This document shows, piece by piece, positions 1 through 64,000 of a stretch of 64,000 nt of DNA (positions are counted from its first letter, which is position 1; each line of letters begins with the position of its first letter). Origin of the DNA: Cryobacterium tagatosivorans (GTDB lineage Bacteria; Actinomycetota; Actinomycetes; Actinomycetales; Microbacteriaceae); NCBI RefSeq assembly GCF_004402215.1, contig NZ_SOEZ01000054.1:62001-126000 (forward strand), written 5' to 3'. Both the position numbers and the translations under genes were made by a program. A model generated the notes under the pieces. It was not told the origin of the DNA. It made no database searches and saw nothing but the letters and a program-made list of their open reading frames with translations.

Positions 1-186
1 GGTCGCGGAGGCGGGGAAAACCGGGGACGGCGCGGGGGCCGCTGCCGCGGCATCCGGCTGCATCTTGCGCGCCCGCTGGCCGAACAGGTCGCTGCGGAGC
101 GCGTAGACGATGCCGAAGATGAAGAGCCAGAGCAGGAGCAGGAAGCCCAGGCGCAGCACGAGGAGGGTGAGTTCGCTGACGCTCAT
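1..186 (-). CDS. fhaB: FHA domain protein FhaB, N-terminal part only
   Basis: This is the first 62 codons of a gene that runs off the left edge of the window. The visible peptide begins MSVSELTLLVLRLGFL and forms one hydrophobic membrane segment (about residues 5-28), followed by a basic patch and an Ala/Pro-rich linker. No FHA domain is visible yet. The identification rests on position: in actinobacteria fhaB (FipA) follows fhaA and precedes pstP-rodA-pbpA-pknAB. The ATG overlaps the fhaA stop codon (ATGA), so the two are probably translationally coupled. The family binds phosphothreonine marks made by Ser/Thr kinases and acts in cell-wall growth and division. Confidence 0.75.
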   Translation of the reverse strand, partial: MSVSELTLLVLRLGFLLLLWLFIFGIVYALRSDLFGQRARKMQPDAAAAAPAPSPVFPASAT

Positions 187-890
187 GCGCTGGGCCCCCA
201 GAAGCCGGCGGCCTTGCCGGCCGGGCCGGCCTGCGCGACGACGCGGAAGACGATGCGGGTGCGCCCGATCGTGACGACCGAGTCGGGCTCGAGGGCGGCC
301 TTCTTGACCGGCTCGCCGTTGAGCTGCGAGCCGTTGGTGGAATCGAGGTCGTGCACCTGGGCGCGGGAGCCGTCCCAGAGGATCTCGACGTGGCGGCGCG
401 AGGTGCCGCTGTCATCGACGGTGATGTCGGCGTCGCTGCCGCGGCCGATGACGGTGCGGGCCTTGACGATCGGGTGGCGCTTGCCGTTGATCTCGAGCAC
501 CGGCGTCCAGGCGATGTTGCCCTTGAGGTTGCTGGAGTCGATCTGCACCATGCCGACGCTGAGGCCGGAGTCCTCGGCGAGGGTGATCTCGACGGCGCCG
601 GCGAACTGGTAGCGCTGCTCGCGGGCGTGCTGCTCGACCAGCTGGGTGAGTTCGTCGATGAGGGTCGGGCCGATCCCGGTCATCCGGGAGAAGTCGGCGC
701 GCGCCAGCCGCACGGTGAAGCGGTTGGGCGCGAGGATGCGGTCGCGCGAGACGACGGCGGCCTTGGTGTCGAGCTCGCGCCGAAGCGCCGAGGTGATCTC
801 CACCGGCTGCACGCCCGACTTGAAGGTCTTCGCGAAAGCGCCGTTGACGGCGCGCTCCAAGCCCTTTTCAAAGTTGTCCAGTATGCCCAC
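183..890 (-). CDS. fhaA: FHA domain-containing protein FhaA (DUF3662-FHA)
   Basis: The protein has 235 residues. An N-terminal DUF3662 region (about 1-115, opening with GILDNFEKGLERAVNGAFAK) is followed by a C-terminal FHA domain (about 140-225). The FHA domain keeps the phosphopeptide-binding features GRGSDADITVDD, SRRHVEI and DSTNGSQLNG. In mycobacteria this adaptor binds phosphorylated threonines on MviN and other cell-wall proteins and acts at the septum. The start is GTG with GGGAG about 4 nt upstream. This protein is shorter than mycobacterial FhaA (about 500 aa) because the linker is short, which I believe is usual for this family. It is the first gene of the minus-strand fha locus, upstream of fhaB. 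Confidence 0.88.
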   Translation of the reverse strand: MGILDNFEKGLERAVNGAFAKTFKSGVQPVEITSALRRELDTKAAVVSRDRILAPNRFTVRLARADFSRMTGIGPTLIDELTQLVEQHAREQRYQFAGAVEITLAEDSGLSVGMVQIDSSNLKGNIAWTPVLEINGKRHPIVKARTVIGRGSDADITVDDSGTSRRHVEILWDGSRAQVHDLDSTNGSQLNGEPVKKAALEPDSVVTIGRTRIVFRVVAQAGPAGKAAGFWGPSA

Positions 891-1336
891 AGGTCTCCCG
901 ATCCGATCCGTTTGGCTATGAGCATGTTACTTGGCTCACGTGTTAACTCGCCTGAAGGGCGGTTGAGCGCACGAAATGTCATCTTACGGGCGCGGTCGTT
1001 GCGCAGCCTATTTCGCCGCGGTCGCCACTGCCGTCCCGGTCGCCCTGCCGGGGGAGCCGGAGGTGGGTTCGGCCATCACCGGACACCCCCGAAGTGCGCC
1101 CGATGTTCTCCCACGCGCACAACTCCTCCAATTCGGTGCCGCCGCCGGGCAGGCCCCGCGGAATCACGCGGATCCTCGGAGTTGTCCGGTGATTCTGGAG
1201 GAGTTGTGCGCCCCAGGGTCGCATGTCGGGGTAGCGCGTCGGAAGCCCCCGGTGAGCGGTGGCGGAGGCCGGCGAACCGTGCAAGCGGGCCTCATGGCGA
1301 AAACAGGCATCTGAAAGTGCTAGCATTTCTAAGTTC
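891..1336. other. Intergenic region between fhaA and tRNA-Leu
   Basis: This gene-free stretch of about 450 bp separates the divergent fhaA and tRNA-Leu genes. It must hold both promoters. An AT-richer patch at about 905-950 is the likely fhaA promoter, with no convincing -35/-10 pair. TAGCAT at 1321-1326 could be a -10 for the tRNA. The only strong structure is a long nested inverted repeat at 1115-1211, annotated separately. Reading frames cross the region but have no family resemblance and run through the tRNA. Confidence 0.5.
1115..1211. repeat. Long nested inverted repeat, family C copy 1
   Basis: The outer arms, GCGCACAACTCCTCCA (1115-1130) and its exact complement (1196-1211), pair over 16 bp. 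A second stem, GAATCAC (1161-1167) with GTGATTC (1189-1195), is nested directly against the right outer arm. A related element at 47877-47962, in the opposite orientation, shares the outer arm core AACTCCTCCA-TTCG and an inner CCGCG-AATCACGCGGA box, so this is a dispersed repeat and not chance folding. Unlike most other hairpins in the window, it sits between divergent genes, so a terminator role is unlikely here. Confidence 0.7.
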
Positions 1337-1420
1337 GCGCGAGTGGCGGAATTGGCAGACGCGCTGGCTTCAGGTGCCAGTGTTCGAAAGGACGTGGGGG
1401 TTCAAGTCCCCCCTCGCGCA
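1337..1420 (+). tRNA. tRNA-Leu (anticodon CAG)
   Basis: The acceptor stem GCGCGAG (1337-1343) pairs with CTCGCGC (1413-1419), with discriminator A at 1420. The T arm contains GTTCAAGTCC. The long variable arm (GTTCGAAAGGAC) marks a class II tRNA, and the anticodon loop TTCAGGT gives anticodon CAG, which reads CUG. The CCA end is not encoded. A rho-independent terminator follows at 1476-1503. A tRNA-Leu directly upstream of fhaA is a common actinobacterial arrangement. Confidence 0.95.
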
Positions 1421-1475
1421 CAGCGGGTTGATTGCTAAATAGGTTGAATCTATTTGCGAAACCCAGTCGGACAAG

Positions 1476-1503
1476 AAAGGCCCCCGAGCAATCGGGGGCC
1501 TTT
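1476..1503 (+). terminator. Rho-independent terminator of tRNA-Leu
   Basis: A perfect 12-bp stem (AAAGGCCCCCGA and complement) around a GCAA tetraloop ends in a short T run (TTTCGTTT). It lies 55 bp after the tRNA 3' end and would end its transcript. Confidence 0.85.
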
Positions 1504-1592
1504 CGTTTACAGACTGCGATGTTCCTTCCGCAGGCAGTGCCCGCCGCGTGCCTGGCTGAGCCCCTCGAATGAGCGAACCGGGAACGACACGA

Positions 1593-1616
1593 GAAGCTGA
1601 CGTTGACGTCAGCTTC
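1593..1616. promoter_or_regulatory. Perfect palindrome resembling a MerR-family operator
   Basis: GAAGCTGACG (1593-1602) and its exact complement (1607-1616) flank TTGA. Read on the minus strand it gives TTGAAGCTGACGTCAACG, similar to the dyads in the long-spacer promoters bound by MerR-type activators. There is no T run, so it is a poor terminator candidate. It lies just past the 3' end of a broken merR gene and has no obvious target gene beside it. Confidence 0.5.
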
Positions 1617-1635
1617 AAGTCCGGGGACGGATGGG

Positions 1636-1994
1636 TTAGGCCACGACGGCGACGGCCGTCCTGGACGCCGCGGCGATCACGTCGTCAAGCCGATCGCGGG
1701 CGGTCTGCAGCGCTCCGACTCGTTCATCGAGCCGCGCTCGTTCGTTCACGAGCATCTCGCGCTGCTCCTCGGTGGTCATCCCGGTGTCCATGCACGGCAG
1801 AAGGTCGGCGATCCGGCGGCTCGACAAACCGGCCGCGTACATCTGCTGGAAGAACACCACCTGGCCGACCGCGTCCTCCCGGTATTCCCGCTGACCGCCC
1901 GAGGTGCGCTCGCTGGCGAGCAGCCCCTTCTCTTCGTAGTAACGAAGCGCGCGAACGCTCACCCCGCCCGTCGCGCAAGCTCGCCGATCCTCAT
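1636..1994 (-). pseudogene. MerR-family transcriptional regulator, frameshifted
   Basis: Two frames together rebuild a normal MerR regulator. From ATG at 1994 the sequence reads MRIGELARRAG and then hits TGA at 1959-1961. The next frame continues without loss as VSVRALRYYEEKGLL and runs to the stop at 1636, with the usual dimerisation helix (NERARLDERVGALQTARDRLDDVI). A single missing G within the C run at 1962-1965 restores one frame of about 119 codons. An uninterrupted frame starting at 2040 exists but gives a non-MerR N terminus that lacks the first HTH helix. Either the gene is broken or a homopolymer base was lost in sequencing. It is the last gene after fgd-panD-nucleotidase. Confidence 0.7.
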
Positions 1995-2042
1995 CGCTGT
2001 GCTCCTGACGCTCCAACCTCACGTGGACGTCTGGTTCCAAGG

Positions 2043-2969
2043 CTACCGATTGGTGACACCAAAGGGCACGTGGACGCTGGGGACGACCCGGGAGGCGGCA
2101 TCCAGATGGCTTGTTTGATCATCAAAGAAGATGTGAGGCTTCAGGATGGCCAGGACATCCGCCTTCTCGAGGCCACCGAGAAAGAAGGCGTCGTTGACCG
2201 TGACGCCCCACTCCTTCAGGCTCCGAATGGCGCGCTCGTGCGCCGGAGCACTGCGTGCCGTCACCAGTGACACATGCACCCGCATGCGGTAGCTCGGGTT
2301 GGCGAGCTTCAGCTCATCTTCCCGCCTCTGGATCCGGTTGATTCCGGCCAGGAGATCCCGGAGGAGGCCCCGGGACAGCGGCTCCCACAGGTGAGCCACC
2401 TCGTGGTCGTGAAACGCCGCGAGGCCGCTCTCCGTGTTGACGCGCTCAGCGCCGTCGTCCGCCAGGACGCCGTCAAAGTCGAAGGCGATGCGGAGATCGT
2501 TGCTGTCGTCGCTCGAGCAGGTGGCGTCGAGAACCTGGCCGGCCGGGTGGCCAAGCTCGACCGCCCTGCGGACGTCCGCGTGATCCGCCGAGAGGAAGAG
2601 GGCCATTTTGAACGCCGGCATGAATTTGTGCGGCGAGCTGCCCTGCATGAAGACCGCCCGGGTGATCGGGAGGTCATGGTGGGCAATCGATCGCATGACC
2701 CTCAGGCCGGTATCCGGATCGTTCTTCGACAGCACGATGACCTCGACATACGGGGCCGCCCCCTCGTCCGCCAGGTCGTTCAGGGCCAGGAGCCGCTTGA
2801 TGAAGGGGAAGGCGACGCCCGGCAGCAGGGGTTCCGCGATGTTCTCCTCCTGGAAGCGTCGGTACGCCTCCTCGCCCTCGATTTGGAACACCGCGTCGGA
2901 CTCCGCGAGGTCGAAGAGCGCGCTCGAAGCGATTCCGATCACGAGTTGGTCACTCAGATCGTGCGGCAT
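2043..2969 (-). CDS. Cytosolic 5'-nucleotidase (PF06189-like)
   Basis: The protein has 308 residues. It opens with LVIGIASSALFDLAESD, typical of the cN-I-like bacterial 5'-nucleotidases. The nucleophile motif IAFDFDGVLADD (about 161-172) is HAD-like, and VTARSAPAHERAI and IFFDDQTSHLD supply the later acidic motif. The family dephosphorylates nucleoside 5'-monophosphates. It lies 5 bp after panD and is probably cotranscribed with it. No signal peptide is visible. The family assignment is good, but the substrate is not evident from the sequence. Confidence 0.82.
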   Translation of the reverse strand: MPHDLSDQLVIGIASSALFDLAESDAVFQIEGEEAYRRFQEENIAEPLLPGVAFPFIKRLLALNDLADEGAAPYVEVIVLSKNDPDTGLRVMRSIAHHDLPITRAVFMQGSSPHKFMPAFKMALFLSADHADVRRAVELGHPAGQVLDATCSSDDSNDLRIAFDFDGVLADDGAERVNTESGLAAFHDHEVAHLWEPLSRGLLRDLLAGINRIQRREDELKLANPSYRMRVHVSLVTARSAPAHERAIRSLKEWGVTVNDAFFLGGLEKADVLAILKPHIFFDDQTSHLDAASRVVPSVHVPFGVTNR

Positions 2970-2974
2970 CCGGA

Positions 2975-3394
2975 TTAGTGGGCGGCCAGCGGCGGTGGCA
3001 GGAGTCCCTCGACGAGCGATCCGGCCGGGTCCGAGTCGACCAGAAGGATGCGATTGCGCTCGTCCACGTGGACGACGGACGGCACGAAGACTCGTGCTTC
3101 GTCCGTGCTCATCTGGGCATAGGAGATGATGATCACGAGATCGCCGGTGTGGGCCAGTCGCGCGGCCGCGCCGTTCACGCCAATAACCCCGCTGCCGCGC
3201 TGCCCGGCAATCAGGTAGGTCTCGAACCTGTTCCCGTTATTCACGTTCACGATGCTCACCAACTCACCCGGCAGGAGGTCCGCGGCATCGAGGAGGTCCA
3301 GGTCCACGGTCAGCGATCCCACATAGTGCAGGTCGGAGTGCGTCACGGTCGCGCGGTGAATCTTGGATTTGAACATTGTGCGCTGCATTGCCAT
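2975..3394 (-). CDS. panD: Aspartate 1-decarboxylase proenzyme
   Basis: PanD makes beta-alanine from L-aspartate for pantothenate and CoA. The 139-residue protein has the conserved [20 protein letters not shown] stretch followed by V-Gly-Ser, the self-cleavage site that generates the pyruvoyl cofactor. [18 protein letters not shown] closes the core. The annotated ATG at 3394 has AGGA 7 nt upstream; a second ATG at 3388 would give the canonical Gly24-Ser25 numbering, so the true start is one of these two. It lies between fgd (10-bp gap) and a nucleotidase (5-bp gap). No panB or panC is in the window. Confidence 0.93.
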
Positions 3395-3404
3395 GAAGTG
3401 GTCC

Positions 3405-4409
3405 TCAGCCGAGCGCGCGAAGCCGCGGGGCCAGGTCGCGCTCGAAGAGCCCGAGGAAGCGTTTCTGGTCGTGGCCGGGGGCGTGGAAGACGAGGTGGTT
3501 GAGGCCGGCGTCGAGGTAGGGCTTGATCAGCGCGACGGCCTCGTCGGGATCGGAGGAGACGATCCAGCGTTTGGCCACTTGCTCCAGGGGGAGCGCGTCG
3601 GCGGCCGCTTCCATCTCGATCGGGTCCTGGATCGAGTGCTTCTGCTCGGCGGTGAGCGAGAGCGGGGCCCAGAACCGGGTGTTCTCCAGCGCGGTATCGT
3701 GATCGGTGTCGTAGGAGATCTTGATCTCGATCATCCGGTCGATGTCGGCCAGGTCGCGGCCGGCCTTGTCGGCGCCCTCGGCGACGGCGGGCAGGAGCTT
3801 CTCGGTGTAGAGCTCCATGCCCTTGCCCGAGGTGCAGATGAATCCGTCGCCCGCACGCCCGGCATAGCGCGCGACGACCGGGCCGCCCGCGGCGACATAG
3901 ACGGGGATGCCACCCTCGGGGACGTCGTAGATCGACGCACCCTTGGCCTTGTAGTACTCGCCGTCGAAGTCGACCCGGTCGCCGACCCAGAGCTCGCGCA
4001 TGAGGTCGACGGCCTCGCGGAGGCGCGCGAAGCGCTCCTTGAACTCGGGCCATTCGCCGTTGAAGCCGGTCGCGATCTCGTTGAGCGCCTCGCCGGTGCC
4101 GACGCCGAGAAAGATCCGGTCAGGGTAGAGGCAGCCCATCGTGGCGAACGCCTGGGCGATCACGGCCGGGTTGTAGCGGAACGTCGGGGTCATCACCGAG
4201 GTGCCGATCTGCACCCGCTTGGTTCGTTCGCCCACCGCGGTCATCCAGGCGATGGAGAACGGTGCGTGCCCGCCCGTGTGGCGCCAGGGCTGGAAGTGAT
4301 CGCTGACGGTGACGCTGTCGAGCCCGTGCTCTTCGGCCAGGACTCCCAGCTCGACCAGTTCGCGCGGCCCGAATTGCTCCGCCGACGCCTTCAACCCCAG
4401 TTTCAACAC
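3405..4409 (-). CDS. fgd: F420-dependent glucose-6-phosphate dehydrogenase
   Basis: The protein is a luciferase-fold enzyme that oxidises glucose-6-phosphate with coenzyme F420, supplying F420H2. From [20 protein letters not shown] to the C-terminal [23 protein letters not shown] it follows mycobacterial FGD1 closely. Hallmarks are [35 protein letters not shown] and [13 protein letters not shown]. The likely start is GTG at 4409, or TTG at 4406, just after AGGAGG; the in-frame ATG at 4448 lies upstream of that site and adds residues FGD1 lacks. It heads the run fgd-panD-nucleotidase-merR. It implies the host makes F420, though no F420 biosynthesis gene is in the window. Confidence 0.9.
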
Positions 4410-4560
4410 TGTGCCTCCTGATCGATACCGCTCGAGCAGCTGGAGCATCCGTCAATCACACGGTTGCGCACCGACAGCGATCCTGCTCCACTCATTCTGC
4501 AGTGCTGATCGCCTGCACGGTAACCGCGCCGATCTCGTCGGGCCTTCCCCGGCCAGGTGT

Positions 4561-6207
4561 CTACCTGGCGTCGGTGGCCGCCCGGGCCGCCGGTACGGCC
4601 TCGTCCTCGCGGCGCATCGGTGGAAGCGCGATGGTCGCGAGCAGGCCGAGGAGGATGATGCCGGCCGCGCTGAGCGTCGTGATCCGGGCGGCGGTCACCA
4701 TGGCGGACTCGGCCGCGGACTGAATCGCCGGGCCTTCAGGCAGCGACCCGAGCCCGGGAATTGCGGCGCCCGCCGACCCCTTGACGATCGACACGGCCTG
4801 GTCTCGGGAGGCCTCGGAGAGGCCGGGCACCGACGCGAGATTGGCGGCCGTCGAGACGGCGAGCGTCGACACGAGCAGAGTGCCCAGCACGGCGATGCCG
4901 AGCGCCGACCCCAACTGGCGGAAGGTGCTCTGCAGGCCGGATGCCTGCCCGCTCTGGCTGACCGGAACGTCGGCGAGGATCACGCTCGTGAGCTGGGCCG
5001 TGGCCATCCCGACGCCGACCCCGTAGAGGAACAGCCAGGCCGCAAGGAGCCACGCGCTCGGCGTGAGGCCGATGCTCAGGCCGAGCCCGGTGATGGCGAC
5101 GGCCTCGAGCAGCAGGCCGACGCGCACGGTGCCTCGGCCGCCGAGCCGGCGGGTGAGCTGGGCCGAACCGCCGGAGATGAGGAAGGTGCCGATTGCGAGG
5201 GCCAGGATGAGCAGTCCTGTCTCCAACGCGGTGTAGCCGAGGGCGCCCTGCAGGAACAAGGGCAGGGCGAAGAGCATCCCGAATTCGCCGAGGGCCACGA
5301 CGAGGGCGGCGATGCTGCCGTAGCGGAAGCTGCGGATGCCGAGCAGCGTCAAGTCGAGCAGGGCCGGTTTGCCGGCGCGTGCCCTGGCCCGCTCGACGAG
5401 CACGAAGGCCCAGAGCATGATCACGCCGAGCGCGAAGGCGACCGGCACCGGAGAAAGCGCCCAGGTCCAGTGGAAGCCGCCGAGGGTGAGCTGTTCCGTG
5501 GTCGTCCACCAGCCGTAGCGCTGGCCCTCGATCAGTCCGAAGACGACCGCGCCCAACCCGAAGACGGAGAGGAGGACGCCGGCCACGTCGGCGCCGCGTG
5601 CGGCGTGCGGGTCTTTCGTCTCCGGAACCCAGAGGAGGGCGCCGACCAGCACGACGATCGCGATCGGAACGTTGATCAGGAAGGCCCAGCGCCAGCTGAA
5701 ATCGGTGGTCAGCCAGCCGCCCACGAGTGGACCGACGGCGGCCATGCCGCCGATCGTCGAGCCCCAGATCGCGAAGGCGATTCCGCGCTCCCGCCCGGTG
5801 AAGAGTGCGTTGACGGTCGAGAGGGTCGCGGGCAGGATCATGGCCCCGCCGACGCCCTGCAGGAGTCGGGCCGCGACCAGGGTCGCGCCGGAGTCCGACA
5901 GGGCGGCCAGCACGCTCGCGATGCCGAAGATCACGATGCCGATGATGAGCAGCCGTCGCCGGCCGTAGATGTCGCCGATCCGGCCGACCGTGATCAACAG
6001 CGATGCGAAGACCAGCGCGTAGACGGAGTTGACCCATTCGGCGTCGGCTGCCGTCAACGAGATGTCCCGGATCAGGACGGGCAACACGACATTGACGACC
6101 GTCGCGTCCATGATGATGATGGACACCGCCAGTGCGATGATCGGCATGGCCTTCCAGCGCTTGGGATTCAGTGTGGCGTCGGCTGGGCGGGCAAGCGCGT
6201 CGGTCAC
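4561..6207 (-). CDS. DHA2-family MFS drug efflux transporter
   Basis: This 548-residue membrane protein has about 14 hydrophobic segments. It carries the MFS motif A variant GRIGDIYGRRRLL after helix 2 and the antiporter motif C-like GGAMILPATLSTVNA, as in EmrB/QacA drug:H+ antiporters. The start is taken as GTG at 6207 because AGAAGGA lies 6 nt before it; an in-frame ATG at 6231 lacks a ribosome-binding site. It is divergent from a TetR regulator at 6335, and a perfect palindrome (6248-6267) sits in its leader, so TetR-type repression relieved by a toxic substrate is likely. The substrate cannot be told from sequence. Confidence 0.88.
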   Translation of the reverse strand: MTDALARPADATLNPKRWKAMPIIALAVSIIIMDATVVNVVLPVLIRDISLTAADAEWVNSVYALVFASLLITVGRIGDIYGRRRLLIIGIVIFGIASVLAALSDSGATLVAARLLQGVGGAMILPATLSTVNALFTGRERGIAFAIWGSTIGGMAAVGPLVGGWLTTDFSWRWAFLINVPIAIVVLVGALLWVPETKDPHAARGADVAGVLLSVFGLGAVVFGLIEGQRYGWWTTTEQLTLGGFHWTWALSPVPVAFALGVIMLWAFVLVERARARAGKPALLDLTLLGIRSFRYGSIAALVVALGEFGMLFALPLFLQGALGYTALETGLLILALAIGTFLISGGSAQLTRRLGGRGTVRVGLLLEAVAITGLGLSIGLTPSAWLLAAWLFLYGVGVGMATAQLTSVILADVPVSQSGQASGLQSTFRQLGSALGIAVLGTLLVSTLAVSTAANLASVPGLSEASRDQAVSIVKGSAGAAIPGLGSLPEGPAIQSAAESAMVTAARITTLSAAGIILLGLLATIALPPMRREDEAVPAARAATDAR

Positions 6208-6247
6208 GGTCGATCCTTCTCTTTTCTTCATCGGTCGGGTGCCGATT

Positions 6248-6267
6248 TGCTGACAGTAATGTCAGCA
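6248..6267. promoter_or_regulatory. Palindromic operator, probably for the adjacent TetR regulator
   Basis: TGCTGACA and its exact complement TGTCAGCA flank GTAA. The site lies 41 bp upstream of the efflux pump start and 68 bp upstream of the divergent tetR start. It is the only strong dyad in the intergenic region, so it is the expected repressor site for both genes. Confidence 0.65.
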
Positions 6268-6334
6268 TCCTAGACCCTCGCCACGCGGCCTCGTAAACTG
6301 GGCGTGGAACAGTCATCGCGCGGAAAGGCCGGAC

Positions 6335-6907
6335 ATGCCCAGGATCTCCGCCCCGACCGTCGCCGAGCACCGCGTTCGCCAGCGCTCCGCGCTCCTGCAG
6401 GCCGCGAGCGGGTTGCTTGTGAGCGGTGGCGTGAGCGCGGTCACGCCTGCGGCCGTAGGCGCCGCGGCGGGACTGTCGCGGCCCAGCGTCTACCAGTACT
6501 TCACCTCCGGCGCCGATATTCTCGCCGCCGTGATCGAGGATGCCTTCCCGCGCGCCAACGCGACGCTCCGGGAGGCCCTGGCCCGGGCGAACGGACCGCG
6601 CGAGACTCTCGACGCATACGTACGGGTGACCCTGGGCCTCGCGGCCGAGGGGGCGCACCGCCCGGCCGCGGCGCTGGCCGCGGCGCAGCTTCCCCCGGAC
6701 TGCCTGGCCCGGCTCGCCGAGTTGCACCACGAACAGGCGGCGCCCTTCATCGAGGCGCTGCGGGAACTCGCCGTGCCCGAACTCGAGATCACCGCGCGGC
6801 TCCTCGGAGGCGCACTCGAGGCGGCGATGGCCGCGATCGAAGCGGGGGCGCCCCTGGCCGTGGTCACCGAGCGCACACTGGCGCTGGTGCGCTCGGCAGT
6901 CGGCTAG
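6335..6907 (+). CDS. TetR-family transcriptional regulator
   Basis: The protein has 190 residues. The N-terminal helix-turn-helix (about 12-60) reads RSALLQAASGLLVSGGVSAVTPAAVGAAAGLSRPSVYQYF in sections, matching the TetR consensus, and the C-terminal ligand-binding half is helical and Ala/Leu-rich. It is transcribed away from the DHA2 efflux pump, with a perfect 20-bp dyad between them, so it probably represses the pump and itself. GGAAAGG precedes the ATG. The inducer is unknown. Confidence 0.87.
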   Translation: MPRISAPTVAEHRVRQRSALLQAASGLLVSGGVSAVTPAAVGAAAGLSRPSVYQYFTSGADILAAVIEDAFPRANATLREALARANGPRETLDAYVRVTLGLAAEGAHRPAAALAAAQLPPDCLARLAELHHEQAAPFIEALRELAVPELEITARLLGGALEAAMAAIEAGAPLAVVTERTLALVRSAVG

Positions 6908-6913
6908 ACCCGC

Positions 6914-7300
6914 TCAGACCGAATCGTTCGGGGGAATGTCCTCGTTCCGTCCGATGTTCGGATCGAGGGAATCCGCGGCCTGGTGCTGTTCGCTCGAGTT
7001 GACGCGAAGGTCGGCCGCGTCCGCCTGGCGTTGCGCGGCCTCCCGGCGGAGCCGTTCGGCCTCGACCTGCGCCTGCTCCGCGTCCGCCCGGGCGCGGCTC
7101 GCCTGGGCCTCGGATTCCCGGGCGGCGAGTTCGGTGTCCTGCGCCTTGAGGCGCAGCTCCGCGGCGCGGGCCGCGTCCTGCTCCTGCTCTTCCCGCAGGG
7201 CCTGCTCGCTCCGCCGGCGTGCGATGACGACGATCACCCCGACCAGCGCGAGGATTCCGATGAGCCCGAAACCCCACAACAGCGTGGTTTGTGTGTCCAT
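6914..7300 (-). CDS. Small single-pass membrane protein with charged coiled coil
   Basis: The protein has 128 residues. One N-terminal membrane helix (about residues 8-30, LLWGFGLIGILALVGVIVVIA) is followed by RRR and a long Ala/Glu/Arg/Gln-rich stretch (about 32-100) with strong coiled-coil character, then an acidic tail NEDIPPNDSV. The RRR after the helix predicts the tail to be cytoplasmic. The start is ATG 7300 with GAGG upstream. The gene is convergent with tetR. I recognise no named family; a membrane-anchored scaffold is one possibility. Confidence 0.6.
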   Translation of the reverse strand: MDTQTTLLWGFGLIGILALVGVIVVIARRRSEQALREEQEQDAARAAELRLKAQDTELAARESEAQASRARADAEQAQVEAERLRREAAQRQADAADLRVNSSEQHQAADSLDPNIGRNEDIPPNDSV

Positions 7301-7442
7301 TGTTGCTACCTCATTCCGTGTTCGTGACAGGTGATGCCCGGCAAACATGAAAGGCGGACCGCCAACGCGGAGCCATCGGCTGATCTAGATAATAGGCCGC
7401 TTTGCCCGCCCCGGGGCCCGGGTCGGCGGCTAGTGTCTAAGC

Positions 7443-7805
7443 ATGAAACGCATAACCTACGCGGGCGGTTCGATCGTCACCGGCAGCGCCGTCACCGATG
7501 CGCTGCTCGAGTTCGCCACGAACGTCGCCAGTGACTCCAGCAGCGTGGCGGTGGATGTCCCGGTGCTCGAGGAGGACGGAACCACGACCATCCACACCCT
7601 GCTGCTCGGCCCCGGCATGCAGTTCGACGTGTCGGACGTCGAGCTCCTGTCCGCGGACGAGGAGGAGAGGCTCTTTCCCGTGCCCGACCTGCCGCAGATC
7701 GGGATCGTTGCCGTGTCCAGGCCGTCCGTGCAGGCCGACAAGGATGCCGCCGCGTTCAACCGCGAGGTGGCCAACATCGAGAATGGCCTCAGCCACGAAC
7801 AATGA
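7443..7805 (+). CDS. Hypothetical protein
   Basis: The protein has 120 residues, is acidic, and has no membrane segment or signal peptide. It opens with MKRITYAGGSIVTGSAVTDA and contains the acidic patch SADEEERLFPVPDLP. It is not recognised. Codon use and third-position GC match the neighbours, and the frame is open with an ATG, so it is probably a real gene. It is followed by the small protein at 7900. A PAAR-like or transposon function is not supported. Confidence 0.6.
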   Translation: MKRITYAGGSIVTGSAVTDALLEFATNVASDSSSVAVDVPVLEEDGTTTIHTLLLGPGMQFDVSDVELLSADEEERLFPVPDLPQIGIVAVSRPSVQADKDAAAFNREVANIENGLSHEQ

Positions 7806-7899
7806 CCCTGGTTTCGTGGGAGACTCCGACTAATCGACATCGCACCCGCACCGTGTCGAGGCCTTCCCTTCACCCGAACCTAATGAGATGAGGAATCCG

Positions 7900-8226
7900 T
7901 TGGGTAAATTCATTTACGGAACGCCGTCCATCACCGTCGACTTCGACGATCGCGTCCTCGCGCACCTCAAGGTTGTCATCGTCGCCAAGCTCCGCCGGGG
8001 CGAGAGCTTCACCTTCTCCTGGGAGAACTCCGCGGCATCCGGAAGCGGCCACAGCTCCATCTGGCTGCACCCGGCCATTCCCCTGCAGTTCGAGTTCTTC
8101 GGCAGCAAGGAGCCTAGCCTCAACCGCGCCTGGCTGGAGGAGCTCGTGCGGCTCTCGAACACTCCCGCCGGGCTCCGGATCACACCCGAACCGACCGAGC
8201 CAGAGGGCGCTCCGCGCAAGTCCTAG
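7900..8226 (+). CDS. Small conserved actinobacterial protein (DUF7882-like)
   Basis: From the TTG at 7900 the protein has 108 residues beginning GKFIYGTPS. I recognise the pattern DDRVLAHLKVVIVAKLRRGESFTFSW...SIWLHPAIPLQFEF...LNRAWLEEL as a small family common in Microbacteriaceae that databases often label ATP-dependent DNA ligase; there is no ligase motif here. TTG is preferred because GATGAGG lies 6 nt before it and the in-frame ATG at 7888 falls inside that ribosome-binding site. Its stop overlaps that of the convergent EAL gene. Function unknown. Confidence 0.7.
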   Translation: MGKFIYGTPSITVDFDDRVLAHLKVVIVAKLRRGESFTFSWENSAASGSGHSSIWLHPAIPLQFEFFGSKEPSLNRAWLEELVRLSNTPAGLRITPEPTEPEGAPRKS

Positions 8227-9437
8227 GAGACGTCGTCCGCGAATTCGCGCACGCGCTGGCGCCAGGTCGGAATCCACCCGGCGAGATCAGCGGCCGGCAT
8301 CGGTCGGGCAATGAAATAGCCCTGCGCCAGGGCGCATCCCGTGTCGCGCACCAGGTCCCAATCGTCGCGATCCTCCACCCCCTCGGCAACGACCTCCATG
8401 CCGAGAAGCTTGCCCAGGCCCAGGCTGGTCGCGTAGATCGCGCGTAAGGTCTTGTCGCGCGAGGCGCCGTGCACGAAACTACGGTCGATCTTGAGCTCGT
8501 CGAACGGGAAGTCGCGGAGCTGGCTCAACGAGGAGTGCCCGGTTCCGAAATCATCGATCGAGAGCCGGAACCGTTTCATCCTCAGCCGGGTCAGGACCTC
8601 CAGCGGCGCACGCTGGTCGAGCATCAGTCGGCTCTCCGCCACCTCCAGGATTATGTCCTGCGGCACCACCCCCGCGGCCGCCACAGCCCCGGCGACGAAG
8701 TCCGCGAAGGCGACCGACGAGAAACTGTCCATCGAGAGGTTGACCGCGACGCGGAGATTCAGCCCGGCTTGGCGCCAGGCCGTCGCCTGGGCCAGGGCGC
8801 CGGTCAGCACGACCAGAGTCAGCTCATCGATGAGTCCGTCGTCCTCGGCGGTCCCGATGAACTGGTCGGGCAAGACGAGCCCGTCCGCCGGATGCCGCCA
8901 GCGGACGAGGGTTTCAACCCCGACAACGTCGCCGGAGGCGACGTCGACCTTGGGCTGGTAGTAGTTCGTCAGTTCGCCGTTGGCTATGGCGGTGCCCAGT
9001 TCGCCGGCGCCGTAGATCTTCCTCGGCGCGTGAGGAGCCTCGGACGGTCTCCACCGGTCGGTCATCGCGGCCAGCCCGGACAGGGAGACCGGCTTGCTCA
9101 ATTGGCCGAGAACCGTGATCCTGTGCGCCTGGATCAGGTGCTCCGTCGACATCATGACGCGTTCGTCTTCGCCGCTGACCAGGATGACGCTGCCGGAGTA
9201 GCCGTGCTCGACCAGCTTTCGGACGAACTCGATGCCGTCCATTCCCGGCATGTTCAGGTCGAGCAGGATCAGATCCGGCGGCATCGGGGAGCCGATGAGT
9301 CCGAGAGCCTCCACGCCGTTATCGCAGGCCGTCACCTCGGTGAAGCCCAGTTTCGCCAGCATGAGGGCCAGCAGTTTGTGGATGAAGGTTTCATCATCGA
9401 GGATCAGGATGCGAATCGTGCTTCTGGTCATGTTCAC
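8223..9437 (-). CDS. Response regulator with EAL phosphodiesterase domain
   Basis: The 404-residue protein joins an N-terminal receiver domain (phosphoacceptor Asp60 in ILLDLNMPGMDG, conserved Lys in LSKPVS) to a C-terminal EAL domain (about 145-390) predicted to hydrolyse cyclic di-GMP. Catalytic motifs are mostly present: ETL at 175 in place of EAL (Glu kept), EVAES, DDFGTGHSS, KIDRSFV, VAEGVE and QGYFIARP. There is no GGDEF domain. It is the third gene after the histidine kinase (10328-12037) and receiver-HPt protein (9537-10337), so it is the likely output of that phosphorelay: kinase activity would change c-di-GMP level. The second-motif Thr is Ala here, so activity is not certain. Confidence 0.88.
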   Translation of the reverse strand: MNMTRSTIRILILDDETFIHKLLALMLAKLGFTEVTACDNGVEALGLIGSPMPPDLILLDLNMPGMDGIEFVRKLVEHGYSGSVILVSGEDERVMMSTEHLIQAHRITVLGQLSKPVSLSGLAAMTDRWRPSEAPHAPRKIYGAGELGTAIANGELTNYYQPKVDVASGDVVGVETLVRWRHPADGLVLPDQFIGTAEDDGLIDELTLVVLTGALAQATAWRQAGLNLRVAVNLSMDSFSSVAFADFVAGAVAAAGVVPQDIILEVAESRLMLDQRAPLEVLTRLRMKRFRLSIDDFGTGHSSLSQLRDFPFDELKIDRSFVHGASRDKTLRAIYATSLGLGKLLGMEVVAEGVEDRDDWDLVRDTGCALAQGYFIARPMPAADLAGWIPTWRQRVREFADDVS

Positions 9438-9536
9438 GTCGGTGCTCTTGTTCGCTTGGTACGACTTTCTTCCTGCGTGCGTCCTGGTACGGGGGCTGGG
9501 TACGAGGTTGTTGCTACGGACTTCTCGGTGCGGGTT

Positions 9537-10337
9537 TCAGGGGAGTCTGTGGCCTGGCGGCAGGGAATCAAGGAAAGCGTTCACTGCGCCGAGTTCCTGC
9601 TCGAAGAGTGGCAGCAGTGTGGCCAGCTCATGGGTGCTGTGCGACCGACCTGCTGTCTCCATGGCTGCGCAGAGTTCGCCGAGGGCCAGGGCGCCGACGG
9701 CACGAGCGGAGGACTTGAGCTTGTGGGCCTGCTCCCCGGCGCGAGCCGGCTCCCCGTTCTCGCATGCGGCGGCCAATTCCTCGGCGATCGCGATCGCGCT
9801 CGTGCGAAAGTCGCCGAACAACTCGCGGATGACGACCGGATCGTCGCCGACGAGGCCCTCGAGGATCCTCACGTCCACGGCCGGGCCGGGTTCCCCGGCA
9901 CCGAAGTGCGGCATCTCGCCTGCCTCGGGCGGGACGACCGGGGACGGCGTCTCCGGGGCGGCCCCGGCCCGGCCCGGCGCCAGGAGGGAATCGATCACCT
10001 CGTACAGTTCCTTGTACCGCAGCGGCTTGGTGATGTACGCGTCGCACCCGGCCACGCGCGACTTCTCCCGGTCCGCCTGCATCGCCATCGCGGTCAACGC
10101 GATGATGGGGATGGCAGCGGTGGTCGGATCGCCCTTGAGCAGGACGGTCGCCGCAAGCCCGTCCATCCCGGGGAGCTGCACGTCCATCAGGACCAGGTCG
10201 GGCCCATTCGCGCGCGCCAGGGTCAGCCCGGTTTCCGCATCGGCGGCCGTCAGCACAGTGTGCCCGGCGCGCACCAGGAGCAGGGTGGCGAGCTTCATGT
10301 TCGCGAGATTGTCCTCGACGATCAGGATCAAGGCCAT
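9537..10337 (-). CDS. Response regulator with HPt phosphotransfer domain
   Basis: The 266-residue protein has a receiver domain (1-120; Asp52 in LVLMDVQLPGMDG, Lys in YITKPL), a Pro/Ala/Glu linker (120-150), and a C-terminal HPt domain whose phosphorylatable His205 lies in AHKLKSSARAVGA. It can accept phosphate from a kinase on Asp52 and pass it via His205 to another receiver. The gene overlaps the end of the kinase gene by 10 bp and precedes the receiver-EAL gene by 99 bp. Together the three genes separate domains that elsewhere are fused in one hybrid kinase. Confidence 0.88.
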   Translation of the reverse strand: MALILIVEDNLANMKLATLLLVRAGHTVLTAADAETGLTLARANGPDLVLMDVQLPGMDGLAATVLLKGDPTTAAIPIIALTAMAMQADREKSRVAGCDAYITKPLRYKELYEVIDSLLAPGRAGAAPETPSPVVPPEAGEMPHFGAGEPGPAVDVRILEGLVGDDPVVIRELFGDFRTSAIAIAEELAAACENGEPARAGEQAHKLKSSARAVGALALGELCAAMETAGRSHSTHELATLLPLFEQELGAVNAFLDSLPPGHRLP

Positions 10338-12037
10338 GGCGGCCCTTCGGCGGGGCGAGGCGCTGCGACGACCGGCCGATCCTGCGCGTCCAGGGGCAAC
10401 CAGGCCGCGAAGCGAGCGCCTTCGCCCGCCGCGCTGGCCACGGCAACGGTTCCCCCGTGCAGTTCCGCCAGCTGTTTCACCATGGCCAGCCCCAGGCCGG
10501 TGCCCTCGAATTTGCGCGCGAGGCCGCTGTCGATCTGGTTGAAGGCCTGGAAGAGCCTCGTCATGTCCCGTTCGGAGATGCCGCTGTCCTCGACGCTGAT
10601 CTCCAGGAACTCGTCAGATCCATTGTCGGCGAGGGGAAACGCGTGCACTGGCCAGGTCCCGGGGAGAGTGCCGACGACGTCGCGCGGGACGCGTCGCGCA
10701 CGCACGACCACACGACCGCCGGTTGCGCTGAACTTGACGGCATTCGCGAGCAGATTGTAGACGATCTGCCGGGTCTTGCGCAGGTCGAGCCGCGGGGCTC
10801 CGAGGTCGGGCGGCGAGTCGATCTCCAACTGGATTCGGTGTGCGGCGGCCTTCTCCCTGACGATCGAGAGGCTTCCGAGCAGCAGGCTGGTCACGTCGAC
10901 CGGCTCCAGTTCGAGCGCCATCATTCCGGCTTCAACCTTCGACAGGTCGAGGATGTCGTTGATCAGGGAGAGCAGGTGCTGTCCGCTCGTGAAGATATCG
11001 CCGATGTACTCCGACTGGGTGGCGCTCACGTCACCGATCAGGCCGTCCTTTAGCGCCTCGGAGAAGCCGATGATGGCGTCCAGCGGCGTGCGAAGCTCGT
11101 GCGACATGGTCGCCAGGAACTCGGACTTCATCCGGCTGGCATGCTCAAGCTCGATGTTGGTTTCCTGAAGCGCGCGCTCGAAGGTCTTGCGCTCGGTCAC
11201 GTCGCGCGCCGCGGCGACCACGCCCCGCAGCGTGCGCTCGCGGTCATGGAAGGTTGCCGCGTTGTAGGACACCACGGTCTCTTCACCGCTCAGGGCACGC
11301 ACGGTCAGCTCGTAGTTGCTGACCTTGTTCTCGGTGAGCACGCGCTTGGTCGCGGCATCGGCCCGAATCGGGTCGGTGCGGCAGGGCGCGCCGATCAGTT
11401 CATCGCGGGTGCGCCCGGTGAGCGCAATCATCTGCTGGTTGACGTCGGTGATGATGCCCTGCGGGTCTGTCGTCATCAGCGCATCGATATTGGATTCGAT
11501 CAACGAGCGAGTGTAGAACTGCTGGTCGCGTATCCTCTGGTCGAGCAGCGCCTGCGCGGCCTCGACCTGCCTCCGGGCGGTGTTGTCGGTGCCGATGAGC
11601 AGGTAGCCGATGATGGTTTCCGCGGCGTCGCGCAGGGCGGTGACGGAGACGATCGCGGGGAAGCGGCTGCCGTCCTTGCGCACGTAGGTGAGTTCGTAGA
11701 TGTCCTCGATGCCGCGGGAGGCCTTGAAGACGAGGGCCTCGAATCCGGGGGTGATCGGTGTGTCGAGTTCGAGGCTGAGGGCGCCGGCCCTGGCGATCAG
11801 CTCCTGGGGGTCGGAGATGTCGGCCGGAGTGATCTGGTTGACGACGTCGGACGCGGCGTAGGCGAACATTCGTTCGGCGCCGACGTTGAAGATCTGGATG
11901 ACGCCGTGGGCGTCGGTGGCGATGCTGGAGAAGTTGGCACTGTTGAAGATCGCATCCTGCAGGGCGCCCGTCTTGAGCAGCGCGTTCTGGCGTCGCAGCT
12001 CTCGCAGTTCTCGCAGGCCGGAGTCGACTTTCGGCAC
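10328..12037 (-). CDS. PAS-PAS sensor histidine kinase
   Basis: The 569-residue protein has two PAS domains (about 25-155 and 175-285), a HisKA dimerisation domain with His313 in ATMSHELRTPLDAIIGF, and a HATPase_c domain with N box LLANAVKFS, G1 box VEDSGIS and G2 box GTGLGLAMVK. There are no membrane segments, so it senses a cytoplasmic signal; no redox or haem ligand is evident in the PAS domains. It lacks a receiver of its own; that function is in the next gene. TATAAA on the minus strand near 12111-12116 is a possible -10 for the operon. Confidence 0.9.
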   Translation of the reverse strand: MPKVDSGLRELRELRRQNALLKTGALQDAIFNSANFSSIATDAHGVIQIFNVGAERMFAYAASDVVNQITPADISDPQELIARAGALSLELDTPITPGFEALVFKASRGIEDIYELTYVRKDGSRFPAIVSVTALRDAAETIIGYLLIGTDNTARRQVEAAQALLDQRIRDQQFYTRSLIESNIDALMTTDPQGIITDVNQQMIALTGRTRDELIGAPCRTDPIRADAATKRVLTENKVSNYELTVRALSGEETVVSYNAATFHDRERTLRGVVAAARDVTERKTFERALQETNIELEHASRMKSEFLATMSHELRTPLDAIIGFSEALKDGLIGDVSATQSEYIGDIFTSGQHLLSLINDILDLSKVEAGMMALELEPVDVTSLLLGSLSIVREKAAAHRIQLEIDSPPDLGAPRLDLRKTRQIVYNLLANAVKFSATGGRVVVRARRVPRDVVGTLPGTWPVHAFPLADNGSDEFLEISVEDSGISERDMTRLFQAFNQIDSGLARKFEGTGLGLAMVKQLAELHGGTVAVASAAGEGARFAAWLPLDAQDRPVVAAPRPAEGPPWP

Positions 12038-12143
12038 ATTTCCTCCCGCCCACAGTCAGACTTCAGAGCCGGCCCGGAGCGGGCAAGGGGGGAAAGTTGC
12101 CACCGAGTTTTTTATACCACGAATCGTGATGGGAAGCTTGAGC

Positions 12144-13091
12144 ATGGATACCAGCGAAGGCCCCGTTTACCTCGGCCGCGACACGATCGAGAAGGCGCTG
12201 ACGACCGAGGCGGCAATCGGGGCGCTGGAGTCCGTGCTGAACTCCGGGTTCGACCCCGAGCAGGACGCCCCGCGCACCCGGGTGGACACCTCGTCCGGGC
12301 AGCTGCTGCAGATGCCGTCCACCCTGGGCGAGTACGTCGGGAGCAAGCTCCTCACGATCACCCCCGCGAATGCCGGCGCCGGACGCCCGGTGATCCAGGG
12401 TCTTTATTCTCTGTTCGGGGGCGGGGACCAGAGGCCGCTTGCCATCCTCGACGGCATGGCGCTGACGAACCTGCGCACCGCCGCCGTGTCCGGGCTGGGT
12501 GCTCGCCGCCTGGCCGCGCCGGGGCCGAAGCGCCTCGTCGTCTTCGGCACCGGAGCCCAGGCCTGGGAGCACATCCGAGCCTTCACCGGCCTCTTCGACC
12601 TGACGGCCGTCGAGATCGTCGGACGGACGGCCGCGCACGCGGAGCGGCTGGCCGCCCGCGTTCGCGGGCTCGGCCTCGAGGTCCGGGTCGGCGACGCCGG
12701 GGCGGTTGCCCGGGCGGACATCATCCTCTGCTGCACCGCCGCCGCAGAGCCGCTCTTCGACGGGTCGCTCGTGCCGGACTCGGCGGCCGTGGTGGCCATG
12801 GGCTCGCACACGCCGGGGCACCGGGAGCTGGACGATGCGCTCCTTGGCCGCGGGACGGTCTGCGTCGAATCGAGGGCCAGCGCCCTCCGGGAAGCCGGGG
12901 AGGTCATCCACGGCCTCGAGTCCGGGGCCATCCACGGGCCGGACAGCCTGGTCACCCTGGCGGATCTCGTTCTCGGCCGCACGGTCCCGGATGCGCGGCG
13001 CCCGGCCGTGTTCAAGACCACCGGGATGCCGTGGGAAGACCTGGCCGTGGCGACGGCCGTGTTCGAGGCCGCGGCCGCCGACCAGGCCTGA
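12144..13091 (+). CDS. Ornithine cyclodeaminase / mu-crystallin family protein
   Basis: The protein of about 315 residues has the family layout: a substrate-binding half with GSKLLTITPAN and VIQGLYSLF, then ALTNLRTAAVSGLGARRLA and a Rossmann fold with GTGAQAWEHIRAF and VEIVGRT. Family members act as ornithine cyclodeaminase, alanine dehydrogenase or ketimine reductase with NAD(P), and sequence alone does not decide which. The frame is open further upstream into the kinase promoter; ATG 12144 with GGGAAG before it is preferred, and ATG 12129 or GTG 12126 are alternatives. The gene is divergent from the histidine kinase. Confidence 0.82.
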   Translation: MDTSEGPVYLGRDTIEKALTTEAAIGALESVLNSGFDPEQDAPRTRVDTSSGQLLQMPSTLGEYVGSKLLTITPANAGAGRPVIQGLYSLFGGGDQRPLAILDGMALTNLRTAAVSGLGARRLAAPGPKRLVVFGTGAQAWEHIRAFTGLFDLTAVEIVGRTAAHAERLAARVRGLGLEVRVGDAGAVARADIILCCTAAAEPLFDGSLVPDSAAVVAMGSHTPGHRELDDALLGRGTVCVESRASALREAGEVIHGLESGAIHGPDSLVTLADLVLGRTVPDARRPAVFKTTGMPWEDLAVATAVFEAAAADQA

Positions 13092-13368
13092 CCGGAGCGG
13101 GCCCGACGTGACCGGCCCCCTCGGCGCCGCCCGCCTGCGCCGACCGAAAGTGAGGCGGAATCACCGTTTTCTCAGGGTCGGCACGTAGCCTCGTCGAATA
13201 CGCGCCTGGCGTCATGGAGACTTGCCGGTCGCATCGAAGGATCACTTCCCCACCAGTTCGCGCAGTTATCCGGCCCCAGTGCCGGTCGAAACTGCCTGCT
13301 GCTCGGCGCGAGGGTCCTCTGCCACCTGACCTGATCGCGCTCGCGCGCGCCTGTCGCGACCACGAGAG

Positions 13369-14145
13369 ATGACGCCATGCCTACAAATCTGCTGCCGATC
13401 TATGCCCCGACCCTGGGCGCCTATGCGTAGCGGGATCCCGGCCTCCCTGCGCCAGGGCGCATTCGGCGCCGCCGCCATGGTGCTTACCGCGCTCCTGACC
13501 GTGAGCGTGTCGCTGCCGGCCCACGCCGTGAACCCCGACGCGCTCGACGCCCTCTCGACTGCCCCGCCCGCCGCGTCCCCCGTGGGCGTGCAGACCCTGC
13601 CGGTCAGTTCCGCGTCGACGGTCACGATCGTGCGCGACGGGTTCACCGCCAGGGCGGCGCCGCCGAAGCCCAGGCCCGCCTCGGCGGCCGCCGGCACCTT
13701 CGGCACCTCCGGGGCGGCCATCCGCTGGCCCTTCCCCGGCCGGGTCCCGATCGCGGGCGGCTACGGTCCCCGGGTCGCGCCCTGCGCCGGCTGCTCCACC
13801 TTCCACAAGGGGCTCGACATGAACCCCGGCGCGGGCACGCCGATCCACGCCATCGCCGCGGGGACGGTGCGCCTGGCCACCGCCTATGACAACGGCGGAC
13901 TCGGCGTGCACGTCATCATCGACCACCGGGTCGGCGGCCGGCTCGTGAGCAGCCAGTACGGCCACATGCAGGAGGGCAGCCTCACCGTCAGGCAGGGGCA
14001 GTCCGTCGCCGTCGGCCAGGTGCTCGGCAAGGTGGGCAGCACGGGCCAGAGCACCGGCCCGCACCTCCACTTCGAGATCCTCCTCGACGGCGTCACACCC
14101 ACCGACCCGTATTCCTGGCTGGTCCAGCGAGCCGGGCAGCCCTAA
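13369..14145 (+). CDS. Secreted M23-family peptidase (LytM domain)
   Basis: The 258-residue protein has an N-terminal hydrophobic signal segment ending ...SLPAHA (about residues 28-53), a low-complexity linker, and a C-terminal LytM domain (about 120-255). Zinc and catalytic motifs are visible: HKGLDMN supplies His and Asp, GHMQ and HLHFE supply the other histidines. The family cleaves peptidoglycan cross-links or acts as an amidase activator. The start is uncertain: ATG 13369 is used, but ATG 13423 would leave a more typical signal peptide. The 277 bp upstream hold only a weak hairpin. It is convergent with the UvrA-like gene. Confidence 0.87.
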   Translation: MTPCLQICCRSMPRPWAPMRSGIPASLRQGAFGAAAMVLTALLTVSVSLPAHAVNPDALDALSTAPPAASPVGVQTLPVSSASTVTIVRDGFTARAAPPKPRPASAAAGTFGTSGAAIRWPFPGRVPIAGGYGPRVAPCAGCSTFHKGLDMNPGAGTPIHAIAAGTVRLATAYDNGGLGVHVIIDHRVGGRLVSSQYGHMQEGSLTVRQGQSVAVGQVLGKVGSTGQSTGPHLHFEILLDGVTPTDPYSWLVQRAGQP

Positions 14146-14155
14146 CCGGCGCGCC

Positions 14156-16771
14156 TCAGGCGACCGGTTCCCCGGCGGCACCGGCGGCCAGCCGGGCGGC
14201 GAGGTAGGGCGCGGTCCTGCTGGTCGGATGCCCCGCCACGGCCAGGGGAGGTCCGGCGGCGATGATGCGCCCGCCCGCGTCCCCGCCGGCCGGGCCGAGG
14301 TCGATGACCCAGTCCGCGGCGGCCACGACGTCCATCTCGTGTTCCACGACCACGACGGTGTTGCCCGCGTCTACCAGCCGGCCCAGCTGGACCAGCAGCA
14401 GCTCGACATCCGCCGGGTGCAGTCCGGTCGTCGGCTCGTCGAGCAGGTAGAGCGTGTGCCCGCGGGACGCCCGCTGCAGCTCGGTGGCGAGCTTGATGCG
14501 CTGGGCCTCTCCTCCGGAGAGCTCGGTGGCCGGCTGGCCCAGCCGGAGGTAACCGAGCCCGACCTCCTTGAGGGTGGCCAGGCTGCGCGCGGCCGGCGCC
14601 ACCTCCGCCAGGAAGGCGCCCGCGGCGGTGACGGTCAGGCCGAGCACGTCGGCGATGGTCTTGCCCTGGTAGGTCACCTCGAGCGTTTCGGCGTTGTAGC
14701 GCGAGCCCAGGCAGGCGGGGCAGGGCGCGTAGCTTCCGGGGAGGAAGAGGAGCTCGACGGCGACGAAACCCTCGCCCAGGCAGGTTTCGCACCGGCCGCC
14801 GGCGACGTTGAAGGAGAACCGGCCGGCACCGAAGCCGCGGCTGCGGGCGGCGTCGGTGGCGGCGAAGGCCGCCCGAACGGCGTCGAACAGGCCCGTGTAG
14901 GTGGCCAGGTTGGAACGCGGCGTGCGCCCGATGGGCTTCTGGTCGACCCGCACGAGCCGGTCGAAGGCATCGTGGCCGGTGACCTCATCGACCCGTGTTC
15001 GGTCGCCGGAGTCCGAGTCCGCGTCCGCGTCCGAGCCCTCGTCCGAGCCCCCGAGCGAGCCCGGCTCCGGGGCATCCGTGCCAGGGGCGGAACGCAGTCG
15101 GCTGCCGACCGCGTCGGCGAGCACCTGGCTGACCAGCGTGGACTTGCCCGACCCGGAGACGCCGGTGACGGCGGTGAGCACCCCGAGCGGGATGTCGGCG
15201 TCGACGCCCTGGAGGTTGTGCCGGCTGATCCCGCGCAGGCGAAGCCAGCCGCGGGCCTCGCGGAGGGGGCGGGGCGCCGCCGCCGGCGACTGCCCGGGGA
15301 AGAGGAACCGGCGGGTCACCGAGGCGGGCACCTCGGCCAGCCCCGCGGCCGGCCCGCTGTAGAGCACGTCTCCGCCGCCCTCGCCCGCGTGCGGGCCGAC
15401 GTCGACCACCCAGTCGGCCCGCCGCACGACGTCCATGTTGTGCTCGACGACGAAGACGGAGTTGCCCGCGCGCCTCAGCTGTTCGAAAACGACCAGGAGG
15501 GGCTCGGCGTCGGCGGGGTGCAGGCCGGCCGACGGCTCATCCAGCACGTAGATCACGCCGAACAGGCCGGAGCGCAGCTGGGTGGCGATGCGCAGGCGCT
15601 GCATCTCGCCCGGCGACAGCGTGGGGGTGGCCCGGCCGAGGCTGAGGTAGCCCAGCCCCAGCTCGACCAGCACCTCGACCCGCCGCAGCAGGTCGCGGGT
15701 GAGCGTCACGGCGACCTCGGTCAGCTCGCCCGATGCCGCCGAACTGCTGGCGGCGGACGCCTGGGTCAGCTCGGACGTGGGGCGGATGACGTCGGCCAGC
15801 GCGGTGAGGGGCAGGGCGTTCACCTCGGCGATGGTGCGCCCCGCGAAGGTGACCGCGAGGGCCTCGGGCTTCAGCCCGCTGCCCCCGCAGAGCCCGCACG
15901 GCCCGGTGTCGACGAACCGGAGGACGCGCTGCCGCATGGTCTGGCTCTTCGAATCGGCCAGCGTGTGCAGGACGTAGCTCTTGGCGCTCCAGAACCGGCC
16001 CTGGTACGGCTTGGCGACCCGGTCCCGCTGCGGGGTGATCTGCACGACCGGCTGCTCGTCGGTGAAGAGGATCCAGTCCCGCGCGTCCCGGGGCAGGTCG
16101 CGCCAGGCCGTGTCCACGTCGTAGCCGAGGGCGATCAGGATGTCGCGCAGGTTCTTGCCCTGCCAGGCGCCGGGCCAGGCCGCGATGGCTCCGTCGCGCA
16201 CGCTCAGGCTCGGATCGGGCACGAGCGAGGACTCGCTGACGGTGTGCGCGCTGCCGAGGCCGTGGCACCGGGGGCAGGCGCCCATCGCGGTGTTGGGCGA
16301 GAAGGAGTCGGATTCCAGGCGCCCGGCGGCCTCCGGGGGATATGTGCCGGCGCGGGAATACAGCATCCGCAGGGAGTTGGAGAGGGTGGTCAGCGTGCCG
16401 ACGGTGGAGCGCGAACTCGGCGTGCCCCGGCGTTGCTGCAGGGCGACGGCCGGCGGCAGCCCGGTGATCTCGTCGACCTGCGGGGTGTGCCCCTGCTGGA
16501 TGAGCCGGCGGGCATACGGGGCCACGGACTCGAAGAAGCGCCGCTGTGCCTCGGCGAAGATCGTGCCGAACGCGAGGGACGACTTGCCCGATCCGGAGAC
16601 GCCGGTGAAGGCGACGATCGCGTCGCGGGGCACGTCGACGTCGATGTTGCGGAGGTTGTTCTCGCGGGCGCCGCGCACCCGGACGAATCCGCCGCCCTGG
16701 ATCGGTTCGTCCTGGGTCGGTTCGTCCTGGGTCGGGCCGGTGGTCCCGGCCTCGGAGAGTGGGGAAGGCAT
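14156..16771 (-). CDS. UvrA-like excinuclease ATPase (UvrA paralogue)
   Basis: The 871-residue ABC ATPase has two cassettes: Walker A GVSGSGKSSLAF (about 57-68) and GVSGSGKSTLVS, signatures LSPGEMQRLRIA and LSGGEAQRIKLA, and Walker B VLDEPSAGLHP and LLDEPTTGLHP. Zinc-finger cysteines are at CPRCHGLG/CGLCGGSG and CETCLGEG/CPACLG. It is some 80 residues shorter than housekeeping UvrA, and the shortfall is between the first Walker A and first zinc finger, where the UvrB-binding domain normally lies. This marks class II UvrA proteins, linked to DNA-damage or drug tolerance. No uvrB or uvrC is adjacent. A 15-bp tandem repeat encodes TQDEP twice near the N terminus. Confidence 0.87.
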   Translation of the reverse strand: MPSPLSEAGTTGPTQDEPTQDEPIQGGGFVRVRGARENNLRNIDVDVPRDAIVAFTGVSGSGKSSLAFGTIFAEAQRRFFESVAPYARRLIQQGHTPQVDEITGLPPAVALQQRRGTPSSRSTVGTLTTLSNSLRMLYSRAGTYPPEAAGRLESDSFSPNTAMGACPRCHGLGSAHTVSESSLVPDPSLSVRDGAIAAWPGAWQGKNLRDILIALGYDVDTAWRDLPRDARDWILFTDEQPVVQITPQRDRVAKPYQGRFWSAKSYVLHTLADSKSQTMRQRVLRFVDTGPCGLCGGSGLKPEALAVTFAGRTIAEVNALPLTALADVIRPTSELTQASAASSSAASGELTEVAVTLTRDLLRRVEVLVELGLGYLSLGRATPTLSPGEMQRLRIATQLRSGLFGVIYVLDEPSAGLHPADAEPLLVVFEQLRRAGNSVFVVEHNMDVVRRADWVVDVGPHAGEGGGDVLYSGPAAGLAEVPASVTRRFLFPGQSPAAAPRPLREARGWLRLRGISRHNLQGVDADIPLGVLTAVTGVSGSGKSTLVSQVLADAVGSRLRSAPGTDAPEPGSLGGSDEGSDADADSDSGDRTRVDEVTGHDAFDRLVRVDQKPIGRTPRSNLATYTGLFDAVRAAFAATDAARSRGFGAGRFSFNVAGGRCETCLGEGFVAVELLFLPGSYAPCPACLGSRYNAETLEVTYQGKTIADVLGLTVTAAGAFLAEVAPAARSLATLKEVGLGYLRLGQPATELSGGEAQRIKLATELQRASRGHTLYLLDEPTTGLHPADVELLLVQLGRLVDAGNTVVVVEHEMDVVAAADWVIDLGPAGGDAGGRIIAAGPPLAVAGHPTSRTAPYLAARLAAGAAGEPVA

Positions 16772-16834
16772 CCGACCGACTCTAGCCGAGCTCCCTGCAC
16801 GCCCGCCGATCGGCCCGGCCGGAGCGGGACCGGC

Positions 16835-18118
16835 TCAGAGCCGGGCCAGCCTTTCGATGTCCTCGAGGAACTCGGCGGCGACCTGGGCGGAGACCGTCGT
16901 GCGGGTGGCGTCGATGGCCGAGAGGTAGTGCCCGGTGCCCGGGCCCTCCGGCGGGGACTCCTCGCCGCCGAAGAGCGCCTGTTCGAGCGCCTCCTGGGAG
17001 GCCCGCCGGGCGGCGTATTCGATGTCGGCGGGTGAGAACCCGTCGCTGGCGGCCACGAGCGCGGCCACGTCGACGTCGGCGGCCACCGTTGGCGGCAGGT
17101 AGCGCTCCCAGATGGCCTGGCGGGCGGCCTCGTCCGGCAGGCCGATCGGGATGACGTAGTCGAACCGGCCGTGCCGCAGGAACGCCGAATCGAGGGCGCG
17201 GATGAAATTCGTGGCGCAGACGAGGAGCCGGTTCGGCTGGTCCCGGAAGGCGGGGATGATCTTGAGAAGCTCATTGGTGACGCCCTGGAGCGCCGACGGC
17301 GGTTCGCCGCCGCGCTGGGCCGCGATCTCCTCCACCTCGTCGATGAAGACGACCACGTGTTCGAGCTCGGAGATCTTGATGAACGTCTCCCGGAGCGCGC
17401 CGGCCAGGCCCCGGGGATCGGCGGCGAGCCGGGACGGGAACACCTCGACGAAGGGCCATTCCAGCCGTGAGGCGATCGCCTTGGCGAAGGTCGTCTTGCC
17501 GGTGCCGGGAGGGCCGAAGAGGACCACGGCCTTCGGCGGCACGACGCCGTACTGTTCGGCCATGTCGGGTTTGGCCAGCGGCATGACCAGGCGCCGCTCG
17601 AGCAGCTCCTTCTCCCGCGCCATCCCGCCCACACCGGCCCAGAGGTCCCGCGGCAGCACGCGCCCGCCCAGTTCGCTGAGCGCCTTCAGCTCCTCCCGCT
17701 GCACCGGGATGTGGCGCTCGAAGTAGCGGAGGTTCTTCTTGACCTCGAAGCCCCGGTTGAGGAACGCGTCGACCCGGGTGGGCGATTCGGGCATGAGCGC
17801 GGACAGCTTCGCCAGGCCGGCCGGCGCCATCCGTCGTTCGAGCGCGGCCAGGAGGGCCGTGCCGATGCCCTGGCTCTGCCACGCTTCGGCGGTGGCCAGG
17901 AAGACGATCCAGCCCTGGGCGTGCGCGGCGCGACCGACGGCCGCGCCGACGACCTGGTCGCCGTGCACCGCGACCACCGCGTGGTCCTTCTGGCAGGACG
18001 CGAGCACCTCGGAGAGCCCGTACACCGGCTCCGCCGTCCCGGCCTTGATCTCCTCCCAGAGGGTCAGGATGCCGTCGAGGTCGTCCGCGTGGAAGTCCCG
18101 GATCCGCCAGCTCGTCAT
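16835..18118 (-). CDS. Fusion of GNAT acetyltransferase and AAA+ ATPase
   Basis: The 427-residue protein has two recognisable halves. Residues 1 to about 140 form a GNAT fold (RDFHADDLDGILTLWEEI, acetyl-CoA loop AEAWQSQGIGTALLAALERR, FLNRGFEVKKNLRYFERH). Residues about 165-400 form an AAA+ ATPase: Walker A LFGPPGTGKTTFAKA, Walker B VVVFIDEVEEIAAQ, sensor VCATNFI, arginine finger RHGRFD, and a small helical lid. The two halves are in one frame without a stop. AAA+ proteins of this kind remodel other proteins, so the acetyltransferase may act on a remodelled partner; that is inference. The 63-bp gap to uvrA-like suggests possible cotranscription. Confidence 0.85.
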   Translation of the reverse strand: MTSWRIRDFHADDLDGILTLWEEIKAGTAEPVYGLSEVLASCQKDHAVVAVHGDQVVGAAVGRAAHAQGWIVFLATAEAWQSQGIGTALLAALERRMAPAGLAKLSALMPESPTRVDAFLNRGFEVKKNLRYFERHIPVQREELKALSELGGRVLPRDLWAGVGGMAREKELLERRLVMPLAKPDMAEQYGVVPPKAVVLFGPPGTGKTTFAKAIASRLEWPFVEVFPSRLAADPRGLAGALRETFIKISELEHVVVFIDEVEEIAAQRGGEPPSALQGVTNELLKIIPAFRDQPNRLLVCATNFIRALDSAFLRHGRFDYVIPIGLPDEAARQAIWERYLPPTVAADVDVAALVAASDGFSPADIEYAARRASQEALEQALFGGEESPPEGPGTGHYLSAIDATRTTVSAQVAAEFLEDIERLARL

Positions 18119-18217
18119 GAGTGCTCCCTTGCCTAGGGGAACAAATCTAGGGCAACCGGGCCGGAGGCGTCCGGGAGATGTCGCTCGTGGTCGGCGCCCG
18201 AGCCCGGGGCGGGCCGA

Positions 18218-18243
18218 ACACTACCCTAACGTTAGGGTAGTGT
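18218..18243. promoter_or_regulatory. Perfect 26-bp palindrome, MerR operator upstream of merR
   Basis: ACACTACCCTAAC and its exact complement meet without spacer. The site lies 29 bp upstream of the MerR-family gene at 18273. TAGTGT at its right edge (18238-18243) can serve as a -10. A near-copy (one mismatch in 20 bp) with TAGAGT in the same relative position lies upstream of prfC at 22330-22349. Confidence 0.75.
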
Positions 18244-18272
18244 GTAAGTCAGCAGGGAAGAGGGGGTGCGGA

Positions 18273-18686
18273 ATGACGGGAAACACGGCGCCGGACGCGC
18301 CCACGGGCTCGGTGACAATGACGATGCACATCGGCGAACTCGCCGAGAAGACCGGACTGTCGCTGCGCACCATCCGCCACTACGACGAGATCGGTCTGCT
18401 CAAGGCATCCGGTCGCACCCACGGCGGCTTCCGCCTGTACTCCCAGGACGACCTCTCCAGGCTGAACCTCATCCGCCGGATGAAGCCGCTCGGCTTCACC
18501 CTCGACGAGATGATCGAGCTGCTGCGGGTGATCGGCACCCTGCAAAACGGCGCCGCCGGTCCTGGTGCCACCGATGTCCGCCTGGAACTGGAAGAATTCA
18601 TCGGGCAGGCCGTCTCTCGGCGGGAGAAGCTCCAGGAGCAGCTCCACATGGCCGACGAGTTCCTCGAACTTTTGCGTCACCAATAA
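18273..18686 (+). CDS. MerR-family transcriptional regulator
   Basis: The protein has 137 residues. A winged HTH (about 18-85) reads MHIGELAEKTGLSLRTIRHY and GLLKASGRTHGGFRLYS, followed by a helix LIRRMKPLGFTLDEMIELL and a dimerisation coiled coil. There are no clustered effector cysteines, so metal sensing is not suggested. ATG 18273 has AGAGGGGG upstream. A perfect 26-bp dyad 29 bp before the start is the expected autoregulatory site, and a near-identical dyad precedes prfC, which makes prfC a probable second target. It lies 123 bp ahead of rnj. Confidence 0.88.
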   Translation: MTGNTAPDAPTGSVTMTMHIGELAEKTGLSLRTIRHYDEIGLLKASGRTHGGFRLYSQDDLSRLNLIRRMKPLGFTLDEMIELLRVIGTLQNGAAGPGATDVRLELEEFIGQAVSRREKLQEQLHMADEFLELLRHQ

Positions 18687-18809
18687 CCACCACCCCGACC
18701 CGGCGCGCGCAGGCCGACCGGGTCGCCCCAGACATGCACGACGGATCGCCCGCTCCCGCGGGCACCGACTATCGAGACCGGCGCAGACGCGCAGTCTCAC
18801 CCTCACGAA

Positions 18810-20519
18810 ATGAGCTCCATGAGTAACCACGAACTCGACCTGTCCACCCCGCCGCCCCTGCCGAAGCGCGGCCTCCGCGTCATCGCGCTCGGCGGCCTGG
18901 GCGAGATCGGTCGCAACATGACCGTGTTCGAACACAAGGGCAAGCTCCTCATCGTCGACTGCGGCGTGCTCTTCCCCGAGGAGAACCAGCCGGGCATCAA
19001 CGTGATCCTGCCCGACTTCTCGGCCATCAGGGACCGGCTCCAGGACATCGAAGCGATCGTGCTCACCCACGGCCACGAAGACCACATCGGCGGCGTCCCG
19101 TACCTGCTGCGCGAGCGGTCCGACATCCCCGTCATCGGCTCGGAGCTCACCCTCGCCTTCCTCAGCGCCAAGCTGCAGGAGCACCGCATCACGCCGCGCC
19201 TGGTGCAGGTCGAGGAAGGCCAGCGCCGCAGCGCCGGCCCGTTCGACCTCGAGTTCCTGGCCGTCAACCACTCCATCCCCGACGGGCTCGCGATCGCGAT
19301 CCGCACCGAGGCCGGCCTCGTGCTGCACACCGGCGACTTCAAGATGGACCAGTTCCCGCTCGACAAGCGCCTGACCGACCTCCCCGGCTTCGCCCGGCTC
19401 GGTGAAGAGGGCGTCGACCTCTTCCTCACCGACTCGACCAATGCCGAGGTGCCCGGGTTCACGGTCACCGAGGAGGAGATTCGCCCGGCGATCGACGCCG
19501 TGTTCCGCACCGCGCCGCGCCGCATCATCGTCTCCAGCTTCGCCAGCCACGTGCATCGCATCCAGCAGGTCATCGACGCCGCCGTGCGGCACAACCGCAA
19601 GGTCGCGTTCGTCGGCCGCTCCATGGTGCGCAACATGGGCATCGCCGGCGACCTGGGCTTCCTCAACATCCCCAAGGGCCTCATCGTCGACATGAAGGCG
19701 CTCGAACGGATGAAGGACGACAAGGTCGTGCTCATCTGCACCGGATCGCAGGGCGAGCCCATGGCCGCGCTGTCGCGGATGGCCAACCGCGAGCACGTGA
19801 TCAAGATCGGCGAGGGCGACACGGTGCTCCTGGCCAGCTCTCTGATCCCGGGCAACGAGAACGCGATCTACCGCGTGATCAACGGGCTGACCCGCTGGGG
19901 CGCCAACGTCGTGCACAAGGGCAACGCCCGCGTGCACGTCTCCGGACACGCCAGCGCCGGCGAACTCGTCTACTGCTACAACCTCGTCAAGCCGACGAAC
20001 GTCATGCCGGTGCACGGTGAGTGGCGCCACCTCAAGGCCAACGCGGATCTCGCCATCCGCACCGGCGTCGACGCCGACCGCGTGCTGATCGTGGAGGACG
20101 GCGTCGTCGTCGACCTCATCGACGGCAAGGCCCGGATCACCGGCCGCGTGCCGGTCGAGCTCGTGTTCGTCGACGGCATGACCGTCGGCGGCGAGGACGC
20201 GCAGAAGGTCTCGCAGGAGGCCATGGCGCACCGGGTGAAGCTCGCCGAAGAGGGCGCGATCACCATCCTCGGCATCCTGAACACGAAGACCGGCCTGCTG
20301 GCCGAGCCGGTGGAGTTCATCTCCCGCGGTTTCGTGCACGACGCCGAGTGGGTTCGCGGTGCGACCAAGGCGATCGACGACGCGATGCGGGTCGCCAACA
20401 AGATCAAGCTCGTCGATGGCCCGGCGCTCGAGCACATCTTCACCGACAGCGTGACCCGGTGGATGCAGCGCAAGTACCGCCGCCACCCCGTCATCACCTC
20501 GATCGTCGTCGACGCCTAA
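18810..20519 (+). CDS. rnj: Ribonuclease J
   Basis: The 569-residue protein is a metallo-beta-lactamase/beta-CASP ribonuclease with 5'-3' exonuclease and endonuclease activity on mRNA and rRNA precursors. Motifs: LGGLGEIGRNM, the zinc motif HGHEDHIGG, HTGDFKMD, beta-CASP TDSTNAEVPG, CTGSQGEP, and HVSGHASAGEL. A C-terminal domain ends RRHPVITSIVVDA. In many actinobacteria rnj follows dapA; here it follows a MerR gene instead. ATG 18819 is an alternative start, and the Shine-Dalgarno sequence is weak for both. A strong terminator follows. Confidence 0.95.
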   Translation: MSSMSNHELDLSTPPPLPKRGLRVIALGGLGEIGRNMTVFEHKGKLLIVDCGVLFPEENQPGINVILPDFSAIRDRLQDIEAIVLTHGHEDHIGGVPYLLRERSDIPVIGSELTLAFLSAKLQEHRITPRLVQVEEGQRRSAGPFDLEFLAVNHSIPDGLAIAIRTEAGLVLHTGDFKMDQFPLDKRLTDLPGFARLGEEGVDLFLTDSTNAEVPGFTVTEEEIRPAIDAVFRTAPRRIIVSSFASHVHRIQQVIDAAVRHNRKVAFVGRSMVRNMGIAGDLGFLNIPKGLIVDMKALERMKDDKVVLICTGSQGEPMAALSRMANREHVIKIGEGDTVLLASSLIPGNENAIYRVINGLTRWGANVVHKGNARVHVSGHASAGELVYCYNLVKPTNVMPVHGEWRHLKANADLAIRTGVDADRVLIVEDGVVVDLIDGKARITGRVPVELVFVDGMTVGGEDAQKVSQEAMAHRVKLAEEGAITILGILNTKTGLLAEPVEFISRGFVHDAEWVRGATKAIDDAMRVANKIKLVDGPALEHIFTDSVTRWMQRKYRRHPVITSIVVDA

Positions 20520-20531
20520 GTCCGCGACAAG

Positions 20532-20566
20532 AAAACGGCGGGGCCCCACGGGGCCCCGCCGTTTTT
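20532..20566 (+). terminator. Rho-independent terminator of rnj
   Basis: A 16-bp GC-rich stem (AAAACGGCGGGGCCCC and complement) is followed by GTTTTT. Because the stem also begins with AAAA, it can act in both directions, suiting the convergent rnj and prfC genes. Confidence 0.88.
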
Positions 20567-20581
20567 CTCGTTTAACCCATC

Positions 20582-20644
20582 CGCCGAACTGTGAGTTTGG
20601 CACCTTCCCGGGGCCGGCGAAGGTGCCAAACTCACAGTTCGGCG
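20582..20644. repeat. Long inverted repeat, family A copy 1
   Basis: The arms (20582-20607 and 20619-20644) are exact complements over 26 bp, with core AACTGTGAGTTTGGCACC, around an 11-nt loop. Related copies are at 38472-38534, 58893-58955 and 61807-61868. It lies just past a complete terminator between convergent rnj and prfC, so it is not needed to end rnj transcription. Confidence 0.85.
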
Positions 20645-20666
20645 AAGGGTGGCGAGGCGGAGGGGG

Positions 20667-22292
20667 TTAGGGGGCCGGGGCGCCGGCGGCGAGGTCTTCC
20701 AGGAGGATCTCCGGGTGGTCCCGCTCCGTGTTGCGGAGGCGCCAGGGCGTGCTGAAGAGGGCGAGCAGCGTGCCGTCGGTGCGCATCAGCACCTCGACCT
20801 GCCGGTCGTGCCCGAGGATGAGGGCGCTCTCCTTGTCGGTGCGCCGGGCGAGCTGGTAGGGCAGCGCCTCCATCCGGATGGCCGCACCGAAGTCGTGGGT
20901 CATCCGTTCTTCGACGACCTCGAACTGCATCGGGCCGACGGCGCCGAGCACCGGGGCCTGGTCGCCGCGGAGCTCTGAGCGCATGACCTGGATGACGCCC
21001 TCGTGGTCGAGCTGGTCGATGCCGCGACGGAACTGCTTGTGCTTGCTCGTGTCCGCGGGGCGCACGACCCGGAAGTGCTCAGGGGCGAAGATCGGCAGCG
21101 CCGGGAAGGCGACGGCGTCGCCCTCGAAGATCGTGTCGCCGACCCGCAGTGCTGAGGCGTTGACCAGGCCGACGATGTCGCCGGGCCAGGCCTCGTCGGC
21201 CACCTCGCGCTCCTTGCCGAACAGGTGCTGCGCGTACTTCGTCGCGAACGGCCGGCCGGAGGCGGCGTGGGTGACGATCATGCCGCGCCGGAACTGGCCG
21301 GAGCAGACCCGCACGAAGGCGACGTAGTCGCGGTGCGAGCTGTTCATGCCCGACTGCACCTTGAAGACGAAGCCGGAGAACTCCGAGCTCACCGCCCGGC
21401 GGCCGCCGACGGCGTCTTCCCGGGCCTCGGCGGCCGGGGCGAAGTCGACGAGTGTGTCGAGGATGTGCTGCACGCCGAAGTTGAGGACGGCCGCGGAGAA
21501 TAGGACCGGCGTGGTTTCGCCGGCCAGGAACCGGGCCTGGTCGTGGTTCTGGTCTTCTTCGGCCAGCAGCTCGGATTCCTCGGCGGCGGCGATCCAGGCG
21601 TCACCCTCTTCGGTGGCCGCCACGTCGGCGCTGATCCGTTCGGAGTCCGCGGTGGTCGCGCCGCCGGCGGTGCGGGTGAACCGGATGAACTCGTCGGTGT
21701 CGCGCTCGATCACGCCGCGGAAGTCGCCGGCAATGCCGACCGGCCAGGTCAGCGGGGTGGGCACGAGGCCGGTGCGGGTGCGGATCTCGTCCATCAGGTC
21801 GAGCGCGGCGGAGCCGGGCCGGTCCCACTTGTTGATCACGGTGATCACAGGGATGCCGCGCTGCTTGCAGACCGCGAACAGCTTCATGGTCTGCACCTCG
21901 AGGCCCTTGCTCGCGTCGACGAGCATGACCGCGGCGTCGACGGCGGAGAGCACGCGGAAGGTGTCCTCGGAGAAGTCGGCGTGGCCGGGGGTGTCGACCA
22001 GGTTGATCACGCTGTCGCGGTATTCGAACTGGATCGCCGCCGAGGTGATCGAGATGCCTCGGGCCTGTTCCATGGCCATCCAGTCCGACACGGTGCCGCG
22101 TCGGCCGGCCTTGCCGTGCGTCGCGCCGGCGCTGGTGATCGCGCGCGCGTGCAGGAGCAGGGCCTCGGTGAGCGTGGACTTGCCGGCGTCGGGGTGCGAG
22201 ATCACCGCGAAGGTGCGGCGACGGGTGGCTTCGGCCTGCACCTGGGGGTTCTGCTGGACCGGTGGGTTGGAGACGTCAGTGAGCGAGGTCAT
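20667..22292 (-). CDS. prfC: Peptide chain release factor 3
   Basis: RF3 is the GTPase that recycles RF1/RF2 from the ribosome. The 541-residue protein has G1 AVISHPDAGKSTLTEA, switch residues GISITSAAIQFEY, G3 DTPGHADFSEDT, G4 NKWD and the RF3-type domain III near the C terminus (PMQFEVVEERM). The start is ATG 22292, with GGAAGGAG upstream; an in-frame upstream extension has no such site. A palindrome matching the operator of the MerR gene at 18273 lies 38 bp upstream, suggesting that RF3 level is under specific transcriptional control here. Confidence 0.93.
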   Translation of the reverse strand: MTSLTDVSNPPVQQNPQVQAEATRRRTFAVISHPDAGKSTLTEALLLHARAITSAGATHGKAGRRGTVSDWMAMEQARGISITSAAIQFEYRDSVINLVDTPGHADFSEDTFRVLSAVDAAVMLVDASKGLEVQTMKLFAVCKQRGIPVITVINKWDRPGSAALDLMDEIRTRTGLVPTPLTWPVGIAGDFRGVIERDTDEFIRFTRTAGGATTADSERISADVAATEEGDAWIAAAEESELLAEEDQNHDQARFLAGETTPVLFSAAVLNFGVQHILDTLVDFAPAAEAREDAVGGRRAVSSEFSGFVFKVQSGMNSSHRDYVAFVRVCSGQFRRGMIVTHAASGRPFATKYAQHLFGKEREVADEAWPGDIVGLVNASALRVGDTIFEGDAVAFPALPIFAPEHFRVVRPADTSKHKQFRRGIDQLDHEGVIQVMRSELRGDQAPVLGAVGPMQFEVVEERMTHDFGAAIRMEALPYQLARRTDKESALILGHDRQVEVLMRTDGTLLALFSTPWRLRNTERDHPEILLEDLAAGAPAP

Positions 22293-22329
22293 GGATTCTC
22301 CTTCCGCGGATGATTCCAGACCTACCACT

Positions 22330-22349
22330 CTACCCTAACGTGAGGGTAG
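22330..22349. promoter_or_regulatory. Near-perfect palindrome upstream of prfC, matching the merR operator
   Basis: CTACCCTAAC and GTGAGGGTAG pair at 9 of 10 positions. On the minus strand the dyad is followed by TAGAGT at the place where the merR copy (18218-18243) has TAGTGT. It starts 38 bp upstream of the prfC ATG. Confidence 0.7.
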
Positions 22350-22403
22350 GTTCTGATGCCCGGCCGGCCCCTCGACGACGAGGTCTGGACGCGCGTGCCG
22401 TGC

Positions 22404-23009
22404 TCAGGGAGCGGGCTCCGGGCCACCCAGGGCGGAACCCCCGCGGGCCACCGATGACTTGCCCGGGTCCGGCGCGCCGAGGGTCGACGAGCCGGCGCGC
22501 GGCGTGAGGCCGAGCAGCCGCACGATTTCCGCGGCCTCCTCGGCCGGGGCACGACCGGCCTCGATCGTGATCGCCCGCTCGTCCGCCCCGGGCGGCTCGA
22601 GGGTCGCCACCTGCGAGTCGAGCAGCGACGGCGGCATGTAGTGATCCATCCGGGTGGCGAGCCGGCGGCCGATCAGATCCTTCGACCCGGCCAGGTGCAC
22701 GAAGATCACGTTTTTCTCGCGCAGCACGTCGCGGTAACGGCGCTTGAGCGCCGAGCAGGTGATGATGCCCGGCACCCCGGCCATGGTGTGCTCGATGATC
22801 CAGGACGAGATGGTGTCGAGCCACGGGGCGCGATCCTCGTCGGTGAGCGGATGCCCCGCCGCCATTTTGGCCACGTTCTCGGCCGGGTGGAGGTCGTCGC
22901 CTTCCTCGAGGTCCCAGCCGAGCTGGCCGGCGAGGATGCCGGCCACCGTCGACTTGCCCGACCCGGACACGCCCATGATCACGAGCACCGGCTGCTGTTC
23001 CTCGATCAT
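22404..23009 (-). CDS. gntK: Gluconokinase
   Basis: The 201-residue P-loop kinase phosphorylates gluconate to 6-phosphogluconate for the pentose phosphate pathway. Motifs: VIMGVSGSGKSTVA (Walker A), EGDDLHP, KMAAGHPLTDEDRAPWL, CSALKRRYRD, and FVHLAGSKDLI. The C-terminal 30 residues (PRAGSSTLGAPDPGKS...) are a low-complexity tail beyond the usual 165-175 residue enzyme. It starts one base after the gntP stop, so the two are translationally coupled. Confidence 0.92.
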   Translation of the reverse strand: MIEEQQPVLVIMGVSGSGKSTVAGILAGQLGWDLEEGDDLHPAENVAKMAAGHPLTDEDRAPWLDTISSWIIEHTMAGVPGIITCSALKRRYRDVLREKNVIFVHLAGSKDLIGRRLATRMDHYMPPSLLDSQVATLEPPGADERAITIEAGRAPAEEAAEIVRLLGLTPRAGSSTLGAPDPGKSSVARGGSALGGPEPAP

Positions 23010-23010
23010 G

Positions 23011-24408
23011 CTAGATCACGATGTTCAGGAGGAGGACGCCGGCCAGCCCGGTGACCGAGATGACGCACTCCATCACGGTCCAGGTCTTGAGGTTCTGGCC
23101 GACGGTGGTGCCGAGGTACTCCTTGACCAGCCAGAATCCGGCGTCGTTCACGTGCGAGAGGAACAGGGAGCCCGCACCGATGGCCAGCACCATGAGGGAG
23201 ACATCCGTGGCGCCGAGGTTCGCGGCCACTGGCGCGAGGATGCCGGCGGCGGTCACGGTCGCGACCGTGGCGGAGCCGGTGGCCACGCGGACGAGGGCCG
23301 CGACGATCCAGGCCAGCACCAGGACGGAGACGCTGCTGCCGTTGACGGCATCCGCGATCACTGTGCCGATCCCGGTGTCGATCAGGACCTGCTTGAACCC
23401 GCCGCCGGCGCCCACGATGAGCAGGATGCCCGCGATCGGCGGCAGGGAGTCGGCCAGCGACTTCGAGACGGCGTTGCGGTCCATTCCGCCGCCGCGACCG
23501 AAGGCGATCATCGCGTAGATGACGGCCAGGCCGAGCGCGATCATCGGGGTGCCGAGGAAGTCGAGCGTGGCGTTCAGCGGTTCCGTGGACCCGGGGCTGA
23601 GCGCATTCGAGATCGACTTGGCGAGCATGAGGACGACGGGGAGCAGGATGCCGGTGACCGCGACGAGGGTGCTCGGGCGCTTGATCGTGGTGACGTCGAC
23701 GCCCTGGTCTTCGGGCGTGACGAACATCTCCGGAACGGGAAGGGTGACCCAGCGGGCGGCGAGCTTGCTGAACAGCGGGCCCGCGACGATCACGGTCGGG
23801 ATCGCGATGAGCACGCCGATCGCCAGGGTCAGGCCGAGGTTCGCGCCGAGGGTGGTCACGGCGACGAGCGGGCCGGGGTGCGGCGGCACGAGGCCGTGCA
23901 TGACCGAGAGGCCGGCGAGGGCCGGGATGGCGATGCGGATGAGCGACACCCCGCTGCGGCGGGCGACGAGGATGATCACCGGGATGAGCAGCACGAGGCC
24001 GACCTCGAAGAACATCGGCAGGCCGATCAGCCCGCCGATCAGGGCCATCGTCCACGGGAGGGTGCGGGTGCTGGAGCGGCTCACCAGGGAGTCGACGATG
24101 CGGTCGGCTCCGCCGGAGTCGGCCAGCAGCTTGCCGAACATGGCGCCGAAGCCGACGAGGATGCCGACGCCCGCCATGGTCGCGCCGAATCCGGCGCCGA
24201 AGCTGGTGACGGCCGCGTTGGGGGCGAGTCCCGCGCCGACGCCGACGCCGATCGCGCCGATCGCGAGGGCGAGGAACGGGTGCACCTTGAGCCAGGTGAT
24301 GAGCACGATGATGACGGCGACGCCGATGATCGCGGCGAGGATGAGCTGCAGGTCACTGCCGGCCGGTTCGATGGGAGCCACCGGCGGAGCGGCAAGGGCG
24401 AAATTCAT
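23011..24408 (-). CDS. gntP: Gluconate:H+ symporter, GntP family
   Basis: The 465-residue protein has about 12-14 membrane segments. Family signatures include GFGAMFGKLLADSGGADRI, GLPMFFEVGLVLLIP, VPPHPGPLVAV, GAGGGFKQVLIDTG and SHVNDAGFWLVKEYLG. It imports gluconate for the kinase encoded next. ATG 24408 is chosen, since earlier in-frame residues lie in the promoter region. A FadR-type GntR gene is divergent, with repeated GATAAATC boxes between the two. Confidence 0.92.
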   Translation of the reverse strand: MNFALAAPPVAPIEPAGSDLQLILAAIIGVAVIIVLITWLKVHPFLALAIGAIGVGVGAGLAPNAAVTSFGAGFGATMAGVGILVGFGAMFGKLLADSGGADRIVDSLVSRSSTRTLPWTMALIGGLIGLPMFFEVGLVLLIPVIILVARRSGVSLIRIAIPALAGLSVMHGLVPPHPGPLVAVTTLGANLGLTLAIGVLIAIPTVIVAGPLFSKLAARWVTLPVPEMFVTPEDQGVDVTTIKRPSTLVAVTGILLPVVLMLAKSISNALSPGSTEPLNATLDFLGTPMIALGLAVIYAMIAFGRGGGMDRNAVSKSLADSLPPIAGILLIVGAGGGFKQVLIDTGIGTVIADAVNGSSVSVLVLAWIVAALVRVATGSATVATVTAAGILAPVAANLGATDVSLMVLAIGAGSLFLSHVNDAGFWLVKEYLGTTVGQNLKTWTVMECVISVTGLAGVLLLNIVI

Positions 24409-24521
24409 GCTGGAATATCCATTCTGGGCCCGCGTCGCTGCGACCTCATTGTCAGGTGAAGCACGCGCCGCACCCGCTCCCGCCCCGAGTCGGGCATAGT
24501 GGAGGTGCGGCACGCGTTTTT

Positions 24522-24546
24522 GATAAATCCGATAAATCAGATTTAT
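24522..24546. promoter_or_regulatory. Probable GntR operator between gntP and gntR
   Basis: GATAAATC occurs twice (24522-24529, 24531-24538), and the second copy pairs with GATTTAT (24540-24546) around a central A, giving a 15-bp dyad. It is the only AT-rich island between the divergent gntP and gntR starts, and TTATAG/TATAGA at its right edge can act as a -10 for gntR. Confidence 0.65.
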
Positions 24547-24626
24547 AGAGTGTCACACGACGAGGGCGAAGCCGTCAACCTCGACACGAGCGTCGCGCGT
24601 CACGCACGCGCAGGGAGCGAAGCCGG

Positions 24627-25364
24627 ATGAGCCGTGGTGCGGGCGGAGAACCCTGGCGCGAGCGCGGCCTCCATGCCCGGGTCGTGAACTCCCTGGGCCA
24701 GGACTTCGTCGACGGGCGCTACGCGGCCGGTGACATCCTCAACCTCGACCGGATCAGCGAGACCTTCGCCGTCTCGCGGTCGGTCATCCGTGAGGCCCTC
24801 CGGGTGCTCCAGTCGCTCGGCATGGTCGAACCGCGCCAGCGCCTCGGCACGCAGGTGCTGCCCCGGGACTCGTGGGACCTGATGAACCCGCACATCATCG
24901 TGTGGCGCGGCCGCGGCGCGGAGTACTTCACCCAGATGCGCGAGCTGCTCGAACTGCGCCTCGGCATCGAACCGGTCGCCGCCCGGCTGAGCGCGCGGAT
25001 GATGACGGCCGGGCAGCGGGCAGCCGTCGTGAAGGCGGCCGAGGCGATGGTCGGGGCCGACCTCGCCCGCGACGGGCGCGCCTTCCTCGAGGCCGACATC
25101 GACTTCCACGCGCTGATCCTGACCGGATCGGGCAACGCCGTGATCGGCCACTTCGCCGCGACCGTGGAGGCCCTGCTGCGCACCCGCGTCGAGGAGAGGC
25201 GCTTCACGATCACCGAGTACACGCCGGCGTCGGCGCACCGGCACAACGAGCTCGCCCAGGCGCTCGCCGCCGGGGACGAGGACGCCGCGTACCGCTGGGC
25301 CTACGCGACGATCGAGGCCACCCTCGGCGAATTCGGCCAGCAGTCCGGCACTCGCGCCCAGTAA
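24627..25364 (+). CDS. FadR-subfamily GntR regulator, probably of gluconate genes
   Basis: The 245-residue protein has an N-terminal winged HTH (about 15-80; RISETFAVSRSVIREALRVL, GMVEPRQRLGTQVLP) and a C-terminal all-helical FCD domain (about 100-235). Metal-binding histidines are likely in DIDFHALIL, GHF and HRHNEL. It is divergent from gntP-gntK with an AT-rich dyad between them. By family precedent it would repress gluconate uptake until gluconate or a phosphorylated form binds; this is inferred from context. Confidence 0.88.
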   Translation: MSRGAGGEPWRERGLHARVVNSLGQDFVDGRYAAGDILNLDRISETFAVSRSVIREALRVLQSLGMVEPRQRLGTQVLPRDSWDLMNPHIIVWRGRGAEYFTQMRELLELRLGIEPVAARLSARMMTAGQRAAVVKAAEAMVGADLARDGRAFLEADIDFHALILTGSGNAVIGHFAATVEALLRTRVEERRFTITEYTPASAHRHNELAQALAAGDEDAAYRWAYATIEATLGEFGQQSGTRAQ

Positions 25365-25386
25365 TCCAGCACCCCCGCCCTTCCCG

Positions 25387-25446
25387 GTTGAGCCGCGGAG
25401 AAAGTACCCTCGCCGGCCCGCGGAAGGTGCTTTGTCCGCAACTGAG
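25387..25446. repeat. Long inverted repeat, family B copy 1
   Basis: Diverged arms of about 25 bp (25387-25411 and 25423-25446, core AAAGTACC / GGTGCTTTGTCCGC) surround an 11-nt loop. It lies 22 bp after the gntR stop codon and may mark its transcript end. Confidence 0.75.
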
Positions 25447-25528
25447 CGGCTGACGGGCCGCGGGTCCGGCGGGGCTCAGAGCGCTGCCGGGGCCTCCCGC
25501 GCCGCCCGATCCGACGCGCCGGGATTCC

Positions 25529-25557
25529 TTGACATCGTTTCTCTTAACCGGTTTAGT
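25529..25557 (+). promoter_or_regulatory. Promoter with embedded LacI-type operator
   Basis: TTGACA (25529-25534) and TTTAGT (25552-25557) are 17 bp apart. Between them lies TTAACCGGTTTA (25544-25555), a dyad of the LacI/GalR type with the central CCGG. It precedes the secreted glycosidase-like gene by about 90 bp, so a sugar-responsive LacI-family repressor encoded elsewhere probably controls that gene. Confidence 0.65.
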
Positions 25558-25644
25558 TGAGGGGGCTGAACCGGATCAGGGACGCGGGTCCGAATGATTT
25601 GCCCGCGCGGAAGCCGGCAATGATGCCCGAACCAGGAGAGACAA

Positions 25645-27726
25645 ATGACGTACAAAGATGTTCGCTCACGATCACTGACGAGGCCGGTGGCGCTCGTCGC
25701 CGCGGTGTCGATGCTGCTGCTGGGAGCTGGAACGGCCACCGCCGCGCTCGCCGCACCGGTGGCATCCGTTGTTCCCGCCGCCGCCCACTCGGCGCCCCCG
25801 CTGGCCAACCTGGACCACCTGAACTTCCTGCTCGACACGGTGCCGCTGGCCGAGGTCCCGGGCCACACCACCTACCAGCTCGACAGCAAGCCGACCGCGC
25901 AGGCCCCGTGGACCTATGCCGACAAGAAGCCCGACGGCAGCTACGGCCGCGTCGGCGGCGGATCGCTCGACCCCGCGACCGGCTACTGGAGCCAGGGCGC
26001 CTACAACGCGGACGACATCGCCCGCACGGCCGTGGTCTACCTGCGCCACTGGCAGCAGACCGGCGACGCCGGCAGTCGTGAGCACGCCTTCGAGACCCTG
26101 CGTTCGCTCACCTACCTGCAGACCGCGTCGGGCCCCAACGCGGGAAACGTCATCCTCTGGCAGCAGGCGGACGGCACGCTGACCCCGAGCGCCACGCCGA
26201 AGGAGCTGCCGGACCCGAGCGACTCCGCGGAGTCGTACTGGGTGGCACGCACCGTCTGGGCGCTCGGCGAGGGCTATGCGGCCTTCAAGGACGCCGATCC
26301 TGACTTCGCCGCCTTCCTCCAGGACCGCCTGCACCTGTCCCTCGACTCGCTGAACCGGCAGTCGCTCGGCAAGTACGGCACCTTCGACGTGGCCGACGGC
26401 GTGCAGGTTCCGGCGTGGCTCATCGCCGGCGGCGCCGACGCCTCCGCCGAGGCCGTGCTCGGGCTCTCCGCGTACGCCAGGGTCGCCCCCGGCGACAACC
26501 TCGCCGCTACCGCGCTCACCCGGCTGGCCGAGGGCGTTGCCGGGATGTCGTCCGGCTCCGTGAACCAGTGGCCGTACGGCGCGATGCTGCCGTGGAACAA
26601 GTCGCAGACGCTCTGGCACGCCTGGGGCGGGATGGCCCCGGCCGCCGTCGCCACGGCCGCCGACGTGCTCGGCCGGGGCGACCTGCTCACCGCCGCCATC
26701 AAGGATGCCGCCCAGTTCACCCCGCAGCTGCTCGCCGCCGGGGGACCGGACAACGCCTGGACGCCCACCCCGGGCGAGGCGCAGATCGCCTACGGCGTGG
26801 ACTCGAGGCTGCAGGGACTGGTGGCGACCGCGAAGGCCGCGAAGGCACCCGGGCTCCTCGACGTGGCGGCGATCACGGCCGGCTGGTACTTCGGTGCGAA
26901 CCGCAGCGGCGCCCCGGCGTACGACCCGACCAGCGGAACCACGGTCGACGGGATCGAATACGACGGCCGGGTGAACCACAACTCCGGCGCCGAATCGACC
27001 ATCCACGCGCTGCTCTCGATGCTCGTGCTGGACGCGAACCCCGCGCTGAAGGCGAAGGCGCTCGGCATCGATGAGACCGTCGCGACGAAGGGACTGAGCG
27101 TGGTCGAGGCCGAATCCGGGGCCGTCAGCGGCGCCGGATCCGTCGTGACGCCCCCGTCCGCCTGGACGGGCGAGGCCAACTGGTCGAAGGGCGCGTACGT
27201 GGCGCTCGGCGCCGGCGGCTCCGTGAGCATCCCCGTGCCCGCCGCCGACCAGGCCCGGAATGTCTACCCGATCGTCAACCAGGCCGTGACGCCGGCCGGG
27301 GCCACGCGCTGGGCCGCCGGCACGACCGCCCTGGGCAGCACGCCCAACGGCGGCGCGGGTGAGCAGGGCATCACGGATGCCCCGGGCAAGCTGTTCCCGT
27401 TCTCGCTGGCCCGCACCCTGTCGGCCGGCGCCACGAGCGTCGTTGGAACGAGCGACGGCGACGCAGCGCTCGACGCGCTGCTGATCCAGCCGCTGGTCTC
27501 GACCGTGTCCGTCACCGGGTCGGCCGGGGACTCGACCCTCTACGTGAGCGCGGCAACCGTGTCCAGCGTGCGCACGGTCGTGGTGCCGAAGGGCTACAAG
27601 CTCGTGCAGCGGGCCTACGACTCCAGTGGCCGGCTCGTCCCGACCCGGGGCGACACGCTCACCAGCGCCGGACGCGTGACGATTGCCGCCGGCGGCTTCA
27701 CCGTGGCGACGCTCGTGCGGAAGTAG
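25645..27726 (+). CDS. Secreted alpha/alpha-barrel glycosidase-like protein
   Basis: The 693-residue protein has a signal peptide (about 1-48, hydrophobic core VALVAAVSMLLLG). A long region rich in Trp, Tyr and Ala repeats (about 60-440: DDIARTAVVYLRHW, SYWVARTVWALGEGYAAF, WHAWGGMAPAAVA) resembles a six-hairpin alpha/alpha toroid as in glycoside hydrolases and lyases. A C-terminal beta-rich part beginning VVEAESGAVSGAGSVV looks like a carbohydrate-binding module. I cannot name the GH family or the catalytic acids. A LacI-type operator in its promoter supports a role in polysaccharide use. Confidence 0.75.
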   Translation: MTYKDVRSRSLTRPVALVAAVSMLLLGAGTATAALAAPVASVVPAAAHSAPPLANLDHLNFLLDTVPLAEVPGHTTYQLDSKPTAQAPWTYADKKPDGSYGRVGGGSLDPATGYWSQGAYNADDIARTAVVYLRHWQQTGDAGSREHAFETLRSLTYLQTASGPNAGNVILWQQADGTLTPSATPKELPDPSDSAESYWVARTVWALGEGYAAFKDADPDFAAFLQDRLHLSLDSLNRQSLGKYGTFDVADGVQVPAWLIAGGADASAEAVLGLSAYARVAPGDNLAATALTRLAEGVAGMSSGSVNQWPYGAMLPWNKSQTLWHAWGGMAPAAVATAADVLGRGDLLTAAIKDAAQFTPQLLAAGGPDNAWTPTPGEAQIAYGVDSRLQGLVATAKAAKAPGLLDVAAITAGWYFGANRSGAPAYDPTSGTTVDGIEYDGRVNHNSGAESTIHALLSMLVLDANPALKAKALGIDETVATKGLSVVEAESGAVSGAGSVVTPPSAWTGEANWSKGAYVALGAGGSVSIPVPAADQARNVYPIVNQAVTPAGATRWAAGTTALGSTPNGGAGEQGITDAPGKLFPFSLARTLSAGATSVVGTSDGDAALDALLIQPLVSTVSVTGSAGDSTLYVSAATVSSVRTVVVPKGYKLVQRAYDSSGRLVPTRGDTLTSAGRVTIAAGGFTVATLVRK

Positions 27727-27745
27727 GGAGCTGGTAACTGGCGGC

Positions 27746-27806
27746 GTTGAGTTGCGGACAAAGTACCTTCCCGGGCGCGCGGAAGGTACTTTGTCCGCAT
27801 CTCAAT
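27746..27806. repeat. Long inverted repeat, family B copy 2
   Basis: The arms (27746-27770, 27782-27806) pair nearly perfectly over 25 bp, core GCGGACAAAGTACCTTC, around an 11-nt loop. It lies between convergent genes, 20 bp after the glycosidase-like stop codon, and could end both transcripts as a hairpin. Confidence 0.85.
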
Positions 27807-27810
27807 CGGC

Positions 27811-27831
27811 GGGTTGGGGCTGGGGTTGGGG
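27811..27831 (+). other. G-rich tract with four G runs
   Basis: Four runs of three to four G separated by TT, CT and TT could form a G-quadruplex on the plus strand. The tract continues as a degenerate GGGGCT repeat towards 27850. It lies between convergent genes, adjacent to a family B hairpin. Confidence 0.5.
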
Positions 27832-27844
27832 CTATGGCTGGGGC

Positions 27845-28516
27845 TCAGGGCTGGGCCGCGGCGATGAGGACCGTGTCGAGGGCGATGCGGGCAGGGGCAT
27901 CCGCGCCGTGCGCGTGCGCGTGCGCGTCATCGGGCCCCTCGGGATCCGTGGCGAGGTCGCGGCCGACCGTCTCGCAGCGCAGTACGTCCAGGGTGCCGAC
28001 CGAGGAGCGCAGGATCTCCGGGGTGTACAGGATGTCGGGGTTGCCCGGCCCGGGCGCCCCTGTGCCGATGTTCAACCGGTCGTGGCCGACGACGAGCAGG
28101 TGCCCGCCGGGGGCGACCCAGCCGGCGGCCCGGGCGAGTACGTGCCGGAGCTCGGCCTCTGGCAGCTGCAGGTACATGATCGTGACGAGGTCGAAGCGTT
28201 CCTCGGGGGACCAGCTGACGGCATCCGCGACCAGCCAGCTCACCGCGGCGCCGGCGTCGTCGGCGTGCTTCCGGGCCAGGTCGATCGCCTCGGCGGAGAA
28301 GTCCACGCCGGTCACGTTCCAGCCCTGCGTCGCCAGCCAGATCGCCGTGCGGCCGTCGCCGGTGGCGAGGTCGAGCGCCCGGCCCGGCGTCCAGGCGGGC
28401 ACCGTGTCGATGACGATCGCGGGCGGCAACGCGGACCAGAGCCGGGTCTCGGCCCCGCCCTGCGCCTCGCGGTAGCGCGCGTCCCACGCGCTCGCGTCCC
28501 AGGTGTTCGCGGCCAT
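27845..28516 (-). CDS. Class I SAM-dependent methyltransferase
   Basis: The 223-residue protein has a Rossmann-like methyltransferase core: motif I ALDLATGDGRTAIWLA, VTGVDFSAEAIDLAR (acidic end of strand 2), WLVADAVSWSPEERFDLVTIMYL (motifs II/III) and LARAAGWVAPGGHLLVVGHD. The C terminus contains a His/Ala-rich stretch (DDAHAHAHGADAP). The start MAANTWDASAWDARY is typical of the family. Substrate unknown. It is flanked by two family B hairpins. Confidence 0.82.
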   Translation of the reverse strand: MAANTWDASAWDARYREAQGGAETRLWSALPPAIVIDTVPAWTPGRALDLATGDGRTAIWLATQGWNVTGVDFSAEAIDLARKHADDAGAAVSWLVADAVSWSPEERFDLVTIMYLQLPEAELRHVLARAAGWVAPGGHLLVVGHDRLNIGTGAPGPGNPDILYTPEILRSSVGTLDVLRCETVGRDLATDPEGPDDAHAHAHGADAPARIALDTVLIAAAQP

Positions 28517-28562
28517 GGTGTCCCTTTCGTCCCAGCATCCTCGTCCCCGCGCGACCGCGCCG

Positions 28563-28622
28563 GTTGAGATGCGGAAAAAGTACCCTCAGTTTGGAAACGA
28601 AGGTACTTTCTCCGCAACTGAG
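28563..28622. repeat. Long inverted repeat, family B copy 3
   Basis: The arms (28563-28587, 28599-28622) show the family B pattern with TGCGGAAAAAGTACCC and GGTACTTTCTCCGCA around the loop AGTTTGGAAAC (11 nt). It lies between two minus-strand genes, 24 bp beyond the HAD gene stop and about 50 bp before the methyltransferase start. Confidence 0.82.
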
Positions 28623-28645
28623 GCGGTCGGCGCCAGAGGGGTTGG

Positions 28646-29314
28646 CTAGCCCAGCAGCAGTTTGGCGAGCTGGTCGACGGAGTACACGGTGGCGGTGGCT
28701 TCGGCGGCCTCGGCCGGCGAGCCGTAGCCCCACTCGACCATGATCGTGGGCACGCCGTTCGCGGCGGCACCCTCGGCGTCGTAGCTGCGGTCGCCGACCA
28801 TGACCGGCGCGGTGATGCTGGCGCCCGCCACCTCGAGCCGGCGCAGGGCCTCGGCGACGATGTCGGCCTTGGCACTGCGGGTCTCGCTGTCGGATGCCCC
28901 GACGATGGCGGTGAAGTACTTGGCGAGGCCGAAGTGCTCGAGGATCTCGATCGCGCTGTGCTCCGGCTTGCTTGTTGCCAGGGCGAGCGGGATGCCCATG
29001 GCGTAGATCCGCTCGAGCAGGCCGGCGACGCCGGGGTACACGGCGGTGTCCAGGGACGACTCGCCCTGGTAGTCCGCGCGGTAGACGGCGAGGGCCTCTG
29101 TCGCCTCGTCCGGGGTCATGCCGGCGTACTCGCGGAAGGCGGCGAGCATGGGCGGACCCACGTAGGCGAGGAGTTCGGCGTCGGAGGGGACGGGGCGGCC
29201 CAGCACGGCGAACGTGCGGGCGAGGGAGTTGGTGATGGCCGGGGCGGAATCGGTGATCGTTCCGTCGAGGTCAAAGAGGATGGCGCTCCAGGTGCGCGTC
29301 AATGTCGGATTCAC
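28646..29314 (-). CDS. HAD-superfamily phosphatase (phosphoglycolate phosphatase-like)
   Basis: The 222-residue protein has all HAD motifs: nucleophile ILFDLDGTITDS (about 12-23), motif II LATSKP, motif III Lys in SAKADIV, and motif IV VGDRSYDAEGAAANG. The alpha-helical cap follows motif I, as in phosphoglycolate phosphatase and related small-molecule phosphatases. The exact substrate cannot be read. It follows nucS on the same strand after 102 bp. Confidence 0.85.
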   Translation of the reverse strand: MNPTLTRTWSAILFDLDGTITDSAPAITNSLARTFAVLGRPVPSDAELLAYVGPPMLAAFREYAGMTPDEATEALAVYRADYQGESSLDTAVYPGVAGLLERIYAMGIPLALATSKPEHSAIEILEHFGLAKYFTAIVGASDSETRSAKADIVAEALRRLEVAGASITAPVMVGDRSYDAEGAAANGVPTIMVEWGYGSPAEAAEATATVYSVDQLAKLLLG

Positions 29315-29416
29315 GCGTCAATCCTAGGCGTGAGTGAATGGGGATTTGGCCACCCGACTCCGGAACAACCCGTTCTGGGGCCACTTGCGCGACCGAAACT
29401 CAAAGTGAACGGGACT

Positions 29417-30112
29417 TTAAAACAGGCGAGACTGGGTGTCGTCGAGCCCGCGCATGGCATCGTAATCGAGCAGAAGGCAGCGGATTCCGCGGTCCTCGGC
29501 GAGCATCCGGGCCTGCGGCTTGATCTCCTGGGCGGCGAAGACCCCGGCCACGGGGGCCAGGTGCGGGTCGCGGTTCATCAGCTCGAGGTAGCGGGTGAGC
29601 TGCTCCACGCCGTCGATGTCGCCGCGCCGCTTGAGCTCGACCGCGACCGAGCCGCCCGCGGCATCCCTGGCCAGGATGTCGACCGGCCCGATGGCGGTCA
29701 TGTACTCGCGGCGCACGAGGGTGTGGCCGTCGCCGAGCAGGTGTATGTGTTCGGCCAGCAGCTTCTGCAGGTGCGCTTCGACGCCGTCCTTGATCAGGCC
29801 GGGGTCGATGCCGAGCTCGTGGGCCGAGTCGTGCAGCACCTCGTGGATGCTGACGATCAACTGGTCGTCGGTCTTGCCGTGGCTGACCGTCCAGAGGGCG
29901 GTGACGCCGGCATCCGTCTGGTACTCATCGGGCGCCGATTCGGCCAGGCTGCACGGCGGGCTCATCCAGTTGAGCGGCTTGTAGGAGCCGCCGTCGGAGT
30001 GGATGAGGACACTGCCGTCCGATTTGAGCATGAGCAGGCGGGTGGCCAGCGGCAGGTGCGCGCTGAGTCTCCCGGCGTAATCCACGGAACATTTGGCTAT
30101 GACTAGGCGCAC
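29417..30112 (-). CDS. nucS: Mismatch-specific endonuclease NucS/EndoMS
   Basis: NucS performs the non-MutSL mismatch repair of actinobacteria by making double-strand cuts at mismatches. The 231-residue protein starts [16 protein letters not shown] and has an N-terminal binding half and a C-terminal RecB-like nuclease: [29 protein letters not shown] (Glu-x-Lys). The extreme C terminus, QSRLF, fits the beta-clamp contact motif known for this family. There is no mutS or mutL nearby, as expected. A 19-bp gap separates it from the upstream MFS gene. Confidence 0.95.
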
Positions 30113-30131
30113 CCGTCGAGCCTAATCGAAG

Positions 30132-31421
30132 CTAGGCGGAGGGGCGGTTCGCCTCTCGGGCGGCCGGCGCCGCGAGCCCGGCCAGCACCATCAGCGCGAT
30201 GATCACGAACAGCGCGTTCAGGATGCCGATGGCCTCGCCCAGCAGGCCGAGCGCCGGCGGGCCGACGAGGAACGCGAAATAGCCGATCATGGCCACGGCG
30301 CTCACCCGGGCCGCGGCGTTCTTCGCATCGTCGGCGGCGGCCGACATGCCCACCGGGAAGCCGAGGGAGGCGCCGAGCCCCCACAGGACCGCACCGGCGT
30401 AGACGAGCGCGGTGCCCGGCGCCAGGATGAACACGAGCAGGCCGACGATGCCCAGCGCCGAGCTGGCGCGGAGCACCGGGACGCGCCCGAACCGGTCGAG
30501 CACCGGCCCCCCGAGCACCCGGCCGACCGTCATCGCCGCCACGAACACGCCGAAGACGATCGCGCCGGCCGCGTTGCTGAAGCCGTGCCCGTCGACGGCG
30601 GCGATCGCCAGCCAGTCGTTGGCCGAACCCTCCGCGAACGTCATGCCGAGGACGATGACCCCGATCAGGAGCACCTTCGAGTCCTTCCAGACCGCGAGGC
30701 TGCCGCGCAGGCGGGCTCGCCACGGCCCCGGCGCCTCGGCCACGTGCGACAGGGCCGCGTCGTCGCCCAGCTCCGGCAGCAGGGGGACCGACCGCACGGC
30801 GATGATCGCGGTGCCGAGCACGACGAGCGCGATCGGCGCCAGGTGCCAGAAGACGGACAGGTCGAGCACGTAGGCGGCGCTGCCGAGCAGGGCGCCGACG
30901 ACCGTGCCGAGGCTGAAGCAGGCGTGCATCAGCGGCATCAGGGTCTTGCCGATCGCCCGCTCGGCCGCCGCGCCCTCGACGTTCATGATGACGTCGACCG
31001 CCCCCAGGCCGATCCCGACGAGGGCCAGGCCGGCGAACACGAATGCCGCGGAGGGCAGCAGGCTGGAGCCGGCGCCGACCGCGACCATCCCGGCGGATGC
31101 GACGATCATGCCCAGCAGCATCGCCCGGCGCGCGCCGAGGCGGGCGAGCAGCCAGGCCGCGCTGAGCAGGCCGAGAACGGAGCCGCCCGACAGCCCGAAG
31201 ATGATGAGGCCGACCTGGGCGGTGTCGAGCTGGAGGCCGTCGCGGATGGCGGGGACCCGGGAGAACCAGGTGGCCAGGGCCAGGCCGCTGACGAAGAACA
31301 GGGCGAAGACGGCGTTGCGCCAGGCGAGCAGGGCGTGCCGGTCCGCTCGGTCGGGGGTCGCCGGGCCTGGCGCGTTGGGGCCGGATGCGTAGGGTCCTGC
31401 TGCGTTGGCGGGCTGGGTCAC
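30132..31421 (-). CDS. MFS transporter (YbjJ/fucose-permease-like)
   Basis: The protein of about 429 residues has roughly 12 membrane segments, starting with WRNAVFALFFVSGLALATWFSRVPAIRD, which is typical of the bacterial YbjJ-like MFS branch. The motif GLGAVDVIMNVEGAAAERA follows helix 4. The start is GTG 31421 with AGGA upstream; the in-frame extension to 31481 crosses a palindrome in the promoter region. Substrate unknown. It is directly upstream of nucS, and readthrough into nucS is possible. Confidence 0.83.
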   Translation of the reverse strand: MTQPANAAGPYASGPNAPGPATPDRADRHALLAWRNAVFALFFVSGLALATWFSRVPAIRDGLQLDTAQVGLIIFGLSGGSVLGLLSAAWLLARLGARRAMLLGMIVASAGMVAVGAGSSLLPSAAFVFAGLALVGIGLGAVDVIMNVEGAAAERAIGKTLMPLMHACFSLGTVVGALLGSAAYVLDLSVFWHLAPIALVVLGTAIIAVRSVPLLPELGDDAALSHVAEAPGPWRARLRGSLAVWKDSKVLLIGVIVLGMTFAEGSANDWLAIAAVDGHGFSNAAGAIVFGVFVAAMTVGRVLGGPVLDRFGRVPVLRASSALGIVGLLVFILAPGTALVYAGAVLWGLGASLGFPVGMSAAADDAKNAAARVSAVAMIGYFAFLVGPPALGLLGEAIGILNALFVIIALMVLAGLAAPAAREANRPSA

Positions 31422-31455
31422 GGATGGTCCTGAGGGCTGGGAGATACAGGGGAAC

Positions 31456-31471
31456 CGATTCGAACGAATCG
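31456..31471. promoter_or_regulatory. Short palindrome upstream of the MFS gene
   Basis: CGATTCG and CGAATCG flank AA, a 16-bp dyad 35 bp upstream of the MFS start. No regulator gene is adjacent. It may be an operator, but the sequence is short. Confidence 0.4.
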
Positions 31472-31537
31472 ACCTGACCAAACTAACCGACGTGGCAAAC
31501 GGATGTGCGTGGGCAGCCGGAACAGGCCGGCTGCCGG

Positions 31538-31975
31538 TCAGAAGTTGCCGAGGCCCTTGCCGATGACGACGACTCCGATGACGAGGAGCAGCACGCTCAT
31601 GACCGTGCCATTGTTCTGTTCGAGCCAGCCGCGCAGGCCCCGGAGCGGTCCCGCCATGAGGGAGGCGGCGATCAGGTAGGCGAGGACCGGGACGGCCACG
31701 CTGGCGGCGGCGATCGCAAGGAAGACGATGGTCACGACGAAGCTGCTCCCCGGACCCCGGCCGCTCGCGCCGATGGACACTCCCGCGGCGGCGCCGAGGA
31801 GCAGGTTCTTCGGGTTGACCGCCGCGAGCAGGAATCCGAGGAGGAGGCCGCGCCCGACGGTCATGCGGTCGATCGCGCCCATCCAGTGGGGAAGCTTCGC
31901 CGGCTCACCGGGCCTCGGGCGGCTCCGCCACTGGCGCACGGCGAGGAAGAGCAACCCGGCGCCCATCCGGGCGTT
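31538..31975 (-). pseudogene. GAP-family membrane protein, N-terminally truncated
   Basis: The last roughly 145 codons match the C-terminal two thirds of GAP (peptidoglycolipid exporter/addressing) proteins: GLLFLAVRQWRSRPRPGEPAKLPHWMGAIDRMT, then GFLLAAVNPKNLLLGAAAGV and two further membrane segments. Intact members have some 80 more N-terminal residues with two or three membrane helices. Here the resemblance ends at about 31975, only about 40 bp from the start of the divergent SDR gene. An ATG at 31966 could still begin a short product. Probably a remnant cut by a rearrangement. Confidence 0.65.
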
Positions 31976-32017
31976 AGATGGTTCCCAGGGTTGGTGGACC
32001 ACGCCGAGGAGGATCAG

Positions 32018-32701
32018 ATGGCCGACGGACAGGCGAGAACGGCGCTGGTGACCGGTGCCGCCGGGCGTGCCGGCCGCGCCCTGGCCCTGGGCCTCGCGGC
32101 CCGGGGAGACCGGGTGGTCGCCGCAGACCGTGACGTCGCCGGAGCCCGGGAAACGGTCGCCCTGATCGAAGCCGACGGCGGTACGGCCCTCGCGGTCGGC
32201 GTCGACGTCACGGTCCTCAATTCGGCCAGGGCGCTGGCCCTGACCGCGGCCGACTTCAGCGGCGAGCGAGGCGGCGGCGGCCGGATCGACGTCGTCATCA
32301 ACGCGGCGAGCGACGCCGGCGCGGACAGCGCCCCGTTCACCGAGGTCGACGTCGACGAGTGGGACCGGCTCATGGCGGTCAATCTCAAGGGCCCGTGGCT
32401 GGTGACCCGGGCCTGCTCGCGGTTCCTGCCCCCGGGCGGGAAGGTGGTCATCCTGTGCGCCGCGGTGGCCGGCGGCTCCGCGCGGGCGGTGCACTCCGCG
32501 GCATCCGAGGGCGGGGTGATCGCCCTGGCCAGGGCGCTCGCCGAGGAGCTCAGGGGACGAGGAGTCACCGTCAACGCGGTCGTGCCGGGCGCCGGCGAGC
32601 CGGACGACATCGTCGGCGCCGCGCTCTTCCTGGCCGGCCCCGGCAGCGCCCGAATCACCGGCCAGGCCCTCGTCGTCGACGATGGCCGGCCCTTCGGCTG
32701 A
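32018..32701 (+). CDS. SDR-family protein with degenerate active site
   Basis: The 227-residue protein has the short-chain dehydrogenase fold: ALVTGAAGRAGRALALGLAARG, VDVVINAASDAG-like NAG region (read as DVVINAAS), VNLKGPWLVTRA, and the C-terminal ITGQALVVDDGRPFG. But the active site is abnormal. The Tyr-x3-Lys motif is replaced by His159-Ser-Ala-Ala-Ser-Glu, the catalytic Ser in VVILCAAVAG is Ala, and the glycine motif is TGAAGRAG. It may bind nucleotide without classical reductase activity. GAGGAGG precedes the ATG. Confidence 0.78.
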   Translation: MADGQARTALVTGAAGRAGRALALGLAARGDRVVAADRDVAGARETVALIEADGGTALAVGVDVTVLNSARALALTAADFSGERGGGGRIDVVINAASDAGADSAPFTEVDVDEWDRLMAVNLKGPWLVTRACSRFLPPGGKVVILCAAVAGGSARAVHSAASEGGVIALARALAEELRGRGVTVNAVVPGAGEPDDIVGAALFLAGPGSARITGQALVVDDGRPFG

Positions 32702-32739
32702 GCCCCCACCGCCGGCGGCCCGGGCAACTGTTCCCCGAG

Positions 32740-32777
32740 CGGACGACTGTTCCCGGCGCACCGGCCACAGTCGTCCG
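32740..32777. terminator. Hairpin between convergent SDR and MATE genes (hairpin G)
   Basis: CGGACGACTGT (32740-32750) pairs exactly with 32767-32777 around a 16-nt loop. ACTGTTCCCCG/GACTGTTCCCGG is also a direct repeat across the left arm. There is no T run, so it could be a weak bidirectional terminator or a single hairpin repeat of the kind seen elsewhere in the window. Confidence 0.45.
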
Positions 32778-32825
32778 ATACGGCCACTCTCGGCTCCCGT
32801 CCGCCGCGACTGCGCCGGCCCGAGC

Positions 32826-34169
32826 TCAGCGGGCGCCGACGACCATCCAGCGGGCGGTGCGTGCGCGGAGGCCGAGCGTGACCGCGCGGGCGCCGAGGTA
32901 ACCGAACGCGAACGCGGCCATCAGCAGCGCGAGGCCCGTTGCCCCGGCGGGAGCCCAGAGCAGCACTGCGACGGCGAGCGGCACGAACGCGGCGAGGTTC
33001 GCCAGGCCGGTCAGGGCGAGGTAGCGCGCGTCCCCGGCGCCGATGAGCACGCCGTCGAGCACGAACACGACCCCGCCGAGCGGCACGGATGCCCCGAGCA
33101 CGATGAGCGCCGGGGGCAGCAGGTCGGTGACCTCGGTCGCCCCGGTGAAGAGTCCGCCGAGGATGCCGGACAACGCGATCACGAGCATCCCCAGCACCGC
33201 CCCGGCGAGGACTCCCCACTCGAGGCAGCGGCGGAGGACCGCGCGCACGCCGGCCAGGTCGCCGGCGCCGAGGCCCCGCCCGACGAGTGCCTGGGCCGCG
33301 ATCGCGAGGGCGTCGAGGGCGAAGGCGAGCGTCGCGAACAGCGTCATGGCGATCTGGAAGGCCGCGAGGTCCGGGGAGCCGAGCCGAGCGGCCACGAAGA
33401 CGGCGAGCAGCATCGCCGCGCGCAGGCTCACGGTGCGCAGGAACAGCCAGCCGCCGGATGCCGCGCCCAGCAGCATCCCGGCCCGGTGCGGGCGGAGGCG
33501 CGCGCCGTCCCGCCTGGCCTGCCGCACGATGACGGCGAGGTACACGGCCACCATGCCCCACTGGGCGACGACCGTGCCGATGGCCGACCCGGCGATCCCG
33601 AGGCCGAGGCCGTAGATGAAGAGCAGGTTGAGCACGATGTTCGCGGCGAAGCCGATGCCGGCCACCCAGAGCGGGGTGCGCGTGTCCTGCAGCCCGCGGA
33701 GCAGCCCGGTGGCGGCGAACACGAGCAGCATCGCGGGGATGCCGAACATCGAGATGCCGAGGTAGGTCACGGCCGCCGCGGCGACGTCCGGCTCGGCGCC
33801 GAACGCCCCGACCAGCAGCGGCGTGGCGAACCAGCCGACCAGCGCGAGCAGGGCACCGAGGCCGAGGGCGAGCCAGAGCCCGTCGATGCCGACGGAGACC
33901 GCCCGGCGGCGGTCGCCCGCGCCGAGCCACCGGGCGACGGCCGGGGTCGTGCTGTAGGCGAGGAAGACCATCAGGCCGATGATCGTCTGCAGCACCGCGC
34001 TGGCCAGGCCGAGGCCGGCCAGGGGGATCGTGCCGAGGTGCCCCACCATGGCGGCGTCGGCGAGCAGGAACAGCGGTTCGGCGATGAGCGCGCCGACGGC
34101 GGGGACGGCGAGGCGGAGGATCTCGCGGTCCACTGGCTGGCGGTGGAACAGGGTGATAGTGATGCTCAC
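32826..34169 (-). CDS. MATE-family efflux transporter (DinF-like)
   Basis: The 447-residue protein has 12 membrane segments in two homologous halves. Signatures: DREILRLAVPAVGALIAEPLFLLADAAMVGHLG in sections, GLLRGLQDTRTPLWVA, and LVGRGLGAGD. These are typical of the DinF subfamily, cation-coupled exporters of organic cations or oxidised compounds. It is divergent from the HNH gene, with 117 bp between them. Substrate unknown. Confidence 0.9.
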   Translation of the reverse strand: MSITITLFHRQPVDREILRLAVPAVGALIAEPLFLLADAAMVGHLGTIPLAGLGLASAVLQTIIGLMVFLAYSTTPAVARWLGAGDRRRAVSVGIDGLWLALGLGALLALVGWFATPLLVGAFGAEPDVAAAAVTYLGISMFGIPAMLLVFAATGLLRGLQDTRTPLWVAGIGFAANIVLNLLFIYGLGLGIAGSAIGTVVAQWGMVAVYLAVIVRQARRDGARLRPHRAGMLLGAASGGWLFLRTVSLRAAMLLAVFVAARLGSPDLAAFQIAMTLFATLAFALDALAIAAQALVGRGLGAGDLAGVRAVLRRCLEWGVLAGAVLGMLVIALSGILGGLFTGATEVTDLLPPALIVLGASVPLGGVVFVLDGVLIGAGDARYLALTGLANLAAFVPLAVAVLLWAPAGATGLALLMAAFAFGYLGARAVTLGLRARTARWMVVGAR

Positions 34170-34274
34170 GACTCTAGGTCAGCGGGCAGGTGGCCCGCCG
34201 GAGCACTCGAATAAAACTACTAAATCTTCTTTCCACAGTGTTGATGAATCCTCGTATTCATGTTCTAATCGCGC

Positions 34275-34280
34275 TAGAAT
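34275..34280 (+). promoter_or_regulatory. Putative -10 element of a leaderless promoter
   Basis: TAGAAT ends 6 nt before the ATG of the DUF222/HNH gene, so transcription would begin at or next to the start codon. No -35 hexamer at the usual spacing is evident. The surrounding 80 bp are clearly more AT-rich than the rest of the region. Confidence 0.45.
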
Positions 34281-34286
34281 CGGGGC

Positions 34287-35753
34287 ATGTCAAACCTCGC
34301 GGACGACCTCAGGCAGGCGGCGGATGCCGTCGCGGTACTGGGGTCATCGAGCGCCGACCTGGCAGCCCTCCCCGACGCGGAGGCCCTGGCCGGGCAGAAG
34401 CGCATCGCCGATGCCCGCCGCCTCCTTGACGCCTACGCCGCATGGATGGCTGCCACGATCGCCCGCCGCTCGAGGCCCGAACTGGGCCACTCGGGCCTTG
34501 CCGCGCAGCAGGGCTTCCTGAGCCCGGAGGCGCTGATCCAGAACTGGACGGGCTCGTCCAGGGGCGACGCCCACAAGCTCGTCGCGGTCGGCACGATGAT
34601 GGCCGACACCGAAGCGGCGGAGCGGCTCGTTGCCGGTGCGCTGGAGCCACCGTCCGGTGATGTGGCGGAGTTCGTCGCGAAGCTGCCGTGGCAGGCGCCG
34701 ATCGCCCGTGCGGTCATCTCGGGAACCCTCTCCGTGGACGCCGCCGAATCGATCCGCACGGGCCTGGGCGAGATCGACACAGCGGTCACCGCGGAGAAAC
34801 TCGCCCAGGCCCTCGACCGCCTGCTCGCAGAAGCCTCGGCACTGAACGCCGACGAGGTGTTCAAGCGGGCCAGGCGAATGCGCGACGAGCTCGACCAGGC
34901 CGGCATCGCGGCCCGCGAGAAGCAGGCCCACGACGACCGCTTCCTGCGCGTCTACCGGCTGCGCGACGGCAAGGTGCGCCTGAACGGGTTGTTCGCCCCG
35001 GAGGACGGGGAGTTCGTGCTCTCCACCTTTGACTCGATCACCAGTCCGCGCCGCGGCGGGGTGCGCTTTGTCGACAAGGAGCAGGCTGCCTGGGCGAAGC
35101 GGATCCGGGACGACCCGCGCACCACCGAGCAGATCGCGGCGGACGCCCTGGTTCAGCTGCTCAAGATCGCCGGAGAAGCCGACCAGGGCCACGTCTTCGG
35201 CGGCCGCCGGCCCTCGGTGCGAGTGATCGTGGCGGAGAAGACCCTGAGTAGGCAGGCAGGGCAGACAGGGCATGGGCAGCTCGAGGGCAACCCCGTCCCC
35301 GTCTCAGCCGAGACCATTGAACGCTGGCTCTGCGATACCGGCACCCGCGGGATCAAGTTCGACGACGACGGCCAGTGTGTCAACGTCGGTCGAGACGAAC
35401 GCCTCTTCACCGAGAAACAACGGGCGGGAATGGCGGTGCGCGACGGTGGATGCCTCTGGCCCGGCTGCGACAGGCCGCCCGCCTGGACCGAAGCTCACCA
35501 CCTCGACGAGTGGCTGCGGGACAACGGGTACACGGATATCGCCGACGGGGTGCTCCTGTGCCATCCGCACCACCTGCTGCTGCACAACCAGCACTGGGAG
35601 ATCATCCGGATCGGGGCGGAGTACTGGCTGCGGCCGCCGGCATCCGTCGATTCGGCGCAGACGCTCGTGCCGTTGCCGAGCAAGCGCCCGCCCTTGCCGG
35701 AGCCGGCACAGCTTGAGCCGGCACAGCCGGCCGAATCGGGCCGGGACGGCTGA
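34287..35753 (+). CDS. DUF222/HNH endonuclease-domain protein (13E12-like)
   Basis: The 488-residue protein has a long helical DUF222 region (about 1-330) and a C-terminal HNH domain: CLWPGCDRPPAWTEAHHLDEW, then LLCHPHHLLLHNQHWEI, with both Cys and the His-Asn-His set kept. The C-terminal tail is Pro/Glu-rich (PAQLEPAQPAE). Such proteins are frequent, multicopy and poorly characterised in actinobacteria and are related to the mycobacterial 13E12 repeat family. The upstream region is AT-rich and the start may be leaderless. The role is unknown; a mobile or DNA-processing function is only suspected. Confidence 0.87.
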   Translation: MSNLADDLRQAADAVAVLGSSSADLAALPDAEALAGQKRIADARRLLDAYAAWMAATIARRSRPELGHSGLAAQQGFLSPEALIQNWTGSSRGDAHKLVAVGTMMADTEAAERLVAGALEPPSGDVAEFVAKLPWQAPIARAVISGTLSVDAAESIRTGLGEIDTAVTAEKLAQALDRLLAEASALNADEVFKRARRMRDELDQAGIAAREKQAHDDRFLRVYRLRDGKVRLNGLFAPEDGEFVLSTFDSITSPRRGGVRFVDKEQAAWAKRIRDDPRTTEQIAADALVQLLKIAGEADQGHVFGGRRPSVRVIVAEKTLSRQAGQTGHGQLEGNPVPVSAETIERWLCDTGTRGIKFDDDGQCVNVGRDERLFTEKQRAGMAVRDGGCLWPGCDRPPAWTEAHHLDEWLRDNGYTDIADGVLLCHPHHLLLHNQHWEIIRIGAEYWLRPPASVDSAQTLVPLPSKRPPLPEPAQLEPAQPAESGRDG

Positions 35754-35832
35754 GCTTCTTCGACAGGCTCGAGCTTCCGACAGGCTGGACCACGAACCAG
35801 TGAGCGACAACGAGCGGGCGTAGTTTGGGCAC

Positions 35833-36810
35833 ATGAACGCCGTCATAGAAACCCGCGGCTTGCGGAAGCGATTCGGCCGGGTGGACGCCCTCAACGGTCT
35901 CGACCTCTCCGTCGCGGCGGGCGAGGTGCACGGCTTCCTCGGCCCGAACGGGGCGGGAAAGTCCACGACGATCCGGGTGCTCCTCGGGCTGATGCGGTCC
36001 GACGGCGGCACGGCCACGGTCTTCGGACGCGACCCGTGGACGGATGCCGTCGCCCTGCACCGTCGGATCGCCTACGTCCCGGGCGACGTGAGCCTGTGGC
36101 CCAACCTCACCGGCGGCGAGGCGATCGACCTGCTCTGCCGGCTGCGCGGCGGAACGAAGGATGCCGCCGGCTACCACGCCCGCCGCAAGCACCTCGTCGA
36201 GGCCTTCCAGCTGGACCCGACGCGCAAGGGCCGCACCTATTCGAAGGGCAACCGGCAGAAGGTCGCGCTCATCGCGGCGCTGGCCGCCCCGACCGACCTC
36301 TTCATCCTCGACGAGCCGACGTCGGGACTGGACCCGCTGATGGATGCCGTCTTCCGCCGCGAGCTCCAGGCGGCGACCAACAACGGCGCGACCGTGCTGC
36401 TCTCCAGCCACATCCTCTCCGAGGTCGAGCATCTCTGCGACCGGGTGAGCATCATCCGCGCCGGCCGGACGGTCGAGACCGGCACGCTGACCCAGCTTCG
36501 CCACCTGACCCGCACCGAGGTCGGCTTCGCGAGCGAGGGCCTGGCCGAGGCCGATCTCGCCGGGCTGGCCGCGCGCATCCCGGCCGCCCACGACCTCGTC
36601 GCCGGCGCGGGGGGAGAGGGCGGCGGGGCGGCCAACGGGGCCGGCGGCGTCGGCCGGGTGAGCTTCACCGCCGACAGCGACGCGCTGCCCGAGGTGCTTG
36701 CCGTGCTGGCCCAGTTGCGCGTGCAGGGCCTGACCATCGCGCCGCCGTCGCTCGAGAGCCTGTTCCTGCGGCACTACCGCGAGGATGACCCGGCCGGACC
36801 CCGCCGGTGA
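35833..36810 (+). CDS. ABC transporter ATP-binding protein (drug-export type)
   Basis: The 325-residue ATPase has Walker [21 protein letters not shown] loop, the signature [15 protein letters not shown] and Walker [17 protein letters not shown], followed by the DrrA-type C-terminal extension with a Gly/Ala-rich insert ([16 protein letters not shown]). It overlaps the permease gene by 4 bp (GTGA), so the two form one exporter. The family includes daunorubicin-type and polyketide antibiotic exporters; the substrate here is unknown. Confidence 0.9.
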
Positions 36811-38423
36811 GCACGCTGGGTCCGATCCTGCGCCTGCGCCTGCGCCGAGACCGGGTTCAACTGCCGATCTGGTTCGCCGCGTTCGCGGCGCTCGCCGCGG
36901 TTGCCCCGGCCGCGGTCGCCGCGAGCTTCGGCACGGTCGCCGAACGCGAGTCGCTCGTGCGCATCGCCTCCGGCTCCCCGACCATCCTGATTTTCCGCGG
37001 TGAGCCGCAGGGGGCCGAGGTCGACGCCCTCGTCTTCTTCCTGATCTTCGCCTTCCTGGCGACGCTCGTTGCCTTCATGAGCACGTTCCTCGCCGTGCGG
37101 CACTCGCGCGCCGAGGAGGAATCGGGACGCGCGGAACTGATCGCCGCGACCCCGGCGGGCCGGCTCGTCCCCCTGCTGGCGACGGCCCTGCACGGCGTCG
37201 GCGCGAGCCTGGCCGCGGGGGTGGCGGTCTGGCTGGGCTTCCTGGCCGCCGGCCTGGACGGTTCCGGCTCGTTCACGACCGGTGCCGCGATCGCCGGCAC
37301 CGGCATCGCCTTCCTCGGCGTGGGGCTCCTGGCTGGCCGGCTGATGCGCACCTCGCGCGGCGCGAACGGCCTGGCCGCGGCGGTCATCGGCGTTGCCTAT
37401 GCGCTCCGGGCTGCCGGCGACGCGGGCGGCACACCGTCCGCCGACGGGCTGAGCATGACCAGCGCCTGGCCCAGCTGGCTGTCCCCGATCGGCTGGGGCC
37501 AGCAAACGCACGCGTTCACCACCATCAGTCCGGCGCCGCTGCTGCTCGACCTGGCCCTGGCCGCCGTGCTCCTGGCCGTGGTGGTGGCGCTGGCGTCCAG
37601 TCGCGACCTGGGCGCGAGCGTCTTCGGCGAACGGGCAGGCCCCGAGCACGCCGGGCGCACCCTCGGCGGCTCGCTCGGCCTGGCCTGGCGGCTGCAGCGC
37701 TCGGCGGTCGTCGGCTGGGCGCTCGCGGGCCTGGTCTTCGGTGTGCTGGCGGGCACCCTCGGCGAAACCGTGGTGGAACTGGTCCGGTCCAACTCGCAGA
37801 TCGGCGCCGCGCTGGCCGACCTCGCCGGCGGCCGAGGGTCGATCATCGACCTGTTCACGGCGGCGATCTTCGGCCTGGTCGGAGTGATCGCCGCGGCGGC
37901 GGGCACCCAGGCGATCATCCGGATGCGCCAGGAGGAGGCCAACGGCTCGGCCGAGGCGCTCCTCGCGCTGCCGCTCCGGCGCATCCGCTGGATGTTCGAC
38001 TACCTCGTCGTCGGTGTCGTCGCAATCGCGAGCGTGCTCGCGGCGGCCACGGCGGGCGCGGCCGTCGGGCTCACCCGCTCGGCCGGCACGGGCGACCGGG
38101 TCGCCAGCGCCGTCGACTCCGGGCTCGCCCAGCTCCCGGCGGCCGTGCTCATCCTCGCCATCGCGGCGCTGCTCTTCGCGGTCGTTCCCCGGCTCGCCAT
38201 CGGGCTCAGCTGGGGCGTTCTCCTCGTCTCGGTCTTCATCGGCCAGTTCGGCGAGCTCTTCGGGATGCCCGACTGGCTGCGCACCCTCTCGCCGTTCACC
38301 CACACCCCCGCCATCGGCACCGCCGACGTCGACTGGACCGGGGCCTGGTGGATGCTCGCCCTCGCCCTGCTCCTGGCCGCCCTCGCCCTCGCCGCCATCC
38401 GGCGCCGCGACCTGGCCCTCTGA
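36807..38423 (+). CDS. ABC transporter permease (polyketide-antibiotic exporter type)
   Basis: The 538-residue protein has about 12 membrane segments in two repeats, with [20 protein letters not shown] and [20 protein letters not shown] at equivalent positions. These EE-G-xAE motifs are typical of the large TM_ABC antibiotic permeases. GTG start at 36807 overlaps the end of the ATPase gene. The permease is a single long chain, so the exporter is likely two permease-half equivalents with two ATPases. It ends 49 bp before a family A hairpin. Confidence 0.87.
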
Positions 38424-38471
38424 CCCTCGCTCGTCCCCTAGTCCCCCCGCCGCCCGCCCACTCGCCCATCC

Positions 38472-38534
38472 CGCCGAACTGTGAGTTTGGCACCTTCCCG
38501 GGGCCCGCGAAGGTGCCGAACTCACAGTTCGGCG
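38472..38534. repeat. Long inverted repeat, family A copy 2
   Basis: Arms 38472-38497 and 38509-38534 pair over 26 bp with one G-T wobble, around an 11-nt loop (CCGGGGCCCGC). It lies between two plus-strand genes, ABC permease and M13 peptidase, 28 bp before the latter's ATG, so the hairpin could lie in the peptidase mRNA leader. Confidence 0.85.
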
Positions 38535-38561
38535 AAGGGAGGACGGAATAGGCTGGTGCGC

Positions 38562-40526
38562 ATGACTGACCAGGGGACCGCATCCGGCATCGACACTTCA
38601 GAACTCGACCCGGGCGTTCGCCCGCAGGACGATCTCTTCCGACACGTGAACGGAAAATGGATCGCCCGCACCGAGATCCCGGCCGACAAGGCCCGGTGGG
38701 GGTCGTTCTACCTCCTCGCCGAGGAGTCCGAGAAGGCCGTGCGCGCGATCATCCTCGAGGCCCAGACCGCCCCGGCGGGCACCGAGGAACGCAAGTTCGG
38801 TGACTTGTACGCGAGCTTCCTCGACGAGGAGCGCGTGGAGAAGCTGGGCGCGACGCCACTCGCGGCCGACCTCGCCACGGTCGACGCCGTCACCTCCGTC
38901 CCGGGCCTGCTCGGCACGCTCGGCCGGCTCGAGCGCAAGGGTGTCGCCGGTGCCTTCGCGCTTTACGTCGACAACGACCCGGGCAACCCCGAGCGCTACC
39001 TCGTCTTCCTCGAGCAGGGCGGCATCGGCCTGCCGGACGAGTCCTACTACCGAGACGAGAAGTTCGCCTCCGTCCGCGACGCCTACCGGGCCTTCCAGGC
39101 ACGGATGTTCGGCCTCGCCGGCTTCTCCGACGCCGGGGCCCGCGCGCAGCGCGTCTTCGACCTCGAGACCGAACTCGCCCGTCACCACTGGGACAACGTG
39201 AAGTCCCGGGACAGCGAGCTGGCCTACAACCTCAAGACCTGGGGGCAGGTGTCCGCGCTCGCCGCGGGGGCCGACCTCCACCTCTGGCTGGAAGGGCTCG
39301 ACGCCCCCGAGGCCGCCTTCGCGGAGCTCGTCGTTCGCCAGCCGAGCTTCGTGACCGGGCTCGCCGAGATGCTGACCGAGGACAGGCTCGACGCCTGGCG
39401 GGACTGGCTGCGCTGGCAGGTCATCCGTTCGAGCGCCGCGTACCTCTCAAGCGATTTCGTCGCCGCCAACTTCGAGTTCTACGGCCACACGCTCAGCGGC
39501 ACCCCGCAGATCCGCGACCGCTGGAAGCGCGGCGTCTCGCTCGTCGAGGGCGCGCTCGGCGAGGCGGTCGGCCGCATCTACGTGCAGCGGCACTTCAAGC
39601 CCAGCGCCAAGGCCGGCATGGACGTGCTCGTCGGCCACCTCGTCGAGGCCTACCGGCAGAGCATCACCGGCCTCGAGTGGATGACCGACGAGACCCGCAC
39701 CCGCGCCCTGGAGAAGCTCGACAAGTTCACGCCCAAGATCGGCTACCCGGTGAAGTGGCGCGACTATTCGACCCTGTCGATCGACGCCGGCGACCTCATC
39801 GCGAACGTCCGTGCGGCGAGCGAGTTCGAGTTCCACCGGGAGCTCGGCAAGATCGGCAACCCGCTCGACCGCGACGAGTGGTTCATGACGCCGCAGACGA
39901 TCAACGCGTACTACAACCCGGGTTTCAACGAGATCGTCTTCCCGGCCGCCATCCTGCAGTTCCCGTTCTTCGACGAGGCCCGCGATTCCGCCGCCAACTA
40001 CGGGGCAATCGGCGCGGTCATCGGGCACGAGATCGGCCATGGCTTCGACGACCAGGGGTCGAAGTACGACGGCGACGGGCTGCTGATCGACTGGTGGACC
40101 GAGCAGGACAAGGCCGCGTTCCAGGAGCGCACCAAGTCGCTGATCGAGCAGTTCAACGCCCTCGCCCCGAAGCAGGTCCCCGAGCACCACGTCAACGGCG
40201 CGCTCACCATCGGCGAGAACATCGGCGACCTCGGCGGCCTGTCGATCGCCTGGAAGGCCTACCTCCTGTCGCTGGACGGCCAGGAGCCGCCGGTGATCGA
40301 CGGCATGACCGGCGCCGAGCGCTTCTTCCTCTCCTGGGCGCAGGCCTGGCAGATGAAGGGTCGCGACGAGGAAGTCATCCGCCTGCTGGCGATCGACCCG
40401 CACTCGCCCAACGAGTTCCGCTGCAACCAGATCGTCAGCAACATCGACGAGTTCTACACGACCTTCGGGGTCACCGAAACGGATGCCCTCTGGCTCGACC
40501 CCGGGAAGCGCGTCACGATCTGGTGA
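38562..40526 (+). CDS. M13-family zinc metallopeptidase (PepO/neprilysin-like)
   Basis: The 654-residue protein has the M13 layout. The N-terminal part (DDLFRHVNGKWIARTEIP) is followed by the catalytic domain: NAYYNPGFNEIVFPAAILQ, zinc motif VIGHEIGHGFDDQG, downstream zinc ligand ENIGDLGG, and C-terminal FRCNQIVSNIDEFYTTFGV...DALWLDPGKRV. There is no signal peptide, so it is probably cytoplasmic like actinobacterial PepO. The start is ATG 38562; the frame is open further upstream only through the family A repeat. Confidence 0.93.
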   Translation: MTDQGTASGIDTSELDPGVRPQDDLFRHVNGKWIARTEIPADKARWGSFYLLAEESEKAVRAIILEAQTAPAGTEERKFGDLYASFLDEERVEKLGATPLAADLATVDAVTSVPGLLGTLGRLERKGVAGAFALYVDNDPGNPERYLVFLEQGGIGLPDESYYRDEKFASVRDAYRAFQARMFGLAGFSDAGARAQRVFDLETELARHHWDNVKSRDSELAYNLKTWGQVSALAAGADLHLWLEGLDAPEAAFAELVVRQPSFVTGLAEMLTEDRLDAWRDWLRWQVIRSSAAYLSSDFVAANFEFYGHTLSGTPQIRDRWKRGVSLVEGALGEAVGRIYVQRHFKPSAKAGMDVLVGHLVEAYRQSITGLEWMTDETRTRALEKLDKFTPKIGYPVKWRDYSTLSIDAGDLIANVRAASEFEFHRELGKIGNPLDRDEWFMTPQTINAYYNPGFNEIVFPAAILQFPFFDEARDSAANYGAIGAVIGHEIGHGFDDQGSKYDGDGLLIDWWTEQDKAAFQERTKSLIEQFNALAPKQVPEHHVNGALTIGENIGDLGGLSIAWKAYLLSLDGQEPPVIDGMTGAERFFLSWAQAWQMKGRDEEVIRLLAIDPHSPNEFRCNQIVSNIDEFYTTFGVTETDALWLDPGKRVTIW

Positions 40527-40628
40527 GGCCCGGGCTGGCGTCACGACCTGGTGAGGCCGGCCGCCCGGCTGTGACGTAGGGTAATCGCGGGGTATTCTTA
40601 CCCGCACCGAGAGAAAGCCGCGCGCGAA

Positions 40629-41537
40629 TTGTCCAAGCCGACCCAGGATGCAGAGCGACGCTCCAGGCATTCCGCCGAGCGCAAGGGCAAGCACAAGGGC
40701 CCGGAGACGCACGAGAACTTCGGCCGCGGCTTCCAGGCCCTCGGCGAGCTGGCGATGGACGGCGTGCAGGTGTCCGCCCGCGCGACCGACCTGACGACCG
40801 GCCGGGTGCTCTTCTCGGTCGACGACCACGTCGAAATGCCGACGGCGGGCATCGGCAAGATCCTCCTCCTGATCGAGGTGGCCGCGCGCCTCCGGGACGC
40901 CGACTTCGGCGTCTACACGATCCTCGACCGCACCGCCGCCGACGCGGTGAGCGGCCCCGGCATCTGGCAGCACCTGCAGGCGCCCTCGCTGCCGGTCGCC
41001 GACCTCGCCGCCCTGGTCGGCGCCGCGAGCGACAACCTGGCCACGAACGTGCTCATCCGCGCCGTCGGGCTCGACGCGGTGCGCGCACGCACCGAGCAGC
41101 TCGGCCTCTCCCGCACGGCCCTGCTCGACCTCGTCCGCGACCAGCGTGGCCCGGACGATGCCCCGCAGCTCTCGGTCGGCAGCGCGAAGGAACTCACCTG
41201 GCTGCTCACCGCGCTCGCCCGCGGCGAGATCGTCGACGCCGAGGCCAGCGAACGCGTCATCGGCTGGCTCTCGCTGAACACCGACCTGTCGATGGTGGCC
41301 AGCGCGTTCGGGCTCGACCCGCTCGCGCACCGGGACGGCGACCACGGCATCCTGCTCGTCAACAAGACGGGCACGGATGCCGGCGTCCGCAGCGAGGCCG
41401 GCATCCTCCGCGGCCCGCGGGCCGGCGTGACCTACGCGGTGTCGATGTCGTTCGCCGACACGAAGCTCTCCTCCCGGCTATCCGTGCTCGACGGCATGCG
41501 GGCGATCGGCCTCGACCTCCTCGAATACGTGCACTGA
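40629..41537 (+). CDS. Class A beta-lactamase-fold protein lacking the catalytic serine
   Basis: The 302-residue protein keeps the serine beta-lactamase/PBP fold: the SDN-like motif ASDNLATN (about 133-135) and the KTG motif VNKTGTDAG (about 245-247). In the Ser-x-x-Lys motif, however, the expected serine is Gly74 (codon GGC at 40848-40850) while Lys77 is kept: MPTAGIGKILLLIEVA. Acylation is therefore not possible by the usual route. There is no signal peptide; the N terminus is basic (RRSRHSAERKGKHKG), which points to a cytoplasmic location. Start TTG 40629 is uncertain. Function may be binding only, or the gene may be decaying. Confidence 0.78.
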   Translation: MSKPTQDAERRSRHSAERKGKHKGPETHENFGRGFQALGELAMDGVQVSARATDLTTGRVLFSVDDHVEMPTAGIGKILLLIEVAARLRDADFGVYTILDRTAADAVSGPGIWQHLQAPSLPVADLAALVGAASDNLATNVLIRAVGLDAVRARTEQLGLSRTALLDLVRDQRGPDDAPQLSVGSAKELTWLLTALARGEIVDAEASERVIGWLSLNTDLSMVASAFGLDPLAHRDGDHGILLVNKTGTDAGVRSEAGILRGPRAGVTYAVSMSFADTKLSSRLSVLDGMRAIGLDLLEYVH

Positions 41538-41560
41538 CCCTCTCGCGCCTCCCGCCACCT

Positions 41561-41625
41561 CCCGCGAAACCGCAGTTGTGCGCCTTCTGAGGGCGTTTTA
41601 GCGCGCACAACTGCGTTTTCGCGGG
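41561..41625. repeat. Long inverted repeat, hairpin D
   Basis: The arms (41561-41583 and 41603-41625) pair at 22 of 23 positions, core CGCAGTTGTGCGC, around a 19-nt loop, and further pairing (CCACCTC / GAGGTGG) extends it to about 41554-41635. It lies between two plus-strand genes, 22 bp before the next ATG, so it would form in the leader of the DUF5655 gene. Confidence 0.75.
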
Positions 41626-41646
41626 GGTGAGGTGGATCATGGGGGC

Positions 41647-41988
41647 ATGGCAGCGACGGCGATCGAACGAATCCAGGCGGATGACGCGGCCCGCGAGATC
41701 TTCGAGATCCTCCAGGGTGCCCTGGCCCAGCTCGGCGGCCACGAGATCGAGGAGAAGCAGGGCTCCCTGCACGTGACGAACGGCCGCGCGTTCCTCGGCA
41801 TCCATCCGCGGTCGGGCGCCGTACTGCTGAACCTCGTGACGTCCGAACCGATCGTGAGCGAGCGCATCCGCAAGTCGGAGCAGGTCTCCCGCAATCGCTG
41901 GCTCAACGAGATCGTGATCCGCACGACGGCCGAGGTCGACGCCGAGCTCGCCGGCTGGCTGCGCACGGCGTACGCGCTGACCGAATAG
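41647..41988 (+). CDS. DUF5655-like small protein
   Basis: The 113-residue protein contains EEKQGSLHVTNGRAFLGIHPRSGAVLLNLVTSEPI and ends with ELAGWLRTAYALTE, a pattern I associate with the DUF5655/DUF4287-related small proteins of actinobacteria. No catalytic motif, membrane segment or signal peptide is visible. ATG 41647 is taken as the start; a GTG at 41632 is possible. Hairpin D lies just upstream. Function unknown. Confidence 0.6.
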   Translation: MAATAIERIQADDAAREIFEILQGALAQLGGHEIEEKQGSLHVTNGRAFLGIHPRSGAVLLNLVTSEPIVSERIRKSEQVSRNRWLNEIVIRTTAEVDAELAGWLRTAYALTE

Positions 41989-42018
41989 CGGCCCAGCCGG
42001 TTCGTTCAGCCGGCTGAT

Positions 42019-43050
42019 TCAGCCGGCGAACGAGTCCTCGGCGGCGTAGGGGAACCAACCGTTTGCGCCGTAGCGATTCACGATGGACGGGAAGAGCTGC
42101 TGCCAGGACCCGCCGCGGCGCTCGGCCGAAGCGACGGCATCCGTCACCCAGCGGATGTCGTCGGCCAGGCCCTCGGCGTAGCTCACGGCCGGCGCGTAGC
42201 CGAGCTGCTCGCGGGCGGCGGCCATGCTGAGCACGATCGGGTTCGGGATGCCCCAGGGGCTCGACCCGAGCTCGCCCAGGGGCGGCCCGGTGAACGTGAG
42301 GATCTCGGCCTCATGCCCCATCGCATCGAACACCGCCCGGCCGATCCCGGCCACGGTGAGCGCCTCGTCGTCGACGGCATTGAGCACGCGTCGACCCGGC
42401 CGCTCGGCGCACCGGAAAACGAGCTCGGCGATGTTCGCGGTGGCCGAGGTGCCGAACCGGCTGGCGCCGTCGTAGGCGAGCACCGCCCGGCGCCGGCCGT
42501 CGAGCACCCGTTTGATGAAGAACCACTCGCGCAGGGCCGGGCTGTTCGGCCCGTGGATCGCGCCCGGCCGGAGGATGCTCACCGGCAGGTCGGCGGCGGC
42601 CAGGAGACGGCGCTCCATCGCGGCCTTCAGCGGCGAGTAGGTCTGCTCGGCGTTGTCGACGGCCGGGTCGGCCTCGGTCAGCGGCACCGGGAAGTCCGGG
42701 AAGACCTCGTCCGTCGCCACGTCGAGGTAGGAGCCGTTCCGGCCGAGGTAGACCGAGCCGGTGGAGATCACGACGAGCGAGCCGACGTGGCCGGCCAGCC
42801 CGGCAAGCTGGTCGGCGTGCACGGTGTCGTAGGCGACCGTGTCGAGCACGAGGTCGTGGCCGCGGGCGGCGGCGTGCAGCGCGGCCGTGTCGGCGCGGTC
42901 GAACCGGATGCTCCGGGCATCCGCCGGCAGCGCGGGCGTGTGCTGCCCGCGGTGGGCGACGGTCACCGCCCAGCCCGCCGAAGCCAGCCGGGACGCGGCC
43001 GCCAGGCCGATCTGCCCGGTGCCGCCGATGATGAGTGCCGTCTTCGCCAT
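42019..43050 (-). CDS. NAD-dependent epimerase/dehydratase family protein
   Basis: The 343-residue protein is an extended short-chain dehydrogenase. The nucleotide motif is LIIGGTGQIGLAAASRL, the catalytic Tyr-x3-Lys is present as TYSPLKAAME, and VVISTGSVYLGRNG and VSILRPGAIHGPNSP are typical positions of the family. It resembles the atypical nucleoside-diphosphate-sugar epimerases found near plant isoflavone-reductase-like proteins. Substrate unknown. ATG 43050 is selected. A 25-bp gap follows the pyridoxamine-oxidase-like gene on the same strand. Confidence 0.83.
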   Translation of the reverse strand: MAKTALIIGGTGQIGLAAASRLASAGWAVTVAHRGQHTPALPADARSIRFDRADTAALHAAARGHDLVLDTVAYDTVHADQLAGLAGHVGSLVVISTGSVYLGRNGSYLDVATDEVFPDFPVPLTEADPAVDNAEQTYSPLKAAMERRLLAAADLPVSILRPGAIHGPNSPALREWFFIKRVLDGRRRAVLAYDGASRFGTSATANIAELVFRCAERPGRRVLNAVDDEALTVAGIGRAVFDAMGHEAEILTFTGPPLGELGSSPWGIPNPIVLSMAAAREQLGYAPAVSYAEGLADDIRWVTDAVASAERRGGSWQQLFPSIVNRYGANGWFPYAAEDSFAG

Positions 43051-43075
43051 CCGGCCACCATAAGGGCTATAGCGG

Positions 43076-43594
43076 TCAGAGGCTGTAGCGGTGCCGGATA
43101 TGGTTCCGGTCGGCGGAGGCCTGCCAGAACTCGATCTCCGCCGGCCGCAGGGCATACAGCTGCCAGCTCGGGTTGGCCGACTCGTCGGCCGCGGGTCGAT
43201 CGGCCCAGTCGGCGGCGGATGCCTCCGCCGACAGCAGGGCCACGGTCCCGCTCACGCGCACCTGCCGGCCGAGCTCCGACCAGTAGAAGTTCATCGCGGC
43301 CCGCGGGTTGACGGCCAGTTCCCGGCCCTTCCGCGAGGTGGTCGCCGTGGCGAAGTGCCAGCCGTGCTCGTCGATGTTCTTCAGGATGAGCATCCGGGAG
43401 GACAGGGTTCCGTCGGCGCCCGCGGTGGCCAGGCTGAAGGCGTGCGGCTGCCGCACGCCGGCAGCCAGGGCCTCGTCCAGCCATCGCGTGAACAGGTCGG
43501 CCGGGTCGGCCGGCGCCGTCGCCGGGTCGAAGGCGGGAAGTCCCTCGGGGAAATCCGGCAGGGCGCGCAGCATGCGGCGGAAGGACTCGCTCAT
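43076..43594 (-). CDS. Pyridoxamine 5'-phosphate oxidase family protein
   Basis: The 172-residue flavin-fold protein has PdxH-like elements: ADPADLFTRWLDEALAAGVRQPHAFSLATAGADG, SSRMLILKNIDEHGWHFATATTSRKGRELAVNPRAAMNFYWSELGRQVRVSG in sections, and PAEIEFWQ. It is shorter than PdxH (about 215 residues), and its C terminus, RNHIRHRYSL, stands where PdxH has the substrate-binding RLHDR motif. It may be a FMN-dependent oxidase or reductase acting on another compound, so pdxH is not assigned. Confidence 0.8.
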   Translation of the reverse strand: MSESFRRMLRALPDFPEGLPAFDPATAPADPADLFTRWLDEALAAGVRQPHAFSLATAGADGTLSSRMLILKNIDEHGWHFATATTSRKGRELAVNPRAAMNFYWSELGRQVRVSGTVALLSAEASAADWADRPAADESANPSWQLYALRPAEIEFWQASADRNHIRHRYSL

Positions 43595-43653
43595 GCCCCG
43601 AGCCTATTGCCCGGTTCGGGCGTCACGGCCTGGCCGCACTCGCCCGCGGCTAA

Positions 43654-43733
43654 CTCAGGAGAAACCGGGACCGGGCAAACGCGCGCCCCGTCCTCCAGCG
43701 GCGGCAGTCGGCCAGATCACGGATTCTCCTGAG
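43654..43733. repeat. Imperfect inverted repeat, hairpin E
   Basis: CTCAGGAGAA (43654-43663) pairs with TTCTCCTGAG (43724-43733), with one further partly matching pair beyond it. The loop of about 60 nt has little internal structure. The layout (outer arms, long interior) resembles family C more than A or B. It lies between tandem minus-strand genes. Support is moderate. Confidence 0.4.
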
Positions 43734-43774
43734 CCGGCCTCCCGGCCTCCCGGCCGCGCACGGCGGGGACGACC

Positions 43775-44005
43775 TCAGCAGCAGCGGTTCTGCGGGTTCT
43801 TCTGCTGCCGGTCGGTCTGGTCGCGCCAGAACTCGCGCTCGGTCATCACGGGCTCGCCGATGCCGCAGGCTCCGGCCTCCGCTCCGCCGTGGGTCGCCGC
43901 GTGGTGCGCGACGTACTTGTCGTAGGCGTCCTCGCCGAGTACGCCGCGGACGAACCAGGCGATTCCCCTGGCGCCGCTGCGCACCGCGGCGAGGACGGCC
44001 CTCAT
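43775..44005 (-). CDS. YbdD/YjiX family small protein
   Basis: The 76-residue protein reads VRGVLGEDAYDKYVAHHAATHGG, EPVMTEREFWRDQTDRQQKNPQNRCC, the hallmark of YbdD/YjiX (DUF466), including the C-terminal RCC. In many bacteria this small gene lies directly after cstA/btsT and is needed for pyruvate or peptide transport by that permease. Here it overlaps the cstA stop (ATGA), strongly supporting a partnership. Confidence 0.9.
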   Translation of the reverse strand: MRAVLAAVRSGARGIAWFVRGVLGEDAYDKYVAHHAATHGGAEAGACGIGEPVMTEREFWRDQTDRQQKNPQNRCC

Positions 44006-46302
44006 CGGCCGGACCGGGCGGGCTTGGGCGGGAGTGCCGCCTTCAGCTCCGCGGCCTGGGCGTCCCACTGGACCTCGAGCTCCTTCTCGGCCCTGGTCGG
44101 CACGAACGCGGCCGGGCCGAAGATCCGGGACTGCACGGCCGCATCCTCGTCGGTCGTGTTCGAGCCCGAGCGGTATGCCTTCCAGGTGGCGACGATCGCG
44201 GTGACGATGACGATGATGGCCAGGGTGACGAAGAGGATCGAGAGCAGCCCCTGCACCATCGTGTTGCGCACGACGGCCTCCATCGCCTGCACCGTCGGCG
44301 CGGCGCCGAAGCTGGTTTCCCCGGCCGCGAGGGCCTCAGAGAACGCCCTGTTCTGCGCGAAGTAGCCCACCGCCGGCACGGTCGAGAAGATCTTCAGGAA
44401 GGACGCGTAGATGGTCACGACGGCCGCGAACGCGAGCGGCAGGGCCACGATCCACAGGTAGCGGAAGTTGCCGCGCTTGGCGACGATGGCCATGCAGACC
44501 GCCAGCGCGATCGCGGCCAGCAGCTGGTTGGCGATGCCGAAGAGCGGGAAGAGCGTGTTGATCCCGCCGAGCGGGTCGGTCACGCCCATCAGTAGCACCG
44601 CGCCCCACGCCCCGACCATGACCGCCGTGGCGAGCCAGGCGCCCGTGCGCCACGAGGTGTCCTTGAACTTCGGGAAGAAGTTGCCCAGGCTGTCCTGCAG
44701 CATGAACCGGGCGACCCGGGTGCCGGCGTCGACGGCGGTGAGGATGAACAGCGCCTCGAACATGATGGCGAAGTGGTACCAGAACGCCATCATCCCGGTG
44801 CCGCCGGCCACCTGTTGCATGATGTGGGCGAGCCCGACGGAGAGCGTCGGCGCTCCGCCGGTGCGGGAGACGATGGATTCCTCGCCGACGTTCTGCGCGG
44901 TCTGCGTGAGCATGTCGGGGGTCAGGTTGACCCCGGTCAGGCCGAGGCTGTTGACGAAGGCGACCGCGCCCTCGACGGTGCCGCCGGTGAGGGCGACGGG
45001 GGAGTTCATGGCGAAGTAGATCCCGCGGTCGATCGACAGCGCGGCGACGAGCGCCATGATCGCGACGAAGGACTCCATCAGCATGCCGCCGTAGCCGATG
45101 AACCGCGTCTGGCGCTCCTTCTGGACGAGCTTGGGCGTGGTGCCCGAGGCGATCAGCGCGTGGAATCCGGACAGCGCGCCGCAGGCGATCGTGACGAAGA
45201 GGAACGGGAAGAGCGAGCCGCTGACCACGGGGCCGCCGGTCGCCGCGAACTCGCTGACCGCGGGGACGGTGATTTCCGGCCGCACGATCACGATCGCGAC
45301 GGCGAGCATGAGGATCGTGCCGATCTTCATGAAGGTGGAGAGGTAGTCCCGTGGGGCGAGCAACAGCCAGACCGGCAGGATCGCGGCGATGAAGCCGTAG
45401 ATGATGATGCCCCACGCGATCGTGACCTTGTCGAGGTGGAAGAACGCGGCGCCCCACTCGGTGCCGGCGATCATCCCGCCGCCGATGATGGCGGCGATCA
45501 GCAGCACGAAGCCGATGATCGAGACCTCGGTCACCTTGCCCGGCCGGAAGAAGCGCAGGTAGACGCCCATCAGCAGGGCGATCGGGATGGTCATCGAGAC
45601 CGAGAAGACGCCCCACGGGCTCTCCGCCAGCGCGTTGACGACGACGAGGGCGAGGATAGCCACGATGATGACCATGATCACGAGGGTCGCGACGAGGGCG
45701 GCGGTGCCGCCGATGACGCCGAGCTCGTCCCTGGCCATCTGGCCGAGCGAGCGGCCGCCGCGGCGCATCGAGAAGAACAGGATCAGGTAGTCCTGGACCG
45801 CACCGGCGAGGATGACGCCGACGATGATCCAGATCGTGCCGGGCAGGTAGCCCATCTGGGCGGCCAGGACCGGGCCGACGAGTGGGCCGGCGCCGGCGAT
45901 GGCGGCGAAGTGGTGCCCGAAGAGCACCCGGCGGTCGGTGACGGCGTAGTCCTTGCCGTCGGCCTTGTACTCGGCCGGAGTCGCCCGGCGGTCGTCGGGC
46001 CGCAGCAGGTGCTTCTCGATGAACCGGGAGTAGAACCGGTAGGCGATCAGGTAGGTGGCGACGGCAGCGAAGACGAACCAGGCGGCGTTGACGGTCTCGC
46101 CGCGAACCACCGCCAGCATGACCCAGCTCACCGCGCCGACCAGGGAAATCCCTGCCCAGAGCGCGATTTTCGCCGGAGTCCAGTTGCGGCGCTCGGCCTC
46201 GAGGACCTCCTCGGCCACGGCCACGGGCAGTCGATCCGGAATCAGGTCCAGGCCCGTGGAATCCCCGGTGGCATCCTTCTGGCTGCCGGATGTCGTGCTC
46301 AT
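44002..46302 (-). CDS. cstA: Carbon starvation protein CstA family transporter
   Basis: The 766-residue protein has about 16-18 membrane segments. Family hallmarks: RPDDRRATPAEYKADGKDYAVTDRRVLFGHHFAAIAGAGPLVGPVLAAQMGYLPG in sections, FSMRRGGRSLGQMA, and FILTAVDAGTRVARFMLQD. Relatives import pyruvate (BtsT/CstA) or peptides. The start is ATG 46302 with GAGGGAGA upstream. It forms an operon with ybdD. It is divergent from glyS, with 131 bp between the starts. Confidence 0.94.
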   Translation of the reverse strand: MSTTSGSQKDATGDSTGLDLIPDRLPVAVAEEVLEAERRNWTPAKIALWAGISLVGAVSWVMLAVVRGETVNAAWFVFAAVATYLIAYRFYSRFIEKHLLRPDDRRATPAEYKADGKDYAVTDRRVLFGHHFAAIAGAGPLVGPVLAAQMGYLPGTIWIIVGVILAGAVQDYLILFFSMRRGGRSLGQMARDELGVIGGTAALVATLVIMVIIVAILALVVVNALAESPWGVFSVSMTIPIALLMGVYLRFFRPGKVTEVSIIGFVLLIAAIIGGGMIAGTEWGAAFFHLDKVTIAWGIIIYGFIAAILPVWLLLAPRDYLSTFMKIGTILMLAVAIVIVRPEITVPAVSEFAATGGPVVSGSLFPFLFVTIACGALSGFHALIASGTTPKLVQKERQTRFIGYGGMLMESFVAIMALVAALSIDRGIYFAMNSPVALTGGTVEGAVAFVNSLGLTGVNLTPDMLTQTAQNVGEESIVSRTGGAPTLSVGLAHIMQQVAGGTGMMAFWYHFAIMFEALFILTAVDAGTRVARFMLQDSLGNFFPKFKDTSWRTGAWLATAVMVGAWGAVLLMGVTDPLGGINTLFPLFGIANQLLAAIALAVCMAIVAKRGNFRYLWIVALPLAFAAVVTIYASFLKIFSTVPAVGYFAQNRAFSEALAAGETSFGAAPTVQAMEAVVRNTMVQGLLSILFVTLAIIVIVTAIVATWKAYRSGSNTTDEDAAVQSRIFGPAAFVPTRAEKELEVQWDAQAAELKAALPPKPARSGR

Positions 46303-46433
46303 TTTCTCTCCCTCGAGAACCCGCGGCTGGCGGCGGACTTCCTCGCCAACGCTAGCAGCAGGGGAATGTGGCGCCGGTCGAGCGCCTAAAATGGGGCGTT
46401 CCCTCTTCCTCCCCCTCGACCATTGGAGCCACC

Positions 46434-47819
46434 GTGGCCGCACTCTCCCGTCTCGATTCCGTCATCGCCCTCGCCCGCCACCGCGGGTTCGTCTTCCAGG
46501 CCGGTGAAATCTACGGCGGGTCACGGTCCGCCTGGGACTACGGGCCGCTCGGCGTGGAGCTCAAGGAGAACATCAAGAGGCAGTGGTGGCGCACGATGGT
46601 CACCGGCCGCGAGGATGTCGTCGGGCTCGATTCATCCGTCATCCTGCCCAAGCAGGTCTGGGAGGCCTCCGGCCACGTCGAGGTCTTCAGCGACCCGCTG
46701 GTCGAGTGCACCAGCTGCCACAAGCGCTTCCGCGCCGACCACCTCGAGGAAGAGTTCGAGGAGCGTAAGGGCCGCGCCGCGGAGGGCGGGCTCGACGGTA
46801 TCCCCTGCCCGAACTGCGGGAACCGCAACGCCTGGACCGAGCCGCGCGCCTTCTCCGGCCTGCTCAAGACCTACCTCGGCCCGGTCGACGACGAGTCGGG
46901 CCTGCACTACCTGCGCCCGGAGACCGCGCAGGGCATCTTCGTGAACTTCGCCAACGTGCTGCAGGCGTCGCGGATGAAGCCGCCGTTCGGCATCGGCCAG
47001 ACCGGCAAGAGCTTCCGCAACGAGATCACCCCGGGAAACTTCATCTTCCGCACCCGCGAGTTCGAGCAGATGGAGATGGAATTCTTCGTCGAGCCCGGCA
47101 CGGATGAGGAATGGCACCAGTACTGGATCGACGCGCGGATGGCCTGGTACACCGGCCTCGGCATCAACCCGGAGAACCTGCGCCTCTTCGAACACCCCCA
47201 GGACAAGCTCTCGCACTACTCCAAGCGCACCGTCGACATCGAGTACCGTTTCGGTTTCAGCGGCAGCGAGTTCGGCGAGCTCGAGGGCGTGGCGAACCGC
47301 ACCGACTTCGACCTGAAGACGCACGCGGCCGCATCCGGCAAGGACCTCTCGTACTTCGACCAGACGAAGAACGAGCGCTGGGTTCCCTACGTGATCGAGC
47401 CGGCCGCCGGGCTGACGCGCTCGCTGATGGCGTTCCTCGTGGACGCCTACCACGAGGAGGAAGTGCCCAATGCGAAGGGCGGCGTCGACAAGCGCACCGT
47501 GCTCAAGCTCGACCCGCGCCTGGCGCCGGTCAAGGTGGCCGTGCTGCCGCTGTCGCGCAACGAGGCCCTGTCGCCGATGGCCAAGGCGCTCGCGGCGCGG
47601 CTGCGCGAGTCCTGGAACGTGGACTTCGACGACGCCGGCGCGATCGGGCGGCGCTACCGCCGCCAGGACGAGATTGGCACGCCGTACTGCGTCACGGTCG
47701 ACTTCGACTCGCTCGACGACCAGGCCGTCACCGTACGTGACCGCGACACCATGGCCCAGGAGCGCATCCCGCTCGACAAGCTCGACGCCTACCTCGCCGA
47801 GCGCCTCCGCGGCGCCTGA
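46434..47819 (+). CDS. glyS: Glycyl-tRNA synthetase (class II, dimeric type)
   Basis: The 461-residue enzyme charges tRNA-Gly. It matches the single-chain alpha2 form: [34 protein letters not shown] in sections, zinc-like knuckle CTSCHKRF...CPNCGN, motif 2 [29 protein letters not shown] in sections, and the C-terminal anticodon domain ([18 protein letters not shown]). Start GTG 46434 has GGAG 7 nt upstream; TAAAAT at 46387-46392 is a possible -10. No T-box leader is visible. Confidence 0.95.
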
Positions 47820-47876
47820 CACCCGCTCGACCCTCGACGGCGCAACGGCGGGCGGATGCCCCGCGCGCGGTGCGCA

Positions 47877-47962
47877 TAACTCCTCCAGTTCGCGCCGGGG
47901 ACGTTGCGCTTCCGCGTGATTGCGCGGCGCGACCGGGCGACGGTTGCGAACTGGAGGAGTTA
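47877..47962. repeat. Long inverted repeat, family C copy 2
   Basis: TAACTCCTCCAGTTCGC (47877-47893) pairs exactly with 47946-47962 over 17 bp, around a 52-nt interior that contains CCGCGTGATT, the reverse of the AATCACGCGG box in copy 1 (1115-1211). It lies between convergent glyS and the alcohol dehydrogenase gene, and its right arm includes the dehydrogenase stop codon. Confidence 0.72.
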
Positions 47963-49015
47963 CGAACGGGCGGGGCGGGCAACCTCGATGAGAGTGACGC
48001 CCGCGGCCGGCGCCGGCGCGGACATCGCGGCGAGGGCGGCGGGAGCATCCTCGAGGGTGATCCGGTGGCTGATCAGGTCCTGCGGGCGCAGCCGGCCGGA
48101 GGTGACCAGCGCGAGCAGCTCGGAGTAGTCGTGGGCGGGCATCCCGTGGCTGCCGAGCACGGTCAGTTCCCGCGCGATGACCACGCCGAGCGGAACCTTG
48201 GGGTCCTCCGGCAGGAGCCCGATCTGCACGTGCCGCCCGCGGATGGCCAGCGAGCGGATGGCCACGGCCACGGTGCTCTCCCGGCCGAGCGCCTCGAGCG
48301 TGACCTCCGCACCATCCGGGGCGAACTCGCGGATCCGCGCCAGCACCTCGGACTCGGCCAGCCCGGCGGAGTTGACCGTGTGTTCGGCGCCGACCCGTGC
48401 CGCGGCTTCGAGGGCGGCGTCGCTGATGTCGACAGCGACCACCCGGGCGCCCAGCGCCCGACCGATCATGACGGCGGAGAGCCCCACCCCGCCGCAGCCC
48501 AGCACCACCAGGGTTTCGCCGGCGACCAGCCGCGCCTGGTGAACCAGTCCGCGGTAGGAGGTCGCGAACCGGCAGCCGAGCAGGGCGGCGGCGCCCGCGT
48601 CGAGGTTGTCGGGCAGGGCGATCAGGTTGACGTCGGCGTTGTGCAGCGCGACCAGTTCGGCGTGCGAGCCCCAGTGGGTGAACCCCGGCTGGGTCTGGTT
48701 GCGGCAGACCTGGCCGTTGCCGCCCGCGCACTCCGGGCACGCGCCGCAGGCGCAGACGAACGGCACGGTCACCCTCTGGCCCACCGCGAAGCGGCGAACG
48801 TCGGGGCCGACCGAGTCGATCACCCCGACCAGTTCGTGCCCGGGCACATGCGGCAGACGGATGTCGGGGTCGTGACCCATCCAGCCGTGCCAGTCGCTCC
48901 GGCAGACGCCCGTCGCCTCGACCCGCACGACGACGCCCGCCGCGCTCGCCACGGGGTCCGGCAGCTCGCGCACCTCGGGCAGGGCGCCGAACTCTTCGAA
49001 ATAGACCGCTCGCAT
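47960..49015 (-). CDS. Zinc-dependent alcohol dehydrogenase family protein
   Basis: The 351-residue medium-chain dehydrogenase has catalytic zinc residues in TGVCRSDWHGWMG and GHELVG, four structural-zinc cysteines in CACGACPECAGGNGQVC, and a Rossmann motif VVLGCGGVGLSAVMIGRALG. Residues DIS after strand 2 suggest NAD rather than NADP. It is divergent from nothing; it follows a GNAT gene on the same strand, with hairpin F in between. The stop codon lies in a family C repeat. Substrate unknown. Confidence 0.87.
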   Translation of the reverse strand: MRAVYFEEFGALPEVRELPDPVASAAGVVVRVEATGVCRSDWHGWMGHDPDIRLPHVPGHELVGVIDSVGPDVRRFAVGQRVTVPFVCACGACPECAGGNGQVCRNQTQPGFTHWGSHAELVALHNADVNLIALPDNLDAGAAALLGCRFATSYRGLVHQARLVAGETLVVLGCGGVGLSAVMIGRALGARVVAVDISDAALEAAARVGAEHTVNSAGLAESEVLARIREFAPDGAEVTLEALGRESTVAVAIRSLAIRGRHVQIGLLPEDPKVPLGVVIARELTVLGSHGMPAHDYSELLALVTSGRLRPQDLISHRITLEDAPAALAAMSAPAPAAGVTLIEVARPARS

Positions 49016-49057
49016 CCGCCCAGCCTCGCAGAGGTTCCGCCGTGCCGACAATCGCCG

Positions 49058-49101
49058 TTTCTGCCGAGGGTCGCCGGTGCAACGGGTACTCTCGGCAGAA
49101 A
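49058..49101. repeat. Inverted repeat, hairpin F
   Basis: TTTCTGCCGAGGGT (49058-49071) pairs at 13 of 14 positions with 49088-49101 around a 16-nt loop. It lies between the GNAT stop and the dehydrogenase start on the minus strand, so it may be a terminator or part of the dehydrogenase leader. A short A/T run beside the arm on the plus strand gives weak terminator character. Confidence 0.5.
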
Positions 49102-49130
49102 AGGGGAGTCTCGCCGACAGGCAGGCGCGG

Positions 49131-49727
49131 CTAGCGCCCGGCGCCCCACTCGCGCTCGAGGATCGCGTACACGGAGAGGTCGCTCCACTCGCCCTTGAAG
49201 ATCTCGTTCTCGAGGAAAAGCGCCTCGAGCCGCATGCCCAGGCGCAGGCAGAGGGCCACGGATGCCATGTTCCGGGGGTCGACCTCGGCGAAGACCCGGT
49301 GGGCGCCCACGTCAGTGAAGGCGAACTCCAGCACCGCCCTGGCCGCCTCGGTGGCGTATCCCCGGCCGTGCCGAACCGGATGGAACACCCAGCCGATCGA
49401 CACCTGCGCGTTCACTGCGCTCTGCAGGAAAATGCTCAGGTCCCCGATCACCGGGCCCGGCTCCCCGTCCGGGCCGAGCAGCTCCGCCGCGAGGATGATC
49501 GCGTCCTTGTCGGCGGCCAGCCGAGTGAAACCGGCCCGTTTCAGGGTGTGCTCGCGGGATTCCTCCCGGTCGCGCAGCGGCCACGGCAGGTACCGCACCG
49601 CCTCGGGCAGGGACTGGTACGAGTAGACGTCGTCCGCGTCGGCCTCGGTCAGCGGTCGCAGCAGCAAGCGGTCGGTGCGGATCGGACGCGCGTCGACCGG
49701 GAGAGTTAGGCCGACGGGCCGGGTCAC
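49131..49727 (-). CDS. GNAT-family N-acetyltransferase (RimJ/RimL-like)
   Basis: The 198-residue protein begins RTDRLLLRPLTEADADDVYSYQS and has the acetyl-CoA loop VRHGRGYATEAARAVLEFAF and RNMASVALCLRLGMRLEA, as in the acetyltransferase_3 family. It overlaps the hemA stop (GTGA), so it is probably cotranscribed with hemA. A role in haem synthesis is not evident from the sequence. Substrate unknown. Confidence 0.85.
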   Translation of the reverse strand: MTRPVGLTLPVDARPIRTDRLLLRPLTEADADDVYSYQSLPEAVRYLPWPLRDREESREHTLKRAGFTRLAADKDAIILAAELLGPDGEPGPVIGDLSIFLQSAVNAQVSIGWVFHPVRHGRGYATEAARAVLEFAFTDVGAHRVFAEVDPRNMASVALCLRLGMRLEALFLENEIFKGEWSDLSVYAILEREWGAGR

Positions 49728-51175
49728 GAGGCCGCGGTGCCGGAGTCGCGCGCGGCGTCGGGGGCCGCCTGCGCCGTGCCCGCGGCCGGCAGGGAGACCT
49801 GGATGCCGAAGAGCGCGTCGAGGCCGGCCAGGAACGACTCCTGCTCCCCGGCGCGGGCGAGCGAACGCGAACGCACCATCGGCGTGTGCAGCAGCACTCC
49901 GGCGAGGTGCCGCAGCGCCGCCTCGGTCTGCTCGCTCGCGTCGCCGCGGCCGCGGGCCCGCTCGATTTCGGCGTCGAGCAGGTCGAAGACGTAGCTGCGC
50001 AGGGCCACGACGGCCGGCGCGAGGCTCTGCTCCTCGGTCACGGCCGTGAACTTCCGCGCCGCCTTGGTCACGAGCTGCCGCGCCTCGCTGGTCGAGTTCA
50101 ACTCCTCGAGCGGGGCGTGGATGCGGATGGTCTCGAGGTCGAGGAGTTCGACGCCGGGCACGAGGCTGACGTCAGGGTCGACGTTGCGGGGCAGCCCGAG
50201 GTCGATGATGAGCTGGCGCGGCGCCTCGAGCGGTTCGGCCGGCTCGGCGGCGGCAGCCGGAGCAAGCGCGCCCGCAACGTCAACAGCCGCAACAGCCGCA
50301 ACAGCCGCGGCATCCGCCGGGCCGGCGAGGAGCGTGACGCCGTCCGGCACGATCCGCTGTTCGGCGACGAGCGCGCGGCCAGCCGCGAGGAGGGCTGCGT
50401 CGATCACGTGGTGGCCGACGGTCGTGCAGGTGAGGATGAGATCGGACCCGGCGGCCTCGCGGGCGAAGCCGAGTTCGGGGACCGCCTCGATGTCGTGCGA
50501 CCTGGCGAACTTGTCGGCGCGGCCGGACGGCGAGTAGACCCGCACGTTCTCGGCCCCGAGATCGCGCAGGGCGGCCAGCGAGGCGCCGGCGTAGCGGCCG
50601 GTTCCGACCAGGAGCACCCGGGTCTCGGCCCAGTCGCTCACGCGGCTTTCGGCCAGTTCGAGGGCGAGGCGCACGAGCGAGCGCCCGGCCGCGCCGATGC
50701 CGGTGCGGTTCTTGACCCCGCGCGAGGTCTGCGAGGCGCGCTGGAACAGCCGCTCCAGCTCGCCGCTGGTGGTGCCGTGCGCACGGGCCTGTTCGAGGGC
50801 GCGACGCACCTGGCCGGCGATCTCCCCCTCGCCGACGACGACGGATTCGAGGCCGCTCGTCACGGCGAACAGGTGCTCGGCGACCCCGTTGCCGTGCACG
50901 AGGTCGAGGGTGTCGCGCAGGGTGTCCGCGGCGACGCCGGTGCTGGCGCTGATCGCCTCGATGGCGGCGGAAACCGCCGGCAGCGGCGAGACGCCGAACG
51001 GCTCATCGAGGTCGAGGTATGCCTCGAAGCGGTTGCAGGTGGCGACGATAACGGCGCCACTGAGGGCGGTGTGGCGCTCGAGCATCCGGTCCGCGGAGGC
51101 GCTGGCGCCGACGGACAATTTCTCCAGCACATCGAAGCTGGAGTTCTTGTGACTCGCGGACAGACAAATCAGCAC
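49724..51175 (-). CDS. hemA: Glutamyl-tRNA reductase
   Basis: HemA reduces glutamyl-tRNA to glutamate-1-semialdehyde with NADPH, the committed step. The 483-residue protein opens LICLSASHKNSSFDVLEKL, has the catalytic cysteine in IVATCNRFEAYLD, and continues with GEGEIAGQVRRAL, a Rossmann domain VLLVGTGRYAGASLAAL, and the dimerisation domain. An Ala-rich insert (AAAVAAVAAVDVAGALAP) contains three 9-bp tandem repeats at 50281-50307. The start is GTG 51175. It is divergent from hemE, only about 73 bp apart. Confidence 0.94.
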   Translation of the reverse strand: MLICLSASHKNSSFDVLEKLSVGASASADRMLERHTALSGAVIVATCNRFEAYLDLDEPFGVSPLPAVSAAIEAISASTGVAADTLRDTLDLVHGNGVAEHLFAVTSGLESVVVGEGEIAGQVRRALEQARAHGTTSGELERLFQRASQTSRGVKNRTGIGAAGRSLVRLALELAESRVSDWAETRVLLVGTGRYAGASLAALRDLGAENVRVYSPSGRADKFARSHDIEAVPELGFAREAAGSDLILTCTTVGHHVIDAALLAAGRALVAEQRIVPDGVTLLAGPADAAAVAAVAAVDVAGALAPAAAAEPAEPLEAPRQLIIDLGLPRNVDPDVSLVPGVELLDLETIRIHAPLEELNSTSEARQLVTKAARKFTAVTEEQSLAPAVVALRSYVFDLLDAEIERARGRGDASEQTEAALRHLAGVLLHTPMVRSRSLARAGEQESFLAGLDALFGIQVSLPAAGTAQAAPDAARDSGTAAS

Positions 51176-51248
51176 ATCCTCGATTCTACGTCGCGCCGCC
51201 GAACGCCCCGAATCGTGACGTTGATGGATGTTTGACAGAATTGCGGGT

Positions 51249-52379
51249 GTGAACCTCGACGCGCAGCACCCCCTCGCCTCCGGCCTGACCGCCGGCTCCC
51301 GCCTCATCCGCGCCTACCAGGGCACCCGGCCCGACGTGACCCCGGTCTGGTTCATGCGCCAGGCGGGCCGTTCGCTGCCCGAATACCGCGAACTCCGCGT
51401 CGGCACCCGGATGCTGGACGTCTGCCTCGACCCGGAGCTGGCCAGCGAAATCACGCTGCAGCCGGTGCGCCGGCACGGCGTCGACGCGGGCATCTTCTTC
51501 AGCGACATCGTCGTGCCGCTCAAGCTCGTCGGCGTCGACGTCGAGATCGTGGCCGGCAAGGGCCCGGTCCTCGGCACGGCGACGCGCACCGCGAAGGATG
51601 TCGCGGCCCTCACCGCCCTCGACCCGGCCATCCTCGACGACGCCCTCGCGCCGATCTCCGAGGCGGTCGCCCGCACGGTCGCCCGGCTCGGCGACACCCC
51701 GCTGATCGGATTCGCCGGGGCGCCCTTCACCCTCGCCGCGTACCTCGTCGAGGGCGGACCGTCGAAGGACCACATCCACGCCCGGACGCTCATGCACGCC
51801 GACCCCGAGGCCTGGGCGGCACTAATGGCCTGGACGGCCGAGGTGACCGGCCGGTTCCTCCGTGCCCAGGTGCTCGCCGGCGCCAGCGCCGCGCAGTTGT
51901 TCGACTCCTGGGCCGGCGCGCTCTCCCTCGAGGACTACGCCCGCTACGTCGCCCCGGCCTCCGCCCTGGCGATCTCGCACGTTCGCGACCTCACCTACCT
52001 CGAACGCACCGAGGACGAGGCCGCCGACCCGACCGAGATCCGGCGCAACGTTCCCGTCGTGCACTTCGGGGTGGGCACCGGCGAGCTGCTCAAGGAGATG
52101 CACACGATCGGCGCTGACGTCGTCGGCGTCGACTACCGGATCCCGCTCGACGAGGCCAACCGCCGGCTCGGCGGCGTCGTGCCGATCCAGGGCAACATCG
52201 ACCCCGCCCTCCTCGCCGCGCCGTGGCCGGTGCTCGAGGCGCACGTGCTCGACGTGCTCGAGCGCGGCCGACTGGCGCCCGCGCACGTGCTCAACCTCGG
52301 CCACGGCGTCCCGCCGGAAACCGACCCGGACGTGCTGACCCGGATCGTCGACTTCGTGCACGAGCACGGCGCGGCGTAA
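51249..52379 (+). CDS. hemE: Uroporphyrinogen decarboxylase
   Basis: HemE converts uroporphyrinogen III to coproporphyrinogen III. The 376-residue protein has PVWFMRQAGRSLPEYRELR, the FSDIVVPLKLVGVDVEIVAGKGPVL region, GFAGAPFTLAAYLVEGG, and NLGHGVPPETDPD. GTG 51249 is preferred since homologues start near NLDAQHPL; it lies 7 nt after CAGAAT, so a leaderless transcript is possible. ATG 51228 is the alternative. It is the first gene of the rightward haem operon, opposite hemA. Confidence 0.94.
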   Translation: MNLDAQHPLASGLTAGSRLIRAYQGTRPDVTPVWFMRQAGRSLPEYRELRVGTRMLDVCLDPELASEITLQPVRRHGVDAGIFFSDIVVPLKLVGVDVEIVAGKGPVLGTATRTAKDVAALTALDPAILDDALAPISEAVARTVARLGDTPLIGFAGAPFTLAAYLVEGGPSKDHIHARTLMHADPEAWAALMAWTAEVTGRFLRAQVLAGASAAQLFDSWAGALSLEDYARYVAPASALAISHVRDLTYLERTEDEAADPTEIRRNVPVVHFGVGTGELLKEMHTIGADVVGVDYRIPLDEANRRLGGVVPIQGNIDPALLAAPWPVLEAHVLDVLERGRLAPAHVLNLGHGVPPETDPDVLTRIVDFVHEHGAA

Positions 52380-52415
52380 CGCCCGCCCGACATGACTGAC
52401 GCGGAAGGCACCGGC

Positions 52416-53885
52416 ATGAGGGACGTCCTGGTCATCGGCGGGGGAGTGGCCGGACTGGTCGCTGCCCGGGCCGCCGCGCACGTCGGGCTCCGCGTCACCG
52501 TGCTCGAAGCCGCGGATGCCCCTGGCGGCGCCGTCGCCGCCCACGAGCTCGCCGGCCTGACCCTCGACAGCGGTGCCGAAAGCTTCGCCGTGCGGCGGAA
52601 CACGGTGGCCGAGTTCATCGACGGGCTGGGCCTGGCCGGCGAGGTCATCGCGCCGAACCCCGCGGGCGCGTGGCTCCACCTGCCCGCGATCGGGTCGGCT
52701 ACCGGGTCTGCCGCGGCGTCGGTGAGCGTGCCGCTGCCCCAGGCCGGCGTGCTCGGCATTCCGGGCTCCCCGCTGGCCGACGACGTGCGCCGCGTGATCG
52801 GCTGGGGCGGCGCCTGGCGCGCCTATCTCGACCGGCTCATGCCCGTGCTGAAGATCGGCCGCGAGCACAGCCTCGGCGACCTCGTGCGGAAACGGATGGG
52901 CCGCCGGGTGCTCGAACGGCTCGTCGAGCCCGTGGCGGGCGGGGTCTATTCGGCATCCGCCGCGGACCTCGAGATCGACGTGGTCGCCCCCGGCCTGAAC
53001 GCGGCGCTCACCACCACCGGCTCGCTCTCCGGGGCCGTGACCGCCATGCGCTCCGCGGCGCCGGCCGGCTCTGCCATCGGCGGGCTTCGCGGCGGGATGT
53101 CACGGCTCGTCGACGCGCTGCGCGCCGACCTCGACCTCTACGGCGTGGAGGTGCTGACCGGTTCGCCGGTCACCGCGCTCGAACGCACCGGCAGCGACCA
53201 GGAGCCGAGCTGGCGAGTGACCGTGGCCGCCGAGCCCGGAACCGCCGAGCCCGGATCGACGATGGAAGGCCGCTTCGTGATCATCGCGACCCCGGGCGCA
53301 CAGGCCCTCCGCCTGCTGGCCGGGGTGACGCCGGAAGCCGCGGCGCTCGCCTCGCTGGACTGGCCGGAGGCGACGGCCGTCGAACTCGCCACGATCGTCA
53401 TCGACGCGCCGGCCCTCGATGCGCACCCGCGCGGCACGGGCGTGCTCGTCGCGGTCGGCACCCCCGGCGTCACGGCGAAGGCGCTGACCCACGTGAGCGC
53501 GAAGTGGGCCTGGGTCGCCGAGGCCGCCGGCCCCGGACGGCACGTGCTGCGGCTGTCCTACGGCCGGGCCGGGCAGGACAGCCCCGTCGCCCGGCTGTCC
53601 GACGACGACTTCCAGGCCCTCGCCCTGCGCGACGCCTCGGCGCTCCTCGGCGTCGACCTGGATCCCGGAGCCGTGCGGGGGTTCGCCCGAACCCTCTGGG
53701 GTGACACCCTCTCGCCCGCGACGATCGGCGCCGCCGACCGCGTGCGCCGGGTTCGCGAGACGCTCGACGCGATCCCGGGGATCGACATCACCGGCGCCTG
53801 GCTGGCCGGAACGGGCCTGGCCTCCGTCATCCCGGATGCCCTCGCCGCGTCGACCCGCGTCCGGCACGCCGCGCTCGGCCTCTGA
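52416..53885 (+). CDS. hemG/cgoX: Protoporphyrinogen/coproporphyrinogen III oxidase
   Basis: The 489-residue FAD enzyme has the dinucleotide motif DVLVIGGGVAGLVAARAAA, VTVLEAADAPGGAV, GAESFAVRR, and the C-terminal FAD signature region ITGAWLAGTGLASVIPDAL. With ChdC and the CpfC-type ferrochelatase in the same operon, it most likely oxidises coproporphyrinogen III to coproporphyrin III. ATG 52416 has GGAAGG 7 nt upstream; ATG 52392 is in frame but lacks a ribosome-binding site. It follows hemE by 36 bp (12 bp with the other start). Confidence 0.92.
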   Translation: MRDVLVIGGGVAGLVAARAAAHVGLRVTVLEAADAPGGAVAAHELAGLTLDSGAESFAVRRNTVAEFIDGLGLAGEVIAPNPAGAWLHLPAIGSATGSAAASVSVPLPQAGVLGIPGSPLADDVRRVIGWGGAWRAYLDRLMPVLKIGREHSLGDLVRKRMGRRVLERLVEPVAGGVYSASAADLEIDVVAPGLNAALTTTGSLSGAVTAMRSAAPAGSAIGGLRGGMSRLVDALRADLDLYGVEVLTGSPVTALERTGSDQEPSWRVTVAAEPGTAEPGSTMEGRFVIIATPGAQALRLLAGVTPEAAALASLDWPEATAVELATIVIDAPALDAHPRGTGVLVAVGTPGVTAKALTHVSAKWAWVAEAAGPGRHVLRLSYGRAGQDSPVARLSDDDFQALALRDASALLGVDLDPGAVRGFARTLWGDTLSPATIGAADRVRRVRETLDAIPGIDITGAWLAGTGLASVIPDALAASTRVRHAALGL

Positions 53886-53977
53886 CCGGGCATTGATCTC
53901 CTTCGCACGCCACGCTCGCCGGGCTGGACAAGCGGGATACGCTGGTGCACACGTGCAAGTCGACGAATGGAGTGACA

Positions 53978-54445
53978 ATGCGGGGAAAGCTTCTGTTCAT
54001 CACCGGTGGACTGGTCGGATACGTGCTGGGCGCGCGCGCTGGGCGCAAGCGCTACGAGCAGATCACCGCGTCGGCGAAGGAGCTGTGGAACGCGCCGCCG
54101 GTCCAGCGTCGGGTCACCGAGGTGCGCGATTTCGCCCTCGAGGCCGTCGGCGATGTGCCGGCCGTGCTGTTCGAAGCCGGCAAGAAGGCGTTCGCGTCCG
54201 TCCAGGGCAAGGTCCAGGACAAGGTCCAGGGCAAGGTCCAGACCAAGGTCCAGGACACGTCCGCCAGGCCGGCCCCGGCCGAGTCGGCCTCCGCGGCCCG
54301 CACCGCCGCCGCGGTCAAGGTTGCCAAGGGCAGCGCCACAACGAGCGCCAAGTCCCGCCCGGCGAAGTCGACCGCCAAGCCGGCCGAGTCGGCTGCGAAG
54401 CCGGCAGCGGCCGCTACCGACTCGTCCGAACCGACCGCCAACTAG
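53978..54445 (+). CDS. Small protein with glycine motif and Lys/Ala-rich tail
   Basis: The 155-residue protein starts MRGKLLFITGGLVGYVLGARAGRKRYEQI, a hydrophobic N terminus of the YtxH/GAR type with one likely membrane or re-entrant helix and the GARAGRKRYE box. The C-terminal half is a low-complexity tail of KVQ repeats (GKVQDKVQGKVQTKVQD, encoded by 12-bp tandem repeats at 54200-54256) and AK/SA-rich sequence. GGAG precedes the ATG. It lies inside the haem operon before the holin-X and DUF3618 genes. A role in envelope stress or structure is possible but unproven. Confidence 0.75.
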   Translation: MRGKLLFITGGLVGYVLGARAGRKRYEQITASAKELWNAPPVQRRVTEVRDFALEAVGDVPAVLFEAGKKAFASVQGKVQDKVQGKVQTKVQDTSARPAPAESASAARTAAAVKVAKGSATTSAKSRPAKSTAKPAESAAKPAAAATDSSEPTAN

Positions 54446-54471
54446 CCGCCGCAGGCGAGGGAGGGAGTTCC

Positions 54472-54888
54472 ATGAACACCAGTGGATTCAACCCGAAGAC
54501 GAAGCAGTCAGTGTTCACCCTGATCGGGGAGCTGCCCGGCCAGGTCAGCAACCTGGTCAAGGCGGAACTCGCGGCCTTCAAGGCCGAGATGGCCGGCAAG
54601 GCCAAAAACGTCGGCATCGGCGTCGGGCTCTTCGCCGTGGCGGGCGTCTTCGCGTTCTTCGCGACCGGCCTGCTGGTCGCGCTCGCGGTGATCGCCCTCG
54701 CCCTCGTCCTGCCCCTCTGGCTGGCCGCCCTGATCGTCTTCGTTGCCCTCCTGCTGGTCGCCGCGATCCTTGTCCTGATCGGCGTGAACCGGGTCAAGGC
54801 GGGCACCGCGAGCAATCCGGAGGGCGTGACCGCGAGCATCCGAGCCGACGTTGACGCACTGAAGGGACTTGGCGACTATGAGCACTGA
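54472..54888 (+). CDS. Actinobacterial holin-X / phage holin family protein
   Basis: The 138-residue protein has an amphipathic N-terminal helix (SVFTLIGELPGQVSNLVKAELAAFKAEMAGKAKN in sections) and two hydrophobic helices (GIGVGLFAVAGVFAFFATGLLVAL; LPLWLAALIVFVALLLVAAILVLIG). This matches the actinobacterial putative holin-X (PF07332) family, which despite its name is chromosomal and not tied to prophages here. GAGGGAG precedes the ATG. Its end overlaps the start of the DUF3618 gene. Confidence 0.85.
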   Translation: MNTSGFNPKTKQSVFTLIGELPGQVSNLVKAELAAFKAEMAGKAKNVGIGVGLFAVAGVFAFFATGLLVALAVIALALVLPLWLAALIVFVALLLVAAILVLIGVNRVKAGTASNPEGVTASIRADVDALKGLGDYEH

Positions 54889-55159
54889 GCCGAAGACCAT
54901 CCCGGCCCCGGCCCGCGGCATGACCGAGTTGCGCGCCGAGGCCGCGCGTGCTCGCGTCGAGCTGGCGTCGACGCTGGACGCGCTCGAGTACAAGGCCAAC
55001 GTTCCCAAGCGGCTGCACCACGCCCGGCAGGAGCTGACCGAGCGCCTCCGCAAATTGGGCGACGACAACCCGGCGGCGCTGCTCGGCATTGCCGCTGTCG
55101 CCGCCGCCGTGGCCGGAACGGTGGTCTGGCTCGGGGCCAGGCGGGTGCTCCAGCGCTGA
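54878..55159 (+). CDS. DUF3618 family membrane protein
   Basis: The 93-residue protein has an N-terminal charged helix (LRAEAARARVELASTLDALEYKANVPKRL) and one C-terminal membrane helix (AALLGIAAVAAAVAGTVVWLGARR). This is the DUF3618 layout, commonly paired with the holin-X family gene in actinobacteria. It overlaps the holin-X gene by 11 bp. Function unknown; the pair probably acts together at the membrane. Confidence 0.85.
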   Translation: MSTEPKTIPAPARGMTELRAEAARARVELASTLDALEYKANVPKRLHHARQELTERLRKLGDDNPAALLGIAAVAAAVAGTVVWLGARRVLQR

Positions 55160-55202
55160 CCTGCTTTTGGCTCTGGCCGCAAAGCGGTAGAGACTAGTAG
55201 TT

Positions 55203-55961
55203 ATGACTCACCCGGCTGCCGGAGAGGCAGTAGACACGACCCAGCCCGCCACCCCCACCCACACCGAGAGCGACGCCCCCGAGGCTTCGCCGCAGGGGTT
55301 CACCCTGTTCGCGGTGCTGCGGAAGGATCCGGGCAACCCTGACGACCTCGACGGCCGCGATGTTCCGCATGCCGTGAACGAGCTCGACGACGTGATCGCG
55401 CTGGTCGAGGCCGAGGGCGTGACCGTGCGCGGCTTCTACGACGTGTCCGGCCTGCGCGCCGACGCCGACGTGATGATCTGGACACACGCGCCCGAGGCCG
55501 AGACCCTGCAGTGGGCGCACCGGGAACTGCGTCGCACCCGTCTGCTCAAGAGCCTGCTTCCCACCTGGAATGCCATGGGCGTGCACCGCGACGCCGAGTT
55601 CAACAAGAGCCACGTGCCCGGTTTCCTGCGCGGCGTCGAGCCCAAGGGCTGGATGACCGTCTACCCGTTCGTGCGCAGCTACGAGTGGTACCTCCTGCCG
55701 GAGGCCGAGCGCAGCAAGATGCTCGCCGACCACGGCCGCAAGGGCGCGGCCTTCCGCGGCGCGATCGCCAACACCGTGTCCGCCTTCGCGCTCGGTGACT
55801 ACGAGTGGCTGCTGCCGATCGAGTCCGACGAGCTGACCGAGCTGGTCGACCTGATGCGGGAGCTGCGCAACACCGAGGCGCGCCGTCACGTCCGCGAGGA
55901 AGTCCCGTTCTACACCGGCCGCCGGATCACCACCGCCGAACTCGTCGAGGTGCTGCAGTAG
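55203..55961 (+). CDS. chdC: Coprohaem decarboxylase (HemQ/ChdC)
   Basis: ChdC decarboxylates coprohaem to haem b using H2O2, the last step of the coproporphyrin route. The 252-residue chlorite-dismutase-fold protein has FTLFAVLRKDPG, GFYDVSGLRADADVMIWTHAP, MTVYPFVRSYEWYLLP (including the catalytic Tyr region) and MLADHGRKGAAF (proximal His). A 30-residue Thr/Pro-rich N-terminal extension is dispensable in homologues. It overlaps cpfC by one base (TAGTG). Confidence 0.95.
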   Translation: MTHPAAGEAVDTTQPATPTHTESDAPEASPQGFTLFAVLRKDPGNPDDLDGRDVPHAVNELDDVIALVEAEGVTVRGFYDVSGLRADADVMIWTHAPEAETLQWAHRELRRTRLLKSLLPTWNAMGVHRDAEFNKSHVPGFLRGVEPKGWMTVYPFVRSYEWYLLPEAERSKMLADHGRKGAAFRGAIANTVSAFALGDYEWLLPIESDELTELVDLMRELRNTEARRHVREEVPFYTGRRITTAELVEVLQ

Positions 55962-57109
55962 TGACCGCTTACGACGCCATTTTGCTCGCCGGGTTCGGCG
56001 GGCCGGAGGGCCAGGACGACGTCATCCCGTTCCTGCGCAATGTCACCCGTGGCCGCGGCATCCCCGAGGAACGCCTCGAAGAGGTGGCAAAGCACTACCG
56101 GCACTTCGGCGGGATCAGCCCGATCAACAACCAGAACCGCGTGCTCAAGGCCGCGCTCGAGGCCGAGTTCGCGCGCCGCGGGGTCGACCTGCCGGTGCTC
56201 TGGGGCAACCGCAACTGGGACCCGTACCTGCGCGACGTGATCGCCGAGGCGCACGCCAACGGCCACAGCCGCCTGCTGGCGATCGCCACCAGCGCCTACA
56301 GCTCCTACTCCGGCTGCCGCCAGTACCGCGAGGACTTCGCGGAGGCGCTGTCCGCGACCGGGCTCGAGGGCAAGGTGCAGATCGACAAGGTGCGCCAGTT
56401 CTTCGACCACCCCGGATTCGTCACTCCGTTCATCACGGGCGTCCGCAAGGGCCTCGCGGATGTCGCGGCGGCCGTCCCCGGCATCAACCTCGTCACCGAG
56501 GTGGAGGTGCTGTTCTCCACCCACTCGATCCCGATGACGGATGCCGCCAGGAGCGGTCCGGCCGAGCGCGGCTTCGGCGAGGGTGGCGCCTACGCGGCAC
56601 AGCACCTGGCCGTCGCGCACGCCATCATGGCCGGCACCGCGGCGCCGACGCCCGCCTCGGCGACCGGGCCTGCACCGGCGACCGGGCCTGTCGAGACCCC
56701 CTGGCAACTCGTCTACCAGTCCCGCAGCGGCCCGCCGAGCATGCCGTGGCTCGAGCCCGACATCAACGACGCCATCGCCCTGCTGCCGGCCCGGGGCATC
56801 CGTGCCGTGGTCATCGTGCCGCTCGGTTTCGTCAGCGACCACATGGAGGTCATGTGGGACCTCGACAACGAGGCCACCGAGTCCGCCGCGGAACACGGGC
56901 TGTTTTCGGTGCGCGTGCCCACGCCCGGCGTCGACCCCGCCTTCGTCAGCGGGCTGGTCGACCTCGTGCTCGAGCGGCTGAACGACACCCCGGAGGCCGA
57001 GCGCCCCGCGCTGACCGAGCTGGGCCCGTGGTACGACGTGTGCCGCCCGGGCTGCTGCGAGAACGTGCGGCTCGGCTTCAAGCCCGCCGTCGCGGGGATG
57101 GCACCGTGA
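55961..57109 (+). CDS. cpfC/hemH: Coproporphyrin ferrochelatase
   Basis: The enzyme inserts iron into coproporphyrin III. The 382-residue protein starts VTAYDAILLAGFGGPEGQDDVIPFL and has HYRHFGGISPINNQN, ATSAYSSYSGCRQYRED, FSTHSIPMTD, and VSDHMEVMWDLDNEA with the metal-site His and Glu. CRPGCCEN near the C terminus, with an upstream cysteine, fits the [2Fe-2S] cluster of actinobacterial ferrochelatases. A Pro/Ala/Thr-rich insert (APTPASATGPAPATGP) is encoded by a near-duplicated 15-bp repeat at 56658-56690. It overlaps hemC by 4 bp. Confidence 0.94.
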   Translation: MTAYDAILLAGFGGPEGQDDVIPFLRNVTRGRGIPEERLEEVAKHYRHFGGISPINNQNRVLKAALEAEFARRGVDLPVLWGNRNWDPYLRDVIAEAHANGHSRLLAIATSAYSSYSGCRQYREDFAEALSATGLEGKVQIDKVRQFFDHPGFVTPFITGVRKGLADVAAAVPGINLVTEVEVLFSTHSIPMTDAARSGPAERGFGEGGAYAAQHLAVAHAIMAGTAAPTPASATGPAPATGPVETPWQLVYQSRSGPPSMPWLEPDINDAIALLPARGIRAVVIVPLGFVSDHMEVMWDLDNEATESAAEHGLFSVRVPTPGVDPAFVSGLVDLVLERLNDTPEAERPALTELGPWYDVCRPGCCENVRLGFKPAVAGMAP

Positions 57110-58062
57110 GCGCCGTGATCCGCGTCGGAACGCGCGGCAGCGCCCTCGCCCTCGCCCAGACCACCGCGGTCGCCAACCGGATCGGGGCCCTGGCCGGGGT
57201 CCCGGTGGAGATCATCCCGATCACCACGCATGGTGACACCAGCCGCGAGTCCCTGTCCAGCCTTGGGGGCACCGGCGTGTTCGCCAGCGCCCTCCGGGAG
57301 TCGCTGCTCGCCGGCGACTGCGACCTCATCGTGCACTCGCTGAAGGACCTGCCCACCGGCGCGCACCCGGGCCTCGTCATCGGCGCGACGCCGAAACGCG
57401 CGGATGCCCGTGACGCGCTCTGCGCCCGCGACGGCCTCACCCTCGCCACCCTGCCGGAGGGCGCCAGGGTCGGCACCGGCTCGCCGCGCCGCGCCGCGCA
57501 GCTTCGCTCGCTACGGCCCGACCTCGAGGTCGTGGACATCCGCGGCAACGTCGACACCCGGCTTGCCCGGGTCGCCCAGGGTGACCTCGACGCCGTCGTG
57601 CTCGCCGCCGCGGGCCTCGGCCGGCTGGGCCGCCTCGACGCGCTCGCCCCCGAGCTCCTCGAACTGTCGGCGTGGCCGACCGCCCCCGGCCAGGGTGCGC
57701 TCGCCATCGAGGTCCGGCAGGACCAGGCCGACCGCCGGCTCGCCGAAGCCCTCGCCGCGATCAACCACGGCGGGACCCAGGCAACGACGACCGCCGAACG
57801 GCTCGTGCTCGCCCACCTCGAGGCCGGCTGCGCCGCGCCGATCGGCGCGACGGCCGTGGTCGACGACGGGCTGCTCTTCCTCACCGCCACCGTCTACAGC
57901 CCCGACGGCACCCGCAAGGTCACCAGTTCCCACGCGGCGACCCCGGAGTCCCACTCTGCCCGGCACCTCGTCGAGGCCGCGGAAGACGTGGCCGAACGGG
58001 CCGCGCGCGAACTGCTGGCCGGCGGCGCGGCCGACTTCGCTCCGCTGAAGGTGACCTCATGA
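57106..58062 (+). CDS. hemC: Porphobilinogen deaminase (hydroxymethylbilane synthase)
   Basis: HemC polymerises four porphobilinogens. The 318-residue protein has IRVGTRGSALALAQT, HSLKDLPTGAHPGL, GTGSPRRAAQLRSLRPDL, DIRGNVDTRL, and the dipyrromethane-cofactor cysteine in HLEAGCAAPIGATA. Start GTG 57106 overlaps the cpfC stop; GTG 57115 is an alternative. Its end overlaps hemD (ATGA). Confidence 0.95.
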   Translation: MSAVIRVGTRGSALALAQTTAVANRIGALAGVPVEIIPITTHGDTSRESLSSLGGTGVFASALRESLLAGDCDLIVHSLKDLPTGAHPGLVIGATPKRADARDALCARDGLTLATLPEGARVGTGSPRRAAQLRSLRPDLEVVDIRGNVDTRLARVAQGDLDAVVLAAAGLGRLGRLDALAPELLELSAWPTAPGQGALAIEVRQDQADRRLAEALAAINHGGTQATTTAERLVLAHLEAGCAAPIGATAVVDDGLLFLTATVYSPDGTRKVTSSHAATPESHSARHLVEAAEDVAERAARELLAGGAADFAPLKVTS

Positions 58063-58853
58063 CCACCAGCCACCACCCGACCCGGCCGATCGAGACCAAG
58101 CCCCTCGTGGGCTGGCGAGTCCTCGTCCCCCGGGGCGGCCCGTGGGGCGACCAGGTCGCGGCCAAGCTGCGCGCCCAGGGCGCCCAGCCGATCGTCGCGC
58201 CGATGATCAACTTCGCCCCGACCGACGACGCGCCGGCCCTCGACGCGGCCCTGGCCCGGCTCGCCGCCGGCGGCTTCGACTGGATGACCGTCACGAGCGC
58301 CACGACGGTCGACGTGCTCACCTCCCACCGTGCGGTCGTCGCCGCCGGCACGAGGATCGCGGCCGTCGGCGAGACGACGGCTGCCGCGCTCGTCGCCGCC
58401 GGCTACCGGGTGGACATCGTCCCGTCCGAGGACAACTCGGCCCGCGGCCTGCTCGAGGAGTGGGAGGCGGCCACCAACGGCGTCATCCCGCTGCGCGTGC
58501 TCACCCTGCGCTCCGAAATCGCCAAGCCGCTGCTCAGCGAGGGGCTCCGCCGCGTCGGCCACGACGTCGAATCGGTGGTGGCCTACCGCACGATCGGGGT
58601 GCCGGTCGATGAACGCGTCCGGGAGGATGTGGCGGCCGGCCGGGTGCGGGCGCTGCTCGTGACATCCGGAAGCGTGGCCCAGCAGGTCCAGGAGCAGCTC
58701 GGCCCGGTCCCGGAGGCAACCCTGGTCGCCTGCATCGGCCCGCGCACCGCGAAGGATGCCGCGGCGGTGGGCCTCCGGGTCGACGTCGTCGCCCGGGAGC
58801 GCAGCACCGAGTCCCTCATCGAGGCGCTCGTCCAGGCCGCCCTCTCCCACTAA
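58059..58853 (+). CDS. hemD: Uroporphyrinogen III synthase
   Basis: HemD closes and inverts the last ring of hydroxymethylbilane. The 264-residue protein has a low-conservation two-domain fold, with WRVLVPRGGPWGDQVAAKL, FDWMTVTSATTVDVL, IAAVGETTAAALVAAG and ALLVTSGSVAQQV...CIGPRTAKDAAAVGL, as in the family. It starts inside the hemC stop codon. A family A hairpin lies between hemD and hemB. Confidence 0.92.
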   Translation: MTTSHHPTRPIETKPLVGWRVLVPRGGPWGDQVAAKLRAQGAQPIVAPMINFAPTDDAPALDAALARLAAGGFDWMTVTSATTVDVLTSHRAVVAAGTRIAAVGETTAAALVAAGYRVDIVPSEDNSARGLLEEWEAATNGVIPLRVLTLRSEIAKPLLSEGLRRVGHDVESVVAYRTIGVPVDERVREDVAAGRVRALLVTSGSVAQQVQEQLGPVPEATLVACIGPRTAKDAAAVGLRVDVVARERSTESLIEALVQAALSH

Positions 58854-58892
58854 CCCCGCCCGCCCCGCCCCGCGCCGCCCCCAAGCCCACCT

Positions 58893-58955
58893 CGCCGAAC
58901 TGTGAGTTTGGCACCTTCCCGGCGCCCGCGAAGGTGCCAAACTCACAGTTCGGCG
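58893..58955. repeat. Long inverted repeat, family A copy 3
   Basis: Arms 58893-58918 and 58930-58955 are exact complements over 26 bp around an 11-nt loop (CCGGCGCCCGC). It lies within the haem operon, 39 bp after hemD and 24 bp before hemB, the only sizeable gap between chdC and hemL. Confidence 0.85.
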
Positions 58956-58979
58956 GATGGGGCGACGTAGGGTTGAGGG

Positions 58980-59969
58980 GTGATCACTCCCGTCATTCGC
59001 CCGCGACGCCTGCGCTCCACCCCCGCACTGCGTCGCCTGGCCAGCGAAACCCGACTCCACCCCGCCGACCTCGTGCTCCCGATGTTCATCCGGGAGGGCA
59101 CAACCGAGCCGCTGCCAATCCGGTCGATGCCCGGAGTCGTGCAGCACAGCATCGACAGCGCCCGGCGCGCGGCAGCGGATGCCGCGGCCGCCGGCATCGG
59201 CGGAGTCATGCTGTTCGGCGTGCCCGAGAAGCGCGACGCGATCGGCTCGGGGGCGACCGACCCCGACGGCATCCTCAATGTCGGCACCCGCGCCCTGGTT
59301 GCCGAGGTCGGCGACGCGCTCGTCGTGCAGACCGACCTGTGCCTCGACGAATTCACCGACCACGGCCACTGCGGGGTGCTCTCCGTCGATGGCAGCGTCG
59401 ACAACGACACCACCCTCGAGCGCTACCGCGAGATGGCCCTCGTCCAGGCCGCCTCCGGCTCGAAGCTTCTCGGCCTGAGCGGCATGATGGACGGCCAGGT
59501 CGCCGCGGTCCGCGACGCCCTGGACCGGTCCGGCTTCGTCGACACCGTGGTGCTCGCCTACTCGGCCAAGTACGCGTCAGCCTTCTACGGCCCCTTCCGC
59601 GACGCCGTCGAGTCCACGCTCGAGGGCGACCGCCGCAGCTACCAGCTCGACCCGGCCAACCGCCGCGAGGGCGTGCGCGAGGCGCAGCTCGACATCGATG
59701 AGGGCGCCGACATCGTCATGGTCAAGCCCGCCGGCAGCTACCTCGACGTGCTCGCCGACGTCGCCGCGATGAGCAGCGTTCCCGTGTGGGCGTACCAGGT
59801 CTCCGGCGAATACGCCATGATCGAGGCCGCCGCGGCCAACGGCTGGATCGACCGCAAGCGCGCGGTCGCAGAGTCGATCCTCAGCATCCGACGGGCCGGC
59901 GCGGACGCCGTGCTCACCTACTGGGCCGTCGAACTGGCGACCTGGCTCAACGAGAGAGACGCCCGATGA
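58980..59969 (+). CDS. hemB: Delta-aminolevulinic acid dehydratase (porphobilinogen synthase)
   Basis: HemB condenses two 5-aminolevulinates. The 329-residue protein has [50 protein letters not shown] (metal-site region), Schiff-base lysines in [17 protein letters not shown] and [14 protein letters not shown], and [10 protein letters not shown]. Start GTG 58980 lies 24 bp after a family A hairpin. It overlaps hemL by 4 bp. Confidence 0.95.
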
Positions 59970-61303
59970 CCCACAACGACGAGCTGTTCGCCCGCGCCCA
60001 GCGCTCCATCCCCGGTGGCGTCAACTCGCCCGTGCGCGCCTTCCGCTCCGTCGGCGGCACCCCGCTCTTCCTGGTCAAGGCCTCCGGGCCGTACGTCACC
60101 GACTCCGACGGGCGCGACTACGTCGACCTCGTCTGCTCGTGGGGTCCGGCGATCCTTGGCCACGCGCATCCGGACGTCGTCAAGGCGGTGCAGGATGCCG
60201 CGGCGCTCGGCCTCTCCTTCGGCGCCTCCACCCCGGCCGAAACGGAGCTCGCCGAGCTGGTCAAGGGCCGCGTCAGCGCGGTCGAGAAGCTGCGTCTGGT
60301 CTCCACCGGGACCGAAGCCACGATGACCGCAATCCGCCTGGCCCGGGGCTTCACCAATCGCGACCTGCTGATCAAGTTCGCCGGCCACTACCACGGCCAC
60401 TCCGACGGGCTGCTGGCCGAGGCCGGCTCGGGCCTGGCCACCCTCGCCCTGCCCGGCTCCGCCGGTGTGACGGCGGCCACCGCCGCGCAGACCCTCGTGC
60501 TGCCCTACAACGACATCGGCGCCGTGCGCGCCGCCTTCGCCAAGCACCCCGACCGGATCGCCGCGGTGATCACCGAGGCCGCCGCCGCGAACATGGGTGT
60601 CGTCGCCCCCGACCCCGGCTTCAACGCCGAACTGGCCGCGCTCGTGCACGGGCAGGGCGCGCTGCTCATCCTCGACGAGGTGCTGACCGGCTTCCGGGTC
60701 GGCCCGGCCGGGTACTGGGGCCTCGAGAACGCGGGCCTCGCTTCCGACGCGGAGGATCGCTACGCCCCCGACCTGTTCACCTACGGCAAGGTCATCGGCG
60801 GCGGGCTGCCGGTCGCGGCCCTCGGCGGGCGCGGCGACGTGATGGACCACCTCGCCCCGGCCGGCCCGGTCTACCAGGCGGGCACCCTGTCCGGGAACCC
60901 GGTGGCCGTTGCCGCCGGGATCGCGACCCTCAAAGCGGCCGACGCGGCCGTGTATGCGCGGCTCGACGCGGTCTCCGCGACCCTCTCCGACGCCGTCTCG
61001 GCGGCCTTCGCGGCCGAGGGCGTCGCCCACCGCGTGCAGCGGGCCGGCAACCTCTTCAGCTTCGTCTTCGGGGCGGAGGCGGTGAGAACGGCGCCGCGCA
61101 CCTACGCCGAGGTGCAACGCCAGGAGGCGTTCCGCTACGCCCCCTTCTTCCACTCGATGCTGGACTCCGGCGTTTCGCTGCCGCCGTCGGTGTTCGAGGC
61201 CTGGTTCGTCTCGGCCGCGCACGACGACACGGCCGTCGGGCGAATTCTCGACGCGCTCCCCGCCGCAGCGAAGGCCGCGGCCGCGGCGCGCCCGGCGGCC
61301 TGA
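59966..61303 (+). CDS. hemL: Glutamate-1-semialdehyde 2,1-aminomutase
   Basis: HemL makes 5-aminolevulinate from glutamate-1-semialdehyde with PLP. The 445-residue protein has [67 protein letters not shown], and the PLP-binding Lys in [16 protein letters not shown]. It is the last gene of the rightward haem operon; the 94 bp downstream show no strong terminator. Confidence 0.95.
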
Positions 61304-61397
61304 CGACGCGGGCGGCGAGCCCCGCCCTGGTCGGGCGTTACGGCTTTGTGAGCTTTCCACACGCGGAAACGTCCGGCGACCGGGCAGACTGGGGGGC

Positions 61398-61742
61398 ATG
61401 GCTTCCCTGCGCGTGCATCCTGACCGGCTGGAGATCCACCTGACCCCGGCGGAGAGGACGCTCGCCCTCCGGCGCGACGACATCGTCGTGCAACGGGACA
61501 ACATCCGCTCGGTAGCGATCACGGATGACCCGTGGATCTGGATCCGCGGAATCCGTGCCCCGGGGGTGGAGGTGCCCCTCGTCCTCGCGGTCGGCACGTG
61601 GAAGTTCCACGGCGGCAAGGACTTCCTCGCGATCAAGGGCAAGCGCCAGGCCGTCGTGATCGACCTCGTGGACGAGGAATTCGCCCGCGTCGTGCTCTCC
61701 ACCGGCCACGCCGTCGACCTGATCGCCTCGCTCAAGCTCTAG
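61398..61742 (+). CDS. Small hypothetical protein (PH-like)
   Basis: The 114-residue protein, SLRVHPDRLEIHLTPAERTLALRRDDIVVQRDNIRSV and so on, alternates hydrophobic and charged residues, suggesting an all-beta fold like a PH/GRAM domain, with GTWKFHGGKDFLAIKGKR near the middle. There is no membrane segment or signal peptide. I recognise no named family. It is 94 bp after hemL and convergent with the DUF1304 gene. Confidence 0.65.
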   Translation: MASLRVHPDRLEIHLTPAERTLALRRDDIVVQRDNIRSVAITDDPWIWIRGIRAPGVEVPLVLAVGTWKFHGGKDFLAIKGKRQAVVIDLVDEEFARVVLSTGHAVDLIASLKL

Positions 61743-61806
61743 CCCCGCCCACCCCCGCCGCCCGCCCCGCGTCCCGCGGCCGAGCCCCCGATGGTCGAGC
61801 CTGCGT

Positions 61807-61868
61807 GCGCCGAACCGTGAGTTGCGCACGTTCGCGCGCCCACGAAGGTGCCGAACTCACAGTTCGGC
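61807..61868. repeat. Inverted repeat, family A copy 4 (diverged left arm)
   Basis: The right arm (61843-61868) matches copy 2 exactly. The left arm (61807-61832) has several changes (CCGTGAGTTGCGCACG), which weakens pairing in the upper stem, and the loop is 10 nt. The changes look like decay of one arm. It lies between convergent genes. Confidence 0.78.
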
Positions 61869-61883
61869 GATGGCTGACCCCCC

Positions 61884-62273
61884 CTACGCGACCGAGCCCA
61901 GCAGGAACAACCCGAAGCCGACGAGCGGCAGCGTGCCCTGGATCGCCGCGGCCCGCAGGTACCCTCCGCCCGTGCTCAGCAGCGCGATCGCCGCGAGCAC
62001 CATCGAACCGGTGCAGAAGAGCACGAGGGCGGCCCCGGCATCCGTCTGGTCGGTGAAGTACAGGAACAGGCCGAGCGCCGCGCCAACGCCGAGGAACAGG
62101 TTGTAGAAGCCCTGGTTGTACGCGAGGGGCCGGGTGGTGTTCGCGTCGGCCTGGCTGGTGAGGCCGAAGCGGCGCCAGATCGCCGGGCGGGTCCACCAGA
62201 TGCTCTCCATCACGAAGATGAAGACGTGTAACGCGGCGGCGAGGGCGACGAAGACTGCGGCGGCGATGACCAT
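61884..62273 (-). CDS. DUF1304 family membrane protein
   Basis: The 129-residue protein has four membrane segments. Family features are ALHVFIFVMESIWWTRPAIWRRFG, NQGFYNLFLGVGAALGL and GTLPLVGFGLFLLG. DUF1304 proteins (YqjF-like) have no assigned function. It is flanked by a family A hairpin at its 3' side and a family B hairpin at its 5' side. Confidence 0.87.
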   Translation of the reverse strand: MVIAAAVFVALAAALHVFIFVMESIWWTRPAIWRRFGLTSQADANTTRPLAYNQGFYNLFLGVGAALGLFLYFTDQTDAGAALVLFCTGSMVLAAIALLSTGGGYLRAAAIQGTLPLVGFGLFLLGSVA

Positions 62274-62302
62274 GACGGCAGCCTAATCCCGTCGCGCCCG
62301 CG

Positions 62303-62362
62303 GTTGAGCTGCGGACAAAGTACCTTCCCCAGCGAAACGAAGGTGGTTTGTCCGCAACTCAG
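62303..62362. repeat. Long inverted repeat, family B copy 4
   Basis: Arms 62303-62327 and 62339-62362 share the core GCGGACAAAGTACCTTC with copy 2, around the 11-nt loop CCCAGCGAAAC. It lies between two minus-strand genes, 13 bp beyond the ABC permease stop codon, in the position of a terminator. Confidence 0.83.
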
Positions 62363-62375
62363 TGCTCGCAACCGC

Positions 62376-63218
62376 CTAGGTGACGTCCCGGTTCCAGCTG
62401 ACGAAGTACCCGCCGATGGTGGCCGCGGCCGCGTAGGCCAGGAGAACCAGCCCTCCCTGCCACCACTCGAGGGCGACGGCCGACAGGCCGGCCTGGCCCA
62501 TCCCGGTGAAGATGCTGGCGCCGACGAGGGCGTCGGAGGCGGCCCCGGGCAGGAACTGGGCGATCTGCGCGGTCCAGTCGAGGAACGACGAGGCGAGCCG
62601 CAGCAGGGGCTCGACGAACTGGGTGAACGCGAGCACGATCACGATCGAGGCGACCTGGCTGGGCACGAGGGCGCCGAGCCCGACGCCGATGATCGCCCAC
62701 AGCCCCATGGTGAGCAGGGTGCGCCCGATCAGGGTCCAGGTTTCGCCGTCGCCGAGCAGGGTGTCGACCCCGAAGGCGCCCATCACCAGGGCGCCGATGC
62801 CGACGGATGCCAGCAGCGCGACCACGCCCAGGCCAACGCCGACCACGAACAGCGTCAGGGTCTTCGCGCCGAGCACGCCCGCACGGCGCGGTGTGGCGAG
62901 GAAGGTGGGCGTGAGCGTCTGGTGGCGGAACTCGCCGGTCGTGGCGAGGGCGCCGAGCAGCACGGGGAACACGTAACCGACCGAGGAGGCGAAGCTGTAG
63001 ATCAGCGGCGGGATGCTGCCGAGCGGCGGGGCTCCCTGGCCGCCGGCACCGCCGGCGCTCGGGTCGATGGCGCCGCTCTGGATGCCGGCGAACAACGCCG
63101 CGAGGCCGCCGGCGAGCAGGCCGATGTAGCCGAAGAGCACGAGCGCGAGGATCCACCACATGCGCGTGCTGAGCAGCTTGGCGAATTCGGACGCGACGGT
63201 CCGGATGAAGGTGGTCAT
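62376..63218 (-). CDS. ABC-2 type transporter permease
   Basis: The 280-residue protein has six membrane segments and begins TTFIRTVASEFAKLLSTRMWWI, typical of ABC-2 permeases, with GEFRHQTLTPTFLATPRRAGVLGAK as the cytoplasmic coupling region. ATG 63218 overlaps the end of the ATPase gene (ATGA). The pair forms an exporter of unknown substrate. Confidence 0.87.
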   Translation of the reverse strand: MTTFIRTVASEFAKLLSTRMWWILALVLFGYIGLLAGGLAALFAGIQSGAIDPSAGGAGGQGAPPLGSIPPLIYSFASSVGYVFPVLLGALATTGEFRHQTLTPTFLATPRRAGVLGAKTLTLFVVGVGLGVVALLASVGIGALVMGAFGVDTLLGDGETWTLIGRTLLTMGLWAIIGVGLGALVPSQVASIVIVLAFTQFVEPLLRLASSFLDWTAQIAQFLPGAASDALVGASIFTGMGQAGLSAVALEWWQGGLVLLAYAAAATIGGYFVSWNRDVT

Positions 63219-64000
63219 TGCGAGTCCGCTCCGTTGACGAGGGCGAGGAAGGACTCTTCGAGCCCCGACTTCTGCCGGTGAAGCGCGCTGAGCTCGACCC
63301 CGGCCGAGAACGCGATGTGGCCGATCAGGGCCGGGTCGCCCGAGGCGGCGACCAGGCCGCTGCGCCCGATCGTGAACGGCACGTCCGCGGCGCGGAGCGC
63401 GGCCGCGAGGGCGTCCCGGTCCGGCGCGTCGACGACGATGTGCGGCGTGGCGTGCTCGTCCAGGCTGGACAGCGGCCCCCGGTGCACGAGCGAGCCCCTG
63501 GCGATGATGATGACATCGTCGACGCTCTGCTGCACCTCGGAGAGCAGGTGCGAGCTGACCAGGACCGTGCGCCCCTCGGCGGCCATGTCGCGGAGGAAGC
63601 CGCGGATCCACTTGATGCCCTCCGGGTCGAGGCCGTTGATCGGTTCGTCGAGCACGAGCACGCCGGGATCGCCGAGCAGGGTGAACGCGAGCCCGAGGCG
63701 CTGGCGCATGCCGAGGGAGAATCCGCCCACGCGGCGGTCGGCGAACTCGGCGAGGCCGACCTTCTCCAGGACGGCCATCACCCGCGCCGCGGGGAGGCCC
63801 GCGGCGATCGCGTAGACGCCGAGGTGGTTCCGCGCGGTGCGTCCCGGGTGGAAGCTGGCCGCCTCGAGCGCGGCGCCCACCGTCTCCAGGGGCTTCGGCA
63901 GGTCGCGGTAACGGATGCCGCCGAAGGTCGCCGTGCCGTGCGTGGCGGCGACCAGACCGAGCAGGATGCGGAGGCTCGTGGTCTTGCCCGCCCCGTTGGG
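63215..64000 (-). CDS. ABC transporter ATP-binding protein, 5' end beyond window
   Basis: The visible 261 residues start within Walker A (PNGAGKTTSLRILLGL at the window edge) and include VGALLEAASFHPGRTARNHL-like helical region (read as GAALEAASFHPGRTARNHL), the signature FSLGMRQRLGLAFTL and Walker B VLVLDEPINGLDPEGI. About 40 N-terminal residues lie past position 64000. Overlaps the permease gene. Confidence 0.88.
   Translation of the reverse strand, partial: PNGAGKTTSLRILLGLVAATHGTATFGGIRYRDLPKPLETVGAALEAASFHPGRTARNHLGVYAIAAGLPAARVMAVLEKVGLAEFADRRVGGFSLGMRQRLGLAFTLLGDPGVLVLDEPINGLDPEGIKWIRGFLRDMAAEGRTVLVSSHLLSEVQQSVDDVIIIARGSLVHRGPLSSLDEHATPHIVVDAPDRDALAAALRAADVPFTIGRSGLVAASGDPALIGHIAFSAGVELSALHRQKSGLEESFLALVNGADSQ

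Follow-up and report, generated by a model that had tools for sequence, protein, structure and literature searches.

What does a protein do when it carries an acetyltransferase of the GNAT family and an AAA ATPase in one chain? The question is raised by a gene found in the window, i.e., the whole stretch of DNA analysed here (64,000 nucleotides from Cryobacterium tagatosivorans). The preliminary description of this locus, made from the letters alone, read it as one open frame that joins a complete GNAT domain to a complete AAA domain with Walker A, Walker B and arginine finger, and both the Pfam matches and the motifs agree with this. It also stated that no characterised member was known, and our search of the literature for the architecture returned none, nor was anything found in the papers searched on the fused architecture or its function. 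In the main text of a 2024 review on bacterial acetylation, no word starts with 'AAA' or 'ATPase'. The fusion is correct as an observation and was somewhat overread as a function: GNAT-AAA is a variant built from known parts, already annotated and apparently uncharacterised.

The gene and its parts

The fused gene lies in a host genome of 3.78 Mb distributed over 81 contigs. The open frame starts with ATG and has no internal stops, and its occurrence by chance is ruled out by the Pfam matches, the wide range of relatives and the purifying selection described below. The features of the locus are the following:

16835..18118, minus strand: fused GNAT-AAA gene, a single frame of 427 amino acids (ORF calling, Pfam, relatives)
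17699..18118, minus strand: predicted GNAT domain, residues ~1-140 (Pfam, fold match, order of strands and helices)
17861..17878, minus strand: putative acetyl-CoA loop QSQGIG, residues 81-86 (Q81 to G86)
16964..17656, minus strand: predicted classical AAA module, residues 155-385 (Pfam and alignment to solved structures)
17492..17515, minus strand: Walker A, GPPGTGKT, residues 202-209
17336..17353, minus strand: Walker B, VVFIDE, residues 256-261 (FIDE 258-261)
17165..17176, minus strand: arginine pair R315 and R318 (RHGR), aligned to both Cdc48 modules
14156..16771, minus strand: UvrA (class II-like), a neighbouring gene that runs in the same direction and lies 63 bases downstream of the fused gene

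The sensor-1 residue is N304. The motifs (Walker A and B, sensor-1, arginine pair, pore loop, DG) and the catalytic Tyr are named here by common usage. A predicted model of the whole protein has a mean pLDDT of 64.7 and a pTM of 0.38, with low quality everywhere except in the GNAT part and the lid; since its AAA part is for the most part unreliable, nothing is claimed on the arrangement of the domains.

Distribution of the fusion

The preliminary description had named separate genes in the homologues, with the fusion confined to this genome, as an outcome that would refute its reading. The fusion is instead carried by relatives, by other genomes of the class and the phylum and by plasmids, which rules out that it is private to the host genome or an assembly artefact. 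With the own genome counted, it was found in 24 of 40 relatives at E ≤ 1e-126 (the weakest at 3.1e-126), and, at 1e-40, in 33 of 246 class genomes and 8 of 149 phylum genomes; 20 of 25 genomes of the same genus hold it. The genera that bear it include Cryobacterium, Arthrobacter, Rhodococcus and Streptomyces, together with other actinobacteria. A scan of genome contigs, which reaches only close relatives, gave actinobacterial titles for all of the best 80 of 241 matches, among which the closest named relative is Cryobacterium psychrotolerans (94%). The class and phylum matches listed begin at or before query residue 6, except for a copy in genome G218 and the match in G343, which is truncated by the end of a contig.

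Plasmids carrying the fusion amount to 23 of 72,556 records, all of them actinomycete; 21 span at least 80% of the query, and the copies H21 to H23 cover 90%, 80% and 65%, respectively. Three of the 23 (two from Rhodococcus and one from Kitasatospora) hold the NCBI product name 'bifunctional GNAT family N-acetyltransferase/ATP-binding protein', which denotes an equal architecture and length and is an annotation label only. A phage gene was considered and rejected: no match at 1e-20 was found in 50,697 phage records, and ten viral-contig loci match the AAA part only (23-36%) in a scan with two peptide patterns that can miss divergent sequences. One genus of family f19 has a 65% relative and another has relatives of 51-52%, a contrast in identity that fits horizontal transfer. 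The distribution of GNAT-AAA is patchy and partly plasmid-borne.

When the AAA part alone was used as query, 13 of 198 phylum genomes matched with at least 220 bits and at least 46% identity, while the next matches, which belong to Cdc48-type and other AAA proteins, reached at most 124 bits. On plasmids, the same 23 records were recovered at identities of at least 53%, and the other AAA proteins, many of them named CDC48 family, reached at most 132 bits and 36% (among the best 60 of 85 matches). In all 12 loci checked from the 13 phylum matches, the open frame of the AAA part also contains a GNAT part, as detected with a GNAT profile built from 22 members that are partly the same loci. No intact AAA-only relative was found in these searches of phylum genomes and plasmids, and stand-alone GNATs appeared only as distant matches of ~30 bits among those listed for the full protein. 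As far as the searches extend, this AAA subfamily is accompanied by a GNAT domain.

A second copy in G218 (an 8.5 Mb contig; locus L138, 7612-8987) was considered as an AAA-only gene and rejected: it is split into two frames, with the GNAT part in another frame, and is a frameshifted copy. The copy in G058 (L145) stops at residue 316 and continues in another frame, so that it looks frameshifted near that residue, and G031 has a further piece, located at the end of a contig, that contains one stop.

For the comparison of residues, 117 sequences (the window and 116 loci) were collected. The gene caller returned no focal gene for L150 and L151, and the partial genes of L013, L015, L051, L073, L138, L145, L146, L154, L158 and L159 were left out. 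The 105 retained members, which do not represent 105 independent cases as some loci share genomes, were reduced to 22 at <80% identity. Both domains are under purifying selection in Cryobacterium and its near relatives, where the median pN/pS is 0.20 for the GNAT domain and 0.175 for the AAA module (37 sequences, 666 non-independent pairs); that of the C-terminal stretch is 0.42.

The AAA module

Residues 198-326 match the Pfam family AAA (PF00004) with an E-value of 7.4e-25 and 88.3 bits, against a cut-off of 21.2. All 22 non-redundant members, and likewise 105 of 105 before filtering, retain Walker A, Walker B, the Asn of sensor-1 and the two arginine fingers of the second region of homology, and by these signature residues the module is of the classical AAA type. 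Its best solved relatives are Cdc48/VCP proteins (stretch 159-383; whole-chain E 3.5e-63), whose D2 module (PDB 6oaa and others) shares with it the classical AAA core, the Walker, sensor and arginine-finger residues and the lid end. Residues 326-427 align on p97 646-765, the stretch beyond residue 385, up to residue 427, falling on the lid end of that protein; counted with this end, the module takes up residues ~155-427. In the predicted model, the AAA part gave a Foldseek rmsd of ~17 Å and was mostly of too low quality for use.

There are also differences from these relatives. Unlike Cdc48/VCP, which has two AAA modules, the fused protein has a single AAA stretch in its 427 amino acids, with the GNAT domain in place of the N-domain, and it scores 125.4 bits with the CDC48 NCBIfam model, whose cut-off is 802.65; among the best 25 of its 38 NCBIfam matches, none reaches the cut-off of the model concerned. 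An actinobacterial AAA protein with a small N-domain, as in the fusion, is the Cdc48-like Cpa; according to the report on it (PMC6017811), Cpa has the order N-D1-D2 and occurs only together with proteasome genes, whereas the fusion consists of one AAA module plus GNAT and lacks HbYX. This motif is absent from all 22 C-termini (the window protein ends in ...LARL), which speaks against the proteasome as a partner.

The preliminary description had called the ATPase chaperone-like, a view that the details of the module do little to sustain. The stretch aligned to the pore loop of Cdc48 reads PSRLAADPRG in the window protein, in which the alignment places no aromatic residue such as threading unfoldases hold in pore loop 1. 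This loop is non-aromatic in 21 of the 22 members, L137 alone having a Tyr at 234-236, and Trp or Phe appears in none. The inter-subunit 'DG' of Cdc48 is likewise replaced (PA in the window protein), and the Phe that follows is mostly retained across members. As judged from these aligned residues, a threading chaperone is weakly supported, and remodelling itself is uncertain because the pore loop is non-aromatic and the DG is replaced.

Two other systems that contain related ATPases were weighed. In IetAS defence systems, the gene for the protease IetS adjoins that for IetA, and IetA models do match the AAA part of the fusion (102.6 bits in PADLOC, where IetA is the top family, and 96.8 bits in NCBIfam). 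However, the NCBIfam score falls far short of its cut-off (510) and is exceeded by those of six further AAA models, the genes adjacent in the window encode UvrA and a MerR-type regulator and no protease, and no partner gene recurs across loci, so that a defence component acting in the manner of IetA is very improbable. TmcA/NAT10 proteins combine a helicase-type, ATP-driven motor and a GNAT domain in one chain that acts on RNA, and a machine for nucleic-acid remodelling and RNA acetylation could be imagined by analogy. Nevertheless, the ATPase of the fusion is of the classical AAA type and not a helicase, the order of its domains is the reverse of that of TmcA, and no TmcA-type domain was matched in Pfam (E 0.01) or among the best 25 of 38 NCBIfam matches, which makes this reading hardly credible.

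The GNAT domain

Residues 39-107 match Acetyltransf_1 (PF00583) with an E-value of 3.1e-9, above the curated cut-off. The secondary structure of this part in the predicted model is b-a-a-b-b-b-a-b-a-b-b, the order of strands and helices that is typical for GNAT proteins. Residues 1-139 of the model superimpose on Ard1 of Thermoplasma volcanium (4pv6_I) over 133 residues with a Z of 17.0 and an rmsd of 2.1, in a tie with a second solved GNAT (Z 16.2). According to the model, residues 1-140 have the fold that defines the superfamily. Among solved structures, the GNAT part is closest in sequence to YpeA (E 4.5e-6; PDB 2pdo and 4qus), which is a stand-alone protein and has a Tyr four residues ahead of the Gly that the fusion lacks.

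The preliminary description had made its reading depend on acetyl-CoA binding by the GNAT part, for which the motif is kept in some members and not in others. The window protein satisfies the loop consensus [QRK]xxGx[GA] and probably binds acetyl-CoA; the loop is kept in 16 of the 22 non-redundant members (99 of the 105 unfiltered ones, which are mostly Micrococcales) and has been lost in the other 6. A Tyr at the usual position of the acid (G-4) is found in none of the 22. Its lack is suggestive and not decisive, because 10 of 20 other GNATs of the host genome, as judged by a crude pattern, are also without it (the other 10 have it).

These observations bear on a rival in which the GNAT part is no longer an enzyme, but a sensor of acetyl-CoA or a pure client-binding N-domain, leaving the ATPase as the sole activity. 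The invariance of the AAA residues in all 22 members, set against the incomplete retention of the loop, argues for it, as do the consistent absence of the Tyr, the lower conservation of the GNAT part (mean frequency of the commonest residue of 0.52 versus 0.71 in the AAA part) and a pN/pS of 0.29 in the stretch that includes the acetyl-CoA loop (residues 70-97), where constraint is weaker than in the GNAT domain overall. Against it stand the intact loop of the window protein and of nearly all unfiltered members, and the low overall pN/pS of the domain. Moreover, GNATs generally diverge fast, and active GNATs without the Tyr exist. On balance, we consider the loss of enzymatic activity somewhat unlikely.

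Genomic neighbourhood

The proximity of UvrA had been taken in the preliminary description as a possible pointer to stress or damage response. The neighbour is indeed class II-like and adjoins the fused gene: UvrA_DNA-bind is present among its Pfam families and 'UvrA_inter', the UvrB-binding family, is absent from the 17 Pfam matches listed, a predicted domain content that fits class II. The pairing, on the other hand, is found in only 17 of 116 loci, whose titles all name Cryobacterium. UvrA is adjoining and co-directional in 12 of these 17 (11 upstream and one downstream, as in the window), with gaps of 41-212 bases, and lies 2.3-2.5 kb off in the other 5. The remaining 21 of the 38 loci L011-L048 yielded no UvrA, although at least four of them end at a contig edge; nor was one found in the DNA fetched around the gene in the further 78 loci. 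The pairing, in both orders, may matter inside Cryobacterium and is not family-defining.

A comparison of domain order and neighbours across actinobacteria, as the preliminary description had suggested, yields a widespread fusion and no conserved neighbour. No cluster of neighbours occurs in more than 6 loci (47 of 49 chosen loci), and no Pfam family recurs more than 5 times among 150 of 168 chosen neighbours (loci L125-L160). The genes immediately upstream (co-directional, within 250 bases; 113 loci) vary as well, the highest tallies being aldehyde dehydrogenase-like 13, UvrA 11, lactate dehydrogenase 10, universal stress protein 7 and amino acid permease 6, where each class was named from one representative. 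These three comparisons speak against a conserved operon.

The annotated plasmid neighbourhoods (7 of 23 examined) are mutually unrelated, with glyoxylate genes, a recombinase and hydrogenase maturation genes on different plasmids. One Tsukamurella plasmid copy sits behind a gene for an MFS transporter. That placement and the patchy, partly plasmid-borne distribution would suit an accessory, resistance-type gene whose product acetylates a small molecule (a drug or a metabolite), with the AAA part only regulating or oligomerising it; as the catalytic residues of the AAA part are kept better than anything else in the protein and no transporter or resistance gene recurs next to it across the family, we regard this as quite unlikely.

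On the Rhodococcus plasmid pDK2 (L163), the fused gene is located downstream of two Hsp20 genes and is followed downstream by a Dyp-peroxidase/encapsulin pair. A DUF5994-like gene is present near the fusion in four loci (L134, L137, L138, where it adjoins, and L139), and is also annotated near a copy on a Rhodococcus plasmid.

Proposed mode of action

The reading that we tentatively prefer, although with less than even confidence, is that of a remodelling ATPase crowned by a GNAT domain that transfers acetyl groups in most lineages. The protein would be a single-module AAA ATPase of the Cdc48 type, in which a YpeA-like GNAT replaces the client-binding N-domain of other AAA proteins. It would most likely assemble into a ring in a nucleotide-dependent manner and hydrolyse ATP, the latter to be expected from Walker A, Walker B, sensor 1 and arginine-finger residues that are kept throughout, while the GNAT crown would bind the client and, to judge from the loop, acetyl-CoA in the window protein and most of its relatives. 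Because of the non-aromatic pore loop, the client is more likely to be pulled apart or repositioned locally than threaded. In the lineages that keep the loop, the probable output would be the transfer of an acetyl group to an amine of the client; in those without it, the GNAT fold might serve, speculatively, for recognition only. Since there is no conserved partner gene, the protein probably works alone, and it would represent an accessory gene of Actinomycetota that is patchily inherited.

Acetylation of the client coupled to the ATPase is possible, but speculative. A stricter version, in which a single-ring AAA motor would use ATP to unfold or shift the client locally and expose a buried site for acetylation by one of its own GNAT domains, is unlikely; if true, such a machine would be the acetylation counterpart of FtsH, an AAA protease with its own protease domain. 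Should the activities be coupled, GNAT-AAA would be a protein-modifying enzyme with a built-in motor, as well as a small one-gene system in which to test the cooperation between an AAA motor and an acetyltransferase. If the GNAT domain serves for recognition only, it would still add to the Cdc48 group an N-domain that nobody has studied, and the word 'acetyltransferase' in such annotations would have to be taken with caution.

The MerR-type gene and palindromes beside the locus

The other neighbour of the fused gene encodes a MerR-type regulator (~18318-18686, plus strand). In Cryobacterium psychrotolerans (L011, 4413-5936), the MerR and GNAT-AAA genes are separated by a gene for a sulfate permease (SulP); it is absent from the corresponding interval of the window (18118-18318). 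A palindrome, ACTACCCTAACGTTAGGGTAGT, is located at 18220-18241, just ahead of the MerR-type gene, and a near copy at 22329-22350 lies just ahead of prfC (release factor 3; 20667-22328, minus strand), with 3 mismatches to the 22-base form and 1 to its central 20 bases. A search of the host genome that tolerated as many as 3 mismatches from the 20-base form gave no sites beyond these two. Together they resemble a set of MerR operators, which would connect this regulator with prfC.
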